From: Nonomuraea muscovyensis
GTDB taxonomy: Bacteria > Actinomycetota > Actinomycetes > Streptosporangiales > Streptosporangiaceae
Direction: 5' to 3'
Assembly (NCBI RefSeq): GCF_014207745.1
Contig: NZ_JACHJB010000001.1
Location: 62,001-126,000, forward strand
Length of the DNA stretch: 64,000 nt
The translations under genes were made by a program, and so were the position numbers. The notes below the pieces were generated by a model, which had not been told where the DNA came from, did not search any database, and saw nothing but the letters and a program-made list of their open reading frames with translations. Each line of letters begins with the position of its first letter. Within the stretch, counting starts at the first letter, position 1. Positions 1 through 64,000 of this stretch are shown piece by piece.

Positions 1-694
1 GCCGTTCGCCGGCACCCCCGGCAATGCCGGCATAGCCGTGACTCCCTACCCGGAACTGGTGCGGCTCATCGGCGCGGCGAGCGCAGCCGGCATCGCGGTG
101 GCCACGCACGCCATCGGCGACCTGGCCAACCACCTCGTGATCAACGCCTACGAGGCCGCCGGCGGCCGAGCGGTCCTGCGGCACCGGATCGAGCACGCGC
201 AGCATCTCAGACCGGCCGACATCAAGAGGATGGCCGTACTCGGCGTCGTCGCCTCGATGCAGCCCGTCCACTGCACCAGCGACCTCGACCTCGTCTCCTC
301 CCTGCTCGGCGAGCGCGACCTGGCGTCCTACGCCTGGCGCACGATGCTGGACTCGGGCGTCGCGCTGGCCTTCGGCTCCGATGCGCCCGTCGAGCACCCG
401 AACCCCTTCGCCGCACTGCACGCCGCCGTGACCCGGACACGACCGGACGGCAGGCCGCCCGGCGGCTGGCAGCCAGAGCAACGACTCAGCTTCGGCGAGG
501 CGTTGCGGGCACACACCTTCGGCTCGGCCTACGCGGCCGGCGAGGAGAGGCGCAAGGGGGTGCTGGCCGAAGGCATGCTCGCGGACTTCCTGGCCCTCGA
601 CACCGACCCCTTCGCCGAACCCTCCGACGCGCTGCTGCGCACGAAAGTCCTGACCACCGTGGTCGGCGGCGAGATCCGCTGGGCACGCAGCTAA
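1..694 (+). CDS. YtcJ-like amidohydrolase, C-terminal part (cut by window edge)
   Basis: The reading frame is already open at base 2, so this is the last ~230 residues of a longer protein; the GTG at 38 is internal. It matches the C-terminal half of the amidohydrolase family 3 (YtcJ-type) metal-dependent hydrolases: metal-ligand type motifs THAIGD and IEHAQ come first, then GSDAPVE with its catalytic-type aspartate, and the tail has the usual GMLADFLALDTDPF strand closing the beta-sandwich. Such enzymes hydrolyse C-N bonds of amides or imides in the cytoplasm; the substrate is unknown. It lies 15 bp before an amino-acid-type ABC importer on the same strand, so it may act on the imported compound (inference). 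Confidence 0.85.
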   Translation, partial: PFAGTPGNAGIAVTPYPELVRLIGAASAAGIAVATHAIGDLANHLVINAYEAAGGRAVLRHRIEHAQHLRPADIKRMAVLGVVASMQPVHCTSDLDLVSSLLGERDLASYAWRTMLDSGVALAFGSDAPVEHPNPFAALHAAVTRTRPDGRPPGGWQPEQRLSFGEALRAHTFGSAYAAGEERRKGVLAEGMLADFLALDTDPFAEPSDALLRTKVLTTVVGGEIRWARS

Positions 695-709
695 GGAGAC
701 GACCCGATC

Positions 710-1672
710 ATGAACATGCGAAGCACCACCATCGGCGCCCTGCTGCTGGCCACCACCGCCTGCGGCGCCCAGTCGCTCGACGCCGGGACCGCCACGGCAG
801 GCCCCGGCGGTCAGGAGACGCCGGGCGGAACCACGCTGATCCTCGACCAGGCGCCCGCGGAGGACAAGGCCGCCACGATCATCAATGCCATCACCCCGGA
901 CCAGAACCTCGCCGCCAAGGTCCCGGCCGAGGTGAAGGCGGACGGCCTCAAGGTCACGACGTCCGTGGGCTACCCGCCCATGGAACTCTTCGCCGGCGAC
1001 AGGAAGACACCGATCGGTCTGGACCCCGCCCTGGCCCGCGCCATCGCCAGGAAGCTCGGCGTCAGGGTGACGATCAGCGACGAGGACTTCAACGCCCAGA
1101 TCCCCGGCGTCATCACCGGCCGGTACGACATGATCATGTCATCGATGTCGGACACCCCGGAGCGGCAGGCCAAGGTCACCTTCGTCGACTACGTCCGAGC
1201 CGGCGCCGGCATGCTCGTCAAGGCCGGCAACCCGGAAGGCATCAAGGGACCGGGCGACCTGTGCGGCAAGACGGTCTCCGTCGTCGACAACGGGACCTCC
1301 CTGGAACTGGCCGACACCTACGACAGCGACTGCGAGAAGGCCGGCAGAACCGGCGTCGACATCCTCAAGTTCCCCGGCGATCAGGAAGCGCTCCTCCAGG
1401 TCAAGAACGGACGCGCCCAGGCCAACATCACCGACTACGTCGTGGCGGCGTACAAGGCCGGCGACCCGAAGTCGGGCGTCGAAGCGCTGGCCATCGACGG
1501 CACCGAAAGCCCGTGGGGCATCGGCATGAATCCGAAGAACGAGGAGCTCATCGCGTCTGTCAGGAGCGCCCTTGACGCACTCATCAACAGCGGTGAGTAC
1601 GGCGGCATCCTCAAGTCGTGGTCCCTGGAGAAGCTCGCAGTGCGGTCAGCCGTGGTCAACGGCGGGAAGTAG
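710..1672 (+). CDS. ABC transporter substrate-binding protein, polar amino-acid type (SBP_bac_3)
   Basis: 320 residues. The start has a short hydrophobic signal ending TTAC, a weak lipobox, so it is probably an exported lipoprotein. The family 3 solute-binding fold begins near residue 85 ([13 protein letters not shown]), continues through [15 protein letters not shown] and the [14 protein letters not shown] stretch typical of this family, and ends with a helix containing [10 protein letters not shown]. The protein captures a polar amino acid or a similar small ligand outside the membrane and passes it to the permease encoded next. A ~60-residue Gly/Thr/Ala-rich segment follows the lipobox. 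The stop is 5 bp from the permease start, so it is the first transporter gene of an operon with the amidohydrolase. The ligand cannot be read from sequence. Confidence 0.88.
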
Positions 1673-1677
1673 CCGAC

Positions 1678-2586
1678 GTGCGTACGGAACCCATCGTCAG
1701 CCCGGCCGGCAGGCCGGTCCCGGTCGCGCGCCCGCGCCACTGGGGCCGCCTGCTGGCGGGCACCGGCGCGGTCCTCGTCTTCGGCTGGCTGGTCCTGCTC
1801 CTCGTCGCCAACCCCAATCTGGACTGGAGCGCCGTCGGCCGCTATCTGTTCGACGGGCAGATCCTGGCGGGGATCCTCGTCACGCTCGAGATCTCGGTGC
1901 TGGCCACCGCCATCGGCCTCAGCCTGGGAGTGCTGCTCGCGGTGATGCGGCTGGCGCACAACCCGGTGCTGCGCCGGCTGGCGACGCTCTACATCTGGTT
2001 CTTCCGCGGCACGCCCCTGCTGGTCCAGCTCATCTTCTGGTACAACCTGGCGTTCCTCTTCCCGGTGCTGGTGCTGAAAGTACCGTTCACCTCGGTCGGG
2101 GTGAAGTGGGACACCAACGAGGTGATGACCGGATTCACCGCGGCCATGCTCGGCCTCGGGCTGAATCTCGCCGCCTACTTCGCCGAGACGGTGCGGGCCG
2201 GGATCCAGGCCGTGGACCGCGGCCAGACGGAGGCGGCGTACGCCCTCGGCATGACCCCGGCCAAACGGATGCGCGTCGTCGTGCTGCCCCAAGCGCTGCG
2301 GATCATCATCCCGCCCACCGGCAACGAGTTCATCTCCATGCTGAAGACGACGTCCCTGGTGTACGTGGTGGCCGGTCACGACCTGATGACCAATGCCAGC
2401 CAGATCTACAAGTCCAACAATCTGATCATGGAACTGCTCATCGTGGCAAGCCTGTGGTACATGCTCATGACAGCGGTCGCCACCTTCCTGCAAGGCAGGC
2501 TGGAACGCCGGTTCGGCTCCGACGCGGTACGGCTGGTCCGCAAGAACCTGACCAGCCGCATGTTCCTGCCGAAGGTGACCGCATGA
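1678..2586 (+). CDS. ABC transporter permease, polar amino-acid type (HisM/GlnP family)
   Basis: 302 residues with about five membrane segments. The cytoplasmic EAA loop that contacts the ATPase is seen as [24 protein letters not shown]. The family signatures [12 protein letters not shown] and [10 protein letters not shown] are present. An upstream in-frame GTG at 1618 lies inside the preceding gene; the GTG at 1678, five bases after that gene stops, fits better. The product ends in an ATGA overlap with the ATPase gene. It forms the membrane channel of the importer, probably as a homodimer because no second permease gene is present. Confidence 0.88.
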
Positions 2587-3344
2587 GCGTGATCGTCGCC
2601 GCCTCCGACGTCCGGATGAGCTACGGCGACACCCAGGTGCTCAACGGGGTCGACTTCACCGTGAGGCAGGGAGAGGTGAGCTGCGTCATCGGCCCGTCAG
2701 GCTCGGGCAAGTCCACCTTCCTCCGTTGCGTCAACGGGCTCGAACCCGTCCTCGGCGGCAGCCTGCAGGTCCTCGGTGAAGAAGTGGGCTACACGATGGG
2801 CGCCGGCCGGTACCACCCGTGGACGCCGAAACAGTTCGCCGCCTTCCGCAGGAACATCGGGATGGTGTTCCAACGCTTCAACCTCTTCGCCCACCAGACA
2901 GCGTTGGAGAACGTCGCCTGCGCACCGATCCACGTGGCCGGCCGGCCGCCGGCGGCGGCGCGGCAGCTCGCCATGCGCCACCTCGAACAGGTCGGGCTGG
3001 CCGCGCACGCGCACAAGCGGCCCCACCAGCTCTCGGGTGGCCAGCAGCAGCGTGTGGCCATCGCCAGGGCGTTGGCGATGGAACCGGCGCTCATGCTGTT
3101 CGACGAGCCGACCTCGGCGCTCGATCCCGAGTTGGTGGACGAGGTGCTGGAGGTGATGAAGGCACTGGCGCGCGGCGGAATGACCATGATCGTCGTGACG
3201 CACGAGATCGGGTTCGCCCGCGAGGTCGGTGACACGCTGACGTTCTTCGCCGACGGTGTCGTCGTGGAAAGCGGGCGGCCAGAGGCCGTCCTCGCCGAAC
3301 CACGCCACGAGCGGACCCGGACGTTCCTGGCGAGCGTGCTGTGA
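2583..3344 (+). CDS. ABC transporter ATP-binding protein, polar amino-acid type (GlnQ/HisP family)
   Basis: 253 residues, a full-length nucleotide-binding domain. Walker A is GPSGSGKST (37-45), the ABC signature LSGGQ is at 150-154, and Walker B ends in D174-E175 (LMLFDEP). It energises the adjacent permease by ATP hydrolysis on the cytoplasmic side. The ATG overlaps the permease stop by 4 nt, so translation is probably coupled. The insertion with sequence [15 protein letters not shown], between Walker A and the Q-loop, is somewhat longer than in GlnQ. Two hairpins follow the stop, so the operon probably ends here. Confidence 0.9.
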
Positions 3345-3373
3345 ATCCGCTCGGTGAGTCATCGCTGTCGCGG

Positions 3374-3396
3374 CCGGCCCGTCGAGGACGGGCCGG
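3374..3396 (+). terminator. GC-rich hairpin after the amino-acid ABC operon
   Basis: Perfect 10-bp inverted repeat (3374-3383 with 3387-3396, 3-nt loop) thirty bases after the ATPase stop. There is no U-tract, as is usual for actinobacterial terminators. Role inferred from position and stem strength. Confidence 0.55.
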
Positions 3397-3498
3397 GCCG
3401 GCGGGGTCTCGCGCACGGCCGCGTGGATCGCCCTGACAGGCTCGGGGTTGCGGACCTCGCGGATGACGACGGTGCAGTCTGCCGGTCAGGGCCGGACG

Positions 3499-3545
3499 CC
3501 GGAGGCCCCGCCGTATCCCTCGAAGGGGTGCGGCGGGGCCTCCGG
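3499..3545. terminator. Bidirectional terminator between ABC operon and lon
   Basis: Perfect 15-bp inverted repeat: arm 3499-3513 pairs with 3531-3545 around a 17-nt loop. It ends 7 bp before the last codon of lon, which converges on it from the other strand, so it can serve both transcripts. The rest of the 3345-3552 gap shows no gene. Confidence 0.7.
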
Positions 3546-3552
3546 ACCGAGG

Positions 3553-5925
3553 TCAGGCGGCGGCCGTGGAGGGGACCTTGGCCGAGGCGAGGGCGATGTC
3601 CAGCACCTCGCGCACGTCGCTGACCGCGTGGATCGTCAGCTCGTTGCGCACCTCCTCGGGCACGTCGTCCAGGTCGGGCTCGTTGCGGGCCGGGATGAGC
3701 ACCGTGGTGATGCCCGCCCGGTGCGCCGCCAGCAGCTTCTGCTTGACGCCGCCGATCGGCAGCACCCGCCCGGTCAGCGAGATCTCGCCGGTCATGGCCA
3801 CATCACCGCGGACCTGGCGGCCCGAAAGGAGCGAGGCCAGCGCCGTCGTCAGCGTCACACCGGCCGACGGGCCGTCCTTCGGCACCGCGCCCGCCGGGAA
3901 GTGGACGTGCACCGAGCGGTCCTTCAGCGCGGTGACCGGCAGCTCCAGCTCCGCGCCGTGCGAGCGGAGGTAGGACAGGGCGATCCTGGCCGACTCCTTC
4001 ATCACGTCGCCGAGCTGCCCGGTCAGCGTGAGACCCGTCTCGCCGGTCTCGGGGTCGGCCAGCGACGCCTCCACGTACAGGACGTCGCCTCCGGCGCCCG
4101 TGACGGCCAGCCCCGTCGCGACGCCCGGCACCGAGGTGCGCTGCCGCGACTCCGGCAGCGACGACTCGGGCACGAACCGCGGCCGGCCGAGGTAGCCGAC
4201 GAGGCCCTCGGCGTCCACCCGGACGGGCAGCTCGTCCTTCGCGGCGACCTTGCGCAGGATGCGGGCGACCGAGCGCTCCAGCGACCGGACCCCGGCCTCG
4301 CGGGTGTATTCGGCGGCGAGCCTGCGCAGCGCGGCGTCCTCGACGGTGACCTCCTCGGTCGTCAGGCCCGCCAGTTCGAGCTGCCGGGGCAGCAGGTGGT
4401 CGCGGGCGATGGCGACCTTCTCGTCCTCGGTGTAGCCGTCGAGGGTGACGACCTCCATGCGGTCGAGCAGCGGCCCGGGGATGGCCTCCAGGACGTTGGC
4501 CGTGGCCAGGAAGAGCACGTCGCTCAGGTCGAGCTCGACTTCCAGGTAGTGGTCGCGGAAGGTGTGGTTCTGCGCCGGGTCGAGCACCTCGAGCAGCGCC
4601 GCGGTCGGGTCGCCGCGGTAGTCGGCGCCGACCTTGTCGACCTCGTCGAGCAGCACGACCGGGTTCATCGAGCCGGCCTCGCGGATGGCGCGGACGATGC
4701 GGCCGGGCAGCGCGCCGACGTAGGTGCGCCGGTGGCCGCGGATCTCCGCCTCGTCGCGGACGCCGCCGAGTGCGACGCGGACGAACTTGCGGCCCATCGC
4801 GCGCGCCACCGACTCGCCGAGCGAGGTCTTGCCCACGCCGGGAGGACCGGCCAGGGCGAGCACGGCGCCGCTGCGGCGGCCGCCCACCACGCCGAGGCCC
4901 TTGTCCTGGCGGCGCTTGCGCACGGCCAGGTGCTCGAGGATGCGGTCCTTGACGTCGCTCAGGCCGGTGTGGTCGGCGTCGAGCACGTCACGCGCACCGG
5001 TGATGTCGTAGTTGTCCTCGGTGCGCTCGTTCCACGGGATGTCGAGCACGGTGTCGAGCCAGGTGCGGATCCAGCCGGTCTCGGGCGACTGGTCGGAGGT
5101 GCGCTCCAGCTTGTCGACCTCCTTGAGCGCGGCCTCGCGCACCTTGGCGGGCAGGTCGGCGGCCTCGACGCGGGCGCGGTAGTCTTCCTCCTCGCTCTCC
5201 GCGGAGTCGCCGTTGAGCTCCTTCAGCTCCTTGCGGACCGCGGCGAGCTGCTGGCGCAGCAGGAACTCACGCTGCTGCTTCTCCATGCCCTCCTGGACGT
5301 CCTTGCGGATCGTCTCGGCCACGTCGAGCTCGGCCAGGTGCTCGCGGGACCACTCCACCAGGCGGGCCAGCCGGTCGGCCGGGTCGGCCGCCTCCAGCAG
5401 CTCGACCTTCTGGGCCGTGGTCAGCCACGGGGTGTAGCCGGAGCTGTCGGCGAGCACGGAGGGGTCGTCGATCTGGTTGACCTGGTCGACGACCTGCCAG
5501 GCGCCGCGCTTCTGCAAGATCGTGGTCGCCAGGGCCTTGTACTCCTTGGCCAGCTCGTGGGCGCGCTCGCTCACCGCGACCTGGTCGACGGTGATGGCCT
5601 CCACCCACAGCGCGGCACCGGGGCCGGTCGTGCCGGTGCCCACGCGCACCCGGTCGACGCCGCGCACCACGGCGGCGGGCTCGCCTCCCGGCAGCCTGCC
5701 CACCTGCTCGACGACGGCCTGCACGCCGACCGCGCCGTAGCGACCGTCGATCCGGGGAACGAGGAGCACCCGCGGCTTGTTACGCCCGGATGCGCGGCTC
5801 GACGACTCGGCCGCGTCGATGGCTGCCCGCACCTCGGAGTCGGACAGGTCCAGCGGCACCACCATGCCCGGCAGCACGACCTCGTCATCGAGCGGCAGGA
5901 CCGGCAGGATCAAGCTCTCACTCAT
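3553..5925 (-). CDS. lon: ATP-dependent Lon protease
   Basis: 790 residues, the normal size for LonA. The order is N-terminal substrate-recognition domain, coiled-coil helices, AAA+ module with Walker A GPPGVGKT (lysine 366) and VVLLDEVDK Walker B, then the serine-lysine protease domain. The catalytic Ser687 lies in KDGPSAG and Lys730 in GGVKQK, 43 residues apart as in characterised Lon proteins. It degrades misfolded and regulatory proteins in the cytoplasm. The ATG at 5925 has a GGAG ribosome site 6-7 nt upstream. The promoter carries a HAIR operator, so heat-shock control by HspR is likely. The gene stands alone and converges with the ABC operon. Confidence 0.97.
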
Positions 5926-5940
5926 GCGAACTCCAAAGGG

Positions 5941-5959
5941 TTGAGTTATACAGACTCAA
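5941..5959 (-). promoter_or_regulatory. HAIR operator (HspR site) upstream of lon
   Basis: TTGAGT-N7-ACTCAA, arms at 5941-5946 and 5954-5959, ending 16 bp upstream of the lon start codon. This matches the core of the HspR-associated inverted repeat (CTTGAGT-N7-ACTCAAG) except for the outermost base pair. HspR is known to repress lon in Streptomyces. The spacer contains a TATAAC-like -10 on the lon strand, which would place the repressor on the promoter itself. Confidence 0.85.
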
Positions 5960-6170
5960 TTCATCAGAGCCTCCGGATGTTCCCTTGCTTGCCGATGTTC
6001 GCTCACAGCGAGCGTAATCATGTAAGACGACCAGTGGCATGCCTGTATGGGCATGGCGTGGCTGCGAACACGCATTAGACGGGCATGTGTCGTCAGGCGC
6101 ATCCTCGACCTACATCAAGCGTCTTGCCGGCTGGGGGGACAGGGCGAACGCAGCCGATCTGGAGCACCAC

Positions 6171-7469
6171 ATGAATCGAAGACTGACAGGCCTGGCGGCC
6201 GCCGTCGCGGCATCCCTGATCCTCACCGGATGTTCCGACGGGAGCGATCAGCAGCGTGCGGCCGAGCCCGCGAAGAAGACACAGATCTACCTGGTCGACG
6301 GCAACACCACCCAGTACGGCGACGAGTTCACGGCCGGCACGTTCGACGGAGTGAAGGGCGTCATCCCGGGCGGCCGGTCGACCGACGAGTTCCGCGAGCG
6401 GCTGCTGGCCGCCGACCCCCGCCTGAAGGACTTCGCCTACGCGGTGGAGTCGTACGACTCGGTGATCGTCACCGCACTCGCGGCGGAGGCCGCCGAGAGC
6501 GACGGCGCGAAGGCGGTCGCCGCCAGGATGCGGGACGTCTCGAACGCGCCGGGCGAGAAGTGCACCACCTTCGCGGCCTGCTCGAAGCTGCTCAAGGACG
6601 GAGCCGAGATCGACTATGACGGGCTGAGCGGCCCGATCGACCTCAACAGGACCGGCAGCCCGTCGGCCGCCTCCGTCGGCGTCTTCCAGTACGGGAAGGA
6701 CAACACCTACCAGGCCGTCGGCTACGAGACGGGCAAGGCGTCCGCCGACCCCGATCCCCTCCCCGCGCAGGGGATCAGTGGAGCGGGCACCCCCGGCGAC
6801 GGCCGGCTGGTGCTCGGCTCCCTCCTGCCGCAGACCGGTGATCTCTCCTATCTCGGCCCGCCGATGTCGGCCGGGGTCAAGGTGGCCGTCGCCGAGCTGA
6901 ACGACCACGGCGGGGTCCTGGGCGAGGACGTCAAGCTGGTCGCCGGGGACTCCGGTGACGGAACCCCCAACATCGCGCCCCAGGAGACCGACAAGCTCCT
7001 CGACCAGGACGTGGACGTCATCGTCGGCACGGCCTCGTCGAGCGTCTCCCTCAGCGTCCTCGACAAGATCGTGAACGCGGGAGTCCTCAACATCTCACCC
7101 TCGGTGACGTCCCCGGAGTTCGACACCTTCCCCGACAAGGGGCTCTTCTTCCGCCTGATGCAGTCGGACGCGCTGCAGGGCGGTGTGCTCGCCAACACGA
7201 TGTCGAACGACGGCTACACCGACATCGCGATCCTCGTCCGGCAGGACGCGTGGGGACAGGGCCTCGCGGCGGGCATCAAGGCGTCGTTCGAGGAGTCGGG
7301 AGGCAACGTCGTCGCCACCCGCTTCTACGCCCCGGACTCGGGCGGATTCACCGCCGAGGTGAACGCCGTCAAGGCGGCCGATCCGGACGCCATCGCACTC
7401 GTCGGGTTCGACGAGACCAAGAAGATCGTGCCCGAGCTGATCAAGGCCGGTCTCTGGATGGGTCGGTAG
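6171..7469 (+). CDS. livJ: Branched-chain-type ABC substrate-binding lipoprotein with circularly permuted domain order
   Basis: 432 residues. A lipoprotein signal peptide is clear (MNRR start, hydrophobic stretch, lipobox LTGC with Cys21). What follows is odd. Residues ~37-190 (from QIYLVDGN through DYDGLSG and FQYGKDN) are what I know as the C-terminal part of this actinobacterial Leu/Ile/Val-type binding-protein family. An ~18-residue Pro/Gly-rich linker (191-208) follows. Residues 209-432 (from GDGRLVLGSLLPQTGDLSYLG to IVPELIKAGL) are the usual N-terminal half. The halves are swapped while the signal peptide stays first, and the frame is intact. The canonical break would lie between IKAGL and QIYLVDGN. 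The protein should still form both lobes and bind ligand outside the membrane. It is the first gene of the liv-nba region. The ATG at 6171 is chosen because it opens the signal peptide; the frame is open further upstream to 6039. Confidence 0.93.
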   Translation: MNRRLTGLAAAVAASLILTGCSDGSDQQRAAEPAKKTQIYLVDGNTTQYGDEFTAGTFDGVKGVIPGGRSTDEFRERLLAADPRLKDFAYAVESYDSVIVTALAAEAAESDGAKAVAARMRDVSNAPGEKCTTFAACSKLLKDGAEIDYDGLSGPIDLNRTGSPSAASVGVFQYGKDNTYQAVGYETGKASADPDPLPAQGISGAGTPGDGRLVLGSLLPQTGDLSYLGPPMSAGVKVAVAELNDHGGVLGEDVKLVAGDSGDGTPNIAPQETDKLLDQDVDVIVGTASSSVSLSVLDKIVNAGVLNISPSVTSPEFDTFPDKGLFFRLMQSDALQGGVLANTMSNDGYTDIAILVRQDAWGQGLAAGIKASFEESGGNVVATRFYAPDSGGFTAEVNAVKAADPDAIALVGFDETKKIVPELIKAGLWMGR

Positions 7470-7482
7470 CACGACCCGCGGT

Positions 7483-7516
7483 GCCGTGCGCCGGAGGCGA
7501 CACCCCGGCGCACGGC
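7483..7516 (+). terminator. Intercistronic stem-loop between livJ and livH
   Basis: Perfect 12-bp inverted repeat (7483-7494 with 7505-7516, 10-nt loop), 13 bp after the binding-protein stop. Hairpins here commonly stabilise the binding-protein mRNA or partly terminate, so that binding protein exceeds permease. The exact function is inference. Confidence 0.6.
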
Positions 7517-7551
7517 CCGGAATCCCCATCTCACCAGCACCTGGAGTTCCC

Positions 7552-8868
7552 GTGCGGTTGCGTCCTGCCCTCTGCCTCGTCCTGCTCGTCGTGGCCCTGT
7601 TCGGCGCCGGCTCCACGGCGGTCGCGGCGGCTTCCACCGTCGGCACGGCCGCGCTCACGGCCCGCGGCGACGACCCCGAGACCGTGAAGGTCACCGGCAA
7701 GCTGGTCAACCGCGACGACACGGGGTCGACGCCGGTCGGCGGCGGCAAGGTGACGGTGACCGGCGCGTCGGGCGCCGAGTACTCCGCCACCAGCCGGCCG
7801 GACGGCGGTTTCTCCGTCGAGGTGCCGTTCGAGGTCGGGCCCCTCTCGATCGAGCTCGACGAGCGATCGCTCCCGGATGGCGTCACCCTGCGCGAGGGCG
7901 GGCGCAATCCGATCACCAGGACGGTCTCGGGGACGCTTCCGCTGACGGTCACCTTCGTCCTGGGCAAGGGCGACCGTCAGACGATGAGCTGGGCCGACCA
8001 GATCCCCCAGAGCCTGTTCAACGGCCTCTACTTCGGCCTGATCATCTCGCTCGGCGCGCTGGGGCTGTCGCTGATCTTCGCCACCACCCGGCTGACGAAC
8101 TTCGCGCACGGCGAGATGGTGACGTTCGGCGCACTCGTGACGTACGCGCTCAACGTGACGGGGATCGACATCTGGCTGGCCGGTCTCCTCGCGGCGGGGC
8201 TGGCCGGCGTGTTCGGGTTCGCGCAGGACCGGTTCTTCTGGCGGCCGATCCGGCGGCGAGGGACCGGCGTCCTCGCCATGATGATCATCTCGATCGGTGT
8301 CCAGTTCATCCTCCGCAACGTCTACCAGTTCTTCACCGGCGGGCGGACCGAGACCTACCGCCAGTACACGACGCCGGAAGGGCACCGGCTCGGCCCGATC
8401 ACGTACTCCGTCCGCGACGTGGTCTGCGTGGCGATCGCGCTGGTGCTGGTCGTCGGTGTGACGATCGCGCTCCGGCGGACCCGGCTCGGGCGGGCGACCC
8501 GGGCGGTGGCCGACAACGCGGCGCTCGCCGCGACGACGGGCATCAACGTCAACCGGGTCATCACGACCGTCTGGTCGGTGGGCGCGCTGCTCGCCGCGAC
8601 GTGCGGCCTGCTCCTCGGCTTCAGCCAGGCCGTGAAGTTCGACCTCGGCGCCCTCCAGCTCCTGGTGATGTTCGCCGCCATCACGGTGGGCGGGCTCGGA
8701 TCCGTGTGGGGAGCCGTCCTCGGCAGCCTGCTCGTGGGCACCCTGATCGAGATGTCGACCCTGGTCATCCCATCCGAGCTCAAGATGGCCGCCGCGCTGT
8801 TCCTGCTCATCGGCGTGCTCCTCGTCCGGCCGCAGGGACTCCTCGGGCGCGCACAGCGCATCGGTTGA
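7552..8868 (+). CDS. livH: LivH-type permease fused to an exported N-terminal beta domain
   Basis: 438 residues. The GTG at 7552 opens a signal peptide (RPALCLVLLVVALFGAGSTAVAAA). Residues ~40-140 look like a carboxypeptidase-regulatory or Ig-like beta domain (VKVTGKLVNRD, GGGKVTVTGASG, PDGGFSVEVPF). The permease proper begins near residue 145 with SLFNGLYFGLIISLGALGLSLIF and has the TTRLTNFAHGEMV motif of LivH proteins. A LivH without the extra domain is ~290-300 residues. The exported domain faces the binding protein and could help docking (inference). It heads the membrane and ATPase genes livHMGF, separated from livJ by a hairpin. Confidence 0.88.
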   Translation: MRLRPALCLVLLVVALFGAGSTAVAAASTVGTAALTARGDDPETVKVTGKLVNRDDTGSTPVGGGKVTVTGASGAEYSATSRPDGGFSVEVPFEVGPLSIELDERSLPDGVTLREGGRNPITRTVSGTLPLTVTFVLGKGDRQTMSWADQIPQSLFNGLYFGLIISLGALGLSLIFATTRLTNFAHGEMVTFGALVTYALNVTGIDIWLAGLLAAGLAGVFGFAQDRFFWRPIRRRGTGVLAMMIISIGVQFILRNVYQFFTGGRTETYRQYTTPEGHRLGPITYSVRDVVCVAIALVLVVGVTIALRRTRLGRATRAVADNAALAATTGINVNRVITTVWSVGALLAATCGLLLGFSQAVKFDLGALQLLVMFAAITVGGLGSVWGAVLGSLLVGTLIEMSTLVIPSELKMAAALFLLIGVLLVRPQGLLGRAQRIG

Positions 8869-8882
8869 TCGAGAGGAACGAC

Positions 8883-9851
8883 ATGGACATCCTGACCAGC
8901 GCCCTCCGGGCGGGCTTCTCCGTCGACGCGGCGTACTTCTGTCTGGCCGCCATCGGGCTCAACGTGCAGTTCGGGTACGCGGGCCTGATCAACTTCGGGC
9001 AGGCGGGGTTCCTCGCCGTCGGCGCGTACGGGTTCGCCGTCGGCTCCGTCGCCCTCGGGCTCCCCTTCTTCGCCGCGATCGGCCTCGGTTTGCTGTGCAG
9101 CATCGCGCTGGGCCTGCTCCTCGGGCTGCCCACCCTGCGGCTGCGCGCGGACTACCTCGCCATCGCGACCATCGCCGCCGCGGAGGTCCTGCGGCTGTTC
9201 TTCGGCGCGGCGTTCCAGGACGTCTTCCACGGACGTGACGGGATCTCCGGCTTCTCGGCGGGCTTCCAGGCGGCCAATCCCTTCGACCAGCCGTTCCTCG
9301 GCTACCGACCGGCCGACCTGTGGGTCATGACGGTGGGCTGGGGGCTGGTCGTGATCGCCAGCGTCGTCGTCTGGTCGATCATGCGCGGGCCGTGGGGCCG
9401 GGTGCTCATGGCGATCCGCGAGGACGAGGAGGCGGTCCGCAGCCTGGGCAAGAACGTCTACGCCTTCAAGATGCAGGCGCTGGCGATCGGCGGCCTCATC
9501 GGCGCTCTGGGCGGGTTCGTCGTCGCGCTGGGCCAGAACTCCGTGCAGCCGGACAACTTCAGCTTCGACCTGACCTTCATCGTGTGCACCATGCTCGTCC
9601 TCGGCGGCGCGGCCCGGATCATGGGCCCGGTCGTGGGCGCGGTCGTCTTCTGGGCGTTCCTGTCCCTGGTCAGCGGGATCCTGGGCGCTCTCACCGCGGG
9701 GCAGGACCCCGTCGTCCCGGCCTGGCTCATGACCGGCGACCAGATCGGCACGGTCAGGTTCGTCCTCGTGGGAGTCGCCCTGGTGCTGTTGATGATCTAT
9801 CGACCTCAAGGAATCTTCGGAGATCGTAAGGAGATGGCGCTCCATGCCTGA
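8883..9851 (+). CDS. livM: LivM-type branched-chain ABC permease
   Basis: 322 residues, very hydrophobic, with about eight to ten membrane segments. Family motifs NVQFGYAGLINFGQAGF (first third), LRADYLAIATIAAAEVLR, and the EAA-like loop REDEEAVRSLGKNVYAFKMQALA are visible. It pairs with LivH to form the channel. The ATG at 8883 follows a GAGAGG-like ribosome site and lies 14 bp after livH; its end overlaps livG by 8 bp. Confidence 0.92.
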   Translation: MDILTSALRAGFSVDAAYFCLAAIGLNVQFGYAGLINFGQAGFLAVGAYGFAVGSVALGLPFFAAIGLGLLCSIALGLLLGLPTLRLRADYLAIATIAAAEVLRLFFGAAFQDVFHGRDGISGFSAGFQAANPFDQPFLGYRPADLWVMTVGWGLVVIASVVVWSIMRGPWGRVLMAIREDEEAVRSLGKNVYAFKMQALAIGGLIGALGGFVVALGQNSVQPDNFSFDLTFIVCTMLVLGGAARIMGPVVGAVVFWAFLSLVSGILGALTAGQDPVVPAWLMTGDQIGTVRFVLVGVALVLLMIYRPQGIFGDRKEMALHA

Positions 9852-10701
9852 CCGCATCCCCTCCGCCGCCCGGTCCGGTCCTGATCCGGCCGTGATCCTC
9901 CGGGCGGAGAACGTGGCACGACGGTTCGGCGGATTCACCGCCGTCGACGTGGACCACCTGGCCGTCCGCCGAGGTGAGATCACCGCGCTGATCGGGCCGA
10001 ACGGGGCGGGCAAGTCCACGTTGTTCAACCTGCTGACCGGATTCGACCGTCCCGACGCCGGCCGGTGGGCCTTCGACGGTCATCCGCTGGCGGGTGTGCC
10101 CGCGCACAAGGTCGCGCGCATGGGCATGGTCCGCACGTTCCAGCTGACGCGAGTCCTGGCCCGCCTGACCGTGCTGGAGAACATGCGCATCGCCGCACCG
10201 GGTCAGCTCGGCGAGCGGCTGTGGGCGGCCCCCTTCAGCCTGGCCTGGCGCAGGGGCGAGAGGGACAACACCGCCCGTGCGCGCGCCCTGCTGTCCCGGT
10301 TCCTGCTGGACGGCAAGCGCGACGAACCGGCGGGCGCGCTGTCCGGCGGGCAGCGGAAACTGCTGGAGATGGCCCGCGCGCTCATGGCGGAGCCGCGGAT
10401 GGTGATGCTCGACGAGCCCATGGCCGGGGTGAACCCGGCGCTCAAGCAGTCTCTGCTCGGGCACATCGTGTCCCTGCGTGACGACGGCGTGAGCGTGCTG
10501 TTCGTCGAGCACGACATGGACATGGTGCACGAGATATCGGACCACGTCGTCGTCATGGCCCAGGGCCGGGTGATCGCCGAGGGCACCGCGCGCGAGGTCA
10601 CGCAGGACGAGCGGGTGGTGAGCGCGTATCTGGGCGAGCGTTTCGGCGACGACCTCGTGGAGACCGGCCCGACGCCGGGCGGCGGGAGCGGCGGCCGATG
10701 A
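9844..10701 (+). CDS. livG: LivG-type ABC ATP-binding protein
   Basis: 285 residues. Walker A is GPNGAGKST, the signature is LSGGQRKLLEMARALM, and Walker B is MVMLDEPMAGVNP. The segment FVEHDMDMVHEISDHVVVMAQG is typical of LivG. The protein is one of two ATPases energising the importer. The start overlaps livM by 8 bp and the end overlaps livF by 4 bp. The last dozen residues are a Gly-rich tail not seen in the core fold. Confidence 0.93.
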   Translation: MPDRIPSAARSGPDPAVILRAENVARRFGGFTAVDVDHLAVRRGEITALIGPNGAGKSTLFNLLTGFDRPDAGRWAFDGHPLAGVPAHKVARMGMVRTFQLTRVLARLTVLENMRIAAPGQLGERLWAAPFSLAWRRGERDNTARARALLSRFLLDGKRDEPAGALSGGQRKLLEMARALMAEPRMVMLDEPMAGVNPALKQSLLGHIVSLRDDGVSVLFVEHDMDMVHEISDHVVVMAQGRVIAEGTAREVTQDERVVSAYLGERFGDDLVETGPTPGGGSGGR

Positions 10702-11432
10702 GCACCACACACGGGTTGCTGGTCGCCGAAGACCTCGTCGCGGGTTACCTGCCGGGCGTCGACATCCTCAAGAAGGCCGGCCTCCGGTGCGACGAGGGGG
10801 AGGTCGTCGGCATCATCGGGCCCAACGGGGCGGGGAAGTCGACCCTGCTCAAGGCGCTGTTCGGGCTGGTGCCGATCCGCAGCGGGGCGGTCCGCCTGCG
10901 TGGCGCGGACATCACCGGCGAGCGCGCCGACTCTCTCGTGGCGCGCGGCGTCGGCTTCGTCCCGCAGACCGGCAACGTCTTCACCGGCCTCACGGTCGAG
11001 GAGAACCTCCAGATGGGCTGCTACCAGGCGCCCGCGACGTTCGCCGAACGGCTGGACGTCGTCGGCGACCTGTTCCCGTCGCTGCTCGACAGGCGGCACC
11101 GCCCGGCCGGCTCGCTGTCCGGCGGGGAACGGCAGATGGTGGCGATGGGCCGCGCGCTCATGATGAACCCCTCGGTGCTCCTGCTCGACGAGCCGTCCGC
11201 CGGTCTCTCGCCGCACATGCAGGACGAGGTGTTCGTCCAGACGAGGAGCGTCAACCGCGCGGGGGTGAGCGTCGTGATCGTCGAGCAGAACGCGCGGCGG
11301 TGCCTGGAGATCTGCGACCGGGGATATGTGCTGGACCAGGGCGCCAACGCCATGACGGCGACGGGCCGGGAGCTCATGCACGATCCCAAGGTCGTCGAGC
11401 TGTACCTCGGAACCCTGGGACGTGACACGTGA
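10698..11432 (+). CDS. livF: LivF-type ABC ATP-binding protein
   Basis: 244 residues. Walker A GPNGAGKST, signature LSGGERQMVAMGRALM, Walker B VLLLDEPSAGLSP, and the VEQNARRCLEICDRGYVLDQG stretch identify LivF. It completes a full LivJHMGF importer. The ATG overlaps the livG stop. The next gene begins 70 bp later beyond an inverted repeat, so the transport and catabolic genes could be one transcript or two. Confidence 0.93.
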   Translation: MSTTHGLLVAEDLVAGYLPGVDILKKAGLRCDEGEVVGIIGPNGAGKSTLLKALFGLVPIRSGAVRLRGADITGERADSLVARGVGFVPQTGNVFTGLTVEENLQMGCYQAPATFAERLDVVGDLFPSLLDRRHRPAGSLSGGERQMVAMGRALMMNPSVLLLDEPSAGLSPHMQDEVFVQTRSVNRAGVSVVIVEQNARRCLEICDRGYVLDQGANAMTATGRELMHDPKVVELYLGTLGRDT

Positions 11433-11459
11433 GGTATGCCTTCATGGACATGACAGAGC

Positions 11460-11478
11460 CCGCAAATCCTATTTGCGG
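11460..11478 (+). promoter_or_regulatory. Perfect inverted repeat before the 3-hydroxyanthranilate operon
   Basis: CCGCAAAT-CCT-ATTTGCGG, 8-bp perfect arms, in the 70-bp gap between livF and the first catabolic gene, 24 bp before its start. The A/T content of the arms is unusual for this genome. It could be an operator (the nearby LysR regulator is a candidate) or a leader hairpin. Confidence 0.5.
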
Positions 11479-11502
11479 AGCATGGCTCCTGGCGGTGAGC
11501 AT

Positions 11503-12987
11503 ATGAGCATGACCACAGCGTTCGCGGAGGGCATCGTCCGCAACTTCGTCGACGGCCGGTTCGCCGAGCCCGACACCGGGTCGTTGTTCGACAACGTCGA
11601 TCCCGCCACCGGCCGAGTGGCCGGACGCGTGCACGAGGCCGACGCCGCGCTGGTGGACCGCGCCGTGCGCTCGGCGCGCCGGGCGCTCGCCGGTCCCTGG
11701 TCCTCGTGGACGACGAACGCGCGCACGGCGCTGCTCCGCCGCGCGGCCGACCGGATCGAGGAGCGCTTCGAGGAGTTCGTCGCGGCGGAGGTCCGCGACA
11801 CCGGCAAACCGGTGACGCACGCTCGTGACGTCGACGTGGCCCGCGCCCTCACCAACCTCCGGGCCTTCGCCGACGTCGTGGGATCGGCCGGGCAACCGTC
11901 GTTCCTCACCGAACTGGCGGACGGGCGCCGCGCGCTCAACTACGCGGTCCGCAAGCCGCTGGGCGTCGTCGCGGTCGTGGTCCCGTGGAACCTGCCGCTG
12001 CTGTTGCTGACCTGGAAGGTCGCGCCCGCGCTCGCCTGCGGCAACGCCGTGGTGGTCAAGCCGAGCGAGGAGACGCCCTCGACGGCGACCCTGCTGGCCG
12101 AGGTGCTGCGCGAGGTGGGCCTGCCGGACGGCGTCTACAACGTGGTCCACGGATTCGGCCGGGGCTCCGCGGGCGAGTTCCTCACGACGCACCCCGGCAT
12201 CGACGGCGTGACGTTCACGGGCTCCACGGCGACCGGCTCGCAGGTGATGCGGACCGTCGCGGGACGTGTCCGGCCCGTGTCCTTCGAGCTCGGCGGCAAG
12301 AACGCGGCCGTCGTGTTCGCCGACGCCGATCTGGACACGACGCTGGACGGGCTCAGGCGGTCGATCTTCTCGAACACCGGCCAGGTGTGCCTGTGCACCG
12401 AACGCGTCTACGTCCAGCGCCCGATCTTCGACGACGTGGTCGACGGCCTCGTCGCCCGGGCGAAGGCGCTCACCCTGGGCGACCCGCTCAGCGAGACGAC
12501 GACGACGGGCCCGCTCATCTCCCGGGCCCACCGCGACAAGGTGCTCACCTACTTCGGCCTGGCCCGGGAGGCGGGCGCGACGACCGTCGTCGGCGGCGGC
12601 ATCCCGTCGATGACACCGGACCTCGACGGTGGCTCGTGGATCGAACCCACCCTCTGGGTCGGCCTGGGCCAGGAGGCCCGTCCCATGCGGGACGAGGTGT
12701 TCGGCCCGGTGGCCGGGGTGATCCCGTTCGACTCCGAGGAGGAGGCGATCGCGCTGGCGAACGACACCGACTACGGCCTCGCGTCGTCCGTGTGGACCTC
12801 GGATCTCACCCGCGGCCACCGCGTGGCCCAGGCGATGCGGGTCGGCATGTCCTGGGTCAACACCTGGTTCCTGCGGGACCTGCGCTCCCCGTTCGGCGGC
12901 ATGGGCCTGTCGGGGATCGGCCGCGAGGGCGGCGAGTCCTCGCTCCACTTCTACACCGAACCGACGAATGTGTGCGTGCAACTATGA
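11503..12987 (+). CDS. nbaE: 2-aminomuconic 6-semialdehyde dehydrogenase (aldehyde dehydrogenase family)
   Basis: 494 residues, standard aldehyde dehydrogenase length. The general base is Glu262 (FELGGKN) and the catalytic thiol Cys296 (NTGQVCLCTER), 34 residues apart as usual. It should oxidise 2-aminomuconate semialdehyde to 2-aminomuconate with NAD+. By sequence alone a hydroxymuconic semialdehyde dehydrogenase is equally possible; the downstream deaminase, 3-HAA dioxygenase and ACMS decarboxylase decide for the amino substrate. The ATG at 11503 follows GGCGGTGAG; an ATG at 11482 is an alternative. The stop overlaps the next gene by 4 nt. Confidence 0.88.
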   Translation: MSMTTAFAEGIVRNFVDGRFAEPDTGSLFDNVDPATGRVAGRVHEADAALVDRAVRSARRALAGPWSSWTTNARTALLRRAADRIEERFEEFVAAEVRDTGKPVTHARDVDVARALTNLRAFADVVGSAGQPSFLTELADGRRALNYAVRKPLGVVAVVVPWNLPLLLLTWKVAPALACGNAVVVKPSEETPSTATLLAEVLREVGLPDGVYNVVHGFGRGSAGEFLTTHPGIDGVTFTGSTATGSQVMRTVAGRVRPVSFELGGKNAAVVFADADLDTTLDGLRRSIFSNTGQVCLCTERVYVQRPIFDDVVDGLVARAKALTLGDPLSETTTTGPLISRAHRDKVLTYFGLAREAGATTVVGGGIPSMTPDLDGGSWIEPTLWVGLGQEARPMRDEVFGPVAGVIPFDSEEEAIALANDTDYGLASSVWTSDLTRGHRVAQAMRVGMSWVNTWFLRDLRSPFGGMGLSGIGREGGESSLHFYTEPTNVCVQL

Positions 12988-13775
12988 CGACAACCATCAC
13001 CGCCGCGGCCGAACGGCTGCTCACCGCCGCGAGAGACGGCGTTCCGTGCGCCCCGGTGCGGGACCTGATCGGCGCCGGCGACCTCGACCAGGCGTACGCC
13101 GTCCAGGAGGCCGTCGCCGCCGCGCGCGAGCGGGCCGGATCCCGCGTCGCCGGCTACAAGATCGGCCTGACCACGAGGTCGGTGCAGGAGCAGTTCGGCG
13201 TCTTCGAGCCCGACTTCGGGCTCGTCTTCGACGACATGCTGCATGCCCACGGCAGCGAACTGGACCGCGGCGCCTACCTGCAGCCCCGGGTCGAGGCCGA
13301 GATCGCATTCGTGCTGGAGACCGGCATCGAGACGCCCAGGCCGTCGGTGGCCGACGTGATCCGGGCGACCGGCTTCGTCCTGCCGGCCATCGAGGTCGTG
13401 GACTCGCGGATCGCCGGCTGGGACATCACGATCAGCGACACGATCGCCGACAACGCCTCCAGCGGCGCGGTGGTGCTCGGCACGACCCCGCGGTCCCTTG
13501 ACCGTCTGGAACTCGCGGACGTCAGCATGGTCCTGGAGAAGGACGGCGAGGACGTCTCCTTCGGCTCGGGCGCCGCGTGCATGGGGTCGCCGCTCGTCGC
13601 GGCCACCTGGATCGCGCGCGAACTCGTCCGCCGCGGCCGGCCGCCGCAAGCCGGCGACGTCATCATGACCGGTGCGCTCGGGCCGATGGTCGACGTCGCG
13701 GGCACCGGGCGGTTCACGGCCCGGTTGTCCGGGCTCGGCCAGGTCGAGGTCACCTTCGTCGAGCGGGAGCTGTGA
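12984..13775 (+). CDS. nbaH: 2-oxopent-4-enoate hydratase (2-keto-4-pentenoate hydratase)
   Basis: 263 residues of the MhpD/DmpE hydratase-decarboxylase family. Typical segments are [17 protein letters not shown], the metal-binding ARVEAEIAF-type strand seen here as [13 protein letters not shown], and [12 protein letters not shown] followed by [11 protein letters not shown]. It adds water to 2-oxopent-4-enoate to give 4-hydroxy-2-oxovalerate, using a divalent metal. The paralogous gene at 15744 is assigned the decarboxylase because it sits next to the deaminase gene and has [10 protein letters not shown] in place of [13 protein letters not shown] overlap with the preceding gene. Confidence 0.87.
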
Positions 13776-14731
13776 TGGCCGCGGACCGGAAGGCGGGGGC
13801 CGTCGTCATCGGCTCCGGCAACATCGGGACGGATCTCATGTTCAAGATCGAGCGGCTCTCGAAGCGGCTCTCGATGGCGGCCATGGTCGGCATCGACCCG
13901 GCCTCCGACGGCCTGGCGCGGGCCCGCAGGCGTGGTGTCGCGACCACGGCGGACGGCGTCGACGGGCTCGCCGGGCTGCCCCAGTTCCGCGACGCGGCGG
14001 TGATCTTCGATGCGACGTCCGCCGGGGCGCACGAACGGCATGCCGCGTTCGCGCGGCGGCACGGCAAGCTCATGATCGACCTGACGCCCGCGGCCCTGGG
14101 GCCCTACGCCGTGCCCACGGTCAATCTGGACGAGATGCACTTCGCCGACAACGTGAACATGGTGACGTGCGGCGGCCAGGCGACCATCCCCGTCGTCGCG
14201 GCCGTCGCCGGGGTGGCCCCGGTCGCCTATGCCGAGATCGTCGCCTCGATCGCCTCGCGGTCCGCCGGGCCGGGGACCCGCGCCAACATCGACGAGTTCA
14301 CCGAGACCACCAGCCGCGCGATCGAGTCCGTCGGCGGGGCCGGGGTCGGCAAGGCGATCATCATCCTCAACCCGGCGGATCCCCCCGTCATCATGAGGGA
14401 CACGGTCTACTGCCTGGTGGAGGACGCGGCCGGGCGTGACCGGCTCGACCACGACGCGGTCGCGCGAGCGGTCGCGGACATGGTGGCGCGGGTCCAGGAC
14501 TACGTTCCCGGATACCGGCTCAAGCAGGCCACCCAGTTCGACCGGCTGTCCGGCGTCCACGTCCCCGCGCTCGGCCGCGCGTTCACCGGGACCAGGGTCT
14601 CGGTCTTCCTCGAGGTGTCCGGGGCCGGCCACTACCTGCCCGAGTACGCCGGCAACCTCGACATCATGACCTCGGCCGCGCTGCGGACGGCCGAGCGGAT
14701 TCTGGAACTCCGCGAGGGGGCCAGGCTGTGA
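13775..14731 (+). CDS. nbaJ: Acetaldehyde dehydrogenase (acylating)
   Basis: 318 residues. The N-terminal nucleotide-binding loop is IGSGNIGTD, and the catalytic cysteine is Cys132 in [12 protein letters not shown]. Other family segments are [14 protein letters not shown] and [16 protein letters not shown]. It converts acetaldehyde, CoA and NAD+ to acetyl-CoA, and in this family is channelled acetaldehyde by the aldolase encoded next. The ATG at 13775 shares its A with the preceding TGA; a GTG one codon upstream is possible. Confidence 0.94.
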
Positions 14732-15747
14732 AGCTCTACCTGCAGGACGTGACCCTGCGCGACGGGATGCACGCGATGGGGCACGCGTACTCGACCGAAC
14801 ACGTGCGCCGGATCGCGGCGGCCGTCGACGCGGCCGGGGTCGACGCCGTCGAGGTGGCGCACGGTGACGGCCTCGGCGGTTCGAGCGCGAACTACGGCTT
14901 CGGCGCGCACTCCGATCTCGAATGGATCGAAGCGGCGGCCGAGGTGCTGCGCCACGCCAGGCTCACCACGCTGCTCATCCCCGGGATCGGCACGATCAAG
15001 GACCTGGAGCGGGCGCACCGGCACGGCGTCACCAGCGTCAGGATCGCCACGCACTGCACCGAGGCCGACATCGCGGCCCAGCACATCGACTGGGCGCGGT
15101 CCCACGACATGGACGTCTGCGGGTTCCTCATGCTCAGCCACATGCTCGATCCCGCGCCGCTCGCGGCGCAGGCCGCGCTCATGGAGTCGTACGGCGCCAC
15201 CTGCGTCTACGTCACGGACTCGGGGGGACGCCTGACCGGCCGTGACGTCGCCGCCCGCGTCGACGCCTACCGTGACGTGCTGGACCCGGGGACCGAGATC
15301 GGGATCCACGCGCACGAGAACCTCTCGCTGTCGGTGGCCAACAGCGTGACCGCCGTCGAGCACGGAGCGGTGCGCGTCGACGTGGCGCTGGCCGGGCAGG
15401 GCGCCGGTGCGGGCAACTGCCCCGCGGAGCCCTTCGTGGCGGTCGCCGACCTGCTGGGCTGGGAGCACGGATGCGATCTCTTCGCCCTCCAGGACGCGGC
15501 CGACGACATCGTCCGCCCGCTCCGCCCGCACCCCGTCAGGGTGGACCGCGAGACGCTGACGCTGGGATACGCGGGTGTCTACTCCAGTTTCCTGCTCCAT
15601 GCCGGGCGCGCGGCCGAGAGGCACGGCCTCGACGCGCGCGCCATCCTGATGGAGGCGGGCCGCCGCCGGCTCGTCGGCGGCCAGGAGGACATGATCGCCG
15701 ACGTCGCCCTCGACCTGGTCGCCGCGGCTCGGGAGGAGGTCCGATGA
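14728..15747 (+). CDS. nbaI: 4-hydroxy-2-oxovalerate aldolase
   Basis: 339 residues, a TIM-barrel class II aldolase of the DmpG/BphI type. The N-terminal VTLRDGMHA supplies Arg11 and Asp12, and His194 and His196 in GIHAHEN are the expected Mn2+ ligands. The C-terminal helical communication domain that contacts the dehydrogenase is present ([20 protein letters not shown]). It splits 4-hydroxy-2-oxovalerate into pyruvate and acetaldehyde. GTG start in a GTGA overlap with the dehydrogenase gene. Confidence 0.94.
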
Positions 15748-16571
15748 GCCTTACGGACGGTGAGATCGTCGAGCTCGCGCGGGAGCTGGACGACGCCCAG
15801 ACGTCGGCGCGCGCGGTCACCGGCCGCTCGGCGGGCGAGGACTGGGACGTCTTGAGCGCGTACCGGGTGCAGCGGCACCTCGTGGCACGCCGCCGGTCCC
15901 GTGGCGAACAGCCGATCGGTCTCAAGCTCGGTTTCACGAGCCGGGCGAAGATGCGCCAGATGGGCGTCCACGACGTCATCGTCGGGCAGCTCACCGACGC
16001 GATGGACGTCCCCGACGGCGGTGAGCTGAGCCTCGACGGCCTGATCCAGCCGAGAGTCGAGCCCGAGGTCGCCTTCAGGATCGCCCGGGACGTCGACCTG
16101 GACGACCCGCGGGCCTGCGTCGCGACCGCCGTGGACGCCGTGGCCCCGGCACTGGAGATCATCGACTCGCGCTACCGGGACTTCCGGTTCTCCTACGCGG
16201 ACGTGATCGCCGACAACACCTCCGCGGCGGCGTTCGTGATCGGGCCGTGGGCTCCGGTACGGCCGCTCGACAACCTGGCCGTGCGGATGACCGTCGGACC
16301 CCGGACCGTCTCGACCGGGACGACGGGCGCCATCCTCGGTGATCCGATCCGCGGCCTGCGGCTGCTCGCCGGGATCTGCCGCCGCCACGCGATCCCGGTC
16401 CGCGCGGGCGACGTCGTCCTCGCCGGCGCGGCGACCGCGGCGGTTCCGCTCACCGGGGGCCCGCTGGACGAGGGTCCGCTGATCGAGGGTTTCGTCACCG
16501 CGCAGGTGGCGGACCTGGGCCGGGTGTCCGTGAGGGTGACCCGGGCCCGGAAGGGAGGCGACGCGTCATGA
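15744..16571 (+). CDS. nbaG: 4-oxalocrotonate decarboxylase (2-oxo-3-hexenedioate decarboxylase)
   Basis: 275 residues, same fold as the hydratase at 12984 but distinct in sequence. It has [32 protein letters not shown] and [13 protein letters not shown] followed by [12 protein letters not shown]. It removes CO2 from 4-oxalocrotonate, the product of 2-aminomuconate deamination, giving 2-oxopent-4-enoate; in other pathways it forms a complex with the hydratase. Overlaps both neighbours by 4 nt. Confidence 0.86.
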
Positions 16572-17035
16572 CGAACCGGCACGACGGCAGCCGCACGATC
16601 GACGGGCTCGCCCGTCCCCGTGGCAGGTTCCCGCACGTGAAGGTGGCGGGAGACCTGGTGTTCGTGTCCGGCACCAGCTCGCGACGGCCCGACAACACCT
16701 TCGCCGGAGTCGAGGCCGACGAGCTCGGCACCGCCAGCCTCGACATCCGCGCGCAGACCCGCGCGGTCATCGAGAACATCGAGCGCATCCTCGGCGAGGT
16801 CGGCGCGACCCTGCCGGACGTGCTCCAGGTGACCGCCTACCTCACGTCCATGAACGACTTCGGCGGGTACAACGAGGTCTACGCCGAGTTCTTCGACGAG
16901 AGCGGGCCGACGCGGACGACGGTCGCGGTCCACCAGCTGCCCCACCCGCACCTGCTGATCGAGATGCAGGTCATCGCACGGAACCCGCACTCGCGCCCGC
17001 ACCCGCACCCGACCGACGAAGGAGAACGCTCGTGA
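16568..17035 (+). CDS. nbaF: 2-aminomuconate deaminase (RidA/YjgF family)
   Basis: 155 residues of the RidA fold. Diagnostic pieces are [36 protein letters not shown], and the C-terminal [14 protein letters not shown] where RidA proteins normally carry the ligand-binding Arg-x-Glu region. The family includes the 2-aminomuconate deaminase of nitrobenzoate and aminophenol pathways, and the context fits that activity (release of ammonia to form 4-oxalocrotonate). The last 15 residues are a His/Pro tail encoded by short CGCACC-like repeats. Overlaps the next gene by 4 nt. Confidence 0.86.
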
Positions 17036-17559
17036 CGAACGCGCCCTTCCCCGCTCCGATCAACTTCGCCTCGTGGATCAGTGAGCACGAGCACCTGCTG
17101 AAGCCGCCGGTGAACAACCGGACCATCCAGGTCGGCACGGACTTCATCGTCCAGGTGGTGGGCGGTCCGAACCAGCGGACCGACTTCCACCTCGATCCCT
17201 ACGAGGAGTGGTTCTACCAGATCAAGGGCGACATGCACGTCGATCTCATGACGCCCGACGGCCCGCGGACCGTCCACATCAGGGAGGGCGAGGTGTGGCT
17301 CCTCCCCCGGAACCTGCCGCACTCGCCGCAGCGGCCGCAGGACGGCTCCGTCGGGCTGGTCATCGAGCGGATCCGCGAGGAGGGAACGCTGGAGAAGTTC
17401 CAGTGGTACTGCCCCACCTGCGCCAACCTCGTCCACGAGGTGGAGCTCCAGGTGCGGGACATCGTGGCCGACCTGCCTCCCGTGTTCGAGGAGTTCTACC
17501 GCAGTGAGGACGGGCGCACCTGTGACGCCTGCGGCACCGTGCACCCGGGCAAGGGCTGA
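17032..17559 (+). CDS. nbaC: 3-hydroxyanthranilate 3,4-dioxygenase
   Basis: 175 residues, cupin fold. The Fe(II) ligands are His53 and Glu59 ([11 protein letters not shown]) and His97 (LPHSPQRP). The C-terminal rubredoxin-like metal site of bacterial enzymes is intact: CPTC then CDAC. It opens the ring of 3-hydroxyanthranilate with O2 to 2-amino-3-carboxymuconate semialdehyde. This is the committed step of the pathway and fixes the substrate of the whole operon. GTG start, overlapping the deaminase stop by 4 nt. Confidence 0.95.
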
Positions 17560-17563
17560 GACC

Positions 17564-18559
17564 GTGACCATGAGCGGCTCCGTCGACGTGCACACGCACT
17601 ACGTTCCTCGTGGCTGGCCCGACCTGGGGTCGGTGGACGAGCCCCTGCCCTGGCTGCGCATCGACTCGGAACGCGACGCCATGATCATGATGGGCTCCAA
17701 GGAGTTCCGCGCCATCCGCGACAACTGCTGGGACGCCGAGGTGCGCGTCGGCGAGATGGACGCCGACGGGGTGGACGTCCAGGTCCTCTCGCCGACGCCC
17801 GCCTTCTTCTCCTACGGCCAGTCCCCCGTCCAGGGCGCCAAGATCTCGGCGATCTTCAACGATCTGGCGCTCGACATCTGCGCGCCCGCCCCCGAGCGGC
17901 TCCTGCCGTTCTGCCAGGTGCCGCTCCAGGACCCCGACGCGGCCTGCCGCGAGCTCGAACGGTCGATCGCGAACGGTCATCGCGGGGTCGAGATCGGCAA
18001 CCACGTGGGCGAGCGGGATCTGGACAGCGCGGGGATCGTGACGTTCCTGCAGCACGCGGCCGCGCTGGACGTTCCGGTGTTCGTCCATCCCTGGGACATG
18101 GCGACGTCGACGCGGCTCGACCGGTGGATGGCGCAGTGGCTGACGGGGATGCCCGCCGAGACGCACCTGTCGATCCTCGCCCTGATCCTCGGCGGCGTGT
18201 TCGACCGGATCGATCCCGGCCTGCGGATCTGCTTCGCTCATGGGGGCGGCTCGTTCGCCTTCTGGGTCGGGCGCATGGACAACGCGTGGCATCAACGCCA
18301 CGACGTCATCGGGACGTCGGAGCATCCGCCGTCGCACTACCTCGGCCGCTTCTACACCGACTCGGTGGTCTTCGACCACCGGGCGCTGCGGTTACTGGTG
18401 GACACGATCGGCGCCGACCGGGTGCTGCTCGGCAGCGACTACCCCTATCCCCTGGGCGAACGCCCGGCCGGCCGCGTGGTGCGTACGAGTCCCCACCTCG
18501 GGGAGGCCGAACGCCGGGCGATCCTCCGCGGGAACGCCGAGACGTTCCTGGGCCTGTGA
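17564..18559 (+). CDS. nbaD: 2-amino-3-carboxymuconate-6-semialdehyde decarboxylase (ACMSD)
   Basis: 331 residues, amidohydrolase-superfamily barrel. The N-terminal metal pair is VDVHTHYVP, followed by a central VFVHPWD and HGGGSFAFWVGRMDNAW with the YTDSVVFD segment, and the C-terminal LLGSDYPYPLGE holds the catalytic aspartate. It removes the carboxylate from the ring-cleavage product, directing flux to 2-aminomuconate semialdehyde rather than to quinolinate. GTG 17564 is preferred (AAGGG at proper spacing); ATG 17570 is the alternative. Last gene of the operon; the LysR gene converges on it 22 bp away. Confidence 0.93.
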   Translation: MTMSGSVDVHTHYVPRGWPDLGSVDEPLPWLRIDSERDAMIMMGSKEFRAIRDNCWDAEVRVGEMDADGVDVQVLSPTPAFFSYGQSPVQGAKISAIFNDLALDICAPAPERLLPFCQVPLQDPDAACRELERSIANGHRGVEIGNHVGERDLDSAGIVTFLQHAAALDVPVFVHPWDMATSTRLDRWMAQWLTGMPAETHLSILALILGGVFDRIDPGLRICFAHGGGSFAFWVGRMDNAWHQRHDVIGTSEHPPSHYLGRFYTDSVVFDHRALRLLVDTIGADRVLLGSDYPYPLGERPAGRVVRTSPHLGEAERRAILRGNAETFLGL

Positions 18560-18581
18560 ACCCGGGCCGCCGACGCATCGG

Positions 18582-19592
18582 TCACAGGGCCGGGGCCGGT
18601 CCGGCGGGCGGCAGGCCGGCGGGTGGCAAGGCGGCAGGCGGCAGGTCGGCGGAGGGCAGGTCGGCAGGCGACAGGGAGAGGTCGCGGGCCGTGCGGCGGA
18701 GAATGTCGATCAACGCGGTCGTCGCGGGGTTGAGGCGGCGGTCGGCCTGCAGCGTCAGCCCGACGCTGTGCCCGATGCGCTTCAGCGAGATGGGCAGCGT
18801 CGAGATCCGCGGATCCTCGCGGGCGATGAGCTCCGGCATCACCGCGATGTTGTGGGTCTCGACGAGAAGCTGCCGCACGGTGAGGAACGAGGTCGTCTCC
18901 ACCCTGTTCTGCGGGAGCTCGAACCCGTTCTCCAGGAAGTACGTCTCCAGCTCGCGCCGGAGCACCGTCTCGACCCCGGGCAGGATCCACGGATATCCCG
19001 CGAGGTCCTCCAGCCGGACATCCGGCCGCCGGGCCAGCGGGTGCTGCGCGCCGACCACGACCCGTACCGACTCCTGGTACAGCGTGCGGCGCACCAGCCT
19101 TTCGTCCGACGGCGAGGTGAGCCGGCCGACGATCACGTCGAGCCGCCCCGACTCCAGCTCGGCGAGCAGCATGTCCGTCCCGCCCTCGCGCACCACCACG
19201 GTGACCAGCGGGCGTTCGGCCTTGAGCGCGGCGATCGCCCGGGGGATCAGCAGGTTGGACCCGGTCAGGTGGGTCCCCACGACCACGGTCCCGCGTTCCG
19301 CCTCGGCGATCTCGGCGATATGGCGTGCGGCCTGGGAAAGCTGTGAGAGCACGGCGCGCGCGTGCGCCGTGAAGGCGACACCGAAGTCGGTGGGGGTGAG
19401 GCCGCGTGGACCCCGTTCGTAGAGGGCGACGCCCAGGACCTGTTCGAGGTCCTGCAGGCTGCGCGTGACCACGGGCTGGGTGACGTGCAGCTCTCTGGCG
19501 GCGCCGATCACGGTGCCCTGCGTGCTCAGCACGTCGACCAGGACGAGGTGGCGCAGCTTGAGCCGCCCGTCGAGCAGCTTGGGGATGTGCAT
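18582..19592 (-). CDS. nbaR: LysR-family regulator, PcaQ/GbpR-like (candidate NbaR)
   Basis: About 336 residues. The N-terminal winged helix is LRHLVLVDVLSTQGTVIGAARELHVTQPVVTRSL cut into its two helices, followed by a periplasmic-binding-like effector domain (VVVGTHLTGSNLLIPRAI, LPISLKRIGHSVGL). It flanks the 3-hydroxyanthranilate operon on the opposite strand, as expected for the pathway regulator. An ATG eight codons upstream (19616) is possible; neither start has a clear ribosome site. The C-terminal ~30 residues are outside the fold: five-residue units of the form P-P-A-x-L repeated about six times. Confidence 0.85.
   Translation of the reverse strand: MHIPKLLDGRLKLRHLVLVDVLSTQGTVIGAARELHVTQPVVTRSLQDLEQVLGVALYERGPRGLTPTDFGVAFTAHARAVLSQLSQAARHIAEIAEAERGTVVVGTHLTGSNLLIPRAIAALKAERPLVTVVVREGGTDMLLAELESGRLDVIVGRLTSPSDERLVRRTLYQESVRVVVGAQHPLARRPDVRLEDLAGYPWILPGVETVLRRELETYFLENGFELPQNRVETTSFLTVRQLLVETHNIAVMPELIAREDPRISTLPISLKRIGHSVGLTLQADRRLNPATTALIDILRRTARDLSLSPADLPSADLPPAALPPAGLPPAGPAPAL
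18585..18671. repeat. 15-bp tandem repeat encoding the LysR C-terminal tail
   Basis: Six imperfect 15-bp units (last one 12 bp) that translate to SPADL, PSADL, PPAAL, PPAGL, PPAGP, APAL and run straight into the stop codon. The unit length is a multiple of three, so copy-number change would keep the frame. Confidence 0.75.
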
Positions 19593-19678
19593 GCGCACGA
19601 TGGTAGCCCTGGGCATGCCCTAGCTGACATATCGCCAGGCGAAGACAGTTGTTTTCGGCTATAGCAAGGAGAGGTGCG

Positions 19679-20455
19679 ATGACCGATCTCAGCGGGATGA
19701 TCGCGGTCGTGACCGGGGGCTCGTCGGGCATCGGGGAAGCCACGGTGCGACGGCTGATCGCCGACGGCGCGCGGGTCGTCTCGGGCGATCTGGCCCGGCC
19801 TGCCCACCGGCCGCCGGAGCTCTGCCACGTGGACGTCGACCTGGCCGCCCCCGAGGCGGGCACGACCCTGGTCGGCGCCGCTCTGGATCGATTCGGCCGG
19901 CTCGACGTCCTCGTCAACAACGTCGGCATCGCCCCCACCCGCGCCTCGTTCGTGAGCACGACCGACGACGACTGGACCGCGACGTGGACCGTCAACGTCA
20001 TGAGCGCCGTCCGCGTCTCCCGGGCCGCGCTCCCCGCGCTCCAGGCGTCACAACGCGGCGCGGTGGTGTTCGTCGCGTCGACCACGGGCCGGACGCCCGA
20101 CCCCTACTTCGTGGACTACGCCGTCACCAAGGCCGGCCTGGTGACCCTGGCCAAAGCGCTGTCGGAAGAGTTCGGCCCGCACGGCGTGCGGGTCAACTCG
20201 GTGTCGCCGGGCTCCATCCGCACCCCGTTGTGGGACCAACCCGGCGGGTTCGTGGACGGCCTGTCGGCCCGTCTCGGTCTTCCTCGGGAGGAGGCGGTGC
20301 GGGAGTTCGTCCGCTCGGAGCGCAGGATCAGTCTCGGCCGTCCAGGACGGGCCGACGAGGTCGCCTCGGCCATCGCGTTCCTGGTGTCCGGCGACGCCTC
20401 CTACATCACCGGGACGGACCTGGTCGTCGACGGCGGCTCGACCAAGTCGGTGTAG
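19679..20455 (+). CDS. Short-chain dehydrogenase/reductase
   Basis: 258 residues, classical SDR. Cofactor loop TGGSSGIGEA, NNVG stabilising motif, catalytic Tyr-x3-Lys seen as YAVTKAG, preceded by a serine in VASTTG, and PG/T segment SPGSIRTPL. It should be an NAD(P)-dependent alcohol or keto oxidoreductase; the substrate is unknown. ATG 19679 follows AAGGAGAGG. It is divergent from the LysR gene with a 62-86 bp shared promoter region that contains the palindrome GCTATAGC, so LysR control is likely. It is not a known nba step. Confidence 0.88.
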   Translation: MTDLSGMIAVVTGGSSGIGEATVRRLIADGARVVSGDLARPAHRPPELCHVDVDLAAPEAGTTLVGAALDRFGRLDVLVNNVGIAPTRASFVSTTDDDWTATWTVNVMSAVRVSRAALPALQASQRGAVVFVASTTGRTPDPYFVDYAVTKAGLVTLAKALSEEFGPHGVRVNSVSPGSIRTPLWDQPGGFVDGLSARLGLPREEAVREFVRSERRISLGRPGRADEVASAIAFLVSGDASYITGTDLVVDGGSTKSV

Positions 20456-20514
20456 TGCCCGGGTCGGTGTAGTGCCCGGGTCGGTGCGGGGCCCGGGTCG
20501 GTGCGGGGCTCGGG
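20447..20514. repeat. 17-bp tandem repeat, four copies, spanning the SDR stop codon
   Basis: Units 20447-20463, 20464-20480, 20481-20497 and 20498-20514, first two identical (TCGGTGTAGTGCCCGGG), the last two diverged at a few bases. The SDR stop TAG lies in unit 1. The repeat fills most of the gap before the next gene. Confidence 0.85.
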
Positions 20515-20566
20515 GCCGGCTCCCCGCGTGACGCGCCGGTGCCGGATCGCGCCGTAAGCTGGCCGC

Positions 20567-21850
20567 GTGATCTCGGCAGCGGTGCGTCCCTTCGCGCTGG
20601 CGCTGTTCCAGGGGAGAGCGGATCGGCCACCGGTGCGTTCGGGGCGGTTCACGGCCCCGAAGGTACCTCGCCGGCTGGCCGTGCTGCTGCCGCTCCAGCG
20701 GGTGCATCTGGCACTGGTCGCCGACCTCGTGCTCGCCTACGTACTGTTCACCGGCACGCTGGGCGAGCTCGAATCGTGGAACCAGGAGAGCCGGCTGCCG
20801 GTCAACGACGGCCTGCTCCCCCTGCCCGCCCTGGCGGTCGCGCTGCCGGTGGTGCTGCGCGACCGGTGGCCGCTCGCCGCCTGGCGGGCCGGCCTGGTGC
20901 TGCTGCCCGCCTATCTCTTCGTGGTGGGGGCGATCAGTCCCGGGGGCAGCATGAGCATGCCCTACACGATGCCGTTCATCCTGATGTACACCCTGGTGCT
21001 CTACTCGGTGGCGGTGCGCTGCGAGAGGCCCATCACGTTCGCCGTCTGGGTCGTCAGCGTGCTGGGCATGTGGATCATCGACACCGCCAGCATGCCGATC
21101 GGCACGGTCGTCGTCACGGGGACCGTCCTGCTCGGCTACAACGTGCGCGTCAGGCGCAGCGCCACGGCGAGACTGGCCGACGAGGAGCGGCGCACCCAGC
21201 TCGCCCTCGGCGCCCAGCTCGTGCTGGAGGAGCGCGCCCGCATCGCGCGAGAGCTGCACGACGTCGTCGCCCACCACATGTCGGTCATCGCGATCCAGGC
21301 CGAGGCCGTGCCGATGCAGGCCGCGGGCGACGCCGCGCGCCTGGAAGCCGGGCTGGCGGAGATCCGCACGCTGTCGCTGGAGGCCCTCGCCGAGCTGCGC
21401 CAGGTGCTCGGCGTGCTGCGTGACGAGGACGGGCGCACCGACACGGCCCCGCAGCCCGGCCTCGACCGGGTCGACGAACTGGTGGCCAACGCCGGCACCG
21501 CAGGGCTCACCGTCCGGGTCGAGCGTTCGGGCCCGCTGGACGGGCTGCCGCCGGCCGTGGGCCTGTCGGCGTACCGGATCGTGCAGGAGTCGCTCAGCAA
21601 CGTGATGCGCCACGCGCCGGGCGCGGCGGTCACGCTCGCCCTGGCCCGTGACGGTGACCGCTTACGGGTGCGCGTCGCCAACGGGCCGGGCAGCTCTCCC
21701 GGCGGCGCGCCCGGTGCGGGGCAGGGACTCGTGGGCATGCGCGAACGGGCGTCCCTGTTGGGCGGCACGCTGCGCGCCGGTCCGGTGGCCGGAGGCGGCT
21801 ACGAGGTGACGGCCACCCTGCCGGTCGCCGCCCCCGAGGTGCCGTCGTGA
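20567..21850 (+). CDS. Two-component sensor histidine kinase (NarL/DesK type)
   Basis: 427 residues. Five or six membrane helices occupy residues ~45-200, then HisKA_3 with the phospho-acceptor His231 in RELHDVVAHHMS, and a HATPase domain (VQESLSNVMRHAPGA, GQGLVGMRERASLLGG). The signal cannot be read; the small extracytoplasmic loops suggest an intramembrane-type sensor. It phosphorylates the response regulator encoded 61 bp downstream. GTG start 20567 directly after the tandem repeats. Confidence 0.9.
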   Translation: MISAAVRPFALALFQGRADRPPVRSGRFTAPKVPRRLAVLLPLQRVHLALVADLVLAYVLFTGTLGELESWNQESRLPVNDGLLPLPALAVALPVVLRDRWPLAAWRAGLVLLPAYLFVVGAISPGGSMSMPYTMPFILMYTLVLYSVAVRCERPITFAVWVVSVLGMWIIDTASMPIGTVVVTGTVLLGYNVRVRRSATARLADEERRTQLALGAQLVLEERARIARELHDVVAHHMSVIAIQAEAVPMQAAGDAARLEAGLAEIRTLSLEALAELRQVLGVLRDEDGRTDTAPQPGLDRVDELVANAGTAGLTVRVERSGPLDGLPPAVGLSAYRIVQESLSNVMRHAPGAAVTLALARDGDRLRVRVANGPGSSPGGAPGAGQGLVGMRERASLLGGTLRAGPVAGGGYEVTATLPVAAPEVPS

Positions 21851-21911
21851 GCAGGGGTGCCGCCCGTCGAGACGGAGCCCGTCACGGGCGCGAAGGTGAA
21901 GGGGGCTCGGG

Positions 21912-22568
21912 GTGATCCGGGTGCTGATCGCGGACGATCAGGGCATGGTCCGGACGGGGTTCGGGGTGTTTCTGGGGGCCCAGCCGGACATCGAGGTGGT
22001 GGGCGAGGCGGCCGACGGCGACCAGGCGGTGCGCCGGGCCGCCGAGCTGCGGCCCGACGTGGTGCTCATGGACGTGCGCATGCCGGTGATGAACGGCCTG
22101 GAGGCGACCAGGCGGCTGCTGGCCGGCGGCGTCGGGCCGAAGGTGCTCATCCTGACGACGTTCGACCTCGACGACTACGTCTACGAGGCGTTACGGGCCG
22201 GGGCGAGCGGGTTCCTGCTCAAGGACGCCTCGGCCGCGCAGCTCGCCGAGGCCGTGCGGGTCGTCGCCGCCGGTGACGCGCTGATCGCGCCGGCGGTGAC
22301 CAAGCGGCTCATCCACGAGTTCGCGCGCCTGGGCGGCCCGCGGGCGCCGACGGCCAGGCGGCTCGCCGAGCTGACCGAGCGCGAGACCGAGGTGCTGTCC
22401 CTGGTGGCCCAGGCGCTGTCCAACCAGGAGATCGCCGAGCGGCTCGTCGTGGCCGAGCAGACGGTCAAGACGCATGTGGGGCGGGTGCTGATGAAGCTCG
22501 GCCTGCGCGACCGGGCCCAGGCCATCGTGTACGCCTACGAGACCGGCCTGGTACGCCCCGGCGAGTGA
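21912..22568 (+). CDS. NarL/LuxR-type response regulator
   Basis: 218 residues. Receiver domain with phospho-acceptor Asp54 (VVLMDVRMP), then LuxR-type helix-turn-helix (ELTEREVLSLVAQ-like region followed by SNQEIAERLVVAEQTVKTHVGRVL). Partner of the kinase just upstream. Targets are unknown; the next divergent block (heme oxygenase) is a possibility, since NarL-type systems control heme oxygenase in corynebacteria, but nothing in the sequence proves it. A 7-bp hairpin follows the stop. Confidence 0.92.
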   Translation: MIRVLIADDQGMVRTGFGVFLGAQPDIEVVGEAADGDQAVRRAAELRPDVVLMDVRMPVMNGLEATRRLLAGGVGPKVLILTTFDLDDYVYEALRAGASGFLLKDASAAQLAEAVRVVAAGDALIAPAVTKRLIHEFARLGGPRAPTARRLAELTERETEVLSLVAQALSNQEIAERLVVAEQTVKTHVGRVLMKLGLRDRAQAIVYAYETGLVRPGE

Positions 22569-22572
22569 CACG

Positions 22573-22592
22573 GGCAGGGCCCGGACCCTGCC
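22573..22592 (+). terminator. Hairpin after the response regulator
   Basis: GGCAGGG paired with CCCTGCC around a 6-nt loop, four bases after the stop codon. Probably ends the two-component transcript. Confidence 0.45.
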
Positions 22593-22617
22593 GCGCGCGG
22601 TGGCCGCGGTCATGGGG

Positions 22618-22833
22618 TCAACCCCGCGGCGTGGCGGCGGAGGGTGCGGCGCTCACGCGGTCAGCCGCCGGTCCGCCGGCCGGGGTGTCTCCCCGGTCGG
22701 CGACGTCGTCCGCGGACGACGGGGTGCGGGCTCCGGTGCGGCGACCGAGCAAGTACGCCGGGTAGCCGTCGGTGACCGCGGGAGTCCCCGCCTCGTCCGG
22801 GGTGGCGAACATGGGGAACGGGTGTTGAGTCAT
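22618..22833 (-). CDS. Small hypothetical protein
   Basis: 71 residues, starting MTQHPFPMF, with a Tyr-rich patch (DGYPAYLLGRR) and a disordered Asp/Ala/Gly/Pro-rich C-terminal half. I do not recognise a family. GAGG stands about 9 nt before the ATG, and codon use is GC-biased at third positions. It lies between the two-component terminator and the heme oxygenase promoter region, on the opposite strand. It may be real, but could be chance in GC-rich DNA. Confidence 0.4.
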   Translation of the reverse strand: MTQHPFPMFATPDEAGTPAVTDGYPAYLLGRRTGARTPSSADDVADRGDTPAGGPAADRVSAAPSAATPRG

Positions 22834-23114
22834 GTCGGATGCCTCAGTCGTGCGTGCCGGGGCGTCGTCGAGGGGGCGATGGGGGACGGCTCCTGACCAA
22901 GATTCTCCTCACCCGTGCCGACGAATGCGCTTCCGGTCGACATGTGTCGCGGCTCTGTCGGGACAATGCGCCGAAGATGAATCGAAATCCGGTTCACGTT
23001 CGGCCAAGTGGGCAGGTAGGACCCGCCGGAGACGAACTGTACATAATCTGGTGAGGGCACCGCTCACGTACTCGTGAATCCCTCTCAAACCATTCCGACC
23101 CAGGCGCACCATCG

Positions 23115-23137
23115 ATCACCGGACATTGTCCGGTGAT
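23115..23137 (+). promoter_or_regulatory. 23-bp palindrome (operator candidate 1, heme oxygenase region)
   Basis: Arms ATCACCGGACA and TGTCCGGTGAT are perfect 11-bp inverted repeats around a single T. The core GGACA-T-TGTCC is the shape of a TetR-type dimer site. It is centred 152 bp upstream of the heme oxygenase start. Confidence 0.65.
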
Positions 23138-23189
23138 ATGCATCCTTTACGGGTATGCGGCTTTTCGCCCCCGGCGACCGCACCGGTTT

Positions 23190-23206
23190 GACGACACAGT
23201 GTCGTC
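23190..23206 (+). promoter_or_regulatory. 17-bp palindrome (operator candidate 2, heme oxygenase promoter)
   Basis: GACGACAC-A-GTGTCGTC, perfect 8-bp arms around one base. It sits just upstream of a TTGACG -35-like hexamer (23213-23218). Confidence 0.65.
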
Positions 23207-23235
23207 TCCCACTTGACGCGCCCGCCCCAGGTTTG

Positions 23236-23248
23236 TGACACTGTGTCA
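23236..23248 (+). promoter_or_regulatory. 13-bp palindrome on the heme oxygenase core promoter (operator candidate 3)
   Basis: TGACAC-T-GTGTCA, 17 bp downstream of TTGACG and so covering the expected -10 position; its core GACAC-N-GTGTC is the same as in candidate 2, with centres 44 bp apart (about four helical turns). A repressor here would block transcription of the gene starting at 23278. The downstream TetR protein is a candidate. Confidence 0.65.
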
Positions 23249-23277
23249 TGAAACATTCGTACGCGGTGGGGTGAAGT

Positions 23278-23919
23278 GTGACGTCGTTCTCCGAGATCCT
23301 GAAGAGCGCCACCTGGAGCGACCACGAGTCGGCCGAGGGTGAGAGCTACCTGGCGGAGCTGATGGCCGGCCGGCTCACCCCGGCCGAGTACGGCGAGATG
23401 GTCGCCCAGCACTACTTCGCCTACGTCGCGCTCGACGGCGTCTCCAGGACGCTGGCCGACCACCCGGTCGCCGGCAGGTTCGTCTTCCCGGAGCTCTACC
23501 GCGAACGGGCGCTGGAGCGCGACCTGGCCGCGGTCTACGGCTCGGACTGGCGTGACCGCATCACCCCCTCCAAGGCGACGCGCACCCTGGTGGCCCGCAT
23601 CCACCAGGTCGCCGACTGGCCGGGCGGCTACATCGCCCACCACTACACCCGCTACATGGGTGACCTGTCGGGCGGGCAGTTCATCCGGATGGAGCTGCAG
23701 AAGATCTACGGCTACCACAAGGGCGGCGGCGTCGACTTCTACGTCTTCGACGAGGTGGGCAGCCTGCCGAGGTTCAAGAACGAGTATCGGGCCCGGCTCG
23801 ACGCGCTGGCCCCGGACGAGCGGGAGCAGCAGCGGATCATCCGCGAGGTGAAGCTGGCGTACCAGCTCAACACCGAGGTGCTGACCGAACTGCTGCACGT
23901 GGTGAAGACCGCCGCCTAG
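23278..23919 (+). CDS. hmuO: Biliverdin-producing heme oxygenase
   Basis: 213 residues, the size of HmuO-type enzymes. The proximal heme ligand is His16 in WSDHESAEGESY, and the distal helix Gly-rich turn GDLSGGQ starts at residue 128. It cleaves heme to biliverdin, CO and Fe2+ in the cytoplasm, with electrons from a partner reductase not encoded here. GTG start. No heme importer is adjacent; the TetR gene follows 46 bp later. The promoter carries two near-identical palindromes, so it is tightly regulated. Confidence 0.94.
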   Translation: MTSFSEILKSATWSDHESAEGESYLAELMAGRLTPAEYGEMVAQHYFAYVALDGVSRTLADHPVAGRFVFPELYRERALERDLAAVYGSDWRDRITPSKATRTLVARIHQVADWPGGYIAHHYTRYMGDLSGGQFIRMELQKIYGYHKGGGVDFYVFDEVGSLPRFKNEYRARLDALAPDEREQQRIIREVKLAYQLNTEVLTELLHVVKTAA

Positions 23920-23965
23920 CCGTACCCCGGGGTGACGGACCGTCTCCCGGCCTACCATAAGGCGT

Positions 23966-24565
23966 ATGCCGCGCATCTCCGCCGCCACCATCGGCGAGCA
24001 CCGTGCCCAGACGCGTGATCGCATCCTGGGGGCGGTGTCGCGCCTGTCGCGGGAGCAGGGCATCGACGCCATCTCCATGACCGACGTGGCCGGCGCGGCG
24101 GGCATCACCCGCACCGCCCTCTACAACTACTACCCCGACAAGGCCGCGCTGCTGCTGGCCTTCACCGAGCAGGTCACCCGCTACTTCATCGACAGCTACG
24201 AGCGGGAGCTCCCCGAGGGGGCCTCCCCCGCCGACCGGCTGCGCGCGTTCGTCCGGCTGCAGCTCGCCGGCCTGGTGGCGCACCCGCACCCCGGCCCGGC
24301 CGACCTCGGCGCGGCGCTCGGGCCCGACGCCTACCAGCGGCTGGCCGAGCACGTCGCGCCCATGCAGCGCATCCTGGCGGAGATCCTGGAGACCGGCATC
24401 GCGTCCGGCGACTTCCAGGCGCCCGACGTGGCGGCCACCGCGCGGATGATCCTCGCCGTGATCGGCGCGGAGCGGGTGCCCCTGATCAGCGGCACGGTCA
24501 GCGTCGAGACGGCCGGCGAGCTGGTGTCGGGGTTCGTGCTCAGGGCGCTCGGCAGCCACGCCTGA
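23966..24565 (+). CDS. TetR-family transcriptional regulator
   Basis: 199 residues. N-terminal helix-turn-helix GIDAISMTDVAGAAGITRTALYNYYPDKAALL is typical of TetR proteins (helix 3 ends in ALYNYYPDK). The C-terminal ligand domain is generic. It sits between heme oxygenase and an MFS exporter on the same strand, so it may repress either; the ACAC-N-GTGT palindromes before heme oxygenase are the best operator candidates in the neighbourhood. The -10-like TACCAT lies ~16 bp before the start. Confidence 0.9.
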   Translation: MPRISAATIGEHRAQTRDRILGAVSRLSREQGIDAISMTDVAGAAGITRTALYNYYPDKAALLLAFTEQVTRYFIDSYERELPEGASPADRLRAFVRLQLAGLVAHPHPGPADLGAALGPDAYQRLAEHVAPMQRILAEILETGIASGDFQAPDVAATARMILAVIGAERVPLISGTVSVETAGELVSGFVLRALGSHA

Positions 24566-24645
24566 CCCCCTGTCCCGTCGTTCGGCGGCGGGCAAGATCA
24601 GGGGCCGCGATCAGCGACGTCCCGCGCCGATGACAGGATGGGCCC

Positions 24646-26043
24646 ATGAACAACGGGCACGTGACCTTCACCTCCGCCCGCGGGCGATGGATCCTGGCGG
24701 CCACCGTGCTCGGCTCGGGCCTGGCCATGCTCGACAGCACCGTGGTCAACGTCGCCCTCCCCTTCCTCGGCGACGAGCTCGACGCGGGCATGGCGGGCCT
24801 GCAGTGGACGATCAACTCCTACACCCTCACCCTGGCCGGGCTCATCCTGCTCGGCGGCTCACTCGGCGACCGGTTCGGCCGGCGCCGGATCTTCCTGCTG
24901 GGCACGGTCTGGTTCGCGCTGGCCTCGGCGCTGTGCGGCCTGTCGCCGAACATCGAGTTCCTGGTCGCCGCCCGCGCGCTGCAGGGCATCGGCGGCGCGC
25001 TGCTCACACCCGGCTCGCTGGCGATCATCCAGGCGTCGTTCGTCCGGGGGGACCGGCCGCGCGCCGTGGGCGTCTGGTCCGGCCTCGGCGGCGTGGCCGC
25101 CGCGATCGGGCCGCTGCTGGGCGGCTGGCTGGTGCAGACCGCCGGCTGGCGGTGGGTGTTCCTGATCAACCTGCCGTTCGCGCTGCTCGTCGTGCTCGTC
25201 ACGCTGCGACACGTGCCGGAGAGCCGCGACGAGCAGGCCGCGGGCCGCTTCGACGTGCTGGGCTCGGTGCTGGCCGCGCTCGCGCTGGCCGGCATCACGT
25301 ACGGGCTGATCGAGCAGGGCGCGCCGGGACCGCTGGTCGTCGGCGTGCTGCTGGGCGTGGCGTTCGTCGTGGTGGAGCGGCGCCGCTCGCCCGCCGCGCT
25401 GGTGCCGGTCGGGATGTTCCGCGACCGGGTGTTCACGGCCGTGAACGTGGTGACGCTCATCATGTACGCGGCGATGGGCGTGGTGTTCTTCCTGCTGGTC
25501 ATCCAGCTGCAGGTGGTGTCGGGGTTCTCGCCGGTGGCGGCCGGGCTGGCCCTGCTGCCGGTCACGATCCTCATGATGCTGCTGTCGCCCCGGGCCGGCG
25601 AGATCGCCAAGCGTCACGGGCCGCGGCTGCCGATGACGGGCGGCATCCTGGTGGCCGGGCTCGGGTTCGTCTGGATGAGCGCGATCGGCCCCGGCTCCTC
25701 GTACGCGCTGCAGGTGCTGCCCGCGGTGACCGTCTTCGGCCTCGGCCTGTCGGCGGCGGTGGCGCCGCTCACGGCGACCGTGCTGGCCAGCGCGGAGGAG
25801 CGCTACGCGGGCACGGCCAGCGGCGTGAACAACGCGGTGGCGCGTACCGGCAGCCTCCTCTCGGTCGCCGCCGTGCCGCCGCTGGTGGGCCTGGTCGGCG
25901 ACGCGTTCGAGCGGCCCGCGGTGTTCGACGCGGGGTTTCGGGCGGCGATGCTGATCAGCGCCGCGATGATGGCGGTCTCCGCGCTGATCACGTTCCTCAC
26001 GATCAGGACGAACGTGCTCGCGCCCGAAGAGGCCCGCGCCTGA
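24646..26043 (+). CDS. MFS drug/solute exporter, DHA2 (14-TM) family
   Basis: 465 residues with about 14 membrane segments. Motif A is present as GGSLGDRFGRRR, motif C-like GLGGVAAAIGPLLGGWL follows, and the N-terminus has the DHA2 signature LDSTVVNVALP. It exports drugs or metabolites by proton antiport. It lies 80 bp after the TetR gene, which suggests substrate-induced control. Its TGA stop directly abuts the stop of the convergent P450 gene (TGATCA). Confidence 0.92.
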   Translation: MNNGHVTFTSARGRWILAATVLGSGLAMLDSTVVNVALPFLGDELDAGMAGLQWTINSYTLTLAGLILLGGSLGDRFGRRRIFLLGTVWFALASALCGLSPNIEFLVAARALQGIGGALLTPGSLAIIQASFVRGDRPRAVGVWSGLGGVAAAIGPLLGGWLVQTAGWRWVFLINLPFALLVVLVTLRHVPESRDEQAAGRFDVLGSVLAALALAGITYGLIEQGAPGPLVVGVLLGVAFVVVERRRSPAALVPVGMFRDRVFTAVNVVTLIMYAAMGVVFFLLVIQLQVVSGFSPVAAGLALLPVTILMMLLSPRAGEIAKRHGPRLPMTGGILVAGLGFVWMSAIGPGSSYALQVLPAVTVFGLGLSAAVAPLTATVLASAEERYAGTASGVNNAVARTGSLLSVAAVPPLVGLVGDAFERPAVFDAGFRAAMLISAAMMAVSALITFLTIRTNVLAPEEARA

Positions 26044-27288
26044 TCAGAACGCGAACGCCTGGCTGCGCACGCTGTTGTCGAAGTTGGACAGCAACAGCTC
26101 CGGCTCACCGACCGACCGGATGCCGGGCAGCCTGGTCAGCAGCTCGCGGAACATCGTGCGCAGCTCCTGCCTGGCCAGGTTGGCGCCCAGGCAGAAGTGC
26201 GGTCCGGGCCCGCCGAAGCCGACGTGCGGCTTGGCGTCGCGGGTGATGTCGAACGTGTCGGGGTCGGGGAAGACGCTCTCGTCACGGTTGGCGGAGCCGT
26301 AGAACAGCACGACCTTGTCGCCCTTCTTCAGCTCCAGGCCGCGCAGCGAGTAGTCCTCGGTCACCGTGCGCCTGAACTGGATGATGGGCGAGACGTAGCG
26401 GACCATCTCCTCGATGGCGCCGTTGATGTGGCCGTCGAAGTCGCTCGTCAGCAGCTCGCGCTGCGCCGGGTTGTCGGTGAGCAGCTTGATGCCGTGGGCC
26501 ATCGTGTTGCGGGCGGTCTCGTTGCCGGCCACGAGCAGCAGCGCGAAGAACGAGCCCAGCTCCTTGTCGGTCAGCTTCTCGCCGTCGGGGTTGGCGGTGA
26601 CCAGCAGCGAGATGAGGTCGCCGGCCGGGGCCGCGGCACGCTCGTGGCCGAGCCTGATGACCATGCGCTGCAGCGCCAGCAGGGCCAGCATGTTCTGGCC
26701 GGCGAGCTGGACGCTGCGGGCCAGGCTCGGGCGGAGGCCGGTGTAGGCGGTGGAGACGTCGACGTGCTGGTGGACCTTGGCGCGCAGCTCCTGCGGGATG
26801 TCGAGCATGTCGCAGATGACGTGGATGGGCAGCCGGGCGGCCACCTGGTCGACGAAGTCGCGCGGGCCGTCCCTGACGACGTCGTCGACGATGCGCGTGC
26901 AGGCCGCCTCGATGTCGCTCTGCAGCCCGGTCAGCATGCGGGGGCTGAACGAGCGGGTGACGATGCGGCGCAGCCGGGCGTGGCGGGGGTCGTCCATGTT
27001 GACCAGCGACTCGCCGAAGACCTGCTTGACCCAGCCCGGCGGCTCGGGGTTGGTGACGGCGGGCTCGCTGGAGAACACCTTGGCGTTGCGGCTCGCCTCC
27101 ACCACGTCGGCGTGGCGGACGAGGGCGTGGAAGCCCTTGCCGGAGCGCAGGAGCGGCACCTTCTTCTCGGGGAAGAACACCGGGTGCTCCAGCTGCCGGA
27201 GCCGGGCGAACGCCTCGTGTCGTTCTTTGAGCGGCTTGCGCCAGAAGTCCAGGTCGGCGAGATCGATGTCCGCGAGATCGATGTCCAC
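26044..27288 (-). CDS. Cytochrome P450 (CYP124/125/142-like)
   Basis: 414 residues. The heme-thiolate loop is FGGPGPHFCLG with Cys366; the I-helix has the LLVAGNETARN variant that I associate with the actinobacterial sterol and methyl-branched-lipid hydroxylases rather than the common AGxDT. Also visible are MDDPRHARLRRIVTRSFSPR and the RDESVFPDPDTFD meander. It hydroxylates a hydrophobic substrate using an external ferredoxin, not encoded here. GTG 27288 is chosen; an upstream frame extension has no ribosome site. The N-terminus carries a DIDLA duplication from a 15-bp tandem repeat. Confidence 0.92.
   Translation of the reverse strand: MDIDLADIDLADLDFWRKPLKERHEAFARLRQLEHPVFFPEKKVPLLRSGKGFHALVRHADVVEASRNAKVFSSEPAVTNPEPPGWVKQVFGESLVNMDDPRHARLRRIVTRSFSPRMLTGLQSDIEAACTRIVDDVVRDGPRDFVDQVAARLPIHVICDMLDIPQELRAKVHQHVDVSTAYTGLRPSLARSVQLAGQNMLALLALQRMVIRLGHERAAAPAGDLISLLVTANPDGEKLTDKELGSFFALLLVAGNETARNTMAHGIKLLTDNPAQRELLTSDFDGHINGAIEEMVRYVSPIIQFRRTVTEDYSLRGLELKKGDKVVLFYGSANRDESVFPDPDTFDITRDAKPHVGFGGPGPHFCLGANLARQELRTMFRELLTRLPGIRSVGEPELLLSNFDNSVRSQAFAF
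27257..27286. repeat. 15-bp perfect tandem duplication at the P450 start
   Basis: GCGAGATCGATGTCC occurs twice in a row (27257-27271 and 27272-27286), encoding the repeated ADIDL at the very N-terminus and reaching the start codon. Confidence 0.85.
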
Positions 27289-27429
27289 GGGCCTATCCTG
27301 GCACGTTCCCGCCTCGGTCCCGCCACGGATCCCCGTCCCCGCCGCCCTTCCCGCCGTCGCCACCCTCCTGGCGGGACGCGGGGCGGCCGATGTGCATCAG
27401 GACCTCGGGGTGCGTTCGCGGGCCGTTCA

Positions 27430-27448
27430 GGCCGGGTTTCACCCGGCC
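27430..27448 (+). promoter_or_regulatory. Leader hairpin/operator before the FG-GAP gene
   Basis: GGCCGGGT-TTC-ACCCGGCC, perfect 8-bp arms, ending 16 bp before the ATG and just before its GGAGG ribosome site. It could act as an operator or as a 5' mRNA hairpin. Confidence 0.4.
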
Positions 27449-27464
27449 GGACATCACTGGAGGC

Positions 27465-28877
27465 ATGAAAGCACTGCTCGCCGCCTGCCTGGTGCTCCCC
27501 CTGGCCTCCGGTACGGCACACGCCGCCGCGCGGGCGTGCGGCGGCTCCCCTGCCGACTTCGACGGCGACGGCCGCCCCGACCTGGTCGTGGCCGCCCCGT
27601 ACGACGACCGGCGGGCCGGCTCGGTGACCGTGCTGTACGGGGACGGCCGGACGGTCAAGCTCGTCCAGGAGCGGCCGGAGCCGGGAGACGCGTTCGGGTC
27701 GGCGCTGGCCGTGGGCGAGTTCGACGGCGACGGGTGCGCCGACCTGGCCGTCGGCGTGTCGGAGGAGTTCGCCGGCGAGCGCGTGCCCGGCGCCGACGGC
27801 AACGGCGCGGTCGAGCTGTTCCACGGTTCGCCGGAGGGGCTGCGGCCGAGGGGGCGGCTCACGCCGGCCAGGCCGTCGAGCGACCGGTTCGGCGCCGCGC
27901 TGGCGGCGGGCGACCTGGACGGCGACGGCCGGGACGAGCTGGCCGTGGGCGCGCCGACGAGGGGCCGGGGCGGGGCGGTCGTCGTCCACTGGATGAAGGG
28001 CCGCGACCGGCTGGAGATCACGCAGCGGACGCGCTGGGTCCGGCAGGCGGCGAACGTCACCGACCAGTGGGGCGCGGCGCTGGCGATGGGCGACTTCGAC
28101 GGCGACGGCCGGGACGAGCTGGCCGTGGGGGCGCCCGCCGACACCGTGACCCACGACGGCCAGGGCTCGGTCACCGTGCTCGACCCGGCGCGGCGGCGGG
28201 CGCTGATGCTCACGCAGAGCAGCCCCGGCGTCAAGGGGTCGGCGGAGAAGTGGGACGCGTTCGGCGCGGCGCTGACCACGGGCGACTTCGACGCCGACGG
28301 ACGCGACGACCTGGCCGTCGGGGTGCCGGGCGAGGGGCTGAGCGCCCGGCAGCGGGCGATGGACTACGGCGACGGGGCGGTCCATGTGGTGTACGGGGGG
28401 CGTGCCGGGTTGCGGGGGGCGCGCACCGAGATGTGGACGCAGCGGCTGCTCAAGGGCGAGCCGCGCTACTACGACCGGTTCGGGGCGGCGCTGGCGGCCG
28501 GCGACTTCAACGGCGACGGGGACGACGAGCTGGCGGTCGGCGTGCCGGGTGAGAACGCGGTCCAGGTGCTGGCCGCGGGGCGCGCCGGAGGGCTGACCAG
28601 GCGGGGCGACGTGGTGGTCAAGGGACGCGGCTGGGTGCCGGCCGTGCTGCCCGGCGGGCGGGCTCAGGCATTCGGGCCGGCTTCGGGCAAGGCGTCGGCG
28701 CGGGCGGCCGGGAAGGCGTCCGGGCCGGTGGACGGGCTGGTGGTGGCGGATCCCGGCAAGGGCACGGTGTCGTACGTGCCGGGGGTGCGCAGGCCCGGCC
28801 CGTACGCGGGGCCGCGTCCGGGCGCGGCCCGGCGGTTGGGCACGGGGTCCGGCCTGTACGGCTACGCCCTCGGCTGA
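27465..28877 (+). CDS. Secreted FG-GAP (integrin alpha-like) beta-propeller protein
   Basis: 470 residues. A signal peptide ends around AHAAA. At least six FG-GAP repeats follow, each with the calcium loop D-x-D-G-D-G-x-x-(D/E)-L and a closing AVG(A/V)P: DFDGDGRPDL, EFDGDGCADL, DLDGDGRDEL, DFDGDGRDEL, DFDADGRDDL, DFNGDGDDEL. These should form a calcium-stabilised extracellular propeller. The C-terminal ~90 residues lack repeats. No catalytic domain is visible, so binding or adhesion is the likely role. It diverges from the P450 gene, and its 3' end overlaps the convergent histidine kinase gene by 16 bp. Confidence 0.88.
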   Translation: MKALLAACLVLPLASGTAHAAARACGGSPADFDGDGRPDLVVAAPYDDRRAGSVTVLYGDGRTVKLVQERPEPGDAFGSALAVGEFDGDGCADLAVGVSEEFAGERVPGADGNGAVELFHGSPEGLRPRGRLTPARPSSDRFGAALAAGDLDGDGRDELAVGAPTRGRGGAVVVHWMKGRDRLEITQRTRWVRQAANVTDQWGAALAMGDFDGDGRDELAVGAPADTVTHDGQGSVTVLDPARRRALMLTQSSPGVKGSAEKWDAFGAALTTGDFDADGRDDLAVGVPGEGLSARQRAMDYGDGAVHVVYGGRAGLRGARTEMWTQRLLKGEPRYYDRFGAALAAGDFNGDGDDELAVGVPGENAVQVLAAGRAGGLTRRGDVVVKGRGWVPAVLPGGRAQAFGPASGKASARAAGKASGPVDGLVVADPGKGTVSYVPGVRRPGPYAGPRPGAARRLGTGSGLYGYALG

Positions 28878-30409
28878 CCCGCCCCACCGGCGCCGGTACC
28901 CGCGTGGCCCGGTTGCTCGTGGCCGGATGGTTCGTGGCCGGGTGGGACGGCGGGGAGGGTGACGCGGAAGATCGCGCCCCCGCCCGGGCGGCCGGTGGCG
29001 GTGATGGTGCCGCCGTGCGCCTCCACCAGCGTGGCCGCGATCGCCAGGCCGAGCCCCGACCCGCCGGCGCCCCGCGCCGGATCCGCCCGGTAGAAGCGCT
29101 CGAACACCCGCTCCGCCACCCCCGGCGGGAACCCGGGCCCCTCGTCGGCCACCTCAACCTCGACCCGGTCCCCGCGCACGCCGACGGTCACCCGGAACGG
29201 CGTGCCGGGCGGGGTGTGGGTGAGCGCGTTGGTCACGAGGTTGCCCAGCACCTGCCCCAGCCGGGGCTCGTCGCCGGTGACGAGCACCGGCCCGTCTCCC
29301 CCGCCGCGCCGCACCAGCTCGATCCGCCGGTCGGGGGCGAGCATCTGGGCGTCGATCACGGTGGTGGCCGCGAGGCTGAGGATGTCGACGGTGTCCCGGT
29401 CGAGGGCGCGCCGCTGGTCGAGCCGGGCCAGCAGCAGCATGTCCTCGACGAGCAGCCCCATCCGGGTGGCCTGCCCCTCGATGCGTTCCATCAGCGTGGC
29501 CGTCTGCAGGGGGTCGCCGTCCTCGTCGAGCCGGTACAGCTCGGCGAACCCCCTGATGGAGGTGAGCGGGGTGCGCAGCTCGTGCGAGGCGTCGGCCATG
29601 AACCTGCGCATCAGTTCAGCCGACCGCTGGGCCGCGGCGGCCGACTCGCGGGCCGCCTCGGCCGCGGCCTCGCGCTCGCGCACCGCGAGCTCGATCCGGC
29701 CCAGCATGCCGTTCAGGGCGCGGCCGAGTTTGCCGATCTCGGTGGTGCCGGCCCACAGCGGCACCCGCCGCGACAGGTCGCCGCCGGCGATGTCGCGGGC
29801 GGTCAGCGCGATCTCGCGGAGGGGGCGCAGGCTGCGCCGTACGAGCCAGTGGCAGGCGACGCCGAGCACGACCAGCGTGCCACCGCCGCCCACGGCCACG
29901 ATGAGCACGAGCTGCGAGAGCGTGGCGTCCACCTCGCCGAGGTTGACCGCGACGACGCGGGTGTCGCCGGCGCGGGTCGGCACCGCGACGACCCGCCACG
30001 CCGGTCCGTCGGCGGGGATCGACTCCACGGTGAAGGGCCGGCCGTGGCGTCGGGCCACCTCGGCGGCGGTGAGCCGCGGCAGGTCGGGCCGGTAGGCGTC
30101 GGTGGACTCCGAGAGGGTCCTGATCGGCGTGCCGCCGGCGTCGAGCAGCACCCCGTGGAACAGGCCGAAGAAGCGGTGCCCGGGCCCCGGGTCGGGCGGG
30201 GGCGGGGCGACCCTGCCGCGCCAGAGCACGCCTGCCGCGTGGAGCTGCTGGTCGGCCCGTTCGATGAGGTAGCCGCGCAGCAGTTGCACCGCGAACAGGC
30301 CGGTCAGCGTGATGGCGAGGGTGACCATGAGGAGGGTGGCCGACACCAGGCGCAGCCAGAGCGGGGTACGCGCGAGCCGCCGGCGCGCTCCGCGCACGAG
30401 CCGCGTCAT
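28862..30409 (-). CDS. Sensor histidine kinase (OmpR-system partner)
   Basis: 515 residues. TM1 is near residues 15-40, an extracytoplasmic sensor of ~130 residues follows, then TM2 and HAMP. HisKA has the phospho-acceptor His276 (DASHELRTPL), and HATPase_c has the N-box VTNALTH and the G-boxes DEGPGFPP and GGSGLGLAIA. The start ATG at 30409 overlaps the response regulator stop (ATGA). It is the last gene of the efflux operon. By layout it probably senses an envelope stress or a transported compound and controls the operon. Confidence 0.92.
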   Translation of the reverse strand: MTRLVRGARRRLARTPLWLRLVSATLLMVTLAITLTGLFAVQLLRGYLIERADQQLHAAGVLWRGRVAPPPPDPGPGHRFFGLFHGVLLDAGGTPIRTLSESTDAYRPDLPRLTAAEVARRHGRPFTVESIPADGPAWRVVAVPTRAGDTRVVAVNLGEVDATLSQLVLIVAVGGGGTLVVLGVACHWLVRRSLRPLREIALTARDIAGGDLSRRVPLWAGTTEIGKLGRALNGMLGRIELAVREREAAAEAARESAAAAQRSAELMRRFMADASHELRTPLTSIRGFAELYRLDEDGDPLQTATLMERIEGQATRMGLLVEDMLLLARLDQRRALDRDTVDILSLAATTVIDAQMLAPDRRIELVRRGGGDGPVLVTGDEPRLGQVLGNLVTNALTHTPPGTPFRVTVGVRGDRVEVEVADEGPGFPPGVAERVFERFYRADPARGAGGSGLGLAIAATLVEAHGGTITATGRPGGGAIFRVTLPAVPPGHEPSGHEQPGHAGTGAGGAGQPRA

Positions 30410-31098
30410 TCCTTGGGCGGGCGCAGGATGTAGCCGACTCCGCGCAGGGTGTGCAGGTATCTCCGGTCCTCCGTGTCGATCTTGCGCCTCAGGTAGGAGA
30501 CGTACGACTCGACCAGGCCGACGTCGGTGCGCCAGTCGCCGTTCCAGACGTGGTCGAGGATCTGCCGCTTGGACAGCACCCGGCCCGTGTTGACCATGAA
30601 GTACTGCAGCAGCCTGAACTCGGTCGGCGACAGCCGCACCGAGACCCCGCCCCGCCACACCTCGCGGGTCTCCATGTGGAGCTCCAGGTCGCCCGCGTGG
30701 AGCCGGTCGGGCGGCGGCGGGCCGGACCGTGTCCTGCGCAGCACCGCCCTGATCCTGGCGATGACCTCCTCCAGGCTGAACGGCTTGGTCACGTAGTCGG
30801 CGCCGAGCGCCAGCCCGGCGATCCGGTCCTCCGGCGCGTCCTTGGCGGTGACGAACAGCACCGGCACCCGGCGCCCTCGGGACGACAGCCGGCCGGCGAC
30901 GGTCAGCCCGTCGAGGTCCGGCAGCATCACGTCGAGCATCACCAGGTCGGGCGAGCTCTCCTCGGCCACCCGCAGCGCGCCGAGCCCGTCGGCGGCGGTC
31001 AGCACCTCGAACCCGGCCATCCGCAGGCTCGCCGAGAACAGCTCCCTGATGTTGGGCTCGTCGTCGACGACCAGGAGTCTGGCCTCCGGCTCGGTCAT
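30406..31098 (-). CDS. OmpR-family response regulator
   Basis: 230 residues. Receiver domain (LLVVDDEPNI, phospho-acceptor Asp56 in VMLDVMLPDL, conserved Lys in VTKPFSLEE), then a winged-helix DNA-binding domain (LSPTEFRLLQYFMVNTGRVLSK and VESYVSYLRRKID). Coupled by 4-nt overlaps to the genes on both sides, so it is co-translated with its kinase and the transporter genes. Confidence 0.93.
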   Translation of the reverse strand: MTEPEARLLVVDDEPNIRELFSASLRMAGFEVLTAADGLGALRVAEESSPDLVMLDVMLPDLDGLTVAGRLSSRGRRVPVLFVTAKDAPEDRIAGLALGADYVTKPFSLEEVIARIRAVLRRTRSGPPPPDRLHAGDLELHMETREVWRGGVSVRLSPTEFRLLQYFMVNTGRVLSKRQILDHVWNGDWRTDVGLVESYVSYLRRKIDTEDRRYLHTLRGVGYILRPPKE

Positions 31099-31631
31099 CG
31101 GCCGCCGCCTCCCTGGGTGATCGAGACGGCCGACACCGAGCCGTCGTCGGACCGTTCGCCGCGCACGACGACGGTGGCGCCCGCCTTGAGGTCGGACACC
31201 TTGCCGGGCGCGGCGATCTGGACCGCGGTCGTGCCCGTGGTGGTGACGGTGACGGTGGAGCCGTCCATGGCCTTCAGGTATACCGTGTCGCCCTCGACCT
31301 TCTCGACGGTGCCCGTGGTGCCGCCGGCGCCGCCTGGCCGCTGCCCGGTGCCGGGCTGCCACTCCGTCCCCGCCCGCGGCCGGTCCATACCCGGCTGCTG
31401 TCCGCCGGGCTGCTGTCCGTACCCCTGGGGCTGGCGCACGCGGCCGGCGGTGGCCGGGGCGCTCTGCCCGGTGCCGAACGTCTGCTGCGCCTGGATGCCG
31501 ATCAGCACGCCGGCCACCAGCACCACGCCGGCGGCCAGGGCGAGCGTCAGCCTCGACGGACCCGGCCCCGGGCGGGCGTCCGGGTCCCCCTGCGGGTCGT
31601 CGTGGTGCGGCGAGGCGTCAGGGCCGGCCAT
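31095..31631 (-). CDS. Membrane-anchored DUF5666-like protein
   Basis: 178 residues: a short cytoplasmic N-terminus rich in Asp/Pro, one membrane anchor (LTLALAAGVVLVAGVLIG), a Gln/Gly/Pro-rich linker, and a C-terminal ~70-residue beta domain (GTVEKVEGDTVYLKAMDGS, VSDLKAGATVVVRGE) like the DUF5666 OB-type fold. Location outside the membrane is inferred. It lies between the transporter permease and the two-component genes in one operon and could be an accessory to the efflux pump or its sensor. Function unknown. Confidence 0.75.
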   Translation of the reverse strand: MAGPDASPHHDDPQGDPDARPGPGPSRLTLALAAGVVLVAGVLIGIQAQQTFGTGQSAPATAGRVRQPQGYGQQPGGQQPGMDRPRAGTEWQPGTGQRPGGAGGTTGTVEKVEGDTVYLKAMDGSTVTVTTTGTTAVQIAAPGKVSDLKAGATVVVRGERSDDGSVSAVSITQGGGGR

Positions 31632-31653
31632 GTCGGTCTCTCCTTCGGATGGG

Positions 31654-32891
31654 TCACTCGTGGCGCAGGGCCTGGATGGGCCGGAGCCTGGCGGCCCGGT
31701 TGGCGGGGTAGCCGCCGAAGAACAGCCCGATGCCGGCCGACACGCCCAGTGCCAGGGCGACCGACGACGGCACGAGCACCGGCTGGATCCCGGCGATGGT
31801 GAAGCGGGTTCCGACGAACGCCACCAGCACCCCGATGAGCCCGCCGGCCAGGCTGAGCAGCGTGGCCTCCGTCAGGAACTGGCCGAGGACGGCGCTCCGG
31901 GGCGCGCCGATGGCCTTGCGGATGCCGATCTCCCTGGTCCGCTCCGTCACGGTCACGAGCATGATGTTGGTGATGCCGATGCCGCCGACCAGCAGGGAGA
32001 TGGCGGCGACGGCGGCGAGCAGCACGGTGAAGGTGCCGGTCGCCGCGCTCACGGTCTCCTGCAGGGCGGCCTGGTTGAGCACGCGGTAGTCGGCAGCCGC
32101 GCCGGCGGCGATGCCGTGCCGCTGGTCCAGGATGGCCTGGACCTCGGCCTGCGCCCGGCCGGTGGTCTGCGCGCCGGTGGCCTGGACGACGATCGAGCCG
32201 AGCGAGCCGAAGCCGGTCAGGCTCTGCTGGACCGCCGGCAGCGGCGCGACGGCGATGTCGTCGGCGTCCTGCATGCCGGTGGAGCCGCTCTCCTTCAGCA
32301 CGCCGACGACGGTGAACGGCACGCCGGAGACGGTGATCTGCTCGCCGACGGGGTCGCGGTCGCCGAACAGCGCCTCGGCCACGGTCCGCCCGATCACCAC
32401 GACCTTGCGCGCGGCCAGCACGTCGTCGCCGAAGAAGTACGTGCCCTGCGCGACGGGCCGGTTCATGGCCTCGAAGTAGCCGGGGTGGGTGCCGACGAGC
32501 TGGGAGACCTGGTGGGCGGCGGCCCCGTGGGCGGCGGTGGCGGACGGGGCCGTGACGACGGGCGAGACGGACCTGACGGAGGGGGCCAGGTTCCGGTCGG
32601 TGAGGGCCTCGGCGTCGGCCAGGGTGAGCTGCCTGGCCTGGGTACGCGGGCCGGTGCTCTGCCCGCCGCCCGGGGCGCGCTGGCCGCCGCCCGCGAAGGA
32701 CGGGGAGATCGTCAGGGTGTTGGCGCCCAGGCGCTGGATGTTCTGCTGGATGCTGCGGGAGGAGCCCTCTCCGACGGCGACGAGCATGATGACGGCCGCG
32801 ACGCCGATGAGGATGCCGAGCGTGGTGAGGCCGCTGCGGAGCTTGTTGGCCAGCAGGCCGCGCACCGCGAAGCGGAGGATCTCCAGCCCGT

Positions 32892-32895
<4 letters not shown>
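31654..32895 (-). CDS. MacB-type ABC permease (FtsX/MacB_PCD fold)
   Basis: 413 residues. One N-terminal membrane helix (LRSGLTTLGILIGVAAVIMLVAVG), a ~200-residue periplasmic core domain, and three C-terminal helices with the FtsX-type segment VTERTREIGIRKAIGA. This is the mechanotransmission type of transporter that works with a MacB/LolD ATPase and an adaptor protein to move substrates on the outer face of the membrane. ATGA overlap with the ATPase gene. Confidence 0.93.
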
Positions 32896-33673
<778 letters not shown>

Positions 33674-33677
<4 letters not shown>

Positions 33678-34795
33678 CGGCCGCCTCCCGGTGCGCCGCC
33701 GAACTGCCTGCCGAGGCCGCCGCCGAGGCCGCCCTGCCGCTGGTCGCCGCCCGTGGTGGTGCCGGTGGGGGTGGGCGGCACGAGCAGGTCGCCTTCGGAG
33801 ACACCCGAGGTGATCTCGGTGAGCGAGGCGCTCCGGACGCCGATCCGGACCGGGGTTTCGACCTGGCGGCCGTCGATGAGGAGGGTGACCGTGCTCTGGC
33901 CGCCGCTGGTGGAGATCGCGGCGGAGGGGACGGTGACGACGTTCTCCGCCCGGCCGACGACGACCTGCACGGTGGCGGTCTGGCCGAGGCGCACCTGCTC
34001 CGGGACCTCGGCGAGGGAGATCGTCACCGGGTAGGTGACGACGTTGTCGCTGGTGGCGGCGACCGGCTCGATCTGGGAGACCTTGCCGGCGGCGGTGACG
34101 CCGGGCAACGCGTCGAAGGTGACGGTGGCCGCCTGGCCGAGCTTGAGCCTGCCGGCGTCGGCCTCGGTGAAGCCGCCCACGAGCCGGAGCCGGGCGGTGT
34201 CGGCCAGCTCCACGAACCCGGACGCGCCGGCCTGCCCGCTCTGCTGCCCACCCGAGGTCTGCGCCTGACCGCCGGAGGAACCGCCGGAGGAACCGCCGAC
34301 GCTGCCGTTGACCGCCGTGACCGTGCCGCCGAACGGGGCCCGCAGCACGGTGCCGTCGAGCGTGCGCTGCGCCTCGCGGTAGGCGTTGCGTGCCTTGACG
34401 TAGGCGGCGTACAGGCGGGCGGTCGAGGTGCCGTCCTCGACGGCGCTCCGGTACGTGGCGCCGGCGGCCGACAGGTTCTCCCGCGCGGCCGCGTCGTCGA
34501 GCGTGGCCAGGATCGCGCCCTTGCGCACCTCGTCCCCGGCCTTGACGTGGACCTGCTCGACGGTGCCGGTCGTGCCGAACGACAGCGCCCTGGTCCTGGC
34601 GCTCTCCACGGCTCCGGAGGCGGAGACGGACGCCGTCACGGTCCCCCGGGCGGCGGCCACGGTCCGCGGGACCACCTCGCCGGCCGCCCGGTCCGCGCCG
34701 AGCCGCGTATTGGCGAACACGGCACCGCCCAGCAGGAGCACCGCCAGGGCCCCGTTGGTGATCAGCGCTCTGCCGCGCCTCGTCGACACCTTCAC
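33674..34795 (-). CDS. Membrane fusion/adaptor protein (HlyD/RND type) of the MacB-like pump
   Basis: 373 residues. One N-terminal membrane anchor (LITNGALAVLLLGGAVFAN), then the two lipoyl half-motifs (VEQVHVKAGDEVRKGAILATLDD and LRAPFGGTVTAVNG), a short hairpin with a Gly/Ser-rich insert, and beta-barrel and membrane-proximal domains (KLGQAATVTFDALPGV, VPSAAIS). In Gram-positive bacteria such adaptors join the MacB-type permease outside the cell membrane. The start is set at GTG 34795 because it opens the anchor; the open frame upstream has shadow-like composition. First gene of the six-gene operon. Confidence 0.87.
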
Positions 34796-34943
34796 AGCCG
34801 GTGACCCTGGCACACCAGCCTGGCCCGGAGCCGGGAGCTTGCTGAACGTTCGCTGACAGCCGCCGTGCCGGGGCGCGGGTCCCAGCTGACTCTGAGCCCG
34901 TTCGCAGGCCGTTCCGGAGACCGGCGGGCCAGGATGGACGGCC

Positions 34944-36641
34944 ATGAGACCGACTTTCCGGCCGAGGGCGCTGACGCTGGGCGGGCTGGCGCTGTCCGTC
35001 CTGGTGGCGGGGTCCGGCCTGGCCTTCGTGCTGCGCGACGACGCTCCCTCCCCCGTCCAGGTACGGCTCGCGGCCGCGCGGCGGGGCGCGGTGACGGCGT
35101 CGGTGACGGCCGCGGGCAGCACGATCGAGGGGTCGCGGCGGGACCTGGGCTTCGGCGGCGCGGGGACGGTCACCAAGGTGTACGTGCGGGCCGGGGACAG
35201 GGTGCGCGCGGGGCAGGTGCTGGCCAGGATCGACGGCCGCGCGGCCCGGGAGGACCACGTCGCGGCGGCGGCGGACCTGGCGGCGGCCGAGGAGTCCCTG
35301 GAGTCGGCCTCCGCCGCCCCGGCGTCCTGCCCGCCCGCCACCCCGTCGAGCGGCGCGTCGCCAGGCGGTCAGGCCGCCGGCGCCGGCCAGCCGGCGACCT
35401 CGCGCCCGGCGGCCGCGAGCACCGGGCCGGCGCACGGGATCGCGGGCGGGGTGGTGGGCTCGGTGGCGGCGGGACGTCTGGCCGGGCCGGTGGCCGGGTC
35501 GCCGGTGTCCTCCCCGCTGGTGGCGCCGTCGGTGGCGCCGTCCGGGTCTCCCTCGGGGTACCCGTCGGCGGGAACCGCGACGCCGACGCCGACCGGGCTG
35601 GATCCCGGCCCCACGGCGACCGTCACAGCCACCGTGACCGTCACGGCCACCGCCACCGTGACGGTCACGGCTGGGCCGGGCGGGGCGCCGCCGTACGGGG
35701 AGGAGCCGCACGGCGGCGAGCCGTCCCCGACCGGCGGCCCCGCCCGTACGCCCGGCCGGGACACCGCGCACCCCGCCACCACGCCCCAGCCGACCACCGA
35801 GGCCACCTCCAAGCCCACCCCCAAGCCCACAGGCCGCCCCACGGGCGCGCCGACCGGGAAGCCGGCGACCACCGGGCGGCCGTCCGGCGGGCCCGGCGCC
35901 ACGGAGACCGGTGCGAGGGACACGGGCGCGCGGGACACCGGGGGGAGGGACACCGGCGCCTGCCGGAGCGCGAGCGGCGGCGGGCAGGGGGCGACCGAGG
36001 AACAGGCCGCGGCGGACGTCGAGCGGGCACGGGCCGCCCTGGAGCGGGCCGCCGACGCGGTGCGCGGCACCCGGATCGTGGCCCCCGCGGCGGGCACCGT
36101 GCTGGAGGTGGCGGGCGACGTGGGCGACGCCGCCGGGACGGGCGCCTTCGTCAGCCTCGGCGACCTGACCGAGCCCCAGGTGCGGGCCATGGTCACCGAG
36201 TCGGACGTGGGCCGGCTGGCGCTCGGCCAGCGGGCCCGGATCACCCTGGCCACCCGGCCGGGCGAGGAGCGCGCCGGCCGGATCATCGGCGTCGCGCCGA
36301 CCGCGGCGGTGTCCGGCCGGCTGGTCCGCTACGCCGTCACGCTCGCCTTCGACGAGCCGCCCGCCGGGCTGCTGGTGGGCCAGACGGCCTCGGTGACGGT
36401 GACCACGGACACCGCGCCGGACGCGGTCCACGTCCCGGTGCAGGCCGTGCGGAGCCGCGCGGACGGCGCCTCGGTGGTCACCGTGCGCTCCGGTGGGCGC
36501 GACACGGCGCGGGTGGTCAGCACCGGGGTGCGCAGCGACCGGTACGTGGAGATCACCTCGGGGCTGGCCGAGAGCGACCAGGTCGTGATGGCGGGCGCGG
36601 CCACCGGGGAGTTCCCGGACCCCGCGTGGCCGCGACGCTGA
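34944..36641 (+). CDS. Orphan adaptor (RND-type) with a long disordered insertion
   Basis: 565 residues. N-terminal anchor, first lipoyl half (GTVTKVYVRAGDRVRAGQVLARIDG), then about 250 residues of Pro/Thr/Ser/Gly-rich sequence at the position of the coiled-coil hairpin, then a short helical stretch (VERARAALERAADAVRGT), second lipoyl half (IVAPAAGTVLEVAGDVG) and the beta-barrel and proximal domains. The insertion includes alternating Thr/Val runs (TVTATATVTVTAG) and GARDT-type repeats from 15-bp units near 35915-35960. It diverges from the other adaptor gene and has no ATPase or permease of its own on this strand, so it may share the MacB-like pump. Close by, PhoD converges. Confidence 0.85.
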   Translation: MRPTFRPRALTLGGLALSVLVAGSGLAFVLRDDAPSPVQVRLAAARRGAVTASVTAAGSTIEGSRRDLGFGGAGTVTKVYVRAGDRVRAGQVLARIDGRAAREDHVAAAADLAAAEESLESASAAPASCPPATPSSGASPGGQAAGAGQPATSRPAAASTGPAHGIAGGVVGSVAAGRLAGPVAGSPVSSPLVAPSVAPSGSPSGYPSAGTATPTPTGLDPGPTATVTATVTVTATATVTVTAGPGGAPPYGEEPHGGEPSPTGGPARTPGRDTAHPATTPQPTTEATSKPTPKPTGRPTGAPTGKPATTGRPSGGPGATETGARDTGARDTGGRDTGACRSASGGGQGATEEQAAADVERARAALERAADAVRGTRIVAPAAGTVLEVAGDVGDAAGTGAFVSLGDLTEPQVRAMVTESDVGRLALGQRARITLATRPGEERAGRIIGVAPTAAVSGRLVRYAVTLAFDEPPAGLLVGQTASVTVTTDTAPDAVHVPVQAVRSRADGASVVTVRSGGRDTARVVSTGVRSDRYVEITSGLAESDQVVMAGAATGEFPDPAWPRR

Positions 36642-36671
36642 GCGAACCCGCAGCAGTCTCCCAGCGAACGG

Positions 36672-38204
36672 TCAGGCTCGCGCCTGCTCCGCCGACGGGA
36701 TGGTGACGCGGTGGGCGGTGCGGGCGGGGGCGCCCCTGCGGGAGATGTAGTCGAGCGTCCGGTACGCCACCGACAGGTCGTCACGGGTCAGCCGGGCCAT
36801 GATGTAGCCGCGCCGCTGGTCGATGTAGGAGATGTGCGGGTTCTCGGCCAGCGACTCGGCGATCCACGTCCTGTCGCGGTAGCCGTCGCCGTCGCTGGCG
36901 ATCGAGGAGGCCACCAGCTCGCGGGCGACGACCGGGGAGTCCGGGTCGTCGGTGTCGGCCTTCAGGTCGGCCAGATGGTGCATGTGGGCGTCGCCGGTCA
37001 GCACGACCGGGTTGGAGGTGGCCGCGAGCGAGCCGAGCAGCCGGGCGCGCTCGGCGGCGTAGCCGTCCCAGGAGTCGAGGCTCACCTCGCGGCCCGGCCC
37101 CCGCCGGTAGTCGCGGTGGGCCACCATGATCTGCTGGCCGAGCAGGTTCCAGCGGGCACCGGAGCCGTGCAGGCCCTCCTCCAGCCAGCGCCACTGGCCG
37201 GCGCCGAGCAGCGTGCGATCCTCGTCGAGCCGCTCGTCGCAGCCGGCCCGTACGCCGTCGAGGCAGGCCTGGTCGTCGCGGAACTGGCGGGTGTCGAGCA
37301 GGTGGAAGCGGGCGAGCGTGCCCCAGGAGACGCGCCGGTTCACCTGCAGCGCGGTTCCCCTGAGCGAGGCGCGGCGGAGCGGCATGTTCTCGTAGTAGGC
37401 GCGGAAGGCGTCGGCGCGACGGCGGTCGAAGGCGGGGGCGCCGGTGCTGGAGACGGGGCCGGCCCAGTTGTTCTCCACCTCGTGGTCGTCGAACGCGACC
37501 AGCCACGGCGCGGTGGCGTGCGCGCGCTGCAGGTCGGGGTCGCTCTTGTACTGGGCGTGCCGCAGCCGGTAGTCGGCCAGCGTGGCGCATTTGCCGGGCG
37601 TGTGGGAGCGGACCTGGCCCGCGAGCGCGGTGTAGCCGCTCGGGCCGTACTCGTACAGGTAGTCGCCGAGGAAGACGACCAGGTCGGGCTCCTCCTCTGC
37701 CAGGCGCCGGTAGGCGGTGTAGAAGCCGTGCTCGTAGTGGGCGCAGGCGGCGACGGCGAAGGCGAGCGGCCGCTCCCCCTCGGGCGTGGTCGTGGTGCGG
37801 CCGGCGGGCGAGACCCGGCCCTGGGCCCGGAACCGGTAGTGGTACGGCGTGCCCGGTCGCAGGCCGTCCAGCTCGACGTGCACGCTGTGCGCGGCGCCGG
37901 CCCGGGCGGTGAGCGTGCCGGACCGGACGATGGAGGAGAAGCGCTCGTCGGTGGCGACCTGCCAGTCGACGTCCACGTCGCGGGAGGGCATGGCGCCGCG
38001 CCCGTCGCCGCCGAGCGGGTCGAGGGCGAGGCGGGTCCAGAGCACGAACCCGTCCGCCGACGGGTCGCCGGAGGCGACGCCGAGCGTGAACGGGTCGCCC
38101 TTCAGCGCCCTGGAGGTGCCGGTCGAGGCGCCGGCGGAGGTGACGGAGCCGGTGGTGGTCAGGAGGCCCGCGGTCGCCGCCGCGAGGAAGGATCTGCGGT
38201 CCAC
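36672..38204 (-). CDS. phoD: PhoD-family alkaline phosphatase/phosphodiesterase, Tat-exported
   Basis: 510 residues. The start MDRRSFLAAATAG is a Tat signal; the N-terminal PhoD_N beta domain follows (FTLGVASGDPSADGFVLWTRLA), then the metallophosphatase core with FLGDYLYEYG, FDDHEVENNW and GDAHMHH metal-binding motifs. It hydrolyses phosphate esters outside the cell, using Fe/Ca in this family. GTG start 38204. No Pho-box is obvious in the short upstream gap, which is largely filled by a 13-bp repeat array. Confidence 0.92.
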   Translation of the reverse strand: MDRRSFLAAATAGLLTTTGSVTSAGASTGTSRALKGDPFTLGVASGDPSADGFVLWTRLALDPLGGDGRGAMPSRDVDVDWQVATDERFSSIVRSGTLTARAGAAHSVHVELDGLRPGTPYHYRFRAQGRVSPAGRTTTTPEGERPLAFAVAACAHYEHGFYTAYRRLAEEEPDLVVFLGDYLYEYGPSGYTALAGQVRSHTPGKCATLADYRLRHAQYKSDPDLQRAHATAPWLVAFDDHEVENNWAGPVSSTGAPAFDRRRADAFRAYYENMPLRRASLRGTALQVNRRVSWGTLARFHLLDTRQFRDDQACLDGVRAGCDERLDEDRTLLGAGQWRWLEEGLHGSGARWNLLGQQIMVAHRDYRRGPGREVSLDSWDGYAAERARLLGSLAATSNPVVLTGDAHMHHLADLKADTDDPDSPVVARELVASSIASDGDGYRDRTWIAESLAENPHISYIDQRRGYIMARLTRDDLSVAYRTLDYISRRGAPARTAHRVTIPSAEQARA

Positions 38205-38298
38205 GCTCCAGGTATGTCCGGCCCGGCTGACCCCGCCATGACGGCGGAGGCACGTCCACGTGAACAGCGTCCGTCAGGGACGGGCGAGCCCGCCGGAC

Positions 38299-38376
38299 AG
38301 GTCTACAGGGCAGGTCTACGGGACGGGTCTACAGGGCAGGTCTACAGGGCGGATCTACGGGGCGGGTCTACAGGGC
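38299..38376. repeat. 13-bp tandem repeat, six copies, spanning the HAD gene stop
   Basis: Six consecutive units beginning at 38299, 38312, 38325, 38338, 38351 and 38364, consensus RGGTCTACRGGGC (first unit AGGTCTACAGGGC). The stop codon of the minus-strand HAD gene (38368-38370) is in the last unit. No spacers, so not CRISPR. Confidence 0.9.
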
Positions 38377-38949
38377 GAGGGCGTGGCGGAGGGCGGCGGC
38401 GGTGGTGAACAGGACGCCGGTCATGCCGGCGAGCCGGGCGCCCTCGACGTTCTCGGGCCGGTCGTCGATGAACAGGATGTCGGCGGGGTGGGCGCCGAGT
38501 TCGGCCGCGAGGTGGTCGTAGATCTCCCTGTCGGGCTTGACCAGCCCGATGCGCCCGCTGTAGACGCGGTGCGGGATGGCGGCGATCCACGGCAGCCGGT
38601 CGAGCCCGTCGGCCGTGGCGACGGGGGCGTTGGACAGCAGCGCCACACCGCCGCCGGCGGCGAGCAGCTCGCGCAGGATCGCGACCGTGCCCTCGTCCGG
38701 GTGGGACCAGCTCGCCACGTCGAGCGCGGTCAGCCGGTCGATCTCCGTGGGGTCGGTGGGCCGGCCCAGCACCGCCGACCAGTAGTCGCCGTCGGTGAGC
38801 GAGGCGCGGTCGTAGTCGAGGCGGTGCTTCCAGTAGCCGGCCCGGAACGTCTCCAGGTCCGCCCCGGCCGTGCGGGCCATGGCCTCGACCTCGGGCTCGG
38901 GCTGGGAGAGGGACAGGACATTGCCGTAGTCGAACACGATCCACGTCAT
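38368..38949 (-). CDS. HAD-family hydrolase (HAD-IA phosphatase-like)
   Basis: 193 residues. Motif I is VFDYGNVLS (the second acidic residue of the DxD pair is replaced by Gly-Asn, as in many HAD-IA proteins of this type), motif II ALLSNAP, conserved Lys in GLVKPDREIYDHLA, motif IV ILFIDDRPENVEGA. It is a small-molecule phosphatase or dehalogenase-like enzyme; substrate unknown. The stop falls inside a tandem repeat array. The ATG overlaps the stop of the hydrolase gene upstream by 4 nt. Confidence 0.88.
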   Translation of the reverse strand: MTWIVFDYGNVLSLSQPEPEVEAMARTAGADLETFRAGYWKHRLDYDRASLTDGDYWSAVLGRPTDPTEIDRLTALDVASWSHPDEGTVAILRELLAAGGGVALLSNAPVATADGLDRLPWIAAIPHRVYSGRIGLVKPDREIYDHLAAELGAHPADILFIDDRPENVEGARLAGMTGVLFTTAAALRHALAL

Positions 38950-39767
38950 ACGAGGAATGGTCGCAGATGCGGCGAGATCGCCGGGCAGCCCAGGTACTTC
39001 TCGGCGGTGTGGAAGTCGATCCAGTCGAGGTTGACGAGTTCCTCCTCGTCCACGCCGGTGAAGCTGTCGCACAGGCCGGGCGGGATGGCGGCGATGTCGT
39101 CCTTGTCGGCGATGTTCACCCAGCGGGCCACCCCGGGGGGACGCCCGCCGCGGCCGTTGATCGGCGCGGGCAGCAGCCGCTCGAAGACGACGTCACGCAT
39201 GCCGAGCGGGCTGCCCAGGGTCACCAGCAGCTCCACCTCCAGGCCGGGGTCGGACCAGAGCGCCTCGTAGGCGACGACGCTGCCGAGTGAGTGGGCGATC
39301 ACGACGCGGGGCCGGTTGCGGCGGATCGCCCCGGCGACGGCGTCGCGGGAGCTCTCCCGCCTGGCCGCGTCGGTCAGGTAGGCCGCCACCTCGGGCGCGA
39401 ACAGCGCGGCGAACGCCGCCGACCTGCTGTCGAGCCGGGTCAGCAGCCAGCCGGTGAACGTCCTGAGCGCCCCCGTGACGTGCTCGCCCACGCCGAGCTG
39501 CCGGGCCCAGCCGGCGAGCACCTGGTGCGCGGGAGCCTCCATCGCGGCGAGCTGCCTCGGCTCGGCGGGCCGTGGCGGGCCGTCGTGCAGGAGGTGCGCG
39601 TAGTAGGCCACCTCGGTGAGGTACGGCCGGGGCTCGCCGCCGAGGGCCGCGTGCAGGTAGCGGTCCCACTTGCGGCGCATCGCCTCGGCGGCGCCGGTCG
39701 CCGAGTTGCCGGCGTCGAGGTAGTAGTCGTACTTGCCGATCCCGTGCACGCCGACGATGCCCGCCAC
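38946..39767 (-). CDS. Alpha/beta-hydrolase-like protein (VHGIGK family)
   Basis: 273 residues. It opens with the strand GIVGVHGIGKYDYY, has the nucleophile elbow IAHSLGSVVAYEAL, and a later LVTLGSPLGMRD and VNIADKDDIAA (acid residue) before a His near the end (DFHTAEKYLG). This is the arrangement of an esterase/lipase-like serine hydrolase; no substrate can be named. GTG 39767 has a strong GGGGAGG site; ATG 39794 is the alternative. Coupled to the HAD gene and divergent from the TetR gene. Confidence 0.72.
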   Translation of the reverse strand: MAGIVGVHGIGKYDYYLDAGNSATGAAEAMRRKWDRYLHAALGGEPRPYLTEVAYYAHLLHDGPPRPAEPRQLAAMEAPAHQVLAGWARQLGVGEHVTGALRTFTGWLLTRLDSRSAAFAALFAPEVAAYLTDAARRESSRDAVAGAIRRNRPRVVIAHSLGSVVAYEALWSDPGLEVELLVTLGSPLGMRDVVFERLLPAPINGRGGRPPGVARWVNIADKDDIAAIPPGLCDSFTGVDEEELVNLDWIDFHTAEKYLGCPAISPHLRPFLV

Positions 39768-39849
39768 AGCGCCTCCCCACCAGACCCCGTACATGCCAGG
39801 CGAATAGTGGCATAGCCCGCCGATGTTCGCCCCCCATTTTCCAGGCCAT

Positions 39850-39869
39850 ACCATACCGCATGGTACGGT
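39850..39869 (+). promoter_or_regulatory. TetR operator candidate in the divergent promoter
   Basis: ACCATACC-GCAT-GGTACGGT, 8-bp arms with one mismatch, 6 bp before the TetR start codon and within the divergent promoter toward the hydrolase gene. Autoregulation is likely by position. Confidence 0.5.
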
Positions 39870-39875
39870 CCTGGG

Positions 39876-40418
39876 ATGGCAAGCAAACGTGACTGGCTCG
39901 ACGCCGGGCTGGCGATCCTCGCCGAGGCGGGCGCGCCGGCCCTGACCGTCGAGGAGCTGTGCGCGCGGCTCGGGCTGACCAAGGGCTCCTTCTACCACCA
40001 CTTCAGGGGCATGGGCGGCTACAAGGGCGACCTGCTCGCCCACTTCGAGACCCACTACACCACCCGCTACATCGACGCCGCCGAGCAGGCGGGGGGCGAC
40101 CGGCTCGCCCGTCTGATGGACCTCGTGCTGGAGGACACCGACGCCCACGCCGGTCTCGAACCGGCCGTGCGCGCGTGGGCGTCGCAGGACGCCGAGGTCC
40201 GGGCCGTGCAGGCGCGGGTGGACCGGGCCCGCACCGACTACCTGCGCGAGCTGTGGCTGGCCACCGGCGGCGCCGAGCGCGACGCGACGGCGATGGCGCG
40301 GCTGCTCTATCTCGTGCTGGTCGGCGCGGAGCAGGTCGTCCCGCCGATCTCGGACGGCGCGCTGCGTGAGGTGTACGAACTGGCGCTGCGGCCGGCGCCG
40401 GGACGGGGGCACCGGTGA
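39876..40418 (+). CDS. TetR-family transcriptional regulator
   Basis: 180 residues. Helix-turn-helix PALTVEELCARLGLTKGSFYHHFRGMGGYKGDLL is diagnostic. The ligand domain is generic. It shares an operator-like palindrome with its own start and is translationally coupled (GTGA) to a small membrane protein gene, which makes that protein its probable target. Confidence 0.9.
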   Translation: MASKRDWLDAGLAILAEAGAPALTVEELCARLGLTKGSFYHHFRGMGGYKGDLLAHFETHYTTRYIDAAEQAGGDRLARLMDLVLEDTDAHAGLEPAVRAWASQDAEVRAVQARVDRARTDYLRELWLATGGAERDATAMARLLYLVLVGAEQVVPPISDGALREVYELALRPAPGRGHR

Positions 40419-40819
40419 ACGGACTGGCCCGCTGGGTGCCGCGGCTGATCATCGGGACGGCGGTGCTGCACTTCGTCTGGGCGTTCGCCCAGCCCCACGC
40501 CTGGGGCGAGATCGCCCGTGACGGCTTCTTCATGGCGCTCGCCGACATGAACGCGCCCGGCTACTGGCCGCGCGAGGGCAGCGTGTGGTTCCTGGCGTGC
40601 GGCGTGGCGATGCTCGCCATCGGCACGCTGGCGCGGCACGCGGTGCTGACCACCGGCCGGCTGCCCGCCCAGGTCGGCTGGTATCTGCTGGTCCTGGGGG
40701 TGCCGATGTGCGTGCTCTACTACCCGGTCACCGGGAGCTGGGTGCTGCCCGTCATCGGGATCCTCGGGCTGGTGGCCGCCCGGCGCGGCGGGCGGCCACA
40801 GGGCGGACCCGCCTCCTGA
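40415..40819 (+). CDS. Small four-helix membrane protein (DUF6463-like)
   Basis: 134 residues with four predicted membrane helices (LIIGTAVLHFVWAF, VWFLACGVAMLAIGTLA, VGWYLLVLGVPMCVLYY, WVLPVIGILGLVAA). It resembles small actinobacterial DUF6463 proteins in length and in the WFLACG segment, as far as I recall. No catalytic residues are evident. GTG start overlapping the TetR stop. Confidence 0.7.
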   Translation: MNGLARWVPRLIIGTAVLHFVWAFAQPHAWGEIARDGFFMALADMNAPGYWPREGSVWFLACGVAMLAIGTLARHAVLTTGRLPAQVGWYLLVLGVPMCVLYYPVTGSWVLPVIGILGLVAARRGGRPQGGPAS

Positions 40820-40931
40820 CCCGCCGGCGGCCGAGGGCCTTCGCCGCAGCGGCCGCGGCACCGGGGCGCGACCCAGACGGCCTCCGCTCAGCGGCCGCGC
40901 CTCAGGGGCGTGCGACTCAGAGGCGCGCGGC

Positions 40932-41351
40932 TCAAGGGTCGCGGCGCAGGCGCTTGAGGTCCGCGCGGTGCTTCTTGGCGGCGATGCGGCGCTCCACCGC
41001 GCCCCTGCCGGGCTTGGTCGGGCGGCGGCGCTTCGGCGGTGGCGCGATCGCCTCGCGCAGCCGCTGCGCGAGGCGCTGCGTGGCGGCCTCCCTGTTGCGG
41101 AGCTGGGAGCGGTGCTCGGAGGCGGCGATCGTGATGACGCGGGCGCCCAGCCGCTCCAGCGCGCGGGCCTTGAGCGACGGCGGCAGCGCCGTGGTGGCCG
41201 CCACGTCGAACGTCAGCTCCACCCGGCTGTCGGTGGTGTTGACGCCCTGGCCGCCCGGACCGGACGAACGCGAGAAACGCCAGACCAGCTCGGCGTCGGG
41301 GATGACGACCGAGTCGTTGACGACCAGCGGGCCGGACATGGCGCCGGACAT
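40932..41351 (-). CDS. arfB: Alternative ribosome-rescue factor ArfB (peptidyl-tRNA hydrolase domain)
   Basis: 139 residues. The GGQ loop is seen in SRSSGPGGQGVNTTDSRVEL, and the C-terminal tail is rich in Lys/Arg (PPPKRRRPTKPGRGAVERR, KKHRADLKRLRR) as needed to enter the empty mRNA channel. It releases peptides from stalled ribosomes without a stop codon. ATG 41351 chosen; another in-frame ATG is four codons later. Confidence 0.92.
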   Translation of the reverse strand: MSGAMSGPLVVNDSVVIPDAELVWRFSRSSGPGGQGVNTTDSRVELTFDVAATTALPPSLKARALERLGARVITIAASEHRSQLRNREAATQRLAQRLREAIAPPPKRRRPTKPGRGAVERRIAAKKHRADLKRLRRDP

Positions 41352-41498
41352 GACGTTGAGCTCCTCACGCGTGCGGAATCCGCCTACGGATCTCCCTAGG
41401 CATCTGCCCCACCGTACCGACGGCACCCGTACGGCAGGCAACGGCTTTTCTCCCAACGCTCCAGCGGGAGAGACGATTCCGTACGCGGCAGGGACCGC

Positions 41499-42056
41499 TC
41501 AGGCGGAGAGCACCGGCTCCCGCACGGGCTCACGTACCGGCTCCCGCACGGGTGCCGGGCACAGCCGGCCGACCACCTCGCGCACCTGGTCCCGCAGGTA
41601 GCGGGCGGTCAGCATGCCCTTGGCGTCGAAGTGCGGGCAGCTCGGGGACAGCACCAATTCCGAGCCCATGACGACCGCTCCCGCGCCGGTGAGCTGCGTG
41701 TACAGCTCGGCCTGCGCCCACATGGCCCCGCAGGCCCGGACGCTGGCGCTCATCACCGCGACGTGCTTGCCGGTCAGCACCCCCGCCGCCGACAGCCAGC
41801 GCAGCGCGTGGCCCAGTTCGGCGGGCAGCAGGCTGTGCTCGGGCGCCGTCAGCAGCACGCCGTCGGCCTGGTCGACCAGCCGCACCAGCTCGATCGCCGC
41901 GCCGGGCATCGGCCCCGCGGCGTACGGCGGCGTCGTGGCCAGGCCGGGCCAGCGCGTGAAGTCGGCCCCCGGCGGCAGTTCGCGGCCCACCGCCTCCAGC
42001 AGTCTGTTGATGAAGGACCCGGTGTGCAGGCTGCCGGCTATCCCGACGACTTTCAC
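41499..42056 (-). CDS. NADPH-dependent FMN reductase family protein
   Basis: 185 residues. The flavodoxin-like start VVGIAGSLHTGSFINRLLEAV and the P-x-Y/E-H stretch (GVLLTAPEHSLLPAELGHALRWL) identify the family. It reduces flavins or quinones with NAD(P)H. GTG 42056 follows GGTAGGTG. The C-terminus ends in VREP repeated three times, from a 12-bp tandem repeat. Confidence 0.85.
   Translation of the reverse strand: MKVVGIAGSLHTGSFINRLLEAVGRELPPGADFTRWPGLATTPPYAAGPMPGAAIELVRLVDQADGVLLTAPEHSLLPAELGHALRWLSAAGVLTGKHVAVMSASVRACGAMWAQAELYTQLTGAGAVVMGSELVLSPSCPHFDAKGMLTARYLRDQVREVVGRLCPAPVREPVREPVREPVLSA
41511..41558. repeat. 12-bp tandem repeat encoding the flavin reductase C-terminus
   Basis: Four 12-bp units (in two similar 24-bp pairs) such as CACCGGCTCCCG and CACGGGCTCACG, giving PVRE repeats that end a few codons before the stop. 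Confidence 0.8.
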
Positions 42057-42435
42057 CGAGCACCTACCGCGTGGACGTCCCGTCCGTGCGGGCGCGAAGG
42101 AAGGGTGGAACGGCGGGTCATCGTGACCTCCCTGTTCGTGTCTCGCCGGACGGGGCATCCTCCGGCGGCGGGCCGGGGTGGAACGGGGGGCGTCCGGGCG
42201 GGAAGGGAGGCCGGGCGGGCCTGCGAATCGCGAACCGCAACGCGACCTCCTCCTCACGGGGTAGCCGTCGCCGTTGGAAATCCCCTGCCGTCAGATCGGG
42301 GAGGATGCCGGCTCGACTCCCGCGAAGGGGTTCTGGCACCCGTGGTGTGAAACCTGCCCGATGTCGTGGATGTCCAAGACCATCCCGCGGTCAAGAGGCG
42401 ACCGGGATTGCCGCACCAGGAGCCCGTGCGCGAAC
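42057..42435. other. Intergenic region without a convincing gene
   Basis: About 380 bp between the flavin reductase start and the terminator of the UbiB-like gene. Short frames occur on both strands but none has a good ribosome site, family resemblance or steady codon bias. It probably holds the flavin reductase promoter, but I cannot place it. Confidence 0.5.
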
Positions 42436-42466
42436 GCGCCGGCGGCCCCTGCCGGGCCGCCGGCGC
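42436..42466 (-). terminator. Terminator of the desaturase-UbiB transcript
   Basis: Perfect 13-bp inverted repeat (42436-42448 with 42454-42466, 5-nt loop), 23 bp downstream of the UbiB-like stop. Confidence 0.7.
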
Positions 42467-42489
42467 TGGAGACGCGCTCGGGGACGCCG

Positions 42490-44445
42490 CTACGGACGCG
42501 GCTCGCGCGGGCGGCGGAAGACGAGGATCAGCACGCGGAGCACGAGGACGGCGCTGACGACCAGCAGGTTGTAGCCGATCATCTGGAACAGCGTGATCGC
42601 CCGGCTGACCTGCGGGCCGCCCTCGGTGCCCAGCAGCAGCACGCCCATCAGCCCGGCGGTGGCGCCGAGGACCGTCAGCAGCACCTGGTGGAGCAGGCCG
42701 GTCACGAAGCGGCGGTCACGGTCGTCGGCCAGGAGGCGGACGTTCAGGCTGAACCGGCCGTGCTCGGCGGCGCTGGCGATGCGCTCCACGCGCCGCGGCA
42801 GGCGGCGCAGCATCGGCAGTAGCGCGGCCAGCTCCTGGCCGACGGCCTCCTTCACCGCGTCGCCGTCGAGCCGCTCGGCGAGGTGGCGGTGGCCGAACGC
42901 GCGGGCCTCGCCGATGAGGTCGAAGCCCGGTGCCAGCCGCAGCAGCGTGCCCTCCAGCGTGGCCAGGGCGCGGAAGACGGCCGCGACCTCGGGTGGCACC
43001 GACAGCCCGTGCCGGGAGACGATCGTGAACAGGTCGGTGAACATCTGGGCGCTGCCCGTGCCCGGGACCAGGTGCCTGGCCATGAACTGGCCGAGCGCCC
43101 GTTCCAGGGCGGGCTCGTCGATGTCCTCGGGCCTCGGCATCACCTCCAGCAGCGCGTCGGTGACGGCGACGGTGTCCTGCCGGTTCATGGCGAGCAGGAA
43201 GCGCTGCAGGGCCGAGCGCATCGAGGTGTCGAGGCGGCCCACCGAGCCGAAGTCGAGCAGGCCGAGCGTGCCGTCGTCGAGCAGCATGAGGTTGCCGGGG
43301 TGCGGATCGGCGTGGAAGACGCCCTCCATGAGCACCTGCCGGAGCAGGCATTCGAGCAGGGCCCGGGCCAGCGCGGGCCCCTGTTCGGCGTCCGCCGTGG
43401 CGAGGGGGCGGCCCGTCAGCCGCTGCATGACGAGGACGCGCTCGGTGCACAGGGCGGAGACGGGGGCGGGGTAGGTGACGCCGCTGCCCTTGGCCGCGGT
43501 GACGGCCGCCATGTTGGCCGCCTCGATGCGGAAGTCCAGCTCCTCGCGCAGCGCGGTCGCGAACCCCTCGGCCAGGTCGCGCACGCCGAGTGTGCGGCCC
43601 CACCGGGTGCGGGTCTCCAGGGTGAGCGCCAGGCGGCGCACGATGTCGAGGTCGCGGTCCACGACCTGGTCGATGCCGGGCCGGCGGACCTTGACCACGA
43701 CCTCCTCGCCGGTGTGCAGCCGGGCGGTGTGCACCTGCGCGATGGAGGCGGCGGCCAGCGGGGTGCGGTCGAACGCGGCGAAGACGCTCTCGGCCGGTCC
43801 GCCCAGCTCGGCCGTCAGCACCGGCTCGATCTGCTCCCACGGCGCGGGGGCTACCCGGTCCTGCAGCAGGCCCAGCTCGTCCACGAACTCCGGCGGCAGC
43901 AGGTCGCGCCGGGTGGACAGGACCTGGCCGAGCTTGACGAAGGTGACGCCGCCGTCGTCGAGCGCCTGGCGCAGCGAGGCGGCCAGCCGCTGCCTGCCCG
44001 GCCGGTCCTCCGGACCGGCCATCGGGTCACGTCCGCGCAGGTAGGGGCCGAGGCCGTGGCGGATCGCGATCCGGGTGATCTGGGAGTAGCGCCTGGCGCG
44101 GGAGATCCGGCCGCGCAGTGACCGGGCCAGCTCCAGCGGGCCGGGGATCGAGCCGGGCGGGACCAGCGCCTCGGCCAGGACCAGCAGCACCATCGGGATG
44201 AGGACCACGCACATGGTCACCAGGAGGATGGCCCAGGCGGCCCCGATCCCGGGATCGTGGTCCGCCTGGAACGACTGCAGGATCGGCGACAGCAGCGGCG
44301 CGGCGATCGTGAAGGCCAGCAGCGCGGCCAGGAACGTGCGGATCGCCCCGAACCTGACCCCCAGCAGGCGGCGGGCGGAGCCGGCCAGCAGCAGGATCAT
44401 GACGAGTGCGGCGACGGACACGATCAGGGCCACGGGAACGTCCAT
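42490..44445 (-). CDS. UbiB/ABC1 (AarF) family atypical kinase
   Basis: 651 residues. Three N-terminal membrane helices (residues ~1-130) precede the kinase-like domain: the KxGQ motif VKLGQVLSTR, the Ala-rich loop AAASIAQVH, VVVKVRRPG with the ion-pair lysine, the HADPHPGN catalytic loop and the LDFG metal site. Two more helices close the C-terminus. UbiB proteins support quinone or lipid metabolism by ATPase or kinase-like activity. Downstream of the acyl-ACP desaturase on the same strand with an 82-bp gap. ATG 44445 opens the first helix. Confidence 0.93.
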   Translation of the reverse strand: MDVPVALIVSVAALVMILLLAGSARRLLGVRFGAIRTFLAALLAFTIAAPLLSPILQSFQADHDPGIGAAWAILLVTMCVVLIPMVLLVLAEALVPPGSIPGPLELARSLRGRISRARRYSQITRIAIRHGLGPYLRGRDPMAGPEDRPGRQRLAASLRQALDDGGVTFVKLGQVLSTRRDLLPPEFVDELGLLQDRVAPAPWEQIEPVLTAELGGPAESVFAAFDRTPLAAASIAQVHTARLHTGEEVVVKVRRPGIDQVVDRDLDIVRRLALTLETRTRWGRTLGVRDLAEGFATALREELDFRIEAANMAAVTAAKGSGVTYPAPVSALCTERVLVMQRLTGRPLATADAEQGPALARALLECLLRQVLMEGVFHADPHPGNLMLLDDGTLGLLDFGSVGRLDTSMRSALQRFLLAMNRQDTVAVTDALLEVMPRPEDIDEPALERALGQFMARHLVPGTGSAQMFTDLFTIVSRHGLSVPPEVAAVFRALATLEGTLLRLAPGFDLIGEARAFGHRHLAERLDGDAVKEAVGQELAALLPMLRRLPRRVERIASAAEHGRFSLNVRLLADDRDRRFVTGLLHQVLLTVLGATAGLMGVLLLGTEGGPQVSRAITLFQMIGYNLLVVSAVLVLRVLILVFRRPREPRP

Positions 44446-44527
44446 GGCCCTAGATCCTCCCAGACCGAACACCCCACATCAGCCCACCCCCGGACAGACC
44501 ACCGCCGTGGGTGGGGTCGTCAGCGCG

Positions 44528-45457
44528 TCAGAGGCGGGCGGCCTCGCGGGCGCGGCGGGCCTCGCGGCGCTCGACGAAGCGGGCGGCCGTGGCCTCGGTC
44601 TTGGCCAGGAACGCCGACAGCTCCTCGCGGGCCTGCTCGCCCTCGGCGTCCAGCCCGGTCTTGTCGAACACCGCCCACTGCTTCAGCACCGGCGTGAGCA
44701 CGTCGTCGAGGTGCAGGCGCAGGTCGTAGATGCCCTCGTGAGCGATGATCATGGCCTTGCGGGTGAAGCCCTCGATGCTGGAGCCGGGCATCTGGAAGGT
44801 GGTCACCACGTCGGTCACGGCCCGCATCGTCTGGTTGGGGTCGAGCTCGAAGGCCGCCTTCAGCAGGTTGCGGTAGAAGAGCATGTGGAGGTTCTCGTCG
44901 GCGGCGATGCGGGCGAGCAGCCGCTCGCAGCCCTCGTCGCCCGACGCCCTGCCGGTGTTGCGGTGCGCGATGCGGGTGGCCAGCTCCTGGAAGGAGACGT
45001 AGGCCAGCTGCTGCAGCATCGTGCCGTACTCGGTGGCGAAGCCCTGCTCCATGTGGACCATGCGGGCGCGCTCCAGCGCGACCGGGTCGACCGCGCGGGT
45101 GACGGTCAGGTAGTCGCGGATCGCGGTGCCGTGGCGGTCCTCCTCGGCGGTCCAGCGGTGCACCCAGGTGCCCCACGCGCCGTCACGGCCGAACGTGGTC
45201 GCGATCTCGTGGTGGTAGCTGGGCAGGTTGTCCTCGGTGAGCAGGTTGACGATGAGCGAGACGCGCGCGGCCTCGGGCAGCTTGGTATCGCCCTCCTGCC
45301 ACGCCTCGCCCCCGTAGACGCCGTCGAAGTTGCGGCCTTCGCTCCACGGGACGTACTCGTGCGGGAACCATTCCTTGGCCATCGTGTGATGACGGTCGAG
45401 CTCTCCCGCGACCACGGGCTCGAGCTCGTGCAGGAGTTCCGTCTGAGTCATCGCCAT
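44528..45457 (-). CDS. Acyl-ACP desaturase (diiron, DesA-like)
   Basis: 309 residues, ferritin-like four-helix fold. Diiron ligands are seen in TAEEDRHGTA and RIAADENLHMLFYR, with a further ligand-bearing helix in NLPSYHHEIATTFG. It inserts a double bond in acyl-ACP chains using O2 and ferredoxin. The ATG 45457 has AAAGGAG upstream. A sequence close to the DtxR/IdeR box overlaps its promoter region, which would suit an iron enzyme. Convergent or coupled iron genes are not present. Confidence 0.9.
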   Translation of the reverse strand: MAMTQTELLHELEPVVAGELDRHHTMAKEWFPHEYVPWSEGRNFDGVYGGEAWQEGDTKLPEAARVSLIVNLLTEDNLPSYHHEIATTFGRDGAWGTWVHRWTAEEDRHGTAIRDYLTVTRAVDPVALERARMVHMEQGFATEYGTMLQQLAYVSFQELATRIAHRNTGRASGDEGCERLLARIAADENLHMLFYRNLLKAAFELDPNQTMRAVTDVVTTFQMPGSSIEGFTRKAMIIAHEGIYDLRLHLDDVLTPVLKQWAVFDKTGLDAEGEQAREELSAFLAKTEATAARFVERREARRAREAARL

Positions 45458-45487
45458 AGATACATCGTCTCCTTTGGTTACGGCACC

Positions 45488-45506
45488 GTAGGTTAGGCTA
45501 CCGGAA
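45488..45506. promoter_or_regulatory. IdeR/DtxR-like box or Nudix promoter -10 in a divergent promoter
   Basis: The 19-mer starting GTAGGTTAGGCTACC agrees with the consensus IdeR/DmdR iron box at 15 of 19 positions by my hand alignment. The same bases also contain TAGGCT, a good -10 for the Nudix gene. A TACGG-CA-CCGTA palindrome lies next to it (45479-45490). Which reading is right cannot be decided from sequence. Confidence 0.4.
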
Positions 45507-45534
45507 GGTCATCACCGTCCCGTAAGGTGCCACC

Positions 45535-45981
45535 ATGCGCCCCAGCGTCCGCGGTGTCCTGCTCGACCACGACGAGCAGCTGATCGTCTTCCGGCGCACG
45601 GTGCCCGGCCGTGACGTCTACTACTCGGTGCCGGGCGGCCACGTCGAGCCGGAGGACGCCACCCTGGAGCACACCCTGCGCCGGGAGCTGATGGAGGAGC
45701 TGGGCGCGACGGTGTCGGACGTCACGCCGCTGGCCACGGTGACCCACCCGTGGCAGGGCGAGGTGAAGACACAGCACGTCTACGGCTGCCGCCTGGTCGC
45801 CATGGACCCGGCGCTGCGGCACGGCCCGGAGCTGGAGGACCCCTCGCGGGGCCGCTACGACGTGGAGCGGCTGCCGCTGCTGCCGTCGGAGATCACCTCG
45901 CGGCACGTCGTGCCGGAGGCGGTCGCCGCCTATCTGTCCGAGCACATCGTCGCGCTGCCCACACTCATCACCACGCCCTGA
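45535..45981 (+). CDS. Nudix hydrolase
   Basis: 148 residues. The Nudix box is complete: GGHVEPEDATLEHTLRRELMEELG cut as G-x5-E-x7-R-E-x2-E-E-x-G, with the metal-binding Glu pair. It hydrolyses a nucleoside diphosphate-linked compound with Mg2+; no substrate can be assigned. It diverges from the desaturase gene. Confidence 0.92.
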   Translation: MRPSVRGVLLDHDEQLIVFRRTVPGRDVYYSVPGGHVEPEDATLEHTLRRELMEELGATVSDVTPLATVTHPWQGEVKTQHVYGCRLVAMDPALRHGPELEDPSRGRYDVERLPLLPSEITSRHVVPEAVAAYLSEHIVALPTLITTP

Positions 45982-45993
45982 CGCCCGAGCGGG

Positions 45994-46620
45994 TCACTGG
46001 CGGCGGTCCTCGATCTCCCACAGGTGGTCGACGACGTGCCAGACGAGCCTGCGGGCGGCGTAGCGGGGCGGCCACGGCAGGTCCCCGCCCGGGTTCCAGG
46101 GGCGCGACAGCACCTCGGCGAGCTCCGCCCGCATCGTGTCCCGGTCCGCACGCGACTGGTACGGCCCGTGCCGCACGCCGAGTTTCCGGGCGTAGGAGCG
46201 TTCGGCCTCCAGGACGTGGGCGTACACCTTGGACGTGTCGCGCCCTCCCCCGCGCGGCCCCTTGCGCAGCTCCTCCGGAGAGGCGGCCACCACCTCGTCG
46301 AACAGCTCCCACGCGGCGCGCAGCACCCTCACCTGCCGCTCGGCCTCGGCCCGCGCCACCGGCTCGTGGTCGAGGTCGCAGATGGCGTGCGGCGCGCCGA
46401 AGTCGGTGGTGCGGTCGCCCGGCACGCGGGCGACGACCTCGGGGTCGCCGGGGTCGAAGGCCAGCCCGGCCCGCTCCGCCACCACGCGGTAGCGCGGGAC
46501 GTACTCCATGAGCAGGTCGAGCGCGGCCTCCTCGCCCTTGGCGACGCGGCACCAGCCGGGCCATTCCAGCGAGCAGGCGAAGACCTTCTTCGGGCCGATC
46601 TCCAGGTAGACACGGGTCAT
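45994..46620 (-). CDS. Hypothetical protein with DinB-like C-terminal helices
   Basis: 208 residues, ATG 46620. N-terminal region TRVYLEIGPKKVFACSLEWPGWCR (cut in two blocks), and C-terminal helices (HVLEAERSYARKLG, RRLVWHVVDHLWEIEDR) that resemble DinB/mycothiol-dependent enzymes: the final HVVDHLWEIEDR is typical of the metal-binding helix. I do not recognise the full domain. It lies 41 bp downstream of the HAD-IIA gene behind a hairpin, so transcription is partly independent. Confidence 0.7.
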   Translation of the reverse strand: MTRVYLEIGPKKVFACSLEWPGWCRVAKGEEAALDLLMEYVPRYRVVAERAGLAFDPGDPEVVARVPGDRTTDFGAPHAICDLDHEPVARAEAERQVRVLRAAWELFDEVVAASPEELRKGPRGGGRDTSKVYAHVLEAERSYARKLGVRHGPYQSRADRDTMRAELAEVLSRPWNPGGDLPWPPRYAARRLVWHVVDHLWEIEDRRQ

Positions 46621-46640
46621 GGACCCAGCCTGCCACCCGT

Positions 46641-46661
46641 ACCTGACGGATCCCGTCAGGT
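46641..46661 (-). terminator. Hairpin directly after the HAD-IIA gene
   Basis: Perfect 9-bp inverted repeat ACCTGACGG-ATC-CCGTCAGGT touching the stop codon of the gene at 46662. It lies 21 bp upstream of the next start, so it may be a terminator or an attenuating hairpin. Confidence 0.6.
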
Positions 46662-47441
46662 TCAGATGAGCTCGATCAGGTCCGCCACCGAGTCGACCAC
46701 CAGGGAGGGCCGGTAGGGGAAGCGGTCGATCTGCCGGGGCTGGGTGACGCCGGTGAGGACGAGGATCGTGTAGAGGCCGGCCTCCATGCCGCAGACCACG
46801 TCGGTGTCCATGCGGTCGCCGATCATGGCGGTGGTCTCGCTGTGGCCGTCGATGGCGTTGAGCGCGCTGCGCATCATGCGGGGGTTGGGCTTGCCGACGA
46901 AGTAGGGGTCCACGCCCGTCGCCTTGGTGATCATGGCGGCGACGGCGCCGCAGGCAGGCAGGGAGCCCTCGGTGGACGGGCCGATCGGGTCGGGGTTGGT
47001 GGCGATGAAGCGGGCGCCGTTCTCGATGAGGCGGATGGCCCGGGTGATCTGGGTGAAGCTGTAGGTGCGGGTCTCGCCGAGCACCACGTAGTCGGGGTCG
47101 AGGTCGGTGAGCACGTAGCCGACCTCGTGCAGCGCCGTGGTCAGCCCGGCCTCGCCGATCGCGTACGCCGAGCCGCCGGGCCGCTGGTCGTCCAGGAACT
47201 CCGCCGTGGCCAGCGCGGAGGTCCAGATGGACTCGGGCGGCACCTCGAGGCCCGCCGCGAGCAGTCGAACGGACAGGTCGCGGGGAGTGTAGATCGAGTT
47301 GTTGGTCAGCACCCGGAACGGCTTGCCGGAGTCGCCGAGCCGCTTGATGAAGGTGTCGGCCCCGGGGACCGGGCGCCCCTCGTGGACGAGGACACCATCC
47401 ATATCGGACAGCCAATAGTCGATCTGCTTACGCTCGGTCAC
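46662..47441 (-). CDS. HAD-IIA family hydrolase (NagD-like)
   Basis: 259 residues. Motif [15 protein letters not shown], motif [16 protein letters not shown], the capping domain in the middle, Lys in [13 protein letters not shown] and motif [13 protein letters not shown] are all intact. NagD-type enzymes dephosphorylate nucleotides, sugar phosphates or phosphoglycolate. GTG 47441 chosen (the frame is open a little further up to 47513, but that would run into the divergent peptidase promoter). Confidence 0.92.
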
Positions 47442-47502
47442 CCGGTCATCGTACCGAGGGCATCTGGTCGACTTCGCGTCCGCCATATGAAGAAATATCA
47501 GC

Positions 47503-48738
47503 ATGTCGTTCACCGAAGCCGCTCAGGACATGCGGGACGAGCTCGTCCGGCTCCGCCACACCCTGCACACCACCCCCGAACTCGGCCTCACGCTGCCGCG
47601 CACCCAGGAGACGGTGCTGGCGGCCCTCGACGGGCTCCCCCTGGAGATCACGACGGGCACCTCGCTCAGCTCGGTCACCGCCGTGCTGCGCGGAGGGCGG
47701 GCCGGAGACCGGGCCGACGACCGGGCCGGTGACCAGGCGGGCGGGGCCGTCCCGGTGGTCCTGCTGCGCGGCGACATGGACGCGCTGCCCGTCGCCGAGC
47801 GGACCGGCCTGCCGTACGCCTCCCAGGTCGAGGGCAGGATGCACGCCTGCGGGCACGACCTGCACACCGCGATGCTGGCGGGCGCCGCGCACCTGCTGAG
47901 CGCCCGCCGGGACGAGCTGGCCGGGGACGTGGTGTTCATGTTCCAGCCGGGCGAGGAGGGTTTCGAGGGCGCCCGCCACATGATCGGCGAGGGGGTGCTG
48001 GACGCGGCCGGCCCCCGGCCGGTGGCCGCGTACGGCATGCACGTCGTCTCCTCGATGCTGCCGCCCGGCCTGTTCGCCTCCCGCCCGGGGCCGATCATGG
48101 CGGCGGCCGACGTGTTCCAGGTGCGGGTCAAGGGGCGCGGCGGCCACGGCTCCAGCCCGCACCGCGCGCTCGACCCGATCCAGGCGGGCTGTGAGATGGT
48201 CGCGGCGCTGCAGACCATGGTGACCAGGACGTTCGACGTGTTCGACCCGGTGGTGGTCACGGTCGGCCAGTTCCACGGGGGCACGGCCGACAACGTGATC
48301 CCCGACGAGGCCTACTTCGAGGCGACGGTCCGCACGTTCAGCGCGGCCAACCGGGCGCTGGTGCAGCGGCGGCTGGTGGAGGTCGTGGCGGCCGTCGCGG
48401 CGGCGCACGGGCTCGGCGTCGAGGCGTCGTTCGGGATGGGCTACCCGGTGACGGTGAACGACGTCGGCGAGGCCGGTTTCGCGGAGCGGACGGCCGGCGA
48501 CCTGTTCGGGCCGGGCCGTTTCCTCGTCTCGCCGCAGCCGGTGATGGGCGCGGAGGACTTCTCCTACGTGCTGGAGGAGGTGCCGGGCGCGTTCGTCTTC
48601 CTGGGGGCGTGCCCGGCGGACCGCGACCCGGCGACCGCGCCGTACAACCACTCCCCCGAGGCGGTCTTCGACGACGCGGTGCTGCCGGACGGCGCGGCCC
48701 TGTACGCGGCGCTGGCGATGAGCCGGCTGGCGTCCTGA
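47503..48738 (+). CDS. M20-family amidohydrolase (N-acyl amino acid/hippurate hydrolase-like)
   Basis: 411 residues. Metal-binding motifs [21 protein letters not shown] and [11 protein letters not shown] are complete, and the dimerisation domain follows ([17 protein letters not shown]). It removes acyl groups from N-acylated amino acids in the cytoplasm. A 12-bp tandem repeat (47698-47745) inserts ~14 Gly/Arg/Asp-rich residues ([14 protein letters not shown]) just before the first metal-binding strand, without breaking the frame. Confidence 0.92.
47698..47745. repeat. 12-bp tandem repeat inside the M20 peptidase gene
   Basis: Units CGGGCCGGAGAC, CGGGCCGACGAC, CGGGCCGGTGAC and a degenerate fourth, in frame, at a surface loop upstream of [11 protein letters not shown]. 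Confidence 0.75.
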
Positions 48739-48773
48739 TCCCGTCCCGGGCGTCCGTGCGTACGCTGGACGGC

Positions 48774-49526
48774 GTGACCGATCGCGTAATCATCGACGGG
48801 CGCCCGGGAGGCGCTGACGACCTCGGCCTGGCCATGGCGGCCCGCTACGGGCACTTCACCGCGATGCAGGTGCGCGGCGGCCGGGTGCGGGGGCTGGACC
48901 TGCACCTGGCCAGGTTGACGGCCGCCACGCGGGAGCTGTTCGGCGCGTCCCTGGACCGGGACCTGGTGGTGGGCTCCATCGGGCGGGTGCTCGGTGACGT
49001 CACGGACGCCGGCGTGCGCGTCTACGTGGTCGAGCGGGACGGCGTGCGGGTCATCGCCACCGCCGCGGAGCCCCACCGGTGGCCGGACGAGCCCCGGTCG
49101 CTCATGTCCGCCACGTACGCGCGGTTCCTGCCGCACATCAAACACCTGGGCGGCCTCCCACAGGTGTACCTGGGCAGGCGGGCGGAGGCGCGCGGCTTCG
49201 ACGACGCGCTGCTGGTGGGCACGGACGGGTTGATCAGCGAGGGGACGATCGCCAACCTCGGCTGCTTCGACGGCGAGCGCGTCGTCTGGCCGGACGCGCC
49301 GATGCTGCGCGGCGTCTCGATGGGGCTGCTGGATCGCGTCCTGCCCGGCGAGCACCGGCCGCTCCGGGTCGCCGACCTGGCGGGGCACCCGCTGGTGTTC
49401 CTGTCCAACTCGTGGGGCGTCGTCCCGGTCGGCCGGGTGGACGACCTGGTGCTCAAGGTGGACGAGGACGCCTGGGCGGCGCTGGCGGCGCGCTTCGACG
49501 CCGTGCCGTGGGACCCGATCGCCTAG
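48774..49526 (+). CDS. Class IV aminotransferase / aminodeoxychorismate lyase-like PLP enzyme
   Basis: 250 residues. The PLP lysine lies in FLPHIKHLGG, and the cofactor phosphate segment LISEGTIANLGCF (with Glu) and GVSMGLLDR are present. It could be aminodeoxychorismate lyase (folate), a branched-chain or D-amino acid aminotransferase; the short length fits the lyase best. GTG 48774. Its stop codon is part of the IS target duplication, so the gene remains intact. Confidence 0.85.
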   Translation: MTDRVIIDGRPGGADDLGLAMAARYGHFTAMQVRGGRVRGLDLHLARLTAATRELFGASLDRDLVVGSIGRVLGDVTDAGVRVYVVERDGVRVIATAAEPHRWPDEPRSLMSATYARFLPHIKHLGGLPQVYLGRRAEARGFDDALLVGTDGLISEGTIANLGCFDGERVVWPDAPMLRGVSMGLLDRVLPGEHRPLRVADLAGHPLVFLSNSWGVVPVGRVDDLVLKVDEDAWAALAARFDAVPWDPIA

Positions 49527-49530
49527 AAGA
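49521..49530. repeat. 10-bp target site duplication, left copy
   Basis: GCCTAGAAGA, identical to 51076-51085 right after the element. The TAG in it is the stop codon of the preceding gene. Confidence 0.9.
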
Positions 49531-51075
49531 CAACACCGTTGCGTTTGTTCGGCCGACGGTTCGTCAAGCCGGTGATCACGACGAACGGGACCTCTGGTAG
49601 ATCACTTGTGTCGAGCAAGATGATCAAGAACCAGGGGTCCCGTTGCAGGAGAAGTCTGCCATCACCCGCACGATCGAGACAGCCGCGGGCGTCCACGCGC
49701 CCGGACATCTGGGCGAGCTGACCCAGATCGTCGACTTCACGCTGGTGGATGCGGTGCTGGAGGAGACCGGGGCACGGGAGAAGCGGTTACGGCTGCTGCC
49801 CGCCCGGGTGGTGGTCTACTTCACCCTCGCCCTGGCCCTGTTCGGACACTGCTCCTACCGGGCGACCTGGGGCAAGCTCACCGCCGCTCTGGGCCAGCTC
49901 GCGCCGGTGTGCCCGGCCGCCTCCTCGCTCGCGCGAGCGCGACGCCGGGTCGGCGCGGCCCCGCTGCGCCGCCTGTTCGAGATCCTCGCCGGGCCGGTAG
50001 CCGGCCCTAGCCAGGCAGGCTCGTTCTACCGGGGACTGCGCACGGTGGCGCTGGACGGCACCCACCTGCACGCCCCCGACGACGAACAGGTCACCTGGCG
50101 CTACCCGAAGCGATCCGGGGACGTGCTGGAGTTCGGCTACCCGCTGGTGCGCCTGCTGGTCGTGGTCGAGTGTGGGACCCGGGCCGTGCTCGCGGCCTGT
50201 TTCGGCCCCGAGAACCAAGGCGAAGTACCCTACGCACAGCGCTTGCTGGGCTGCTTGGACCGCTCGATGCTGCTGTTGGCGGACGCCGGTTTCGACGCGG
50301 TGGAGTTCCTGCGCCAGGTAGGCGCGACAGGCGCGCAGTTCCTGGTGCGCTCCTCCGCCCGGCGCCGCCCGGCCATCCAGCGCCGCCTGCCCGACGGCTC
50401 CTACCTGGCCCGCCTGTGCGGCGTCTACCGGGCCAGCGAGGGCTACCGGGCGCTGCCCGTCCGCGTTATCGAGGCGTGGATCACTGTCACCCTCGCCGAC
50501 GGCACCACGCGGCGTGAGCCGTGGCGCCTGGTCACCAGCCTGGTCGATCACGAGCGCTACCCCGCCGGTGAACTGGTCGCCCTCTATCACCGCAGGTGGC
50601 AAGTGGAGACCACCTACTTCTCGATCAAGGTGGCCATGCTCGACGGCCGCGTCCTGCGCTCGCGCAGCGTTGCGGGCCTGGACCAGGAGGTTTACGCGCT
50701 ACTGACGGTTTACCAGGCCCTCATTCGCACCGCCGCCGACGCGGCGGCCTCCCGGCCGGGTCTGGTCATGGAGCGGATCAGCTTCACCATCCTCCTCCAG
50801 ACGGCCCGAGACCAGGTCACCACCGCCACCGGCATCCTCCCGCCGGAGCCGGTGGCTCTCGTGGGCGCGATCGGCCGAGCCGTCCTGAACGACCTGTTGC
50901 CCGCCGAACGCCGCCAGCGTGTCAAGGCCCGCAGCCGCAAGAACCCGACCAGCAAGTACGGACCGAACGCGGGAAAGCACCCCCAGCAAGCACAGACCTA
51001 CACCCTCGAAGTCCAGATCCAGATCATGGACCATGGACTTGCATCCCGTCGGCGCCGGTAAACGCAACGGTGTTG
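49531..51075 (+). mobile_element. IS4-family insertion sequence, 1545 bp, intact
   Basis: The ends are perfect 16-bp inverted repeats (CAACACCGTTGCGTTT at 49531-49546, its complement at 51060-51075), with weaker similarity continuing inward (GCCGACGG). It is flanked by a perfect 10-bp duplication GCCTAGAAGA, the size known for IS4-group elements. One transposase gene fills it. Intact ends, duplication and frame mean a recent insertion. Confidence 0.95.
49643..51061 (+). CDS. IS4-family DDE transposase
   Basis: 472 residues. The N-terminal IS4 domain (VDFTLVDAVLEETGAREKR, ARVVVYFTLALALFGHCSY) precedes the catalytic core with TVALDGTHLHAPD (first Asp), LLADAGFDAVEF (second Asp), and the YREK-like region YHRRWQVETTYFSIK (Glu). 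TTG start 49643 follows AGGGG; no ATG fits better. It catalyses cut-and-paste movement of the element. Confidence 0.93.
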   Translation: MQEKSAITRTIETAAGVHAPGHLGELTQIVDFTLVDAVLEETGAREKRLRLLPARVVVYFTLALALFGHCSYRATWGKLTAALGQLAPVCPAASSLARARRRVGAAPLRRLFEILAGPVAGPSQAGSFYRGLRTVALDGTHLHAPDDEQVTWRYPKRSGDVLEFGYPLVRLLVVVECGTRAVLAACFGPENQGEVPYAQRLLGCLDRSMLLLADAGFDAVEFLRQVGATGAQFLVRSSARRRPAIQRRLPDGSYLARLCGVYRASEGYRALPVRVIEAWITVTLADGTTRREPWRLVTSLVDHERYPAGELVALYHRRWQVETTYFSIKVAMLDGRVLRSRSVAGLDQEVYALLTVYQALIRTAADAAASRPGLVMERISFTILLQTARDQVTTATGILPPEPVALVGAIGRAVLNDLLPAERRQRVKARSRKNPTSKYGPNAGKHPQQAQTYTLEVQIQIMDHGLASRRRR

Positions 51076-51085
51076 GCCTAGAAGA
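51076..51085. repeat. 10-bp target site duplication, right copy
   Basis: GCCTAGAAGA. It overlaps the left arm of AAGATC-N6-GATCTT (51082-51099), so the insertion target was probably the terminator of the aminotransferase gene. Confidence 0.9.
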
Positions 51086-51217
51086 TCACCGTAGATCTTG
51101 TGATGGCGCCTGGTGTCCGGGGGTGCCACGTGGTCGGCCGGTACTCAGCCGGAGCTGCCCGCGCCCCTCGCGTCGCGGGCACCCCCTTTCACGCACGGAG
51201 CCCGCGCGGCCGCCGGA

Positions 51218-51862
51218 TCAGATGGTGCCGCTCTCGATGGCCTGCTTGAGGGCCGCCTGCGTCTGCTGGTGGGCTGCGGTGCCGTTGGCCGCGACGAAGT
51301 CGATCAGCGTGGCGTCCGCGTCGAAGGTGAGGCTCTCGGTGACCACGGTCTTGCCGGGGGCCAGCACCCTGAACGAGATCTTCTGGTGGGTGACCACGGC
51401 GGGCTCGGACCAGGTGTCGGTCTCGTAGGAGAAGCTCGCGGGGTTGAGGCGCTGCTGGGCGTGCACCTTGTTGGTGACGATCGTGCCCTGGTACGGGATC
51501 TCCTCGATGGCGGTGAGGTTGACGTACCGTGTGCCGGCCAGGCGCCAGTCCTTGTGGGTGACGACCCGCTTGAGGAACGGGTTGGGGCCGATGTGGTTGT
51601 CGAGGTCCGAGTAGGCGGCGAACACCTGCTGGATGGGCCGGTCGATCTCGATGGAGATCTCGCTGACGGCCCTGCTGCGACCCGAGTCCGGGGCGGGCGG
51701 CGTGGTGTCGTAGAACGCGTGGGTGTCCCAGGCGGCCTGCCACTCGGCGGCCAGTTCGGCGTCGGTCTGGGCGGTGTCCGCGGTGGCGGGCCCGGAGGCG
51801 GCGCTGACGAGGAAGGCCCCGGCGAGCAGAGGGGCCGCGGCGAGGCGAAGGAAGTGCTTCAC
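51218..51862 (-). CDS. Secreted SRPBCC (START-like) family protein
   Basis: 214 residues. The signal peptide (KHFLRLAAAPLLAGAFLVSA, cleavage near GPATA) is followed by a START-like fold: VSEISIEIDRPIQQVFAAYSD, LAGTRYVNLTAIEEIPYQG, and a final helix (HQQTQAALKQAIESG). Such proteins bind hydrophobic ligands. GTG 51862 has AAGGTG 5-6 nt upstream. Function unknown. Its promoter shares a motif with the GntR gene and the hydrolase at 62597. Confidence 0.78.
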   Translation of the reverse strand: MKHFLRLAAAPLLAGAFLVSAASGPATADTAQTDAELAAEWQAAWDTHAFYDTTPPAPDSGRSRAVSEISIEIDRPIQQVFAAYSDLDNHIGPNPFLKRVVTHKDWRLAGTRYVNLTAIEEIPYQGTIVTNKVHAQQRLNPASFSYETDTWSEPAVVTHQKISFRVLAPGKTVVTESLTFDADATLIDFVAANGTAAHQQTQAALKQAIESGTI

Positions 51863-51882
51863 ATACACCTTCAGGTAGAGGC

Positions 51883-51903
51883 GATGGTACGGATGTCCTT
51901 CTA
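51883..51903 (-). promoter_or_regulatory. Promoter of the SRPBCC gene with motif GGACATCCGTAC
   Basis: On the minus strand a -10-like TAGAAG (51898-51903) runs directly into the motif GGACATCCGTACC (51886-51898). Same motif and orientation as at 52042-52057 and 63443-63458. The likely reading is an operator over the transcription start. Confidence 0.5.
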
Positions 51904-52009
51904 CCGCAGACACGTGCCCTTTTTCCGGCATTTCGCCGGAATGATCAAATTGTGAACATCTGTGGGCCGGATCCTCACATGCGAAGGCCGACTCAGGTGC
52001 GCCGGCCTG

Positions 52010-52057
52010 TTGACATGATCCGGCTCGGCCGGAAAAGATACGGTCGTCCGTACAAAT
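52010..52057 (+). promoter_or_regulatory. GntR-gene promoter and operator candidate
   Basis: TTGACA at 52010-52015, AAAGAT at 52034-52039 (18-bp spacer), then GGTCGTCCGTACAAAT at 52042-52057, four bases before the ATG. The motif overlaps the palindrome TACGG-TCGT-CCGTA (52039-52052). The position fits autorepression by the GntR protein. Confidence 0.6.
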
Positions 52058-52061
52058 AAGG

Positions 52062-52838
52062 ATGGACGACATGACTGACTGGGAACGTCGGCTGGCCCTC
52101 GACCCGTCAGCCGCTGTGCCGCTCTACTACCAGCTGCGCGAGCGACTGCGGGCGGTCATCCGCGACTGCGAGCCCGACACCCTGATCCCCGCCGAGAAGG
52201 ACCTCATGGTCTACGCCGGCGTGAGCAGGGCCACGGCTCGCCGGGCGATCGGCGACCTCGTCCAGGAAGGGCTGCTGGTCGCCCGGCAGGGCAGCGGCAC
52301 CTACACCGCGCCGATGGCCGTGGCCCCCGAGCTGGGCGCGCGCCCGGCCGGGTTCACCGAGACGATGGCGCGGCTCGGGCGCAAGCCCACGACGCAGGTG
52401 CTCAGGGCCCACCGGCAACCGGCGGGCACCGACGCCGGCGTCGCGCTCGGCCTGGACGAGTCCCAGGAGATCGTCTTCATCGAGCGGCTGCGGCTGATCG
52501 AGGGTACGCCCTGCATGCTGGAGAGCGCCCACCTGCCTGCCGACCTGGTGCCGGGAATCCTCGACGAGGACCTGACCGGCTCGCTGTACGACCTGCTGCG
52601 CATGAAGTACGGCCTGTCCCCCGCGAGCGGCAGGGAGACGATCGGCGCGGTCAACGCCGACTACCGGCTCGCCGAGCTGCTGCGCGTGCCGATCGCCGCG
52701 GCCTTGCTGGCCACCGCCCGCAGCACCAGCACCGACAGCGGGGCCGCGCTCGAATACACCATCCGCCACGCGCGCGGCGACTTCGCGGTGTTCTCCGTGG
52801 AGCTCAACGACGCCAAGAACGCCCTGATGGGCCAGTAA
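52062..52838 (+). CDS. GntR/HutC-family regulator with UTRA domain
   Basis: 258 residues. The winged helix includes YYQLRERLRAVIRDC and LIPAEKDLMVYAGVSRATARRAIGDL, and the UTRA ligand domain continues from ~90 (IVFIERLRLIEGTPCMLESAHLP). HutC-type regulators sense sugars, sugar phosphates or amino acids. It lies 69 bp ahead of the sugar transport operon on the same strand and is probably its local repressor. Confidence 0.9.
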   Translation: MDDMTDWERRLALDPSAAVPLYYQLRERLRAVIRDCEPDTLIPAEKDLMVYAGVSRATARRAIGDLVQEGLLVARQGSGTYTAPMAVAPELGARPAGFTETMARLGRKPTTQVLRAHRQPAGTDAGVALGLDESQEIVFIERLRLIEGTPCMLESAHLPADLVPGILDEDLTGSLYDLLRMKYGLSPASGRETIGAVNADYRLAELLRVPIAAALLATARSTSTDSGAALEYTIRHARGDFAVFSVELNDAKNALMGQ

Positions 52839-52907
52839 CCCCCCTCGCCGGATCCCGGCGCGGCGCCGCCGCACCGGCGGCGAAGCGCTGCCTTCCGGAG
52901 GTTGAGC

Positions 52908-54194
52908 ATGACCATGATGACCCGGCGCCGCCTGCTCGGAGCAGCCGCACTGACCACGGCGGCCGGCCTCCTCGCCGCCTGTGGCTCCGAACCGGAGGCG
53001 ACGGTGCCGGCCGACGGCGTCCCGCGGGGGAAGCTCTCCGTCTGGCTGCACCAGACCAAGGCCTACGACTCGGTGTTCACCTCCCTGCTGCACAGCTACA
53101 TCCAGGAGTTCGGCGGCGTCGACATCACCCCGCTCTACGTGCCGGTCGACAAGCTCGACGCCAAGCTCCTGACCGCCTTCGCGGGAGACGCTCCCCCGGA
53201 CCTGTTCAAGATTGGCGGCTGGACCGTCGCGGGCCACGCCCGCAAGGGACGGCTCGCGCCGATCATCCCCAAAGCCATGGGGGCGACCGACGAGAAGGCG
53301 CTGGTCGCGAAGTACGACCAGAGCGCCGTCAACTCGCTGTCCTACCAGGGCAAGCTCTACGGCGTCCCGATCGACTACACGATCTGCTGCCTCTACTACC
53401 GCAGGGACAGGTTCGCCGAAGCCGGGCTCGACCCGGACAAGCCGCCCACGACGTGGGAGGAGGTCGCCGAGTACAGCAAGAGGCTCACCTCGGCCGACGG
53501 CAAGAAGGTGGGCCTGCAGTGGATACTGGGCAACCCGCAGTGGACGGTGATGCAGCTGCTCGCCCTGGTGAGAGGGAAGGGAGGCGGGATACTCAGCGCC
53601 GACGCGGGCACGGCCACGCTCGCCACGGACGCCGGGGTCGAGGCGCTGCGCTACTACGGCGGCCTGGGCAACGCGAAGCTGTCCAACCCGCTGTCGGGGT
53701 TCGGGCTGTTCGCCACCGGCGAGGCGGCCATGGTGGTCTCCGGGCTGTTCGCGATGGACCTGTTCCCCGCGCTGAACAAGAAGCTCGTGTTCGGCGAGTC
53801 CTTCGACATCGCCCCGCTGCCGCGCTGGGACGGCGGCCGGCCGGTCGCCCCGGCCTACACCTGGGGCTGGGCGGTCGCCGAGCACTCGAAACTGCAGTAC
53901 ACCGCCTGGCACTTCATCGACTACCTGCAGCGCGCGGACGTCGCGGCCAGGCAGCTCATGGACGCGAGCCTGCTCACCCCGGTCAAGGGCTGGGAGAAGC
54001 TGCCCAGCACGGACACCAAGACGATGGAGATCATGGCGGCCTCCGCCCCGTACGCCGACTTCGGCCCGCAGACTCCGGTGTGGCAGGAGATGGCCAAGTC
54101 GCTGACCGACGCCGCCGACGCGGTGGCCTTCGGCAAGAAGACGCCCGAGCAGGCGGCCGCGGACTTCGACCAGGCGATGAGGAGAGCGCTGTGA
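52908..54194 (+). CDS. Sugar ABC transporter substrate-binding lipoprotein (family 1)
   Basis: 428 residues. The start TRRRLLGAAALTTAAGLLAACG combines a twin-arginine-like region with a lipobox. The family 1 fold is seen in KLSVWLHQTKAYD, DLFKIGGWTVAGHARKGRLAPI, LYGVPIDYTICCLYYRRD and AYTWGWAVAEHSKLQ. It binds a sugar or oligosaccharide and delivers it to the two following permeases. No dedicated ATPase is in the operon, as is usual for actinobacterial sugar importers that share MsiK. ATG 52908 has GGAGG at 6-7 nt. Confidence 0.92.
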   Translation: MTMMTRRRLLGAAALTTAAGLLAACGSEPEATVPADGVPRGKLSVWLHQTKAYDSVFTSLLHSYIQEFGGVDITPLYVPVDKLDAKLLTAFAGDAPPDLFKIGGWTVAGHARKGRLAPIIPKAMGATDEKALVAKYDQSAVNSLSYQGKLYGVPIDYTICCLYYRRDRFAEAGLDPDKPPTTWEEVAEYSKRLTSADGKKVGLQWILGNPQWTVMQLLALVRGKGGGILSADAGTATLATDAGVEALRYYGGLGNAKLSNPLSGFGLFATGEAAMVVSGLFAMDLFPALNKKLVFGESFDIAPLPRWDGGRPVAPAYTWGWAVAEHSKLQYTAWHFIDYLQRADVAARQLMDASLLTPVKGWEKLPSTDTKTMEIMAASAPYADFGPQTPVWQEMAKSLTDAADAVAFGKKTPEQAAADFDQAMRRAL

Positions 54195-55108
54195 CCCTGA
54201 CCGCCCGCCTGGACAGGCCCGCCCCCAGGGTGTCGGGCCGGGGACAGCGGTGGGCCGAGGCGCGCGCCGGGAGCCTGCTGGCGCTCCCCGCGGCGATCTA
54301 CTTCCTCGTCTTCTGGGTCGTGCCGTTCGCCGGCGCCGTCTACCTCAGCTTCACCAGCTACGACCTGGCCGGCCTGCCCGAGTGGACCGGCCTGGACAAC
54401 TACCGCAGGATGCTCGACGACCCCGGCTTCTGGAACTCGGCCGAGGTCACCGCGGTGTTCACGGTCGCGTCCGTGGTCCCGTCGATCGTGCTCGGGCTCG
54501 CGATCGCCGTCCCGCTGAGCAAGCCCGGCCGGCTGAACGGCGTCCTGCGCGCGCTGGTCCTGATCCCGGCGGCGATGCCGCTCGTGGCCACCTCGATGGT
54601 GTGGTCGGCGATCTTCGCGGACCATGGCCTGGCCAACACGCTGATCGGCCTCGTCGGAATCGAGCCGAAGCCGTGGCTGACCGAGGAGGGGCTCGCCCTC
54701 TGGGCCCTGGTCATCATGACGACCTGGAAGCACCTCGGACTGTTCGTCATCATCCTCACCGCGGGGCTGCAGGGGCTGCCGAGCGAGGTGTTCGAGGCGG
54801 CCGCGCTCGACGGCGCCGGCCCGATCCGGGCCTTCGCCCGCATCACGCTCCCGCTGCTGCGCCGGACGCTGCTGTTCGTGCTGGTCATCGCGGTGGTCGG
54901 GGCGATGCAGTCGTTCGTTCCCGCCTTCCTGCTCACCAAGGGCGGGCCGGCGGGCGCCACCGAGGTTCTGCCGCTCTACCTGTGGGCGACCGGCTTCGGG
55001 TTCGAGCGCATGGGGTACGCCTCGGCGATCGCCATGGTGCTCCTCGTGGCCATGCTCGCGCTCTCGCTCGTGCAGTTCGGCGTGCTCAAAGGAGGCGATG
55101 ACGGATGA
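54191..55108 (+). CDS. Sugar ABC permease (MalF/UgpA type)
   Basis: 305 residues, about six membrane helices; starts at GTG 54191 in a 4-nt overlap with the SBP gene. The cytoplasmic EAA loop is FEAAALDGAGPIRAFARITLPLLR, and the N-terminal hydrophobic segment ALPAAIYFLVFWVVPF is typical. Forms a heterodimer with the next permease. Confidence 0.93.
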   Translation: MTLTARLDRPAPRVSGRGQRWAEARAGSLLALPAAIYFLVFWVVPFAGAVYLSFTSYDLAGLPEWTGLDNYRRMLDDPGFWNSAEVTAVFTVASVVPSIVLGLAIAVPLSKPGRLNGVLRALVLIPAAMPLVATSMVWSAIFADHGLANTLIGLVGIEPKPWLTEEGLALWALVIMTTWKHLGLFVIILTAGLQGLPSEVFEAAALDGAGPIRAFARITLPLLRRTLLFVLVIAVVGAMQSFVPAFLLTKGGPAGATEVLPLYLWATGFGFERMGYASAIAMVLLVAMLALSLVQFGVLKGGDDG

Positions 55109-55905
55109 GGGCGCTGCGCGGCACGTTGCTGTCGCTGGTCGTGCTGGTCATGCTGCTGCCGGTCTACGCGATGTTCGCCCTCTCCTCGGCCTCCGACGCG
55201 ACCGATCTCGGCGGGCTCACCTTCGACGCCTCCCAGCTCGGCGAGCACCTCTCCCAGCTGTTCGGCCAGGGCGACTTCCCGCTCTACCTGCGCAACAGCA
55301 TGATCCTCTCCCTCGGTGTCGCCGTCCTGGAGGTGGTCTTCTCCGGGGCGGCCGGCTACGCCCTGGCGCAGCTCACGTTCCCCGGCAGGCGGGTGCTGTT
55401 CACGGTCGTCGTGGGCACGCTGTCGCTGTCGCCGATCGTGGTGCTCGTGCCGATGTACCTCGTCGTCAAGCAGCTGGGCTGGATCGACTCGTTCCAGGGC
55501 ATGATCGTCCCGTTCATGATGAGCGCGTTCGGCGTGTTCCTCGTCCGCCAGTTCGCCCTCTCCGTGCCGCGGGAGCTGCTGCTGTCGGCGCGCGTGGACG
55601 GCGCGGGCGAGCTGCACATCTTCCTGCGCGTCGGGGTGCCGCTGCTGCGTCCGGCGCTGCTCACGCTCTTCCTGCTGCAGTTCCTCGCGCAGTGGGACAA
55701 CCTGCTCTGGCCGCTCGTCGTGGCCAACGATCCCCGTCTGTGGCCGCTGCCCGTGGGCCTGTCGCAGCTGCAGACGGAGTACGACTTCAGCATCGGCCTG
55801 GTCAGCACCGCCGCCCTGGTCACGGCCGTGCCGCCGCTGGTGCTGATGTTCGTCCTGCAGCGCTACTACGTGGCCGGGCTGACGCTGGGAGGCGTGAAGA
55901 AATGA
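55105..55905 (+). CDS. Sugar ABC permease (MalG/UgpE type)
   Basis: 266 residues, six membrane helices. The EAA loop is LLSARVDGAGELHIFLRVGVPLLRP; IVPFMMSAFGVFLVRQF and QWDNLLWPLVV are MalG-like. 4-nt overlaps on both sides. Confidence 0.93.
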   Translation: MRALRGTLLSLVVLVMLLPVYAMFALSSASDATDLGGLTFDASQLGEHLSQLFGQGDFPLYLRNSMILSLGVAVLEVVFSGAAGYALAQLTFPGRRVLFTVVVGTLSLSPIVVLVPMYLVVKQLGWIDSFQGMIVPFMMSAFGVFLVRQFALSVPRELLLSARVDGAGELHIFLRVGVPLLRPALLTLFLLQFLAQWDNLLWPLVVANDPRLWPLPVGLSQLQTEYDFSIGLVSTAALVTAVPPLVLMFVLQRYYVAGLTLGGVKK

Positions 55906-57902
55906 GCGCATTCGGCGCATGGACCACCGCGCACGGACTGCCCGCCTTCTCCTACACGATGGACCAGGAACGGGATCCGCGCGCCGAGTGGGACCCCATC
56001 CTGGAACCGCCCACCCGGCGGCACGCCGTCCACCTGGGAAACCGGCGGATCACGCTGGTGGCCGACAACTACGGCCTGAGCGGCCTGTTCGACGAGCACA
56101 CGGCCCTGCGGTGGCTCACGCGCGACACGGGCGTCACCCGGGTGGGCGAACTCTCGACGGATATTTCGGGATCCGAGCGGATATTCGGGCCGACGTTCGT
56201 GATCGTCCGGGTGGCGGATGACCAGGTGTCGCTGGAACGCACCGTGCTCTGCCCCGAGGGCGAGGCGCCGTGGGTGCTGATCCGGCTGCGCGTGCGCAAC
56301 CTGCTCGGCGAGCCGGCCCGGCTGACGCTGACCGAGGAGTGGGCGGCGAGACCCGCCCAGGTCAACCTCATCAGCGGCACAGCGCCCAGCACAGGGCCGG
56401 ACGAGGACGTCGGACTCGAACTCGAACTCATCGGCGGCGCGCGGCCGCGCAGGACCGGATCGGGGCGGCTGGCCGTCCCCCTCCTGCTCGCGGCCCACGG
56501 CGAGCGGGTGGTCGAGCTCAGGTACGGCCTGCTCGACGACACGGCGCCGTCGTTCGAGGGCAGCCTGGCCGCCTTGCGCGACCGGCTGCCCCGGGCGTCC
56601 GCGCCGCGGGCGCCCGAGGCCGAGCGTGAGATCCCGTGGCACGCGGCGCTGCTGACCGGCGCGGCCTGCGCGGACGGCGTGCTCGGCGGGCACACCCTCG
56701 ACCAGGGATCGTGCTACTCCTTCAGGCACGGCTTCAACGGCGCCGCCCGCGACCCGCTCCAGCACGCGCTGCCGCTGGTCTACATCGAGCCGGATCTGGC
56801 CCTGTCCGTGCTGCGCAACACGTGCGCCTGGGGCAGCCCCGACGGCGATCTGCCCTACGCCCTCGGACCGGACAAGCAGCCGTGGACCGACCTGTTCCGG
56901 CCGTCGGACCAGAACCTGTGGGCACTGTGGCTGGCGGCCGAATACCTGTCCGCCACCGGCGAGGAGGCGGCCTTCCGCGAGCCCGTGCCGTACCACCCGC
57001 TCCACCGCGCCGCGCCGGTCCCGCTCGGAGAGCACCTGCGCAGGCAGTTCAGGTTCTTCACCGACGTGGTCGGGCGGGGAGAGCACGGCCACGTGCGGAT
57101 GCTGAACGCCGACTGGAACGACATGGCCATCACCGAGAGCGGAGTCGACCGCGAGCTGATGATCGCGCAGGGCGAGTCCGTCCTGAACTCGGCCATGGCC
57201 GCCTGGGTGCTGCCGCGGTACGCGGTGCTGGCCGAGCGGCTCGGCGACCTCGTGACCGCGGCAGAAGCGCGCAAGCTCGGCGAGGAACTGCGCGGGCTGG
57301 TGGCCGAGGAGTGGAACGGCCGCTGGTTCCGGCGCGCCTACGGCCCCGGAGCCGTCGTCGGCGACTCCGACATGTGGCTGGAGGTGCAGCCGTGGGCGAT
57401 CCTGTGCGGCGCCACCCCGCCCGGCCGCGCGGCGGAGCTGTTGCGCAGGATCGAGGCCACGGCCGCCGCCGGCTCGCCGCTGGGCGCCCGGCTGCGCTGG
57501 CCCGTCCGGGAACACCACGGCCCCGGCGGCGTCGGCACGATCTGGTACGCGATCAACATGACGCTCATCTGGGCCGCCGCCGACCACGTTCCCGAGCTGG
57601 GCTGGCAGTGGTGGCGCCGGATGTCCCTGGCCGCGCACGCGAACGCCTACCCGGACGTCTGGGAGGGCACCCTGTCCGGGCCCGACGCCTACCTGGCGCC
57701 CGAGACCGACCGGCCCGGCCGCACCTGGGACCTCGCCGACCTCGGCATCGCCATGCAGGCGTATCCCGTCGCCAACCTGCACAGCCACTCCCAGCCGCTG
57801 CTGGCCTACCTGCGGCTGCTCGGCGTCGAGCCCTTCAGCGAGCGCGCGGGGACAGGTGACGGCGCCCGGTTCGCCTCGCGCGCCCTGACGGTGGGCCCAT
57901 GA
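55902..57902 (+). CDS. GH94-like glycoside phosphorylase/hydrolase
   Basis: 666 residues, shorter than the ~800 of typical GH94 enzymes. An N-terminal beta-sandwich (RHAVHLGNRRITLVADNYGL and the following strands) precedes an (alpha/alpha)6-type region with CYSFRHGFNGAARDPLQ (Arg283-Asp284...Gln287, like the RDxxQ element) and NADWND (Asp404-Trp-Asn-Asp407), the motif holding the catalytic aspartate in GH94. Later GPGGVGTIWYAINM and HANAYPDVWEGTLSGPDAYLAPE complete the fold. Cellobiose/chitobiose-type phosphorolysis is the best guess; hydrolysis is possible. It is cytoplasmic (no signal) and follows the permeases with a 4-nt overlap. Confidence 0.82.
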   Translation: MSAFGAWTTAHGLPAFSYTMDQERDPRAEWDPILEPPTRRHAVHLGNRRITLVADNYGLSGLFDEHTALRWLTRDTGVTRVGELSTDISGSERIFGPTFVIVRVADDQVSLERTVLCPEGEAPWVLIRLRVRNLLGEPARLTLTEEWAARPAQVNLISGTAPSTGPDEDVGLELELIGGARPRRTGSGRLAVPLLLAAHGERVVELRYGLLDDTAPSFEGSLAALRDRLPRASAPRAPEAEREIPWHAALLTGAACADGVLGGHTLDQGSCYSFRHGFNGAARDPLQHALPLVYIEPDLALSVLRNTCAWGSPDGDLPYALGPDKQPWTDLFRPSDQNLWALWLAAEYLSATGEEAAFREPVPYHPLHRAAPVPLGEHLRRQFRFFTDVVGRGEHGHVRMLNADWNDMAITESGVDRELMIAQGESVLNSAMAAWVLPRYAVLAERLGDLVTAAEARKLGEELRGLVAEEWNGRWFRRAYGPGAVVGDSDMWLEVQPWAILCGATPPGRAAELLRRIEATAAAGSPLGARLRWPVREHHGPGGVGTIWYAINMTLIWAAADHVPELGWQWWRRMSLAAHANAYPDVWEGTLSGPDAYLAPETDRPGRTWDLADLGIAMQAYPVANLHSHSQPLLAYLRLLGVEPFSERAGTGDGARFASRALTVGP

Positions 57903-58777
57903 CGCGCCCCACGGGCCGAGCCGGGACGCGGCTCGGCGTCGACGTCGGCGGGACGGACACCAAATGGGTGCTGCTCGACGGTGACACGGTGGTCGATTCC
58001 GGCACCGTGGCCACGCCGCCGGGCCCCGACGAGACGATGAAGCTCGTGGCGGCGCTGGCCGCTCCGCACGTCGAGAGCATCGGGATGGGGCTGCCCGGCC
58101 ACGTGGACCGGGACACGGGCACCGCGCTGTTCGTGCCCAACCCGCCGGGCGACTGGGACGGCTACCCGGCCGGCCCCCGGCTGAGCGCCCTGACCGGGGT
58201 GCCGGTGGCCGTGGTCAACGACGCGCGGGCTTTCGCCCTGGCGGAGCTGCTTCTGGGGGCGGCCCGGGGGCTGTCCGACGTGCTGTTCGCCGTTCTCGGC
58301 ACCGGGGTGGGCGGTGCGGTGGCGCTGCGCGGCGAGATCCTCGTCGGTCCCCGCGACAACGTCGGCGAGGTCGGGCACGTCACGGTCGATCCGTGGGGGT
58401 CGCCGTGCTGCTGCGGCAACAGGGGGTGTGTGGAGACGCTCGCCGGGGGGCCCGGGATCGTGCGGGCCTTCGGCGCGGGCCCGGCCTCGGCGGTCGCCGC
58501 GGCCGCCCGAGCCGGTGACGAGCGGGCTGTGAGCGTGCTCGCCAAGGCCGGCTGGGCGCTCGGCATCGCGCTGGGCGACGCCGCGTCGCTGTTCGGAGCG
58601 CGCGCGGTGGTCGTGGGCGGCGGCGTCTCCGGTGCCCTCGATCTCATGGGTGCCGCCCTGCGGGAAGAGCTCGGGCGCAGACGCGCGCTCATCGGTGACA
58701 TCGCGGTGCTGCCCGCCGTCCTCGGCCCGAGGGCAGGGGCGATCGGCGCCGCGCTCTATGGAGGGAGATCTGGATGA
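57899..58777 (+). CDS. ROK-family sugar kinase
   Basis: 292 residues. The ATP-binding loop is GVDVGGTDTKWVL, the sugar-binding segment is VVNDARAFALAE, and the ROK zinc site is seen as GHVTVDP then CCCGNRGCVETL. It phosphorylates a hexose, probably the free sugar liberated by the GH94-like enzyme. ATGA overlaps on both sides. Confidence 0.93.
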   Translation: MTRPTGRAGTRLGVDVGGTDTKWVLLDGDTVVDSGTVATPPGPDETMKLVAALAAPHVESIGMGLPGHVDRDTGTALFVPNPPGDWDGYPAGPRLSALTGVPVAVVNDARAFALAELLLGAARGLSDVLFAVLGTGVGGAVALRGEILVGPRDNVGEVGHVTVDPWGSPCCCGNRGCVETLAGGPGIVRAFGAGPASAVAAAARAGDERAVSVLAKAGWALGIALGDAASLFGARAVVVGGGVSGALDLMGAALREELGRRRALIGDIAVLPAVLGPRAGAIGAALYGGRSG

Positions 58778-59559
58778 AGTGGATACGGCGGGCGATGGAG
58801 CTGCTCGGCGAGATCGAGCGAACACAGGAGGAGGCCCTCGCGGCGGCGGCGGACATCGCCTACTCCGCCATCGGCGGCGGAGGCGTGGTGCACACGTTCG
58901 GCACCGGCCACTCGCGGATCGGTGTGGAGGAGATGTTCCCCCGCTACGGCTCGTATCCCGGGTTCCATCCCATCGTGGACCTGTCGACGACGTTCTACAC
59001 GCAGGTCGCCGGGTCGAACGGGATGCGCCAGGCGATGTTCGTCGAGCGGGTCGAGGGGCTGGCCGACGCCATCCTGGCCAACTTCGAGCTCCGGCCGACC
59101 GACGCGGCGATCATCTTCAGCGTCAGCGGGCTGAACGCGGTGCCCATCGAGATGGCGATGGGCCTGCGCAAGGCGGGGCTGTCCGTGGTGGCCGTGACCT
59201 CGATGCGGGAGACCACGGCCGTCGAGCCCGGCCACCCCAGCGGAACCCGGCTCGCCGACCACGCCCATGTGGTGATCGACCTGTGCACCCCGGTGGGCGA
59301 CGCGCTGTGCTCCGTGGACGGCCTGGCCGAGCCGGTCGGTCCCGGCAGCACGCTGGCCGCGGTCTCCGTGGTCAACGAGATCAAGGTGCGTACGGCGGAG
59401 CGGCTGGTCGCCGGCGGCTGGACACCGCCGGTGATCTCCAGCGCGAAGCTCGTCGGCGGCCCGCGCTCCGAGGAGCTGTTCGAGGCCGCCTACCTGGAGC
59501 ACGCCCGCCGCGCCGCCGACGTGCTCAGGAAGCCGGCCGACGTGCCCGGGAAGCCATGA
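58774..59559 (+). CDS. SIS-domain sugar-phosphate binding protein (UPF0309-like)
   Basis: 261 residues. The SIS pattern begins GGGGVVHTFGTGHSRIGVEEMFPRYG and continues with FSVSGLNAVPIEMAMGLRKAGL. UPF0309 proteins are SIS-only isomerase-like or regulatory proteins of amino-sugar metabolism. The reaction is unknown. It sits between a kinase and two oxidoreductases, fitting a phosphosugar step. Confidence 0.88.
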   Translation: MKWIRRAMELLGEIERTQEEALAAAADIAYSAIGGGGVVHTFGTGHSRIGVEEMFPRYGSYPGFHPIVDLSTTFYTQVAGSNGMRQAMFVERVEGLADAILANFELRPTDAAIIFSVSGLNAVPIEMAMGLRKAGLSVVAVTSMRETTAVEPGHPSGTRLADHAHVVIDLCTPVGDALCSVDGLAEPVGPGSTLAAVSVVNEIKVRTAERLVAGGWTPPVISSAKLVGGPRSEELFEAAYLEHARRAADVLRKPADVPGKP

Positions 59560-60248
59560 GCGCGGTTCTGGTGGCCGGCTCGGAGGGCGGCATCGGCCGC
59601 GCCTGCGTCGAGGCGGTCGAGGCGTCCGGTGTGCCGGCCTTCGGCGTGGACCTGGCCGACGGGGTCGACATCACCCGGCCCGGCGGGGCGGAGAAGGCGC
59701 TGGCCCACGCGACGGCCGCGCACGGGGCGGTCTCCGGTGTCGTGCACGCCATCGGCATGTCCGGCAGGGCGCTCGGCGACGGCGGCGTGAGCGACTGCAC
59801 CGACGTGGCGTGGAGCGAGGTGCACAGGGTCAACCATGAGTCGGTCTTCCGGCTGCTGCGCGCGGCGATCCCGGCGATGCCGCGCGGCGGGTCGATCGTG
59901 GTGATCGGCTCGGCGCTGGGCACGTCGATCGACGACGACTTCCGCACCGTCGCCTACGCCTCAGCCAAGGGCGCGCTGATCCCGTTGATCAGGACCGCCG
60001 CCCGCGAGGCGGCGCCGCACGGGGTGCGGGTCAACCTGGTCTCCGCCGGGCTGGTGGCCACGCCGATGAGCCGCCGCGCCCAGACCTCCGAGACCATCCA
60101 GGCGAAGCTGCCCTCGCTGATGCCGCTCGGCGCCCGGCTGTGCCGGCCGGAGGAGGTCGCCCAGGCCGTGCTCTGGCTGCTCTCGCCGTCGTCCGGGCGG
60201 ACCACGGGCGCGGTCATCCCCGTCGACGGAGGGTGGCACCTGCGATGA
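59556..60248 (+). CDS. Short-chain dehydrogenase
   Basis: 230 residues. Cofactor loop AGSEGGIGRA, catalytic Ser in VVIGSALG and YASAKGAL with Tyr/Lys, and the C-terminal TGAVIPVDGGW. It oxidises or reduces a hydroxyl of the sugar with NAD(P). Coupled by 4-nt overlaps to both neighbours. Confidence 0.9.
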   Translation: MSAVLVAGSEGGIGRACVEAVEASGVPAFGVDLADGVDITRPGGAEKALAHATAAHGAVSGVVHAIGMSGRALGDGGVSDCTDVAWSEVHRVNHESVFRLLRAAIPAMPRGGSIVVIGSALGTSIDDDFRTVAYASAKGALIPLIRTAAREAAPHGVRVNLVSAGLVATPMSRRAQTSETIQAKLPSLMPLGARLCRPEEVAQAVLWLLSPSSGRTTGAVIPVDGGWHLR

Positions 60249-61468
60249 ACGTGCTGTGGACAGGCGACGTGGTGGTGGCGGGCGGGGGCAGCGCGGGCTG
60301 CGCCGCCGCGGTGGCCGCCGCGCGCGCCGGGGCGTCGTGCCTGCTGGTGGAGTCGGCGGGCTTCCTCGGGGGGACGGGGGCCGCGGTCCTCGACACCTTC
60401 TACGGGTTCTACTCCCCCGGCCCCGAGGCGCCGCGCGTCGTCGGCGGCATCGGCTGGGAGGTGTGCGAGCGGCTGTTCGAGGCCGGGGCGGCCTTCGAGC
60501 GGCCCAACACCTACGGCGCGGGAACCGGGGTCACCTACGAGCCCGAGGAGCTCAAGGTCGTCTGGGACTCGCTCACCTCGGACGCCGATGTGCTCCTGCA
60601 CGCCCGGGTCTGCGACGTCGTGCCGGACGCCGGTGTCGTCGTGGAGACCGTGGCCGGCCGGTTCCTGGTCAGGGCCCGGGTGGTGGTGGACGCCACCGGC
60701 GACGCCGAGGTGGCCTGGCGGGCCGGGGCCACCCTCGAACGCCCGGGCATGCGGCTGCAGCCGATGACGACCACGTTCCGGCTGGGCGGGGTGGACCCGT
60801 CCGCCACGAGCACGGCGGAGCTGCACGCGCTGATGGCCGGCGCGGACCTGCCCAGGCGCGAGGGGTCGGTGCACCGGACCGTGCGGGACGGGATCGTGCA
60901 CACCAACCTCACCCGGGTGAGCGGCCTCGACCCGACCGACCCGTTCGAGCTGTCACAGGCCGAGCGGGAGGGACGGCGGCAGGTCGGCGAGTACGTCCGC
61001 TTCCTGCGCGAGAAGGTCCCCGGCTACGGCTCCGCGGTGCTGCTGAGCACGTCGGTGCGGATCGGGGTGCGGGAGTCCCGCCGGCTGGTCGGGCGGTACG
61101 TCCTGACCGCTGACGACGTGCTGGCCGGGCGGGACTTTCCCGACACGATCGCCCGCTGTGGTGCGCCGATCGAGGATCACGACTCCGGATCGGGCACCCG
61201 GTGGGAGTACGTCCGCGACTTCCGCACCTACGGGATCCCGTACCGGTGCCTGCTTCCCGTGGAGGTGGGCGGGCTGATCGTGGCGGGACGCTGCCTGTCC
61301 GCCACGCACGACGCCCACGCCTCCGCCCGGTCCATGGGCCAGTGCATGGCGATGGGTCAGGCGGCGGGGACGGCCGCGGCGCTGGCCGTGAAGGCGGGCG
61401 TGGAGCCCGCAGAGGTGGACGCGGGCCTGCTGCGCGAGCGGCTGCGCGAGGAAGGAGCCCTGCTGTGA
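60245..61468 (+). CDS. FAD-dependent oxidoreductase (FAD_oxidored family)
   Basis: 407 residues. FAD-binding start DVVVAGGGSAGCAAAVAAARAG and the VESAGFLGGTGA stretch, a VVDATGDAEVAWRAGA strand, and the C-terminal LIVAGRCLSATHDAHASARSMGQ with GQAAGTAAALA. The family includes FAD-linked oxidoreductases of carbohydrate clusters; the acceptor is unknown. Its stop is followed at once by a ten-codon mini-ORF and then the PTE gene. Confidence 0.87.
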   Translation: MNVLWTGDVVVAGGGSAGCAAAVAAARAGASCLLVESAGFLGGTGAAVLDTFYGFYSPGPEAPRVVGGIGWEVCERLFEAGAAFERPNTYGAGTGVTYEPEELKVVWDSLTSDADVLLHARVCDVVPDAGVVVETVAGRFLVRARVVVDATGDAEVAWRAGATLERPGMRLQPMTTTFRLGGVDPSATSTAELHALMAGADLPRREGSVHRTVRDGIVHTNLTRVSGLDPTDPFELSQAEREGRRQVGEYVRFLREKVPGYGSAVLLSTSVRIGVRESRRLVGRYVLTADDVLAGRDFPDTIARCGAPIEDHDSGSGTRWEYVRDFRTYGIPYRCLLPVEVGGLIVAGRCLSATHDAHASARSMGQCMAMGQAAGTAAALAVKAGVEPAEVDAGLLRERLREEGALL

Positions 61469-61500
61469 TGGTCGGCGTTCTGCGGAGGGTGCTGCTGTGA
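61468..61500 (+). CDS. Ten-codon mini-ORF bridging two genes (putative)
   Basis: ATG at 61468-61470 shares its A with the preceding TGA, runs ten codons (MVGVLRRVLL), and ends in TGA 61498-61500, which overlaps the GTG start of the next gene. AAGGAG lies about 10 nt before its ATG. This is the only sugar-operon junction after the SBP gene without a direct 4-nt overlap. It may simply keep ribosomes moving (coupling) or be a chance frame. Confidence 0.4.
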   Translation: MVGVLRRVLL

Positions 61501-62495
61501 CGATCCGCACCGTGCTCGGTGACGTCGAGGAGCTCGGCGTCACCTACGCGCACGAGCACCTGTTCATGACCGGCGGCTGGCCGGTGCGCGAGGAGCCGGA
61601 CTACCGGCTCGACTCCCTCGACGCGGCCGTCGCGGAGGTGTCGGCGGCGCGGCGCCTCGGCCTGTCGGCGGTGGTGGAGATGACGCCGCTGGGCTTCGGC
61701 CGCAGCCCGTCGCTGATGAGGGAGCTGGCCGAGCGGACCGGCCTGCACGTCGTCGCGGTGACGGGCTTCCACAAGAGCCGCTACTACGCCGACGATCACT
61801 GGCTGCACCACTACACGGCCGACGAGATCACCGAGTTGCTGGTGTCGGAGATCGAGCTCGGCATGGACGAGTACGGCCTGGTCGGGCCCCTGGTGCGGCG
61901 CTCGCCCGCCCGGGCGGGTGCCATCAAGATCGCGACGGGGTACCACGCGTTCGGCCGGGGGGTCGGGCGGCTGGTCGGGGCGGTGGCCGCCGCCGCGCTG
62001 GCCACCGGCGTGCCGGTCGTGAGCCACTGCGACAAGGGCACGATGGGCCACGAACTGCTCGACGCCCTGGCGGCCGAGGGTGTCCCGGCCGACTGGGTGG
62101 TGCTCGGCCACATCGACCACAACCCCGATGCCGGATATCTCATCTCATTGGCGGAGAGAGGGGCTTATCTGGCCTTTGACCGGCCGGGCCGGATCAAGTA
62201 CGGCACGGACAGTGAGATCGTCGCGCTCGTCGCGGAGCTGGCCGGGCACGGTCTGGGTGACCGGCTGCTGTTCGGCATGGACCTGGCGCGCCGGTCGTAC
62301 TGGCCGAGCCTGGGCGGGGGGCCGGGGCTGAGGTACCTGTTGGAGAGGTTCGTCCCGCGGCTGGAGGCCGCGGGACTCGGCGAGGTGGCGGCGGCGGCGC
62401 TGACCGGCAACCCGGGCGCCGCCTTCGCGCTCCGCGACCTCCTGGCGGCGGGGGCGGACGGCGACGCTCGGACGAATCGTCCGGCCCGCCCGTGA
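61497..62495 (+). CDS. Phosphotriesterase-like lactonase (PTE/PLL family)
   Basis: 332 residues, amidohydrolase-type barrel. The binuclear metal ligands are His19 and His21 (YAHEHLF), carboxylated Lys144 (AIKIATGY), His177 (VSHCDKG), His205 (GHIDHN) and Asp262 (FGMDLAR). Most natural members hydrolyse lactones, so an oxidised sugar lactone from the SDR or FAD enzyme is a reasonable substrate (inference). GTG 61497 has GGAGG at 8 nt. Last gene of the operon. Confidence 0.9.
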   Translation: MTIRTVLGDVEELGVTYAHEHLFMTGGWPVREEPDYRLDSLDAAVAEVSAARRLGLSAVVEMTPLGFGRSPSLMRELAERTGLHVVAVTGFHKSRYYADDHWLHHYTADEITELLVSEIELGMDEYGLVGPLVRRSPARAGAIKIATGYHAFGRGVGRLVGAVAAAALATGVPVVSHCDKGTMGHELLDALAAEGVPADWVVLGHIDHNPDAGYLISLAERGAYLAFDRPGRIKYGTDSEIVALVAELAGHGLGDRLLFGMDLARRSYWPSLGGGPGLRYLLERFVPRLEAAGLGEVAAAALTGNPGAAFALRDLLAAGADGDARTNRPARP

Positions 62496-62596
62496 GCAGG
62501 AGTGCCAAGCGCTCGTCGTCCCCCACGAACTGGTCGCCGCCGCCGCAGCGCCGGCGGATCGCACTTCGACCAGCGGGTGGTCGCGGCCACGTGCGC

Positions 62597-63424
62597 CTAG
62601 GGCAGGTTCTTCTCGACCTGGTTCTGCCAGCCCGCGTTGGTGTTGATCTCGGGGGTGGCGCCCGCGAACGCGCCGCGCGCGTACGCGTCGTCCTGGAGCT
62701 GGTACATGAGCCAGGCCGTCAGGTAGCCGAGGAAGCCGCCGCCCGTGCCCTGGATCGTGTTGTGGCCGGCGCCCTTGAGCAGCGCCTTCGCCGCGGCGCC
62801 GGGCACCTCGCCGTAGTATGCCTGGATCGCGGAGTTGGGAGAGATGAGGACGTCCTTGGCCCCGCTGAGGAACAGCACCGGGCAGGTCAGCCGGCTGACG
62901 GAGAACGCGTCTCCCGAGCTCACCCAGATCGGCGCGGGCAGGGCGATGGGGACGACGGTGTCGATGAGGCCGGCGGACTTGGTGGCGGTGTTGACCGAGC
63001 CGCCGGCGCCCTGGGAGTGGCCGACCGCGCCGACCTTGGTCACGTCGAGCTTGCCGTAGAAGACGCTGGAGGTGTCGGTGTTCCTGCCGATCAGGTACTG
63101 CGCCGCGGCGATCATCTCGGACCCGGTGCCCGTCGTGGTGTCGGTCGACGCGACGACGGCGAAGCCCCAGGAGGCGAGCTGGTTGAGCACGCCGGAGTAC
63201 TGCGTGGGCACGGCGTTGGTGCCGTTGCCCCAGGTGATGATCGGATGCTTGAAGCCGCCCGCGCCGAGGTCGGCCGGGTAGGAGAGGCGGTAGCCCGGCA
63301 CGTCGGCCGTGGCGACCGCCCAGGGGCCCGCCGCCCTGTAGTGCGCCTCGATCGTGTCCGCCGTCCGGGCCGGACTCGCGATGACTGCCTGCACGAGTAA
63401 GACGGCTGCCGCAAGGAGCCTCAT
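62597..63424 (-). CDS. Secreted alpha/beta hydrolase (cutinase/PHA-depolymerase-like)
   Basis: 275 residues. A signal peptide ends near SPARTAD. The nucleophile is Ser137 in GHSQGAGGS, the acid is Asp191 in SGAKDVLISP and the base His221 in GAGHNTIQ. It is an extracellular esterase or polyester/lipid hydrolase. Its start region contains a TTGACA promoter and a motif almost identical to the one in front of the GntR gene. It converges on the sugar operon. Confidence 0.88.
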   Translation of the reverse strand: MRLLAAAVLLVQAVIASPARTADTIEAHYRAAGPWAVATADVPGYRLSYPADLGAGGFKHPIITWGNGTNAVPTQYSGVLNQLASWGFAVVASTDTTTGTGSEMIAAAQYLIGRNTDTSSVFYGKLDVTKVGAVGHSQGAGGSVNTATKSAGLIDTVVPIALPAPIWVSSGDAFSVSRLTCPVLFLSGAKDVLISPNSAIQAYYGEVPGAAAKALLKGAGHNTIQGTGGGFLGYLTAWLMYQLQDDAYARGAFAGATPEINTNAGWQNQVEKNLP

Positions 63425-63442
63425 GACAGTCTCCAGCGAAAG

Positions 63443-63490
63443 ATTTGTACGGATGACCGGAACTCTGGCTTCACACGCGCCTCTTGTCAA
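63443..63490 (-). promoter_or_regulatory. Promoter and operator candidate of the secreted hydrolase
   Basis: Minus strand: TTGACA at 63485-63490, 17-bp spacer, CAGAGT at 63462-63467, then GGTCATCCGTACAAAT (63443-63458), which matches 15 of 16 bases of the motif before the GntR gene. Confidence 0.6.
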
Positions 63491-63506
63491 TGGTTGGATC
63501 ACGGGC

Positions 63507-64000
63507 ATGGACCACGTGCCCTCCGCAGCGGAGATGCTCAGCTGGATCGAGACCGTCGTGTCGCGCGGCATCCGCCGCCCCGGCTATCCGGCGGACGTGT
63601 GGACGGAAGGGTGGCTGGCCGATCGGCTGGCCGGGTTCGGGCTCGACGTCGCGCTGGAGCCGGTGGAGGTGACCCGCTGGCAGCCGGGCACCGGAGTCCT
63701 GCGCCTGGAGGACGGCACCGAACTCCCCGGCCTGCCCCTGCCGTTCACCGCGCCGACCGGCGGCCTGCGCGCCAGGGTCGCCCCGCTCGCCGACGCGCGG
63801 CCCGGCGACATCGCGGTGGACGAGTTGGCCTTCGCCGAGGTGCCGCAGTCGTTCGTCAGGGCGCTGGCCACGTCGGCCTACGATCCGGAAGGGGTCTTCG
63901 ACACGCTGGTCCAGACGATCCCGTTCGGACCCCGGATGATGCAGGTCGTGGAGCCCGCCCTGGACGCGAGCGCCGCCGGGTTCGTGGGCGCGCTGACGGG
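63507..64000 (+). CDS. Unidentified protein, N-terminal part (peptidase M28-like?), cut by window edge
   Basis: Frame open from ATG 63507 to the end of the window (about 164 residues). It begins MDHVPSAAEMLSWIETVV, then DVWTEGWLADRLAGFGLDVALEPVE, followed by beta-rich sequence. This layout (helix, EGWLADRLAGFG, then a PA-like insert) resembles the start of M28/M20 aminopeptidases, but no metal motif is reached. No signal peptide. Divergent from the hydrolase gene. Confidence 0.6.
   Translation, partial: MDHVPSAAEMLSWIETVVSRGIRRPGYPADVWTEGWLADRLAGFGLDVALEPVEVTRWQPGTGVLRLEDGTELPGLPLPFTAPTGGLRARVAPLADARPGDIAVDELAFAEVPQSFVRALATSAYDPEGVFDTLVQTIPFGPRMMQVVEPALDASAAGFVGALT

Follow-up and report, generated by a model that had tools for sequence, protein, structure and literature searches.

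The window analysed here, a 64,000-nucleotide stretch of the Nonomuraea muscovyensis genome, carries at positions 6171–7469 of the plus strand a gene for a 432-residue lipoprotein of the Liv-type substrate-binding protein (SBP) class (HAAT; Pfam Peripla_BP_6), whose translation runs from the canonical C-terminal half, through a linker, to the canonical N-terminal half. The genes of a LivHMGF transporter lie next to it, and the pathway genes downstream of these bear out the earlier remark that the SBP heads a cluster for aromatic catabolism (Table 1). The ATG is preceded by GGAG, 8 nt upstream, and the N-terminus MN[RK]xLTGL is conserved together with Cys21 in the closest relatives, both of which support the assigned start. 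Cys21, within the lipobox LTGC, is moreover invariant in eight permuted homologues, and from this sequence motif the protein is predicted to be secreted or lipid-anchored.

Table 1. Features of the SBP gene and of the transporter and catabolic genes that follow it in the window
Feature	Position	Strand	Basis
Signal peptide, lipobox LTGC (Cys21), residues 1–21	6171..6233	+	Translation; Cys21 invariance; GGAG
Short spacer behind the lipid-bearing Cys, residues 22–36	6234..6278	+	Length and sequence variable among homologues
Canonical C-terminal part of Liv-type SBP, residues 37–190, placed first	6279..6740	+	Half-profiles; BLAST against canonical relatives
Linker from old C-terminus to old N-terminus, residues 191–208	6741..6794	+	Homologue comparison
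Canonical N-terminal part of Liv-type SBP, residues 209–432, placed last	6795..7466	+	Pfam Peripla_BP_6; half-profiles
Stop codon of the permuted SBP gene	7467–7469	+	
LivH-type permease, extracytoplasmic N-terminal extension of ~166 aa	7486..8868	+	Pfam BPD_transp_2, 177–445
LivM-type permease	8883..9851	+	Pfam BPD_transp_2
LivG-type ATPase	9844..10701	+	ORF and order; conserved neighbours
LivF-type ATPase	10698..11432	+	ORF and order; conserved neighbours
2-Hydroxymuconic/2-aminomuconic semialdehyde dehydrogenase	11503..12987	+	TIGR03216, 764.6 bits, above cut-off of 693
2-Oxopent-4-enoate hydratase-like	12990..13775	+	NF008461/TIGR03220, below cut-off
Acetaldehyde dehydrogenase (acetylating)	13772..14731	+	TIGR03215, above cut-off
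4-Hydroxy-2-oxovalerate aldolase	14728..15747	+	TIGR03217, above cut-off
2-Oxo-3-hexenedioate decarboxylase-like	15744..16571	+	TIGR03218, below cut-off
Rid-family protein, candidate 2-aminomuconate deaminase	16568..17035	+	TIGR00004, below cut-off; role suggested by pathway
3-Hydroxyanthranilate 3,4-dioxygenase	17032..17559	+	TIGR03037, 219 bits, above cut-off; Pfam 3-HAO
Amidohydrolase, candidate 2-amino-3-carboxymuconate semialdehyde decarboxylase (ACMSD)	17567..18559	+	Pfam Amidohydro_2; role suggested by neighbours
LysR-type regulator, putatively of the cluster	18582..19616	−	Best NCBIfam match PcaQ-like, below cut-off

The Pfam profile Peripla_BP_6 matches only residues 215–428 (profile positions 4–215 of 343, E 7e-36), as expected if the remainder of the fold is placed in front. 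The protein ends in IVPELIKAGLWMGR, just before the KxYxVDGN position, and resumes at the other end, behind the spacer, with QIYLVDGN; canonical relatives read ...IVPELxKQGIGPxKxKxYFVDGN... at this point, and hence pass into that strand exactly where the preliminary description had placed the cut. The same is apparent within the genome itself, where a paralogue of ordinary order, encoded on the same contig (G000:C1:413441-414697, minus strand), which is ~48–49% identical to the permuted protein, matches query residues 193–428 first and residues 32–212 afterwards. Canonical homologues align with the protein only as two swapped blocks, not end to end. Both parts thus show homology to the Liv/HAAT family over the whole fold; since the C-terminal part precedes the N-terminal one, the reverse of the canonical order, the product is to be filed as a permuted variant rather than as a plain member, and its description as a genuine, complete and in-frame circular permutation stands. 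Among the first loci collected, 76 ORFs had the canonical order and 10 the permuted one, duplicates included.

The arrangement characterises a lineage and is no isolated peculiarity. Co-linear permuted homologues were found in ~30 other actinobacterial genomes, nearly all with a LivHMGF set alongside. Matches over residues 1–432 reach 91% identity in N. roseoviolacea and 88% in both Microtetraspora sp. NBRC 13810 and another genus of the family, while identity is 53–54% in four further Nonomuraea genomes and ~50% in Nocardioides insulae. When genomes were sampled with a profile built from eight permuted proteins, the permuted form was matched over its full length in 11 of 395 genomes of the class and in 16 of 246 of the family to which N. 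insulae belongs, with additional matches in the phylum; the window's own genome is counted in the class and phylum samples. When the halves were scored separately, the C-terminal part preceded the N-terminal part in 33 distinct proteins, all of them ending within a few residues of one point. In a plasmid collection, no permuted homologue over most of the query was evident; the two records that did cover most of it consisted of multi-piece matches of ~49% identity, in which the order of the pieces was not read. Two distant permuted SBPs of ~35% identity (L157 in G404 and L158 in G496) have no LivHMGF genes within 4–14 kb.

That the order results from a sequencing or assembly error, misassembly being the caveat raised initially, or from the chance joining of two half genes, has a negligible probability, given that the identical order and junctions recur in genomes that were sequenced independently and represent several genera and families, that the linker is conserved and that dN/dS is ~0.25 across the gene. 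The gene might instead be a decaying or inactive fusion hitch-hiking in the operon, and in the closest pairs the C-terminal half does evolve somewhat faster than the N-terminal half (dN/dS 0.22–0.46 versus 0.09–0.20), and the branch of the window's clade is long (0.59). However, dN/dS over the gene is 0.21–0.25 among the four closest orthologues and below 1 in both halves, which denotes purifying selection on each of them, frame and lipobox are intact in all homologues read, conservation extends to ~50% identity with Nocardioides, and its transporter cluster encodes no SBP besides it. Decay is, accordingly, very unlikely.

In its native order, the sequence gave an AlphaFold2 model with a pLDDT of 86.2 and a pTM of 0.86 (90.4 and 0.89 for a canonical control), low confidence being found mainly in the signal, the spacer and the last residues, with linker blocks at ~69–74. 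The model contains the elements of the control in rotated order: its first strand corresponds to control residues 227–231, and its last helix to residues 209–218. The model is a confident one and would be of the two-lobed type I kind; as many or most rows of its input alignment were separate canonical half-fragments, the pairing information between the halves was partly lost. In sequential structure alignments, the canonical model was matched over its entire length (3td9, Z 39.0, 335 residues) and the permuted model only over residues 210–432 (4n0q, Z 17.0, 219 residues), the C-terminal part being left unaligned because the aligners are sequential. The mature fold and the binding mode should be unchanged with respect to the canonical form. 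We take the cut site to lie in lobe 2, going by the known boundaries of the LivJ lobes, and, from the topology, the linker would form an extra crossing between the lobes near the hinge.

A second breakpoint was found in SBPs from five genomes of the same phylum, outside the window's class (L190–L194, in G1146, G1163, G966, G1050 and G1108), which are permuted ~25 residues downstream of the window's cut. These proteins start, after the signal, with LxGMKGT... or an equivalent, end with ...GIGPKVIKVYGCDGNMGNGLGKAFDAGE or an equivalent, and hence retain the strand YxxDGN at the C-terminus. They also adjoin LivHMGF genes.

The number of origins was addressed with trees built on reordered sequences, in which the window's clade comprised 16 representatives, with support of 97/92 in one tree and 70/87 in another. 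Its nearest relatives are canonical Nocardioidaceae proteins, with which it forms a group supported at 100/100. The first trees, both rooted and unrooted, resolved the main permuted clade only in part; two others recovered it, and its monophyly was not rejected in an earlier set (p 0.386). Forcing all permuted forms together cost 70.6 log-likelihood units and was rejected (p-AU 0.0004), as it was in the set lacking the outgroup and the second-breakpoint forms (p 0.0013); the other permuted groups may form one clade with the second-breakpoint forms (p 0.374). Linkers tell a similar story, those of the whole main clade having 15–18 residues and mostly the motif Q-[EK]-[IV]-[ST]-G, and those of the other permuted groups having a different sequence and mostly a different length. 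The rejection of a single origin and the differing linkers point to at least two origins, possibly more; together with the cut ~25 residues further on, that rejection suggests that permutation recurred at two adjacent lobe-2 sites. Within this family, the permutation appears to have occurred on more than one occasion. A single permutation in the ancestor of all permuted forms, with the canonical order regained in some descendants, finds some backing in the identical position of the window's type of cut in three distinct groups, in a reversal through a second duplication being conceivable, and in the canonical protein L045, which adjoins permuted group 2 in the tree and is a loose end for the origin count. 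Nevertheless, besides the likelihood loss, the differing linkers and the second cut, it is opposed by the basal position of the canonical order when the tree is rooted on a distant canonical paralogue, a rooting with weak deepest branches and a very long outgroup branch, and we regard it as improbable.

As for the route leading to such proteins, the preliminary description had proposed tandem duplication followed by loss of the outer halves. Seven Nonomuraea loci (L174–L180, e.g., G018:C1:3918000-3926500) carry two or three tandem canonical SBP genes within ~8 kb, the first two being almost directly adjacent. Such copies are the substrate that this route requires, which makes it plausible; the intermediate (N-C-N-C) was not found among the permuted loci and homologues examined, and no remnants of lost halves were found around the permuted genes. 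Fused tandem SBPs, to which long open frames at some canonical hits had seemed to point, were rejected, as these loci hold separate canonical genes in tandem. In three other proteins (L195, 428..; L196, 377..; L197, 681.. on the minus strand), a canonical Liv-type domain is fused to the end of N-terminal domains that are followed by a putative membrane-spanning segment; the N-terminal part resembles, by eye, a SARP-like regulator in L195 and another cytoplasmic-looking domain in L196 and L197, and these proteins are candidate one-component sensors.

Turning to the partners of the permuted SBP, cognate LivHMGF genes are adjacent to it in the window and lie beside nearly all permuted relatives. 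The gene is downstream of co-directional HMGF genes in other Nonomuraea and convergent with them in Nocardioidaceae and others, in both cases with no second close SBP. This arrangement, adjacent LivHMGF genes and no second close SBP, makes the permuted SBP the likely receptor of that importer. The N-terminal extension of LivH (window 7486–7983, ~166 aa) gave no Pfam match; similar ones are common in actinobacterial LivH proteins adjoining canonical SBPs, and the idea that it might be specific to permuted systems was rejected, since canonical systems carry comparable extensions.

The catabolic gene set of the window corresponds to the route that passes through 2-aminomuconate and converts 3-hydroxyanthranilate into acetyl-CoA and pyruvate. 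The whole operon order, SBP-H-M-G-F followed by the 3-hydroxyanthranilate genes, is conserved in four genomes of three genera, the window sharing it with N. roseoviolacea, Microtetraspora and a third genus (L142, L143 and L144). Because the importer heads an operon for 3-hydroxyanthranilate degradation, 3-hydroxyanthranilate itself or a closely related aromatic acid is, judging solely from the gene neighbourhood, the most likely ligand in the window's lineage. This neighbourhood might nonetheless mislead, the cargo being a branched-chain amino acid, a peptide-like compound or another aromatic acid. Most permuted relatives adjoin LivHMGF alone, no aromatic-pathway genes being seen beside permuted SBPs outside the window's clade within the stretch searched, and the structural matches are binders of leucine, benzoates and urea alike. 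Set against the retention of the SBP-H-M-G-F order and the full 3-hydroxyanthranilate gene set in those four genomes, such another cargo is a serious prospect, although it falls short of an even chance.

All these observations could be integrated in the following model, which, taken as a whole, we hold to be very probable. The 6171–7469 product would be a functional Liv/HAAT (type I) binding lipoprotein and a natural circular permutant, in which the old C- and N-termini are joined via the ~18-residue linker and the new termini are situated in lobe 2, after the final helix of the N-terminal part and ahead of the KxYxVDGN strand. As a consequence of this topology, lobe 2 rather than lobe 1 would carry the lipid anchor, and the linker would be an additional lobe crossing near the hinge. 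The protein would hand its ligand, putatively 3-hydroxyanthranilate or a close aromatic acid in the window's lineage, to the LivHMGF importer encoded alongside. The gene would most likely have originated when a canonical SBP gene was duplicated in tandem, the copies fused and the outer halves were lost. Events of this kind would have taken place two or more times in Actinomycetota, in one case with the cut slightly displaced. It is conceivable, although somewhat less likely than not, that one SBP family has been repeatedly and independently permuted at two neighbouring sites flanking one lobe-2 strand because there is an advantage in having the tether on lobe 2 and no longer on lobe 1; if so, the shift could alter the docking of the receptor on the permease, or which lobe moves freely.

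With the canonical Actinomycetota Liv/HAAT SBPs, such as the ordinary-order paralogue mentioned above, the permuted form shares homology in both halves (~48–56% identity), the lipoprotein nature and a place beside, or a role in serving, LivHMGF permeases and ATPases, but in the canonical proteins the halves are unswapped, and the permuted form adds a linker of 15–18 residues between the old ends. Likewise, each part has the same fold as in Escherichia coli LivJ/LivK and solved relatives (2liv, 4gnr, 4n0q and 3ipc), with which a canonical relative can be aligned over its full length (Z up to 39), unlike the permuted model. Permutation also relates members of the type II fold, to which the glycine-betaine-binding proteins, the molybdate-binding proteins and CysB belong. 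The relationship of the former to the latter two through circular permutation has been described (PMC2395249) for very distant sequences, whereas that of the permuted Liv-type proteins is plain at the sequence level within one subfamily.

The closest precedent comes from Treponema pallidum: TpMglB-2 (Tp0684) is a permuted type I SBP for which its authors propose the designation ‘Type Ic’ (‘Cluster Bc’), which binds glucose and still closes on its ligand, and which has homologues in other treponemes and in many Gram-positive bacteria (PMC4990184). In this protein, the first three strands of the N-lobe are relocated to the C-terminus, and the moved part retains only 13% identity (PMC4990184). 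Both proteins are natural type I SBP permutants, lipoproteins and receptors, presumptively so in our case, of ABC importers, and the extra lobe crossing near the hinge shown in TpMglB-2 would have its counterpart in the permuted Liv-type SBP. However, TpMglB-2 belongs to the sugar-binding (MglB) subfamily and the 6171–7469 product to Peripla_BP_6; the cut follows N-lobe strand 3 in the former, and in the latter it falls ~224 residues into the fold, in front of the lobe-2 strand KxYxVDGN; and, instead of the 13% identity of the moved part, both parts of the latter are ~50% identical to canonical relatives. The protein thus shares with ‘Type Ic / Cluster Bc’ the permutation of a type I SBP, but neither the strand-3 cut nor the MglB-like sequence. 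The preliminary statement that no natural permuted LivJ was known consequently holds for the Liv/HAAT subfamily, no report of a permuted LivJ/HAAT protein having been found in the open-licence literature, and needs qualification for type I SBPs at large, one permutant having already been reported (PMC4990184). We judge the permuted Liv/HAAT form to be a further variety of permuted type I SBP, as its subfamily, cut, close canonical relatives and repeated origin differ from those of the one permuted type I SBP report found. Since canonical-order profiles report permuted SBPs as half-matches, they are easily mis-annotated. Natural circular permutants with canonical relatives still ~50% identical are uncommon, and here there are dozens, in several apparently independent groups; as permuted groups and tandem canonical copies occur in the same lineages, both the duplication route and the effect of the anchor position can be tested directly with matched pairs.

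Follow-up and report, generated by a model that had tools for sequence, protein, structure and literature searches.

A proposed GntR regulon for sugar catabolism in Nonomuraea muscovyensis, built on a recurring kinase-SIS-SDR-FAD-PTE core, and a tentative route through deoxy-sugar phosphates

The 64,000-nt stretch of DNA from the soil actinomycete Nonomuraea muscovyensis analysed here (the window, whose positions serve as coordinates throughout) carries nine collinear genes on the + strand between 52908 and 62495. A sequence-only reading had described them as a sugar operon, which we confirm, and the families it named are matched by Pfam or NCBIfam. The first three genes encode a sugar ABC importer, with a binding lipoprotein (52908–54194; SBP_bac_1, 121 bits) and two permeases (54191–55108, UgpA-like, and 55105–55905, UgpE-like; both BPD_transp_1), and the operon has no gene for an importer ATPase subunit. 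There follow genes for a 666 aa GH94-fold glycosidase-like protein (55902–57902; Glyco_hydro_94, 77 bits against a cut-off of 27), a ROK-family sugar kinase (57899–58777; ROK, 179 bits), a NagS-like SIS-domain (UPF0309) protein that we propose to be a sugar-phosphate dehydratase (58774–59559; SIS_2 and NCBIfam NF002805), an SDR oxidoreductase (59556–60248; adh_short_C2, 160 bits), an FAD-dependent oxidoreductase of PF12831 (60245–61468; FAD_oxidored, 344 bits) and a PTE-family protein, a proposed phospho-1,4-lactonase (61497–62495; PTE, 150 bits). Seven of the eight junctions are 4-nt overlaps, as had been noted, with GTGA at 54191 and ATGA at 55105, 55902, 57899, 58774, 59556 and 60245; the sole exception is the FAD-PTE junction, where the FAD stop at 61468 is followed by a GTG start at 61497 preceded by its own GGAGGG. 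A gene for a GntR/UTRA (HutC-type) regulator (52062–52838, +; UTRA 115 bits, GntR 47 bits) had been overlooked 69 nt upstream of the run. Because it lies on the same strand and behind one conserved promoter-operator, the nine genes, although real, belong to a unit of ten of which the regulator gene is the first.

The promoter region and operator before the GntR gene occupy 52020–52055 (+), and the operator core, ATACGGTCGTCCGTACAA at 52038–52055, is an inverted repeat of the form TACGG-N4-CCGTA. This is the sole exact site in the genome, with 0 expected in shuffled sequence, and the 18-bp operator has only two sites in the 9.23 Mb genome, the other being a copy with 3 mismatches (63445–63462, −) in front of an esterase/M28 gene pair. 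Both copies are kept in 12 of 12 related Nonomuraea loci, and TTGACA stands upstream of the operator in 12 of 13 sequences. The second copy is situated approximately 20 nt upstream of a gene for a PETase-like alpha/beta hydrolase (62597–63424, −; PF12740, 55.5 bits), apparently secreted to judge by eye from its leader peptide. On its other side begins an M28-family peptidase-like open reading frame (63507–64000, +), of which only the start lies within the window and whose homologue (L025:13058–14380) matches PF04389 with 37.7 bits. The best explanation is that the operon and the secreted esterase/M28 pair form a GntR-controlled catabolic regulon.

Comparison with other genomes shows which of these genes travel together; core gene counts are from tblastn, as a gene caller had missed some genes in high-GC DNA. 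Twelve of the 21 loci with the GH gene are from Nonomuraea, and in ten of these twelve the GntR, GH, ROK, SIS, SDR, FAD and PTE genes stand in identical order (the SBP and permease genes were scored in a separate comparison); the two partial loci hold GntR-GH-SIS (L023) and GntR to GH only (L025). Elsewhere, in other Actinomycetota, Bacteroidota and Deinococcota, a core of ROK or FGGY kinase, SIS, SDR, FAD and PTE genes recurs, mostly without the GH gene. The nine genes of the sequence-only reading are not the most informative grouping: what is conserved is kinase-SIS-SDR-FAD-PTE, and the GH gene is an accessory to it. The search for conserved clusters that had been suggested finds the set kept in Nonomuraea and the five-gene core in further phyla. 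All five core genes are present in 7 of 7 loci of one further genus (g97; loci chosen by an SIS match of 69–70%), in identical order in another Actinomycetota class (L155; FAD 69%, PTE 60%), and on Persicobacter and Spirosoma plasmids, and also, with a kinase of the FGGY type, in L090, L091 and Deinococcus. In a 394-genome sample of the class, all nine genomes with an SIS match of at least 69% also have an FAD match of at least 70% and a PTE match. PTE is missing from the second Persicobacter cluster and a kinase match from Haliscomenobacter; L158 stops inside the FAD gene, and the L156 contig is without SIS. In a mirror-tree comparison of eight clusters, FAD and PTE identities are correlated (Spearman 0.83) and SIS and FAD identities are not significantly so (0.22); the SIS proteins of the two Eda-bearing clusters are a distant subtype, 27–36% identical to the rest.

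The predicted structure of the GH94-fold protein (pTM 0.89) finds GH94 enzymes as its best PDB matches, with Z of about 32 over residues 2–666 (3qde: Z 32.2, rmsd 4.2, 602 aligned), and among the best 50 rows there is no family besides GH94 and other (alpha/alpha)6 enzymes. Like the cellobiose and N,N'-diacetylchitobiose phosphorylases of GH94, it has the RD motif, the Gln of the L-x-x-Q stretch and the catalytic Asp, here D407 in DWND, which aligns with the GH94 Asp and is invariant in all 20 aligned family members (two of these rows are short). Unlike them it is about 150 residues shorter, the phosphate-pocket His is replaced by A or S in all 20 members, and the motif W-x-(S/T)-G has given way to N-x-H-x-H. 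Phosphorolysis, which had been suggested, is made unlikely by the absence of both phosphate-site elements, and on these alignments the enzyme more likely acts by hydrolysis. When 60 genomes from the class were scanned with the GH94 family model PF17167, nothing matched at E 1e-30, but this limit also misses the operon's own protein and the result carries little weight. The nine GH loci outside Nonomuraea, some on short contigs, have no ROK, SIS, FAD or PTE gene in the flanks covered and so do not indicate a substrate.

The SIS protein scores 260.3 bits against NF002805, above the curated cut-off of 135, and its closest functionally described relative is NagS, a dehydratase. The NagS study (PMC12680351) describes NagS (SCO4393) as a Streptomyces GlcNAc-6-phosphate dehydratase with a furanose product, in which H53, R64, E94 and D179 are all essential. 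In our alignment these four are kept, as are the phosphate-site serines S54, S119 and S121, whereas S91 is replaced by M and N228 by K (a position variable among the core clusters) and six residues are inserted after R64. Among four SIS homologues assayed on GlcNAc-6P, the one at 65.5% was active and three at 26–36% were inactive or negligible, according to the same study (PMC12680351). Together with the loss of S91 and N228 this implies that the substrate differs and leaves dehydration a proposed step for this SIS branch. The surroundings also differ: the NagS gene adjoins dmdR1, and the SIS gene studied here lies between ROK and SDR genes, sharing its catabolic operon with a kinase, two oxidoreductases and the proposed lactonase. 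The core is absent around SIS relatives in Agrobacterium, Martelella, Vibrio, Planococcus, Nitratireductor and Enterococcus, and some distant SIS relatives adjoin nagA or nagB.

The earlier lactonase assignment is strengthened by the solved structures closest to the PTE protein, 3msr (Ms0025) and 3pnz (Lmo2620). Phosphorylated 1,4-lactones are listed in a review as the substrates of Ms0025 and Mag6390 (PMC10971088). The best NCBIfam row is NF045706 (phospho-furanose lactonase), at 187 bits and well under the equivalog cut-off of 630. The operon protein shares with Ms0025 and Mag6390 the PTE fold, the metal ligands (HxH, Lys, His, His, Asp) and, as presumed phosphate contacts, the K, R and Y positions, but unlike them it has no ascorbate genes nearby. 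PTE relatives do occur in ascorbate-type clusters, in L115 (judged by eye) and in Mycoplasmopsis (UlaD, UlaE and UlaF types), and an Enterococcus relative adjoins a galactonate dehydratase gene. The FAD enzyme gave weak matches to other flavoproteins only among solved structures, and its predicted structure is poor (pLDDT 47.6).

It had been remarked that no aldolase is present, which holds for the ten-gene operon; related clusters do carry such genes, namely DeoC in L156–L158 (TIGR00126, 214–235 bits, cut-off 117), Eda in the Deinococcus and second Persicobacter clusters and KDGP aldolase in a Listeria cluster with SIS. The N. muscovyensis genome itself has three Eda-type (PF01081) genes and one DeoC gene, all outside the operon; PF07071 gave no match there, and no control responded either. 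DeoC, Eda and KDGP aldolases all have known roles with deoxy-sugar phosphates, so that some enzyme must remove water, and no candidate other than SIS was seen in these clusters.

The genes, their layout, the operators, the conservation and the residues described above are shown directly; the scheme that follows is inferred from them in all its reactions, in their order, in the assignment of each oxidation and in the substrate. A secreted esterase, perhaps with the M28 amidase/peptidase, would trim an acylated glycoside; the importer would bring in a small glycoside, which the GH94-fold enzyme would split, more likely by hydrolysis; and the ROK kinase would convert the monosaccharide to the 6-phosphate. 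The NagS-like SIS protein would then remove water (the C3-OH, after ring opening) to give a furanose phosphate that is either 2,3-unsaturated or 3-deoxy, the SDR and FAD enzymes would oxidise this to a 1,4-lactone phosphate, PTE would open the lactone to a deoxy-sugar-acid phosphate, and a DeoC- or Eda-type aldolase, encoded in trans here and in-cluster elsewhere, would cleave it. The recurrence of the core, the retained SIS residues, the furanose product of NagS, the proximity of PTE to phospho-furanose lactonases, the aldolase neighbours and the paired operators support the scheme, and an imported glycoside, a kinase step and an oxidation and lactone step had all been suggested already. Against it stand the altered S91 and N228 of SIS and the inactivity of distant homologues on GlcNAc-6P, the missing correlation of SIS with FAD and the distant SIS of the Eda-bearing clusters, the core genes absent from some clusters, the fact that the FAD enzyme is explained by no solved structure, and the presence of two oxidoreductases where the lactone needs one oxidation. 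We regard the whole, from GntR regulon to aldolase cleavage, as tentative, with somewhat less than an even chance of being right. Its generalization is more doubtful still: in at least three phyla a NagS-type SIS dehydratase may replace the sugar-acid dehydratase, with dehydration first, then the 1,4-lactone phosphate, PTE and Eda, KDGP or DeoC aldolase, fed in Nonomuraea by a GH94-fold glycosidase that lacks the phosphate site.

The SIS protein might instead be an aldose-ketose isomerase or epimerase, in which case a rare sugar-6-phosphate would pass through a 1,4-lactone to an aldonate phosphate and on to pentose-phosphate or ascorbate-type metabolism with no dehydration. This is a serious but rather unlikely alternative, since its closest described relative is a dehydratase with the four essential residues in common and the aldolase neighbours imply deoxy intermediates, although the ascorbate-type and galactonate surroundings of PTE relatives would suit it and the SIS tree of the NagS study includes Pgi and GmhA, the SIS domains taking in isomerases (PMC12680351). 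It is improbable that the operon serves amino-sugar catabolism, with an N-acyl amino sugar glycoside as substrate, SIS as a variant NagS acting on the 6-phosphate and M28 removing an acyl or peptidyl group. The GlcNAc-6P substrate of NagS (PMC12680351), the M28 gene in the regulon, the nagA or nagB neighbours of distant SIS relatives and a true GH94 protein of Persicobacter closest to N,N'-diacetylchitobiose phosphorylase (748 versus 566 bits) would fit, but N228, a GlcNAc-6P contact in NagS, is K here, and NagA and NagB family genes are absent from the operon.

A further alternative, after the sequence-only reading, begins with a GH94 phosphorylase acting on a disaccharide; this would yield a sugar-1-phosphate together with a free sugar, which the kinase would take, and lactone oxidation would come next. 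The full-length fold, the invariant Asp and the Pfam match speak for it, and an active cellodextrin phosphorylase has Gln at the phosphate-pocket His position (PMC6720390), so that His loss by itself is not decisive. Here both the His and the W-x-(S/T)-G motif are replaced, and in GH65 the enzyme that has lost its phosphate site in the same way is a hydrolase (PMC8626586); we consider phosphorolysis distinctly improbable.

No described pathway with this combination was found in the open-access PMC literature, in agreement with the sequence-only reading, and no open-access PMC paper combined four or more module terms. A five-enzyme core that recurs in unrelated bacteria, often by deoxy-sugar phosphate aldolases, points to an undescribed sugar breakdown. 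If the proposed route is correct, it would give SIS proteins a pathway role beyond Streptomyces NagS, the PF12831 flavoprotein branch and part of the phosphotriesterase family a function, and GH94 a new glycosidase family beside it; with five adjoining genes whose chemistry can be recognised, the pathway also lends itself to direct assay in vitro. Its expected logic resembles that of the Entner-Doudoroff pathway, in which an oxidised deoxy-sugar acid phosphate is formed and then cleaved by an aldolase, but there is no Edd/IlvD dehydratase among the ten genes and the dehydration, by SIS, would come ahead of the oxidation or close to it. The L-ascorbate (Ula) pathway includes hydrolysis of a hexose 1,4-lactone 6-phosphate; the operon is without UlaD, UlaE and UlaF type genes, but the hydrolysis is common to our proposal, and relatives of the PTE protein lie in such clusters.

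The nine genes at 52908–62495 form an operon that is real and conserved. All are open and run in a single direction and, as the sequence-only reading had stated, 4-nt overlaps occur at all junctions but one (7 of 8); the gene families that it assigned are upheld by Pfam and NCBIfam. The remaining junction, between the FAD oxidoreductase and PTE genes, is a gap of 28 nt. A ten-codon ORF (61468–61500, plus strand) overlaps both the end of FAD and the start codon of PTE, and may be a chance overlap because PTE has its own ribosome-binding site. Ahead of the nine genes, on the same strand, lies a GntR/UTRA regulator gene (52062–52838), faced by a minus-strand gene (51218–51946) whose Polyketide_cyc2 match is weak (27.5 bits; cut-off 27.4); an IS4-like DDE transposase ORF (49643–51061, plus strand; translation judged by eye) is situated 1 kb ahead of the operon region. 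A homologue search gave 21 loci, 12 of them from Nonomuraea, and the genes proved to be conserved together, with GntR, GH94-like, ROK, SIS, SDR, FAD and PTE in order in ten of these 12. The partial loci are L023 (GntR, GH94-like, SIS) and L025 (GntR, importer and GH94-like only), and the closest locus is that of N. indica (94% in the GH94-like protein).

The sequence ATACGGTCGTCCGTACAA lies directly upstream of the GntR gene and again between genes identified by family search as a PETase-like secreted hydrolase (62597–63424, minus strand) and a plus-strand M28-type gene starting at 63507. These two places in the window compare with 0 expected from 100 shuffles, and they are the only sites at up to three mismatches in the whole 9.23 Mb genome, where a reversed control pattern gives 0 sites. 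Both operator sites are present in all 12 Nonomuraea loci among the 36 scanned, including L023 and L025, which lack some core genes yet retain both; the remaining 24 have no site at up to three mismatches, and four of them carry one with four mismatches. In 12 of 13 sequences, TTGACA lies ahead of the operator site. Because of the places and conservation of these sites, the predicted GntR regulon most likely comprises the operon together with the esterase/peptidase pair.

The unit of interest is a five-gene core of kinase (ROK or FGGY), SIS, SDR, FAD oxidoreductase (PF12831) and PTE rather than the phosphorylase-like enzyme (55902–57902). The GH94-like gene occurs in 14 of 297 genomes of the order (E 1e-40), all Nonomuraea. 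Outside Nonomuraea it was found in nine loci (L027–L032 and L034–L036; Kutzneria, Lentzea, four MAGs; MAGs of other phyla), with no ROK, SIS, FAD or PTE genes in the flanks covered. The copy in L035 may be active outside the cytoplasm, since by eye it has an N-terminal twin-arginine-like leader.

A model of the GH94-like protein built on a 20-sequence alignment (pTM 0.89) has GH94 enzymes as its best Foldseek rows and aligns by VIA-align over residues 2–666 with Z about 32. Every sequence in that alignment keeps the catalytic Asp of DWND, and D595 is, by its conservation, a candidate base. However, the W-x-(S/T)-G motif of GH94, an element of the phosphate site, gives way to an invariant N625-x-H627-x-H629, and the phosphate-pocket His of cellobiose phosphorylase, located via entry 3act ("Histidine mutant"), aligns with A550 and is A or S across the family. 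Loss of this His counts for less against GH94 phosphorolysis than it might, as an active cellodextrin phosphorylase carries Gln in its place (PMC6720390).

The core recurs in other Actinomycetota. In a class sample of 394 genomes (limits 1e-40 for SIS and PTE, 1e-60 for FAD), SIS is found in 12, PTE in 32 and FAD in 12; nine genomes have SIS at 69% or above, all with FAD at 70% or above and a PTE match, and the three whose SIS reaches only 39% give no FAD match at 1e-60. Seven loci of the genus g97 have GntR then ROK-SIS-SDR-FAD, with PTE across GntR on the other side, importer genes after FAD where called, and no GH94-like gene; two further g97 loci (L090, L091) have PTE-SIS-FGGY-SDR opposite FAD-importer. 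A g97 SIS gene at 55–57% (L089:8494–13630) is accompanied by an MGH1-like (GH63-type) glycosidase and a family-5 binding protein, while the remainder of the core is absent there. The FAD query at 1e-70 matched nine genomes of a 246-genome phylum sample, its own included, and six of the other eight were examined (L155–L160). L155 repeats the order of the window, ROK-SIS-SDR-FAD-PTE (45, 61, 56, 69 and 60%); in the variant loci L156–L158 a DeoC gene separates ROK from SDR, L156 having no SIS on its 6.9 kb contig and the L158 contig ending inside FAD. L159 and L160 have FAD at 41–43% and lack the other core genes.

Beyond the phylum, a search of 72,556 plasmid records matched SIS in 42, FAD in 134 and PTE in 135, the four best FAD records being those with core neighbours. 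Deinococcus aetherius has an importer then FGGY-SDR-FAD-PTE-Eda-SIS, Spirosoma SDR-ROK-SIS-TIM barrel-FAD-PTE and Haliscomenobacter SDR-SIS-FAD-PTE. Persicobacter has two sets, SDR-ROK-SIS-FAD-PTE and, without PTE, SIS-SDR-FAD-ROK-creatininase-Eda, and its locus also encodes a true GH94, most similar to N,N'-diacetylchitobiose phosphorylase, and a relative of the window's GH94-like protein (26%, hhalign probability 99.9). Related sets are PTS-PTE-creatininase-KDGP aldolase-SIS in Listeria and PTE-creatininase-KDGP aldolase-GntR-xylulokinase in Alicyclobacillus. Identities to the window proteins are 29–69% for SIS (8 proteins), 42–68% for FAD (7) and 30–46% for PTE (9, including Listeria, Alicyclobacillus and Mycoplasmopsis). 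A creatininase-family protein accompanies KDGP/Eda aldolase and PTE/SIS in three distant species (L131:7428–8177, L129:17628–18317, L130:9954–10706). SIS matches in records called Listeria phage (H106–H110) are probably host DNA, as the contigs are short and unannotated.

No paper describing the gene set was found in the open-access PMC text searched, in agreement with the earlier failure to match it to a described pathway, and we offer the core chemistry as a hypothesis. DeoC occurs in three clusters (214–235 bits against a cut-off of 117), Eda in two related clusters and KDGP aldolase in two. The substrates of these aldolases are 2-deoxy-aldose or 2-keto-3-deoxy-acid phosphates, so one pathway step would have to remove water. 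The sole dehydratase relative that we saw in these clusters is the SIS protein, with no Edd or IlvD types in the cluster annotations. The case for dehydration is weakened in that the SIS proteins of the two Eda clusters are a distant subtype and SIS and FAD identities do not correlate; by contrast, the SIS proteins of two of the three DeoC clusters belong to the subtype seen in the window (58 and 66%), and the contig of the third carries no SIS. The window's genome also encodes, elsewhere, one DeoC and three PF01081 proteins.

The nearest solved relatives of PTE are 3msr/3pnz, and its nearest model, NF045706, scores far below the model cut-off. By alignment it has HxH, Lys, two His and Asp, as well as K, R and Y at positions that are presumably phosphate contacts; the K is absent from the L090 PTE. 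The best solved relative of SIS is NagS SCO4393, which dehydrates GlcNAc-6P to 2-acetamido-2,3-dideoxy-hex-2-enofuranose 6-phosphate; H53, R64, E94 and D179 are reported to be essential and S91 and N228 to be important, and homologues at 26–36% identity to have no or negligible GlcNAc-6P activity (PMC12680351). The four essential residues are kept in the window SIS and seven core-cluster SIS proteins, whereas S91 is replaced by M in the proteins of the window, of g97 and of three Bacteroidota sets and by Q or L in the remaining three; K, A or H takes the place of N228 except in Spirosoma, which retains it. Given the inactivity of such homologues, the SIS substrate should be a sugar phosphate other than GlcNAc-6P. 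NagS yields a furanose, and it is furanose lactones that PTE relatives open, which would connect the dehydration and lactonase steps. The proposed core pathway is worth further work, its chemistry being clearly testable.

In L115 (9882–13170) a PTE relative comes first, followed by ascorbate-catabolism-like genes (HPS/UlaD-, UlaE- and UlaF-like, by eye), and because it heads such genes it might serve as an alternative ascorbate-6-phosphate lactonase; the annotated equivalent is found in Mycoplasmopsis L132.
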